This document shows positions 1-13,556 of a stretch of 13,556 bases of DNA, piece by piece. How positions within the stretch are numbered: position 1 is the stretch's first letter; every line of letters begins with the position of its first letter. Source of the stretch: Candidatus Acetothermia bacterium (GTDB taxonomy: Bacteria > Bipolaricaulota > Bipolaricaulia > Bipolaricaulales > Bipolaricaulaceae); the NCBI GenBank assembly GCA_023255835.1, contig JAGDVW010000088.1:18144-31699 (forward strand). Direction: 5' to 3'. The translations under genes and the position numbers were made by a program. The notes beneath the pieces were generated by a model. That model was not told the origin of the DNA. It saw nothing but the letters and a program-made list of their open reading frames with translations, and did not search any database.

Positions 1-692
1 GGATGGGAGCTGGTGAACCGGACCCTCGGGATGGGTATTTCCCCGATCTCCCGAAGGAGCCGCGCAAAATTCGTGCCATCCCGCAAATCCCACCCATAAG
101 CATCGACGTTCTGCCCAAGGAGGGTGACCTCCATATACCCCTTTTCCGCGAGCTCCCGCACCTCGGCGAGGACTTCCGGCATGGGCCGGGAGCGCAAAGG
201 CCCCCGGACTTTGGGGATCACGCAGTAGGCACAGGAATGGGAACACCCTTCGGCGATGGTCACGTACGCCTGAAATGGGCTTTTTCGGAGGGCGGGCAGG
301 CGCTCTAGTTCAAGGGGCTCGGGCAAGAAGGCCGCGCGCTCGCCCTTTTGGGCTTGAGCGATGAGCTCGGGCAGGCGGCGAAGGCCGGTGGTGCCGAAGG
401 CGAAATCCGCAGCAGGGCAAAGGGAGAAGATCTTTTCTCCGCGGCCTTGAGGCATGCATCCGCCTACGCCGATGAGGACCGGCCGGGTCCGCTTGAGCCG
501 AGAAAGCTCGCCCACCCTGCTCATCACCTTCTCCTCGCTCCTTTGCCGCACCATGCAGGTATTGAGGATGATCACATCCGCTTCCTCTGGGCGCTCGACG
601 ATGGTGTATCCGGCCGCGGCCAGAACCCCGGCGATCTCCTCGCTTTTGTGATGGTTCAACTGGCAGCCCCAGGTGAGGACACAGGCGCGCAT
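1..692 (-). CDS. miaB: MiaB-type tRNA methylthiotransferase, N-terminal part (cut by window edge)
   Basis: This radical-SAM enzyme adds the 2-methylthio group to N6-isopentenyladenosine at tRNA position 37. About 230 of roughly 440 residues are visible and the C-terminal half lies left of base 1. The N-terminal UPF0004 domain has the three expected cluster cysteines: C10 in TWGCQLN, C46 in LNTCMVR and C79 in GGCMPQ. The radical-SAM CxxxCxxC follows at C150/C154/C157 within AEGCSHSCAYCVIPKVRG, then LLGQNVDAYG. TWGCQLN and NTCMVR favour MiaB over RimO (GCPKN) and MtaB (GCKVN). The ATG at 692-690 lies 7 nt after a TAGGAT box with a TTGTGG element 17 bp further upstream, so the message is probably leaderless. 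A GTG directly upstream (695-693) is an alternative start. The gene is divergent from the lpt fusion gene. Confidence 0.93.
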   Translation of the reverse strand, partial: MRACVLTWGCQLNHHKSEEIAGVLAAAGYTIVERPEEADVIILNTCMVRQRSEEKVMSRVGELSRLKRTRPVLIGVGGCMPQGRGEKIFSLCPAADFAFGTTGLRRLPELIAQAQKGERAAFLPEPLELERLPALRKSPFQAYVTIAEGCSHSCAYCVIPKVRGPLRSRPMPEVLAEVRELAEKGYMEVTLLGQNVDAYGWDLRDGTNFARLLREIGEIPIPRVRFTSSH

Positions 693-699
693 CACCTCG

Positions 700-728
700 A
701 TCCTAGTCCGTTTCGTTTTCCCCCACAA
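700..728 (-). promoter_or_regulatory. miaB promoter (-35 TTGTGG, 17 bp, -10 TAGGAT)
   Basis: Read on the minus strand, TTGTGG (728-723) and TAGGAT (705-700) are separated by 17 bp, and the -10 box is 7 nt from the miaB ATG. The expected transcription start falls at or next to the start codon. The motif is seen directly; its use as a leaderless promoter is inferred from the same spacing at other genes in the window. Confidence 0.55.
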
Positions 729-738
729 GCCTTTTGGG

Positions 739-744
739 TATGAT
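739..744 (+). promoter_or_regulatory. -10 box TATGAT of the lpt fusion gene
   Basis: TATGAT ends 7 nt before the GTG at 752. I see no convincing -35 element at 16-18 bp. The box is only 11 bp from the miaB -35 element on the other strand, so the two divergent promoters are nearly back to back in a gap of about 60 bp. Confidence 0.45.
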
Positions 745-751
745 CCCCTTC

Positions 752-3685
752 GTGCGGCTCAGTGTGGATAGGTACATATTCCGGGAGATCCTCCCCCCAT
801 TTTTCGTGAGCCTTTTGGCCTTCCTCGTGTTCATCGGGCTAGAGCTCATCCTCTCCCTTTCCGATGCCCTTTTTTCCCGGGGGATTTCCGCGGCCACGCT
901 CCTCCGCCTCCTTTCCTACAAGCTCCCGAACATCCTGACCCTGGCAGCCCCCGCGGGGGTCCTTTTGGCCACCTTCCTCGCTTTGGCCAGGCTCGCTTCG
1001 GATCGGGAACTCTTGGCTTTTCAGGCCCTGGGTTATTCTCTACGGCGCCTCCTCCTGCCTTTTTTGGGCTTTGGGCTTGTGGTGAGCGCCCTTTCCTTCG
1101 CTTTTTCCGAGTTCGTTGTGCCCAATGCCGAGGTCTCTTATCGGCGGGAACTCCTGGCGATCCTCTACCGGGGGCCAGCCCCTTTGGTCCAGGAGAACGT
1201 GTTTTTCCGCGGCCCGCAAGGAGAACTTTTCTACATCGAGCGCTATTCCGGCCAGAAGGCGGAAGGGGTGGTGGTGTACGATCTTTCCGGCCAACTCTAT
1301 CCGCGCAGCTCCTTTCCCGCGGTGATCACCGCTAAGGAGGGGAGGTTCTCCTCCGGCCAACTTTTCCTCAAAGATGGGCGGGTCCTCCGTTTTGGCCCAA
1401 AGGGCGAGCTCACCGAGATCCTAGGCTTTGGGGAGCTTTCCCTGGCCGTGGGGGAGGGGGTGGAGGAGGCGCTCCTTGGCAGCCGTACCCCAAGCGAGAT
1501 GTCCACGCGGGAATTGCGTGAGCGCCTTGAGCTTTTGCGGAAAAGCGGGATCGATGTGCGTGATCTCCTTGTGGAGTACCACGGGAAACTCGCGGTGGCG
1601 GCGGCGGCCTTCGTGTTCGTGCTCTTTGGCGCGCCCCTTGGGGCGATCCTCGGCCATCGCGGCCGGGCCACCGGCATGATCGTGGGCTTCCTCCTCGCGG
1701 CCGGGGCCCAAGCCCTTTTCCTCTGGGCCCGGACCCTGGCCCGCCGGGGCTTCCTCCCCGCGGCCCTGGGCGGTTGGCTTCCCCACCTGATCTTCGGGGC
1801 CCTCGGCCTCCTCCTCTTCCTCGGGGCGGACCGCTTGCGCTTCCGGGGCCTCGTCCTATTCCTCCTCCTTGGCGTCGTGGGCTTCGCCTCCCCTCCGTTT
1901 CAAGAACTCGTGGCGGAGGAATTGGTGGTGGAAGACGAGGGGAGAACTTTTCTGGCCACCCAGGCCCAGGTGGTCCTCGGAGAATATACCCTCTTTGCGG
2001 ATCGCCTTTCTTTGCATGAGGAAGGGATATGGCGCCTTGAGGCCTGGGAAGCCCGCGTGCAATCTCAAGACTCCGCGGTGCAAGCGGAATCAATCAAAGC
2101 CGACCTCACGGCGGGGGGAGTTCTCACCAGGGCCGAGCTTCGGGGGTTCTCCGGCGCGGCCAAGTTCCAAGGGCCGGAGAAGGAGGAAAAGATTATCTTT
2201 TCCGCGGACGAAGGGGAGGTGGAGTTCGAGGGAGGGGAAATGGTCAAAGTTTTTGGGAAAAACGTGAGGTTCACCACCTGCCCTTGCCCTGAGGGCGCAC
2301 CATATCTCGTTCAGGCCGGGGAATTCCTCCTCGTCCCCGAGAAATGGCTTTTCGCGCGGGACCTCCGGGTCACCTCCTTCGGCTATCCAGTGGTTTGGCT
2401 TCCTTTATACGCCGCGCGCTTGGGCGAGGAGGGGATCCCTTTTTTACCGGAGATCGGGACCTCCTCCTTGGGCTTTTTCCTGCGCTGGTCCTTTCCCTGG
2501 ACGCCGGCCCAAGGCACGGTGGGGACTTTCCTCCTCACCCTCTATCCCCAGGCGGGGCAGGTGGAGCCGGCCTTATGGGTGATCGGCGAGGATGGGAGCT
2601 TATTCGTTTCCAAAGAAAGGGCCTCCGTGCGTTTTCAGGGGCGCCTCCTTGGGGAGCCCTGGAGCATTCGCGCTAGCTACGATCCTTCAGGGCTCCTCCT
2701 TTCCCTGACCGGGCGGGTCCAGGGCTGGCAGGTGAGCGCCACCGCTGGCCTGGCCGAAACCGAGCGCACCTCTTACTTGCGGCTCCCAGAGATCTCTTTT
2801 TCCCGAGTTTGGAAGGTTTGGGATGGGGATTTCGATTTGAAGCTGGGCTTTGGTCGGTATCGCGAAGGGGAGGTGGAAGGCTGGCGCGCGGGCCTCGCCG
2901 GGAGCTGGCGGAGATCCCTCAAGCTTTTTGGGCAGAGCGTGCAAATCCCCATCGGTTTCGGATTGGATCAATATCCGAAAGCAGAACGGATTTACCTGAG
3001 CTTCCGGCCCACCCTCGCCCTCGGCCCGGTCTCCCTTTGGTATCTCTGGCAAAGGAGCCTTGGCCGCTCGGTCTTCACCTTCGATGCCGCTCCCTCCCAG
3101 GATCAACTGGGGCTTAGTCTTCAAGTATCCGAGCGTGGCTGGACTCAAAGTTTAACCCTCAGCTGGGATTTTTCTGGCCAGGAGATCCTTCCCCTGCGCT
3201 GGAGCTTAAGGGGCCAGAATTTCTCGGCCACCCTCGCCTTCCAAATCTCCCCCCTTTCCCTTTCCCAGCTCAAATGGACCGGCGGCCTTCAAGGGGCGGG
3301 ATGGCTCCTCCAATTCTCCGGGGGTTTTTCCGGTTCTGCCTGGGAGGATCTCCTTTTGCGGGGGCGGATAAGCGGGGAGGGCTGGGAAATGGCGGGTGGG
3401 TTGCGCCTCGGCTGGCCAGGGTTTTTCCCCAAAAGGATGGCCATTTCCGCCCAAGGGGCCTGGAGCGCGGAGTGGGGCTGGGCCCTGGCTTGGGAATACG
3501 ACTTTCCCAGTAGGAGCTTTGCTCAATTTGAGGGCACTTTGTACCGAACGTTTTCCGGCTGCCTTCGCCTGGGCCTGAGCGTTTACCCCGGCGGCTTCCG
3601 CTTGAGCCTGGACATCCCGGCTTTCCCCGAGGCCAAGGTGGAGTTTGCCCCCCTGGACGAAGGGCTTCGCCTGGGCGGGCTATAA
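752..3685 (+). CDS. LptF/LptG permease fused to an LptD-like outer-membrane protein
   Basis: One uninterrupted frame of 977 aa. Residues 1-360 form an LptF/LptG (YjgP/YjgQ) permease, part of the inner-membrane exporter that extracts LPS. They start with VDRYIFREILPPF, have three N-terminal membrane helices (about 14-36, 55-82, 98-120), a periplasmic domain, then three more (about 279-300, 307-328, 343-361) including the family hallmark LFGAPLGAILGHRG. A second signal-like segment follows: RFRG, then a hydrophobic core at 373-379 region ending GFA|SPP (predicted cut after A379). Residues 380-977 look like LptD: an OstA-type beta domain (about 385-505), TTCPC (C510, C512), a conserved FGYPVVWLPLY-like stretch, then a long aromatic-rich, alternating beta-barrel region. 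I chose GTG 752 because of the -10 spacing; ATG 740 and GTG 764 are alternatives. No start codon with a good Shine-Dalgarno lies between the halves; only TTG at 1835 is possible. Confidence 0.82.
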   Translation: MRLSVDRYIFREILPPFFVSLLAFLVFIGLELILSLSDALFSRGISAATLLRLLSYKLPNILTLAAPAGVLLATFLALARLASDRELLAFQALGYSLRRLLLPFLGFGLVVSALSFAFSEFVVPNAEVSYRRELLAILYRGPAPLVQENVFFRGPQGELFYIERYSGQKAEGVVVYDLSGQLYPRSSFPAVITAKEGRFSSGQLFLKDGRVLRFGPKGELTEILGFGELSLAVGEGVEEALLGSRTPSEMSTRELRERLELLRKSGIDVRDLLVEYHGKLAVAAAAFVFVLFGAPLGAILGHRGRATGMIVGFLLAAGAQALFLWARTLARRGFLPAALGGWLPHLIFGALGLLLFLGADRLRFRGLVLFLLLGVVGFASPPFQELVAEELVVEDEGRTFLATQAQVVLGEYTLFADRLSLHEEGIWRLEAWEARVQSQDSAVQAESIKADLTAGGVLTRAELRGFSGAAKFQGPEKEEKIIFSADEGEVEFEGGEMVKVFGKNVRFTTCPCPEGAPYLVQAGEFLLVPEKWLFARDLRVTSFGYPVVWLPLYAARLGEEGIPFLPEIGTSSLGFFLRWSFPWTPAQGTVGTFLLTLYPQAGQVEPALWVIGEDGSLFVSKERASVRFQGRLLGEPWSIRASYDPSGLLLSLTGRVQGWQVSATAGLAETERTSYLRLPEISFSRVWKVWDGDFDLKLGFGRYREGEVEGWRAGLAGSWRRSLKLFGQSVQIPIGFGLDQYPKAERIYLSFRPTLALGPVSLWYLWQRSLGRSVFTFDAAPSQDQLGLSLQVSERGWTQSLTLSWDFSGQEILPLRWSLRGQNFSATLAFQISPLSLSQLKWTGGLQGAGWLLQFSGGFSGSAWEDLLLRGRISGEGWEMAGGLRLGWPGFFPKRMAISAQGAWSAEWGWALAWEYDFPSRSFAQFEGTLYRTFSGCLRLGLSVYPGGFRLSLDIPAFPEAKVEFAPLDEGLRLGGL

Positions 3686-3686
3686 T
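3681..3686 (+). promoter_or_regulatory. -10 box TATAAT of the phosphatidyltransferase gene, overlapping the upstream stop codon
   Basis: A perfect TATAAT lies 7 nt before ATG 3694. Its inner TAA (3683-3685) is the stop codon of the lpt fusion gene. No clear -35 element is visible. No Shine-Dalgarno precedes the ATG, which fits a leaderless transcript. Confidence 0.55.
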
Positions 3687-3693
3687 AAAAGCG

Positions 3694-4233
3694 ATGAAAA
3701 GGCGCGAGAGAATTCCTGATTGGCTTACGGCTAGCCGTGTTCTCATCGCTTTTGCTATCCTTGCCCTCATTCCGGTGGGACCGCAGGCCCTGGGGGCGGT
3801 GGCCGGGCTCCTCCTTTTGGGGTGGACCACGGACATGGTGGATGGCCGCCTGGCCCGCCGCTACGAAAAGGAACCCACCTGGCTTGGCGAGCACGACTTC
3901 CAGATCGACATGATCATGGTCCTCGCTTCCGCCATCTTCCTCACCGCCACTGGACTTGTGCCCATGGAGATCGGTGTCCCCTACATCTGCGGGGCCGTCC
4001 TCCTTTCCCTTTACACTCTGCGCTACCGCCACTTCCTCAAGTTCAAATCGGTCACAATGCTCTTGGCCTTCCCTTGGGTTTTTACGCCTTTCGTGATCGC
4101 CCTCTTTCGGGATCCAATTGCGGCTTATGCCGGCTTGGCCTGGATGACTTTGGCCCTCATTTTGGATTGGCGGCGGTTCCTCGGGGTGGTGGGCGACTTC
4201 CTCTCCGGGGCGCGGGCCTATTTCCGGCGCTAA
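3694..4233 (+). CDS. CDP-alcohol phosphatidyltransferase family protein (PgsA-like)
   Basis: A 179-aa membrane enzyme of the family that moves a phosphatidyl group from CDP-diacylglycerol to an alcohol such as glycerol-3-phosphate, inositol phosphate or serine. The N-terminus [15 protein letters not shown] is typical of PgsA-like members. The catalytic motif is present at residues 47-72: D47, D50-G51, A54-R55, D68 and D72, with the aspartate spacing intact. The usual glycine at position 64 is Leu and a Gly follows at 65. Hydrophobic helices cover about 16-44, 74-92, 95-108 and 124-156. The ATG sits 7 nt after a TATAAT box. The acceptor alcohol cannot be read from the sequence; location after an LPS-transport gene supports an envelope lipid role. 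The stop codon overlaps the convergent ruvB stop. Confidence 0.85.
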
Positions 4234-5231
4234 AGCAGCCGAGGAAAAGGGCGCCCAAGATGGGCGTAGGCCTTTTCCGTGGCCATCCGGCCCTGCGGCG
4301 TCCTTTTGATGAACCCAAGGGCGATCAAATAGGGTTCGTAAAGCTCAGAGATGGTCTCCGGGTCCTCGCCTAAAGCCGCGCTTAGGGTCTCCAACCCCAC
4401 CGGCCCCCCGTTGAACCGGTCGATCAGCACCTCGAGGATCCGGCGGTCCAGCTCATCCAAGCCCTGCTCGTCGATGCCCAGCATCTTCAGGGTTTCCCGG
4501 GCCACGGCGGCGGTGATGAGGCTCATCCCTTGGACTTGGGCCACATCCCGGGCCCGACGAAGTAGGCGCAGGGCGATGCGGGGCGTGCCCCGCGCCTTCG
4601 TTCCCAATTCCCAGGCGGCCTCCGGCTCGATCTCTATCCCCAATCTTGGCGCGGCCCGCCGCACGATCTCCGCAAGCTCCTCCGGCCGATAAAACTCCAA
4701 GCGAAAAACCACTTCAAATCGGTCCCGCAACGGGGTGGTGAGGAGCCCTTCCCGGGTGGTGGCCCCGATCAACGTGAACGGCGACAAAGAAAGCTCGAGG
4801 CAGCGGGCATGGGGACCCTCTCCCAGGACGATGGGGAGCCGCCAATCCTCCATGGCCGGATAGAGGATCTCCTCCACCTGCGGCCGCAGCCGGTGGATTT
4901 CGTCCACAAAGAGGATGTCCCCGGGAGAGAGGTGGGTGAGGATAGCCGCGAGATCCCCAGGGCGCTCCAAGGCCGGCCCGGAGGAGACCTTTATCTGCAC
5001 CCCCATCTCGTTGGCGATGATGTGGGCCAAGGTGGTCTTCCCCAAACCCGGCGGGGAAAGGAGGAGCACATGATCCAGGGGCTCTCCCCGGGCTTTGGCC
5101 GCTTGGATGTAGACCCGCAGCCTCTCCTTCACCTTCTCTTGCCCCACGAACTCCTCGAGGGTTTTGGGGCGCAGGGTGCGGAGCTGCGGCTCCGCCAGCT
5201 CCGGCCGGGGATCAAGCCAACGGGAAGCCAT
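4230..5231 (-). CDS. ruvB: Holliday junction branch-migration helicase RuvB
   Basis: This 333-aa AAA+ motor drives branch migration of Holliday junctions together with RuvA and RuvC. Features seen: N-terminal [19 protein letters not shown], Walker A at 59-67 (SPPGLGKTT), Walker B at 106-115 ([10 protein letters not shown]), the [17 protein letters not shown] sensor/arginine-finger region, a [15 protein letters not shown] sensor-2 segment, and the C-terminal winged-helix end with [16 protein letters not shown]. The length is normal. The first Walker A glycine is Ser59 instead of the usual Gly. I chose ATG 5231, which gives the usual short N-terminus; a TTG two codons upstream is the alternative. 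A TACAAT box lies 9 nt upstream. ruvA and ruvC are not in the window. The gene is divergent from the beta-propeller gene and convergent with the phosphatidyltransferase. Confidence 0.97.
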
Positions 5232-5240
5232 GACCAAAGC

Positions 5241-5246
5241 ATTGTA
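5241..5246 (-). promoter_or_regulatory. -10 box TACAAT of ruvB
   Basis: TACAAT on the minus strand lies 9 nt before the ruvB ATG, so any leader would be only a few nucleotides. A weak -35 candidate, TGGATC (5270-5265), lies 18 bp upstream. No Shine-Dalgarno is visible. Confidence 0.4.
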
Positions 5247-5272
5247 GCCATGAACCCCGGGAAAGATCCAGT

Positions 5273-5301
5273 TTGTCTTCAGTTTTTCCTTCCCCTAAAA
5301 T
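5273..5301 (+). promoter_or_regulatory. Promoter of the beta-propeller gene (-35 TTGTCT, 17 bp, -10 TAAAAT)
   Basis: TTGTCT (5273-5278) and TAAAAT (5296-5301) are separated by exactly 17 bp. The -10 box ends 7 nt before ATG 5309. There is no Shine-Dalgarno before the ATG, which again fits a leaderless message. Confidence 0.55.
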
Positions 5302-5308
5302 GCCGATG

Positions 5309-6115
5309 ATGCGCGTCCTTTTGGTGTCTTTGTTCGCCTTTGGTTTCCTCGGTGTCGCCCAAATCCTGGAGCTTGCCGGGCTCGATTGGTCTTCGGACGG
5401 AACATCCCTCGTCCTGGTGGCCAAAAACCAAATCTATTTCGCCCCAACCCCGGCCTTTGCCGAGCTCAGGCCCCTTTATCCGGGGATGGACACGGACTGG
5501 GTGCGGTTTGGGCCGGGGAATTGGTTTGTCTTCCCCTCCCCAGTGGAAGGGGGGTTCGCCCTTTGGCGGGGTTTCCCCGAGGGCAGGGAGCCGGAGCTCC
5601 TCTACCAGAGCACCCGCTCCATCTCTTGGCCTACCGTCTCCGCGGACGGGGAGAAGGTCGCCTTTGTGGAGGATTGGACCGACCTCGTTGTCCTGGATCT
5701 TGTCAAGGGGGAAGCCAAAGTGGTTCTAGGTGGATCTTGGTTCAAGGCCACCCCGGAATTTTTGCCCACAGGCCAAGCCCTGCTCTTTTCTGGCCTTTGG
5801 CCACAAGGCGAAGAATTAGGCTGGGAAATTTTCTACCTCGATTTGCGTTCTTTGGATCTCATGCAGCTCACCTCCGACGCTTTCTTTAATTGGTGTCCGC
5901 GGGTCTCGCCCGATGGGCAATGGATTGCTTTCGTCTCCAACCGCGGCGGTGCCCCCGATATCTGGGTCCTTTCCCTTTTGGATGGCTCCCTTTTCCCCCT
6001 CACCCAGGATCCTTGGGAGGACGGTTTTCCCTCCTGGTCCCCGGATGGCGGGGAGGTGGGCTACGCTTCCCTTCGCCTCGAGGGATGGCAATTCCTCCGA
6101 GTTAAGGCTGACTAG
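5309..6115 (+). CDS. Exported TolB/PD40-like beta-propeller protein
   Basis: A 268-aa protein starting with a signal-peptide-like stretch (MRVLLVSLFAFGFLGVAQ), probably cut near residue 18, with no lipobox cysteine, so it is likely periplasmic. The rest resembles TolB-type WD40/PD40 blades: WSSDGTSLVLVA, VSADGEKVAFVE, then VSPDGQWIAFVSNRGG followed by DIWVLSLLDGS, and WSPDGGEVGYAS. About four to six short blades can be counted. Length is below that of full TolB (about 430 aa) and I see no separate N-terminal TolB domain, so I do not call it TolB. Its ligand is unknown. ATG 5309 fits the signal peptide and the -10 spacing; ATG codons at 5306 and 5300 are alternatives. ribF begins 3 nt after the stop. 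Confidence 0.75.
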   Translation: MRVLLVSLFAFGFLGVAQILELAGLDWSSDGTSLVLVAKNQIYFAPTPAFAELRPLYPGMDTDWVRFGPGNWFVFPSPVEGGFALWRGFPEGREPELLYQSTRSISWPTVSADGEKVAFVEDWTDLVVLDLVKGEAKVVLGGSWFKATPEFLPTGQALLFSGLWPQGEELGWEIFYLDLRSLDLMQLTSDAFFNWCPRVSPDGQWIAFVSNRGGAPDIWVLSLLDGSLFPLTQDPWEDGFPSWSPDGGEVGYASLRLEGWQFLRVKAD

Positions 6116-6118
6116 GCC

Positions 6119-7000
6119 GTGTTGCGCGTGGTGGCAGTGGGGCGGTTCGATGGGGTGCACCTGGGCCACCAACATCTTCTCTCCTTTGCCCAAAAGCTCG
6201 CCTTGGAAAGAGGTTGGTCGCTTTTGGCCTACACCTTTCCTCCGGAGCCACCCGCCCTTTTGCCCCTTTCCGCCAAGGTTCGGCTTCTTCAGCGCTTCGC
6301 CCACGAGGTGGAGGTTGTGGCCTGGGGAAAGGTGCGGGATCTCTCTCCGGAAGAGTTTTTGCAAAAAGAGGTGGTGGGGAGGCTTGCGGGCCGGGCGTTG
6401 GTGATGGGGGAGGACCATCGGTTCGGGCGGGAGCGGGCCGGCGATCCGGAGCTAGCGCAAAAGCTCGGGAAGGAATTGGGCCTGGAGGTCTATGTGGTCC
6501 CCCCCTTTCAGGTGAAGGGGGAGGTGGTGAGCGCCAGCAAGATCCGCGCGCTTTTGGGCCTGGGAGAGGTGGAGAGGGCCTGGGAATTTTTGGGGCGCCC
6601 GCCCAGCCTTTTTGGCCGGGGGATAAAAGGGGTGGGTTTGGCGCGGACTTTGGGCTTCCCCACCATCAATTTGGAGATCGATCCCCTTTTGGTTCGCCCC
6701 CGGGATGGGGTTTATGTGGCCTGGGCCTTTTGGCCAGGGGGCAATGCTCCCGCCCTTTTTTACCAGGGGAAGCGCCCGACCTTCCAAAATTTGCCCCCCT
6801 CCGCGGAGGTCCACCTCCTCTCCGCCCCTCCCCCGGCGTTGCCCGAGGTTTTGGAGGTCCACCTTTTGCGCTTTCTTCGCGCGGATATGCGCTTTCCCTC
6901 CGCGGAGGCCTTGGCCCAAAGGATCAAAGAGGATCTAAAAGAGGCCCAGGAAGCCCTGGCCGGCCTTTCTCCTCCTGATCCCATCGCGCCCTGGTTATAA
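6119..7000 (+). CDS. ribF: Bifunctional riboflavin kinase / FAD synthetase RibF
   Basis: A 293-aa cytoplasmic enzyme that phosphorylates riboflavin to FMN and adenylylates FMN to FAD. The N-terminal nucleotidyltransferase has GRFDGVHLGH at residues 8-17 (usually GNFDGVHLGH) and SASKIR at 138-143 in place of the usual SSTxIR. The C-terminal kinase has GFPTINLEID (179-188) with the PTxN metal/substrate motif, KRPTF, LEVHLLRFL and the FPSAEALAQRIKEDL tail. The N-terminus is short: only seven residues precede the GRFDG motif. The start is GTG 6119, just after the upstream TAG; TTG 6122 and GTG 6128 are other options. No strong Shine-Dalgarno is visible, so translation may be coupled to the upstream gene. 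The TAA stop lies inside the tsaB -10 box. Confidence 0.92.
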   Translation: MLRVVAVGRFDGVHLGHQHLLSFAQKLALERGWSLLAYTFPPEPPALLPLSAKVRLLQRFAHEVEVVAWGKVRDLSPEEFLQKEVVGRLAGRALVMGEDHRFGRERAGDPELAQKLGKELGLEVYVVPPFQVKGEVVSASKIRALLGLGEVERAWEFLGRPPSLFGRGIKGVGLARTLGFPTINLEIDPLLVRPRDGVYVAWAFWPGGNAPALFYQGKRPTFQNLPPSAEVHLLSAPPPALPEVLEVHLLRFLRADMRFPSAEALAQRIKEDLKEAQEALAGLSPPDPIAPWL

Positions 7001-7001
7001 T
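6996..7001 (+). promoter_or_regulatory. -10 box TATAAT of tsaB, overlapping the ribF stop codon
   Basis: A perfect TATAAT lies 6 nt before GTG 7008. Its inner TAA (6998-7000) is the ribF stop codon, the same arrangement as at 3681-3686. No good -35 element is seen at the normal spacing, and no Shine-Dalgarno precedes the GTG. Confidence 0.5.
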
Positions 7002-7007
7002 GGCTCT

Positions 7008-7667
7008 GTGTACGTTTTGGCCATCGAAAGCTCTGGCCCATTGGGCGGCGTGGCCCTGGTCAATGACGAGGAGGTCCACGAAATAATTGTTCCAGTCGGG
7101 CCCGGCCGGGGGGAGATCCTCCCCGAGCTCGTCCAGGATGTCCTTCGGCGGGCCAAAATCGGATGGGATTCAGTTTGCCTTGTTGCCGTGGATGTGGGGC
7201 CCGGCTCGTTCACCGGGCTTCGCGTGGGATTGAGTCTGGCCAAGGCCCTGGCCCAGGTCCATGGGTTACCCCTCGTGGCGGTGCGGCAAACGGAGGCGGT
7301 GGGGCTGCCCCTTGCGGAGCTTTGGCCCGGCCGGGTTTGTGTGTGGATCCACGATCGGCGGGAATACGTCTATATGGCTTGGGTGGACCGGGAGCGAGCC
7401 GGTATGGAAGTGGTGTTGACCTTCCCCGAGGCGCTGGCGCGGGTGCGGGAGCACTCCGGCGTGCTCCTCACCGGTTCCGGGGCCCTCCGTTTTTCCCAGG
7501 AGATCAAATCCCAAGCGGAGGGGATGGTCCTCGCCCCTCCCTTCTTTGCCTATCCCCGGCCAGCTATGGTGGCGCAAATTGGGAAGGCCCGGTATACTCG
7601 CGAAGGTCCAGCAAATCTTTTGGTATTGGAACCGCATTACGTACACAAGGAGGGTGGACATGGCTAG
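7008..7667 (+). CDS. tsaB: tRNA threonylcarbamoyladenosine biosynthesis protein TsaB
   Basis: A 219-aa ASKHA-fold protein that partners TsaD and TsaE in making t6A at position 37 of ANN-decoding tRNAs. It shows the N-terminal VLAIESSGPLGGVAL strand pattern and the family signature DVGPGSFTGLRVGLSLAKAL beginning at residue 62. TsaB lacks its own catalysis in known systems and acts as a scaffold. The GTG start gives the usual N-terminus and is 6 nt from a TATAAT box. The 3' end overlaps rpmB by 8 nt. The tsaD and tsaE genes are not in this window. MiaB, also a position-37 modifier, is encoded about 6 kb away. Confidence 0.93.
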   Translation: MYVLAIESSGPLGGVALVNDEEVHEIIVPVGPGRGEILPELVQDVLRRAKIGWDSVCLVAVDVGPGSFTGLRVGLSLAKALAQVHGLPLVAVRQTEAVGLPLAELWPGRVCVWIHDRREYVYMAWVDRERAGMEVVLTFPEALARVREHSGVLLTGSGALRFSQEIKSQAEGMVLAPPFFAYPRPAMVAQIGKARYTREGPANLLVLEPHYVHKEGGHG

Positions 7668-7848
7668 GGTGTGTGAGATCTGCGGACGCGGCCCCGATTA
7701 CGGCCGGAGCGTCTCCCACTCCGGCAAGCGCAGCCGCAAAGTTCGGGCCCCAAACCTCCAACGGGTTCATGCCGTGATAAATGGGGTACGGAGGAGAATG
7801 CGCGTGTGTACCCGCTGCCTCAAGGCCGGCAAGGTTCAAAAGGCTTAG
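7660..7848 (+). CDS. rpmB: Large-subunit ribosomal protein bL28, zinc-binding form
   Basis: A 62-aa basic protein of the 50S subunit. It has CEIC (C5, C8) and CTRC (C50, C53), the two CxxC pairs of the zinc-binding form of L28, plus the core GPDYGRSVSHSGKRSRK and PNLQRV motifs. ATG 7660 is chosen because a strong AAGGAGGG Shine-Dalgarno lies 5 nt upstream and the length fits the family. The frame is open further upstream but that part belongs to tsaB. The gene overlaps the tsaB stop by 8 nt, so the two are probably translationally coupled. Confidence 0.96.
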   Translation: MARVCEICGRGPDYGRSVSHSGKRSRKVRAPNLQRVHAVINGVRRRMRVCTRCLKAGKVQKA

Positions 7849-9745
7849 AAAGGGGCCCTTTTTCAAGTTCTTTTTCCTCATCCCCTCGTTTATTGTGATC
7901 GCAGGGGCTCAAAGTGTGACCATTGGGCTCCTGGGGACGTCCCTTGCCACGAACATTTGGTCCGGATACGGCCTTTTCGCCACCGTTTGGGACAAATTGA
8001 TCCTCGAAAGCCAATATCCCTCTTTATATCGGGCCCTGCCCCCCGCTTGGGCTTGGCTTCCCGGCCTTGCCGCGGATTTCCCCAGCGCTTTTTACGAGGA
8101 AAACGGGTATTGGGCGGCCAGGGTGAGGCTCAAGGAGGGGATCCTCTGGTCCGACGGTACCCCCTTCACCGCGGATGACGTGGTTTTCACTTATCGCGCC
8201 CTCCTCACCGAGGTCGGGGGAAGAAGGCTGGCCTCCCTTCTTGGGGGGCAGTGGACCCTGTTTTGCCCTGAATCCCTGGCCTCCGTGGAAGAAGTCGATG
8301 CCTACGCGGTGAAGTTCCTTTTCTCTCGGGTCCCGAGTCTTCGGGAATGGGCTTTTGGGGTCCTGTCCTGCCCCATCGTCCAAAGGGATTACTGGGAGCC
8401 GAAATGCCAGGCGGCCCTTCAAACGGAGGATCCAGTGGGATTCCTTTTCGGCCTCAGCTCCGCCGGCGAGCCGGTCTTGGGCGGCTACCAAGCGGTGGTG
8501 TGGGAGCCGGGTTCCCCCGTGGTTTTGGCACGGAATCCCTTTTATTACGCCTCCGGGGAGAGCATCGCTTTTTACGAGCGCGGCGGGGTTTTGGTGGAAA
8601 AACCTTCGTTGGGATACTTCTTCGCGGCCTATGGCGGGGCTGAAGGGGGGAAAGTGTGTGAGCTTGTGGAGGGACCACATTTCGCTGAGTTCATTTACCA
8701 AGACTTCCCAAGCGCCGCGGCCGCCCTCTCCGCCCTTGAAGGAGGGGAGATCGCTGCCATCCTCTGTCCCCCGGAGCTGAGGAAAAGATCGCTCGAAAAC
8801 CTGCAAAATACAAGAGACATCGAAATTATAACCAATCCGGGCTTGGATTTTTTCTATTTGACTTTTAATTTGCGCCGAAAACCCATGGATGAAAAAGCCC
8901 TTCGGGCGGCTTTGAACGTCTTGATCGACCGGGAGGGTTTGTGCCGAGAATTCCCTGGTGAACTTTGGCCTTTATACGGACCTGTGCCCGAACTGAACGT
9001 TTTTTGGAGCGCGAAAGATCTTTCTTTCCCTAAGGAAATGTCGGCCGCGGCGAGGATTGAGTATGCCGTGGAGCTATTGAAAGGGGCAGGTTTCCTTTGG
9101 GATGCCGAGCCAAAGGCGGTGGATTCTGGGACGGGCCAAGAGAAGGTCGTCGGGGTTTTACCTGATGGGGAGGAGGTTCCAGCTCCTTTTGGCTTCCGTC
9201 TCCCCAATGGGGAACTCTGTCCAGAGCTTCGGCTTCTTACGGTCGCCGGCGACCACAATCCTTTGATGGCGGCCCTGGCCGCGTTTCTCGAGGCTTGCTG
9301 CAAAGAGCTCGCCATCCCCGTCACCGTCAACTTGCTCAACATCCAGTCTTTCTTTGAGAGGATTTGGGGCGAGGATGGGTTCGATTTCGACCTTTATCTC
9401 TTCAGCTGGCCCATGGGGGACCCGGGTTTCCCGGAGTACCTCTACTTTTTCTGGCATTCCTCCCAAGACGTGCCCGGCGGATTCAATACCCCAGGCTACC
9501 ACAACCCCCTTTACGACCAGGAGGCCGAGGCTTTTTTCTGGTCTCATTCGCCGAAGGAGGCCCGGGAGCATGCCCTTTTACTACAAAGAATCCTCGGGGA
9601 GGATCTGCCTTACTTGTTTTTGGCCATGCCCTTGGTGAAGGAGGCTTTTCGGGCGGGCCAGCTCGTTTTGCCTTACAAAACCGTCCTCGGGGGGCTGGGA
9701 TATGCTTGGCCGGCAACTACAATAAGGATGGCCTTAGGAGAATGA
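7781..9745 (+). CDS. ABC-transporter family 5 extracellular solute-binding protein (start uncertain)
   Basis: A periplasmic binding protein of the SBP_bac_5 family, whose members capture oligopeptides, dipeptides, nickel or sugars for ABC importers. The signature LKEGILWSDGTPFTADDVVF is clear, followed by TYRALL. The FDFDLYLFSWPMGDP segment and a helical C-terminus also fit. A signal peptide ends near IVIAGAQ|SV (residues 38-46), with no lipobox. The start is a problem: ATG 7781 is the only ATG, GTG or TTG in frame before the hydrophobic core. It lies inside rpmB (68-nt overlap), has no Shine-Dalgarno and follows an in-frame TAA. The 20-30 residue extension before KRLRK does not look like a normal n-region. 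A rare start codon near 7839-7850 or a sequence error is possible. No permease or ATPase gene is in the window. Confidence 0.85.
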   Translation: MGYGGECACVPAASRPARFKRLRKGPFFKFFFLIPSFIVIAGAQSVTIGLLGTSLATNIWSGYGLFATVWDKLILESQYPSLYRALPPAWAWLPGLAADFPSAFYEENGYWAARVRLKEGILWSDGTPFTADDVVFTYRALLTEVGGRRLASLLGGQWTLFCPESLASVEEVDAYAVKFLFSRVPSLREWAFGVLSCPIVQRDYWEPKCQAALQTEDPVGFLFGLSSAGEPVLGGYQAVVWEPGSPVVLARNPFYYASGESIAFYERGGVLVEKPSLGYFFAAYGGAEGGKVCELVEGPHFAEFIYQDFPSAAAALSALEGGEIAAILCPPELRKRSLENLQNTRDIEIITNPGLDFFYLTFNLRRKPMDEKALRAALNVLIDREGLCREFPGELWPLYGPVPELNVFWSAKDLSFPKEMSAAARIEYAVELLKGAGFLWDAEPKAVDSGTGQEKVVGVLPDGEEVPAPFGFRLPNGELCPELRLLTVAGDHNPLMAALAAFLEACCKELAIPVTVNLLNIQSFFERIWGEDGFDFDLYLFSWPMGDPGFPEYLYFFWHSSQDVPGGFNTPGYHNPLYDQEAEAFFWSHSPKEAREHALLLQRILGEDLPYLFLAMPLVKEAFRAGQLVLPYKTVLGGLGYAWPATTIRMALGE

Positions 9746-9748
9746 AGG

Positions 9749-10165
9749 ATGCCGGAAAAACCGCGCATTGGGGAGCTTGTTTGGGCCAAGGTTTTGGAGC
9801 TTGCCCCCAACGGCGCTATCCTGGAGCTGGAGGGGGAGGAACAAGGGTTCCTGCCTTTCTCCGAGGCCCCCGCGGAAATCGGGGTCGGGACGGAGGTGGT
9901 GGTCAAGGTCATCGGGTACGATCCCCGCGGCCGTCCTTTGGTATCGGTGCGGCGGGTCTCGGAGGCGGACTTGGAGGAAGCCCGGTTTCATCGGGAGGCA
10001 TTGGAATTCCGCAACAGCCTTTCCGCGCGGTCCTTGCCCCCTTTGGAAGGGAAAAAGGAGGTGGAGCGGGTGGAGTGGAGATTGGCCCGATGGCTTTCCC
10101 AGGCCGAGGGGGTGCTCCGGCGCCGCCGCGGCCGCCCTTCCCTTTGGCTGGAGGAAAAGGAGTGA
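9749..10165 (+). CDS. Small S1 RNA-binding domain protein
   Basis: A 138-aa protein. Residues about 6-72 are a single S1 domain: RIGELVWAKVLELAPNGAIL, then a glycine/hydrophobic strand pattern (GFLPFSE), VGTEVVVKVIGYD and LVSVRRV. The C-terminal half (72-138) is helical, charged and contains LRRRRGRPS near the end. Such proteins bind single-stranded RNA; the specific role is unknown. It could act in translation like other short S1 proteins. AGGAG lies 8 nt before the ATG. The gene starts 3 nt after the solute-binding protein stop and ends 3 nt before the ferredoxin gene, so it appears to belong to the same operon. Confidence 0.8.
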   Translation: MPEKPRIGELVWAKVLELAPNGAILELEGEEQGFLPFSEAPAEIGVGTEVVVKVIGYDPRGRPLVSVRRVSEADLEEARFHREALEFRNSLSARSLPPLEGKKEVERVEWRLARWLSQAEGVLRRRRGRPSLWLEEKE

Positions 10166-10168
10166 CCG

Positions 10169-10402
10169 ATGCCCAAAGGTCTTGTGGTCATCGATAAGGA
10201 GCGCTGTAAAGGGTGCGGCCTATGCGTGAGCGTTTGCCCTTTCGGTGTTTTGACCATCACCCGGGAGCTCAACCGTTTCGGGTACAACGTGGCCGGGGTG
10301 AGCGCGCCCGAAAAATGCACGGGCTGTGCCATGTGCGCCCAAATGTGCCCGGATGCCGCCATCGAGGTTTATCGGGAGGCGAAGGTGAAGGAGGGGGTAT
10401 GA
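10169..10402 (+). CDS. korD: 2-oxoacid:ferredoxin oxidoreductase delta subunit (2[4Fe-4S] ferredoxin)
   Basis: A 77-aa ferredoxin-like subunit that passes electrons from the oxidoreductase to ferredoxin. It has two cluster motifs: C13, C16, C19, C23-P and C50, C53, C56, C60-P, each CxxCxxCxxxCP. A 26-residue linker separates the motifs. A GGAG Shine-Dalgarno lies a few nt upstream. Its stop overlaps the alpha-subunit start (ATGA). The gene heads a ferredoxin-alpha-beta-gamma block, the usual order for KorDABC or the equivalent Vor complex. Confidence 0.9.
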   Translation: MPKGLVVIDKERCKGCGLCVSVCPFGVLTITRELNRFGYNVAGVSAPEKCTGCAMCAQMCPDAAIEVYREAKVKEGV

Positions 10403-11451
10403 GGGTCCTCATGCGCGGCAATGAGGCCATGGCTGAAGGGGCCATCCGGGCCGGTTGCCGTTGCTATTTTTGTTACCCCATTACCCCTCAGGGGGAGCTC
10501 GTGGAATACATGGCCCGCCACCTTCCCCGCCACGGCGGGGTTTTTCTCCAGGCGGAAAGCGAGGTGGCCGCCATCAACATGGTCTATGGAGCCGCCGCGG
10601 CCGGAGTACGCACCATGACCTCCTCTTCCTCCCCGGGCATCTCCCTCAAAATGGAGGGGATCTCGTATCTTGCGGGCGCCCGGCTTCCCGCGGTGATCGT
10701 GAACGTCATGCGCGCCGGCCCCGGCTTGGGAAACATCGCGCCCGCGCAAGGGGACTACTTCCAGGCCACAAAGGGCGGCGGCCATGGGGACTACCGCCTC
10801 ATCGTCCTCGCCCCTTCCACCGTCCAGGAGGCCGCGGAATTGGTGATGCTCGCCTTCGATCTTTCCGATCGCTATCGAGTCCCCGCGATGATCCTCGCCG
10901 ATGGGATGCTGGGCCAGATGATGGAGCCGGTGGAGCTGCCTGAGCCCATCCCCCCTGAAAAAATCCCGCCCAGACCCTGGGCGGTGAGCGGGGCCAAGGG
11001 GCGCCCACCAAACGTTATTTCCAGTTTTGACCTCGATCCTTACCGCTTCCGCGAGATCCTCCGTGCCCTTTGGGACACTTATCGGGAGATCGAGGAAAAA
11101 GAGGTACGCTGGGAGGAGTACGCGACGGAGGATGCGGAGCTTGTGCTTGTGGCCTATGGCACGATGGGGAGAATTTGTCGGACGGTGGTGCGGCGGGCCC
11201 GCAAGGAAGGCCTGCGGGTCGGCCTTTTCCGGCCCATCAGCCTCTGGCCCTTTCCCTCCGAACCATTGCGGAAACTGGCGGAGCGCGTCCCAGTTCTCCT
11301 CACCGTGGAGCTTTCCGCGGGCCAGATGTGGGAGGATGTGCGGCTCGCCGTGGAGGGACGGGCCAAAACCCCATTCTACGGGGAGCTTGGGGGGGTTGTG
11401 CCCACCCCCGATGAGGTTCTGAGAGAGGTGAAAAAGCATGTCCACAGTTGA
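10399..11451 (+). CDS. korA: 2-oxoacid:ferredoxin oxidoreductase alpha subunit (KorA/VorB type)
   Basis: A 350-aa subunit of a TPP-dependent oxidoreductase that oxidatively decarboxylates a 2-oxoacid to an acyl-CoA with ferredoxin as acceptor. It has YPITPQGELVEYM, FLQAESEVAAINMVYGAA, TSSSSPGISLKMEGI, GPGLGNIAPAQGDYFQA and DGMLGQMMEPVEL. The C-terminal domain has LVAYGTMGRI and VGLFRPISLWPFP. These motifs match the subunits called KorA or, in branched-chain enzymes, VorB. A GGAGG lies 5 nt before the ATG, so translation is coupled to korD. The substrate (2-oxoglutarate or 3-methyl-2-oxobutanoate) cannot be settled by eye. The 3' end overlaps korB by 14 nt. Confidence 0.93.
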   Translation: MRVLMRGNEAMAEGAIRAGCRCYFCYPITPQGELVEYMARHLPRHGGVFLQAESEVAAINMVYGAAAAGVRTMTSSSSPGISLKMEGISYLAGARLPAVIVNVMRAGPGLGNIAPAQGDYFQATKGGGHGDYRLIVLAPSTVQEAAELVMLAFDLSDRYRVPAMILADGMLGQMMEPVELPEPIPPEKIPPRPWAVSGAKGRPPNVISSFDLDPYRFREILRALWDTYREIEEKEVRWEEYATEDAELVLVAYGTMGRICRTVVRRARKEGLRVGLFRPISLWPFPSEPLRKLAERVPVLLTVELSAGQMWEDVRLAVEGRAKTPFYGELGGVVPTPDEVLREVKKHVHS

Positions 11452-12208
11452 GGCCAAAGCGCCGGCGGGTTTCGCCCCAGTTTACACCCGGCCAAAATCC
11501 CTCTCCGCTGCCCGTTTCACCTACTGCCCCGGTTGCCACCACGGGATCATCACAAGACTTTTGGCCGAGGCTATCGATGAGCTGGGGATCGTGGAGCGCA
11601 CGGTGGGGATCGCCCCGGTGGGCTGCGCCGTTTTCCTCTACGAGTTTTTCCGTTGCGATTTCGTCCAAGCCGCCCACGGCCGGGCTTGCGCGGTGGCCAC
11701 GGGGATCAAGCGGGCCAATCCCGATCTCATCGTCTTTTCCTACCAAGGGGACGGGGATTTGGCGGCCATCGGCACGGCCGAGACCGTTCATGCCGCAAAC
11801 CGCGGGGAGAACATCACCGTGATCTTCGTGAACAACCAGATTTACGGGATGACCGGGGGGGAAATGGCCCCCACTACCCTTCCCGGGATGCGCACGGTCA
11901 CCACCCCCGAGGGCCGGGACGTGCGCACCACTGGCTATCCCCTGCGGATGTCGGAGATGCTGGCCCAACTGGAGGGCCCGGCCTACATCACCCGCCAGGC
12001 CGTGTTCGATGTGCGCCATGTACAGATGGCCAGGAAGGCCATCATCAAGGCCTTTCAAAATCAGATCGAAGGGAAGGGCTTTTCCCTGGTGGAGATCGTC
12101 GCCGCCTGCCCCACGAACCTCCGCCTTTCCCCGCCGGAGGCCGGCCGCTGGGTGGCCGAGCAAGCCCTCAAATACTTCCCTTTGGGCGATCTCAAGGTGC
12201 GGGAGTAA
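11438..12208 (+). CDS. korB: 2-oxoacid:ferredoxin oxidoreductase beta subunit, TPP-binding
   Basis: A 256-aa TPP-binding subunit. It has YCPGCHHGI at 29-37 (usual CPGCGH, here with His in place of Gly) and the TPP/Mg motif GDGDLAAIG at 104-112 followed by NNQIYGMTGG at 132-141. PVGC at 60-63 is also typical. AGAGAGGTG lies about 8 nt before ATG 11438. The gene sits between alpha and gamma and overlaps alpha by 14 nt. The 2-oxoacid specificity remains open, as for alpha. Confidence 0.94.
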   Translation: MSTVEAKAPAGFAPVYTRPKSLSAARFTYCPGCHHGIITRLLAEAIDELGIVERTVGIAPVGCAVFLYEFFRCDFVQAAHGRACAVATGIKRANPDLIVFSYQGDGDLAAIGTAETVHAANRGENITVIFVNNQIYGMTGGEMAPTTLPGMRTVTTPEGRDVRTTGYPLRMSEMLAQLEGPAYITRQAVFDVRHVQMARKAIIKAFQNQIEGKGFSLVEIVAACPTNLRLSPPEAGRWVAEQALKYFPLGDLKVRE

Positions 12209-12218
12209 GGGGGCGAGG

Positions 12219-12755
12219 ATGGAGATTGGCGTGATATTTGCTGGTTTTGGCGGGCAGGGGATCCTCCTCGCTGGGAAGGTCCTGGCCCGGGCGGGGATGG
12301 ACCAGGGGTTTGAGGTGACCTGGCTTCCCAGCTACGGGCCGGAGATGCGCGGGGGAACAGCTAACTGCACCGTAGTCATCGCCGATGAGCCGGTGGGCTC
12401 GCCCATCGTGGACTCCCCCCAAATCCTCGTGGCCATGAACGGCCCGTCCTTCGAACGTTTCGCCCCCAAGGTGGCCCCCAAGGGAACGATCGTGGCCAAT
12501 TCCTCCCTGATTTCCCAAGGGGCCAGCCGCGGGGATGTGCGGACTTTGTTCATCCCCATGAACGAGATCGCCCAGGACCTGGGGGAGCCGCGGTGCGCGA
12601 ACATGGTGGCTTTAGGGGCTACGGTTAAGGCCCTTGGCCTTTTGCCGCTCGCGGCGGTGATCGCCGCCATGGAGGAGGAGTTGGGCGCCCGAGGCCGGGA
12701 AAAACTCCTCGCGGTCAACCGGGAGGCCCTCCTCCGCGGCTACTCCCTGGCTTAG
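12219..12755 (+). CDS. korC: 2-oxoacid:ferredoxin oxidoreductase gamma subunit
   Basis: A 178-aa gamma subunit of the same complex. The start FAGFGGQGILLAGKVLA is the family hallmark, followed by WLPSYGPEMRGGTANC and MNGPSFERF. It begins 10 nt after the korB stop. The Shine-Dalgarno is weak (GCGAGG just before the ATG), so coupling to korB is likely. It ends the operon; the next gene has its own promoter. Confidence 0.93.
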   Translation: MEIGVIFAGFGGQGILLAGKVLARAGMDQGFEVTWLPSYGPEMRGGTANCTVVIADEPVGSPIVDSPQILVAMNGPSFERFAPKVAPKGTIVANSSLISQGASRGDVRTLFIPMNEIAQDLGEPRCANMVALGATVKALGLLPLAAVIAAMEEELGARGREKLLAVNREALLRGYSLA

Positions 12756-12759
12756 GGCA

Positions 12760-12789
12760 TTGACTTCTAACCCCACCTCATGGTAGACT
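12760..12789 (+). promoter_or_regulatory. Promoter of the HEAT-repeat gene (-35 TTGACT, 18 bp, -10 TAGACT)
   Basis: TTGACT (12760-12765) matches the sigma-70 -35 consensus at five of six bases. TAGACT (12784-12789) lies 18 bp downstream. The start of transcription should be near 12796, leaving a leader of about 80 nt. This is the best two-part promoter in the window and, unlike the others, it is not placed for a leaderless message. Confidence 0.65.
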
Positions 12790-12795
12790 GCGAAA

Positions 12796-12877
12796 AGAAA
12801 GGAGGTGGTGAGCGAAGGTTTCTCACTGGGCAGGGAGGCAAAGGGAAAGGCTTTGGACAATTGGGAAGGAGGGACGC
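12796..12877 (+). other. Leader of the HEAT-repeat gene with two Shine-Dalgarno-like sites
   Basis: The leader holds AAAGGAGGTG (12798-12807), about 70 nt from the gene, and a second site AAGGAGGG (12866-12873), 4 nt before ATG 12878. The second decides the start of the HEAT gene. After the first, tandem GTG codons (12805, 12808) open a frame of 33 codons from 12808 that ends at TAG 12907-12909, inside the HEAT gene. Spacing from GGAGG to those GTGs is shorter than usual, so translation of this frame is doubtful. Confidence 0.35.
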
Positions 12878-13556
12878 ATGAAAAAAGTTTGTTTGTTTTT
12901 GGTTTTTAGTTTATTGGCGGCCCCAGCCTGGGCTAAATTTGGTCCAGCTGATTTCGAGCGGATGGCTACAAAGGATGTGATCCCGGAGATCCGGTTAGCT
13001 GCCGCATACGCCCTCGTAAACACCTATGCCGCCACGAAAAGTTCGGAGGAGCTTCTAAAGCTTGCCGAGAGCGGGAGCCCGGAGGCCTTGAGGTTGGCCG
13101 CGTCATTGGCCCTGAGTCAAAAGTTGTTGGATGCTGGCAAAACCAAAGACGAACTCATGGCCATGGCGAGCACGGGCGCGACCCCTGAGGTCCGCGCTGC
13201 CGCCGTGCCGGCGTTGATGGAGCTCTTGGTGGCCGATAAAGCCGACGCCCTCCTGGAGTTGGCCAAAACCGGGGCCTCCGAGGAGCTTCAATACGCGGCG
13301 GGCAAGGCCTACCTCCAGAAAATACGGAGCAAACTCGATCGAGCTAAGCTCGAGGCCATCTGTAAGGATGAGTCGCTGCCCGCGGGCTATCGCCGGGCCG
13401 CGGCAGAGGTTTTGGCCGGCTACTATCTCTTCCCCGCCCAGACCGCTCTCTCCCGGGCCCAGTTGGAGGAGCTAGCCCTGACCGATGCCAATCCTTACAT
13501 CCGATACGCCGCCGCTTATGCTTTGGTGAACTTTCTTGTGGAGGAGACGGCTGATT
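12878..13556 (+). CDS. Secreted HEAT-repeat protein (cut by window edge)
   Basis: The visible 226 residues start with a signal peptide, MKKVCLFLVFSLLAAPAWA, predicted cut before KFGPADF. No lipobox is seen. The mature part is a string of alpha-helical HEAT-like repeats of about 35-43 residues. Recurrent helix-B cores are EIRLAAAYALVN, EALRLAASLALS, EVRAAAVPALME, ELQYAAGKAYLQ, GYRRAAAEVLAG and YIRYAAAYALVN. HEAT repeats serve as protein-binding scaffolds; the partner is unknown. The first codons are unusually AT-rich, which helps translation start. ATG 12878 follows a strong Shine-Dalgarno. The gene has its own promoter and continues past base 13556. Confidence 0.85.
   Translation, partial: MKKVCLFLVFSLLAAPAWAKFGPADFERMATKDVIPEIRLAAAYALVNTYAATKSSEELLKLAESGSPEALRLAASLALSQKLLDAGKTKDELMAMASTGATPEVRAAAVPALMELLVADKADALLELAKTGASEELQYAAGKAYLQKIRSKLDRAKLEAICKDESLPAGYRRAAAEVLAGYYLFPAQTALSRAQLEELALTDANPYIRYAAAYALVNFLVEETAD

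Follow-up and report, generated by a model that had tools for sequence, protein, structure and literature searches.

Does one gene of a Candidatus Acetothermia bacterium encode both the inner-membrane permease and the outer-membrane protein of an Lpt system, and how could such a product reach two membranes? The question is raised by a stretch of 13,556 nucleotides of contig JAGDVW010000088.1, referred to here as the window. In this stretch, the initial annotation had described one reading frame that runs from an LptF/LptG permease into an LptD-like protein through an internal signal peptide. Misassembly, homologues with a stop between the two domains, and independent translation from TTG 1835 were named there as findings that would speak against this description. 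To our knowledge, LptF, LptG, and LptD are separate proteins in the Lpt systems known. Searches of an open-licence library found no title or abstract that describes an LptF-LptD fusion.

Reading Frame and Permease Domain

The observation of a single-frame LptF/LptD-like fusion at 752-3685 was confirmed. The frame, designated lptFD, starts with GTG 752 (alternatively, with TTG 734), runs through 977 codons without an internal stop, as had been claimed, and ends with a stop codon at 3683-3685. The features of the locus are collected in Table 1. The CDP-alcohol phosphatidyltransferase gene is possibly in the same operon as lptFD. Its relatives are present at 36 of 72 loci (L002-L073), and relatives of the MiaB-like gene at 40 of them, including the split lptF locus L060; some of these loci are duplicates, and their flanks are often short.

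Table 1. Features of the lptFD locus in the window.
Feature	Residues	Position	Strand	Evidence or remarks
lptFD: LptF/G permease, then LptD-like protein, single frame		752..3685	+	977 aa
LptF/LptG permease domain	7-357	770..1822	+	PF03739, E 3.3e-79
Basic loop DRLRFRG, n-region of putative internal signal peptide	360-366	1829..1849	+	positive in 64/64
Hydrophobic core and c-region LVLFLLLGVVGFA	367-379	1850..1888	+	core in 64/64
LptD N-terminal beta-taco (OstA-like) domain	380-509	1889..2278	+	LptD_N in relatives; hhalign
Conserved cysteines C510, C512 (TTCPC)		2279..2287	+	C in 62/62 and 60/62 members
LptD-like outer-membrane beta barrel, limits approximate	~545-977	2384..3682	+	all-beta model, Foldseek
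Conserved cysteine C937, near barrel C-terminal end		3560..3562	+	60/62 members
CDP-alcohol phosphatidyltransferase		3694..4233	+	Pfam PF01066, E 4.9e-10; 8 bases 3' of lptFD
MiaB-like radical-SAM gene, divergent neighbour, cut by window edge		3..728	-	Pfam UPF0004, E 3e-27, and Radical_SAM

The Pfam model LptF_LptG, a search with which had been suggested, matched the window protein with 266.9 bits against a cut-off of 27.9. In terms of sequence, the front half of the fusion protein belongs to LptF/G. Both NCBIfam equivalog models remained under their cut-offs (LptF, 177.4 of 230 bits; LptG, 144.1 of 240). The window's genome (G000, 1.16 Mb, 83% complete) contains one LptF/G match and no second copy, that is, no separate LptF and LptG partners. 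The Pfam search revealed a single LptF/G match in 86 of the 91 matching phylum genomes; two matches were found in five, which are pieces of one gene in G011 and G034, the others being G030, G070, and G093. At least two matches were present in 77 of 83 LptF/G-bearing genomes of other phyla. Because there is a single LptF/G gene, the permease is probably a homodimer. A plasmid collection gave only five weak LptF matches and was set aside.

Distribution of the Fusion

The window protein was used to search 100 Bipolaricaulota genomes, and the frames were read from stop to stop, with some lengths including upstream codons. A match was obtained in 91 genomes. In 75 of these, the LptF match lies in a single frame of 950 aa or longer, the window's own genome and the single-contig genomes G004 and G005 included. 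This answers in the affirmative the question, posed in the initial annotation, of whether relatives conserve the fusion. Two of the 91 genomes contain one frame break (G019, G011), and in 11 the gene is cut at contig ends or fragmented (G002, G007, G027, G034, G035, G036, G038, G067, G068, G095, G099). Three genomes have separate lptF and lptD genes (G043, G044, G072). Homologues with a stop between the domains do exist, then, in 3 of 91 cases; G072 is a later split, since it is nested among fused relatives in trees, and its LptD has a signal-like N-terminus. No match to the window protein was found in nine of the 100 genomes, namely G040-G042, G045, G055, and all four genomes of genus g34 (G079-G082). 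Two Bipolaricaulota MAG records contained a full fusion (L002) and a fusion whose frame is broken within the LptD part (L003).

The search for relatives reached 97 genomes of other phyla; 83 of them have LptF/G, and frame lengths were read for all 83. G149 was the only one with an LptF frame bearing an LptD-type C-terminus, in the form of 755 aa, a stop, and 394 aa in the same frame. None of the other single-LptF frames was long enough for a whole LptD. The seven long ones (G124, G168, G139, G134, G120, G160, G128) were rejected as candidates, their extra length lying upstream of LptF in the stop-to-stop frame, and frames of 728-943 aa with two matches were read, from coordinates only, as LptF plus LptG. 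In the phylum of G149, a match was obtained in 100 of 103 genomes, and the LptF frame, measured from stop to stop, has at least 950 aa in 88. The exceptions (G149, G197, G201, G218, G227, G230, G237, G249, G257, G274, G289, G293) are in some cases cut or broken; in G201 there are two copies, of 382 and 398 aa, separate from each other. In this phylum, 31 loci (30 fetched and L087) were examined for the LptD part. The Bipolaricaulota LptD-part profile matched in 30 of them with E of 7.7e-6 to 7e-29, often spanning the N-terminal third alone, and gave no match in L128, a locus cut short.

In G288, a genome of the second phylum, Pfam analysis of the fusion gene gave LptF_LptG at E 7.9e-89 and a sub-threshold LptD_N at 0.013. 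Immediately 5' of this gene lie two genes with counterparts in the PDB. One matches the PhoU homologue 1sum over all 235 residues and the other the NAD kinase 1yt5 over 257 of 258; we take both to be Thermotoga maritima entries. From these neighbours we infer that the second fused phylum is Thermotogota; judging by gene order, the fusion gene of T. maritima would presumably be TM1735. The fusion spans two phyla. An assembly accident is excluded, given that the fusion recurs in many genomes, including two assembled as single contigs, and in another phylum. In G103, which belongs to another phylum, lptF and lptD are adjacent but separate, and the LptD-part profile matches with E 6.8e-27.

Identity of the C-Terminal Part

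In the C-terminal part of the window protein, no Pfam match was found even at E 10. To analyze this part, we aligned 62 of the 67 distinct LptF loci, from which the duplicate or broken L001, L003, L007, and L011 had already been removed; L058-L060, which are split, and L037 and L062, which are cut, were left out. Pfam LptD_N was matched in 11 of the 62 aligned members. The search with OstA/LptD models proposed in the initial annotation was thus successful in relatives, whereas the window's own protein remained unmatched. In the case of hhalign, comparison of the LptD part with E. coli LptD gave E 1.5e-5 and a probability of 79. Of the 14 PDB profile matches, 12 are named LptD and one LptA (best E 0.0034). 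The best 26 Foldseek matches are all LptD chains (best E 1.2e-14), with low TM-scores and a query model of pLDDT 61.7; a full-length fold model (pLDDT 43.1) was set aside. In VIA-align, Z for LptD was similar to that for other barrels. The separate LptD of G044 matched LptD_N with E 2e-10 and LptD with E 0.004, the latter under the cut-off.

The only cysteines of the window protein are the three in the LptD part, which fits the location of this part in the oxidising periplasm. In hhalign, C510 aligns with Cys173 of E. coli LptD, which pairs with Cys725 in that protein. In the alignment with Neisseria LptD (7omm), a cysteine stands opposite C937; in that with Klebsiella LptD (5iv9), the Cys-Cys pair is found two positions before C937. 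No counterpart of E. coli Cys31 was found in the LptD part of the window. As in LptD, cysteines able to join the taco domain and the barrel are present (C510, C512, C937). The weak-to-moderate profile matches, the fold search, and the conserved cysteines constitute good but not complete evidence that the rear half is LptD, and they support the identity originally claimed for it.

Junction between the Two Domains

Residues 360-380 of the window protein read DRLRFRG-LVLFLLLGVVGFA-S, with the core ending in GFA followed by SPP, as the initial annotation had described the signal-like segment. The junction was compared in 64 sequences, comprising the 62 rows of the LptD-part alignment and the cut loci L037 and L062. 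The loop after helix 6 is net positive (+2 to +5, median +3) in all 64 aligned phylum sequences, the window included, and the core is likewise invariably present. An A-x-A-like motif not followed by proline was found in 51 of 64 sequences; within-window shuffles gave 39.5, and none of the 2000 reached the observed count. With one sequence per genus, the motif was found in 25 of 32 versus 18.2 expected, a count reached in 8 of 2000 shuffles. Without the proline rule, the motif was counted in 50 of 64 junctions, and in the C-flanks of TM3, TM5, and TM1 in 41, 30, and 11 of 64, respectively. The counts were dropped as proof of cleavage because these controls in helix C-flanks are too high. Core length, which showed no difference from real helices, was dropped as proof of a signal peptide. 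At the second-phylum junction, the core is present in 31 of 31 sequences, a positive loop in 29, and a looser [AGSVT]-x-[AS] motif in 25.

The LptD chain of the fusion has no Sec signal peptide at an N-terminus of its own; the signal-like segment is internal and follows LptF. The separate LptDs of G044, G043, and G072, judged by eye, start with a signal-like N-terminus, and so does that of G103. The lptD gene lies directly 3' of the lptF stop in G044 and G043. In G072, it is located ~1.08 Mb from lptF on the contig, and the end of lptF retains an apparent remnant of the segment, RDLWQRVRRAVPFLGGLAAG. Such natural splits with signal-like N-termini are stronger evidence than the junction motifs. 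The conserved junction and the split LptDs together support the reading of an internal signal-like segment.

Partner Genes and Cargo

The LptB model was over its cut-off in the window's genome (G000:C6:4566-5267) and in 11 of 14 genomes tested in total; it was not in the three g34 genomes tested, which also lack LptF. Omp85 is kept in all four g34 genomes and was found in 88 of 100 phylum genomes. Peptidase_S26 (signal peptidase I) was present in 13 of 14 genomes tested and missing from G044, a split case.

A gene for a 228-aa LptC/LptA-like protein adjoins lptB in the window's genome and in relatives. Within a small locus set, this protein matched frames of L083, L077, and L078 (E 1.7e-51, 2e-48, and 6.7e-42) and the LptC-bearing frame of G053 (E 3.5e-5); Pfam LptC gave E 0.3, under the cut-off. 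Pfam LptC was found in 35 of 100 phylum genomes, none of them in family f1 or f2. The reading that family f1 has no LptA/LptC was dropped, since an LptC/LptA-like gene, sub-cut-off in f1, adjoins lptB. Pfam LptD_N was found in 15 of 100 phylum genomes, always in fusion frames or in the LptD of G044. In the cluster of G044, the order is an LptC/OstA-like gene with weak Pfam matches, lptB, lptF, and lptD. As lptB and the LptC/LptA-like gene are located elsewhere than lptFD, the fusion does not substitute for the bridge as a whole.

LpxC was found in 0 of 100 phylum genomes, the control of the LpxC search responding in 4 of 14. The fusion protein is predicted to work like an Lpt system, which does not imply LPS as its cargo. 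With LpxC as the mark of lipid A synthesis, it would not be an LPS exporter in the strict sense; since LpxC is absent, the exported cargo is probably a glycolipid, not LPS.

Origin of the Fusion

In a quick tree of the LptF domain, each of the six families represented by several rows came out as a single group, and two changes are required to explain the split state. A wider quick tree contained 29 Bipolaricaulota, 31 second-phylum, and 20 other sequences, two of them from E. coli. In this tree, the two fused phyla group as a single clade (SH-aLRT 98), G072 falls within the fused family f9, and the split family f2 falls within Bipolaricaulota (phylum support 92); the place of f2 is unsure because of long branches, composition, and the quick method. 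The simplest reading of these trees would be one fusion in a common ancestor, or a transfer between the phyla, plus two later splits. Independent origins of the fusion in the two phyla appear doubtful: family f2 and, in another phylum, G103 have lptF and lptD separate and adjacent, but the single clade and the position of f2 inside Bipolaricaulota point the other way, as far as a quick tree with long branches allows. A double origin concerns the history only and is compatible with any working model.

Proposed Working and Alternatives

We consider it most probable, at about 0.7, that an internal signal peptide directs export of the polyprotein encoded by lptFD, which signal peptidase I then cleaves. 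The ribosome would first make the six-helix LptF/G permease, whose C-terminus would be cytoplasmic. The basic loop and the hydrophobic core would then serve as an internal Sec signal peptide by which the LptD part reaches the periplasm, and cleavage of the polyprotein after A379 may be due to signal peptidase I. In the LptD part, C510 or C512 of the taco domain could form a disulfide with C937 at the end of the barrel, and an Omp85/BamA protein would insert LptD into the outer membrane. The permease, LptB, and the LptC/LptA-like protein would push the glycolipid across the taco bridge to LptD.

It is rather unlikely that the chain stays uncut, with the segment serving as a seventh helix and a single chain reaching from the inner to the outer membrane. 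The core length and apolar run match those of real helices, 13 of 64 sequences are without an A-x-A-like motif, and an inner-membrane part and an outer-membrane barrel in one chain are described for Veillonella MlaD (PMC10665443). Such a tether is, however, not always needed, as there are relatives with separate and, in the case of G072, distant lptF and lptD. The distance from residue 362 to the first conserved cysteine is only 147-270 residues (149 in the window), and the taco in that stretch would measure ~6 nm by a rough estimate, which is short for the usual periplasm. The retention of a separate LptC/LptA-like protein and the occurrence of A-x-A-like motifs above the shuffle level also argue against a tether.

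The other two alternatives are far less probable. An LptD made also or solely from an internal start inside the LptF part is the least credible of the explanations. TTG 1835 precedes the core in the window, and some ATG, GTG, or TTG is found there in 44 of 64 sequences, but the remaining 20 have no such codon before the core. A Shine-Dalgarno match of at least 4 was found in 2 of 64 sequences versus 16% of 18-codon LptF windows, a control that is not length-matched, as the junction stretches have 10-26 codons and are often shorter. TTG 1835 of the window has a Shine-Dalgarno match of 3 bases. Nearly as improbable is a C-terminal half that represents some other outer-membrane barrel. Its appeal comes from the missing Pfam match in the window's own protein, from the VIA-align Z values shared with non-LptD barrels, and from single members that match stray families with E 0.001-0.005; against it stand the LptD entries prevailing among the PDB profile and Foldseek matches, the hhalign result with E. 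coli LptD, the LptD_N matches of members and of the separate G044 protein with its sub-cut-off LptD match, and the LptD-like pattern of cysteines. The objections listed in the initial annotation mostly fall away, and the fusion reading is supported.

Comparison with Known Systems

The proteobacterial Lpt system (LptB2FGC-A-DE) shares with the fusion LptF/G, LptB, an LptC/LptA-like protein, and an LptD-like protein with taco domain, barrel, and cysteines, those of the fusion being at Cys173-like and C-terminal places. It differs in having LptF and LptG where the fusion phylum has one LptF/G match (86/91), in keeping LptD out of the LptF/G frame, and in LpxC, which is absent from the 100 genomes searched. 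An arrangement like the proposed one is found in FbcH of Bradyrhizobium, a cytochrome b/c1 polyprotein that is processed at an internal signal peptide; here too, the signal peptide lies between an inner-membrane protein and its exported partner. Unlike the fusion, FbcH belongs to a respiratory complex, and its exported part remains at the inner membrane. Veillonella MlaD also combines an inner-membrane transporter subunit and an outer-membrane barrel in one polypeptide; it is an unrelated protein with an MCE domain and is proposed to work uncut, as one bridge (PMC10665443).

In the LPS-lacking diderms Borrelia, Treponema, Thermus, and Thermotoga, which like the fusion phylum have Lpt genes without LPS, glycolipids were proposed as the cargo of Lpt (PMC10353723). 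The LptF, LptG, and LptD of Borrelia are described as separate proteins, and T. maritima is stated to have Lpt orthologues, with reference to Putker 2015; neither "fused" nor "fusion" occurs in the main text of that paper (PMC10353723). Negativicutes and Halanaerobiales also have a single LptF/G, together with two OstA-domain proteins, but the authors found no clear LptD, and the available text mentions no fusion (PMC5007114).

Two phyla hold the energy end and the outer-membrane end of Lpt in one gene, so the ratio of the two ends is fixed at synthesis, and an equal supply of both may be the benefit of the fusion. The choice it poses between cutting and tethering is testable in culturable Thermotoga. 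The presence of the fusion suggests that both phyla have a pathway of the Lpt type, LpxC being absent from the 100 Bipolaricaulota genomes examined. The finding is also relevant to the envelope gene repertoire of such diderms. According to one survey, Thermotogae have almost none of the outer-membrane genes it covers apart from bamA, and lptD is restricted to LPS diderms (PMC8871954); the account of the first closed Acetothermia genome reported no LPS-associated genes and noted an outer membrane permease (PMC6092417).

Organization of the Lpt genes

In G044, a Bipolaricaulota genome with separate lptF and lptD genes, an LptC/OstA-like gene, lptB, lptF and lptD are grouped compactly in one locus (L084, contig G044:C26), and the LptD encoded there is 873 aa long with two LptD_N stretches. 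In the genome of the window (G000), a gene adjoining lptB encodes an LptC/LptA-like protein that has diverged and scores under the Pfam cut-offs (locus L076); its N-terminus is signal-like.

Features near lptFD, the fused permease and LptD-like gene, and elsewhere in G000
Feature	Location	Strand	Remark
CDP-alcohol phosphatidyltransferase	window 3694-4233	+	directly 3' of lptFD
HEAT-repeat protein	window 12878-13555	+	extends past window edge
Diverged LptC/LptA-like protein	L076:3764-4450 (G000:C6)	-	adjoins lptB

In the second phylum with the fusion, the fused frame of G149 (locus L087) is interrupted within the barrel part by one in-frame stop, unlike the long unbroken frames in most genomes of that phylum. 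Single frames of 728-943 aa with two LptF/G matches were found in phyla other than Bipolaricaulota (G121, G133, G176, G182, G184, G186 and G187); judged by these matches, they appear to be LptF-LptG fusions.

Outer membrane and neighboring genes

The LptF match was absent from all four genomes of the Bipolaricaulota genus g34 (G079-G082), as was LptB over the cut-off from the three tested, whereas Omp85 was found in all four. This genus may have lost Lpt while seemingly retaining its outer membrane.

The start of the HEAT-repeat protein resembles, by eye, a signal peptide. Relatives of the CDP-alcohol phosphatidyltransferase occur in 36 of the 72 loci L002-L073, including all of L002-L033. Its position after lptFD and this recurrence possibly indicate a link to the cargo lipid.
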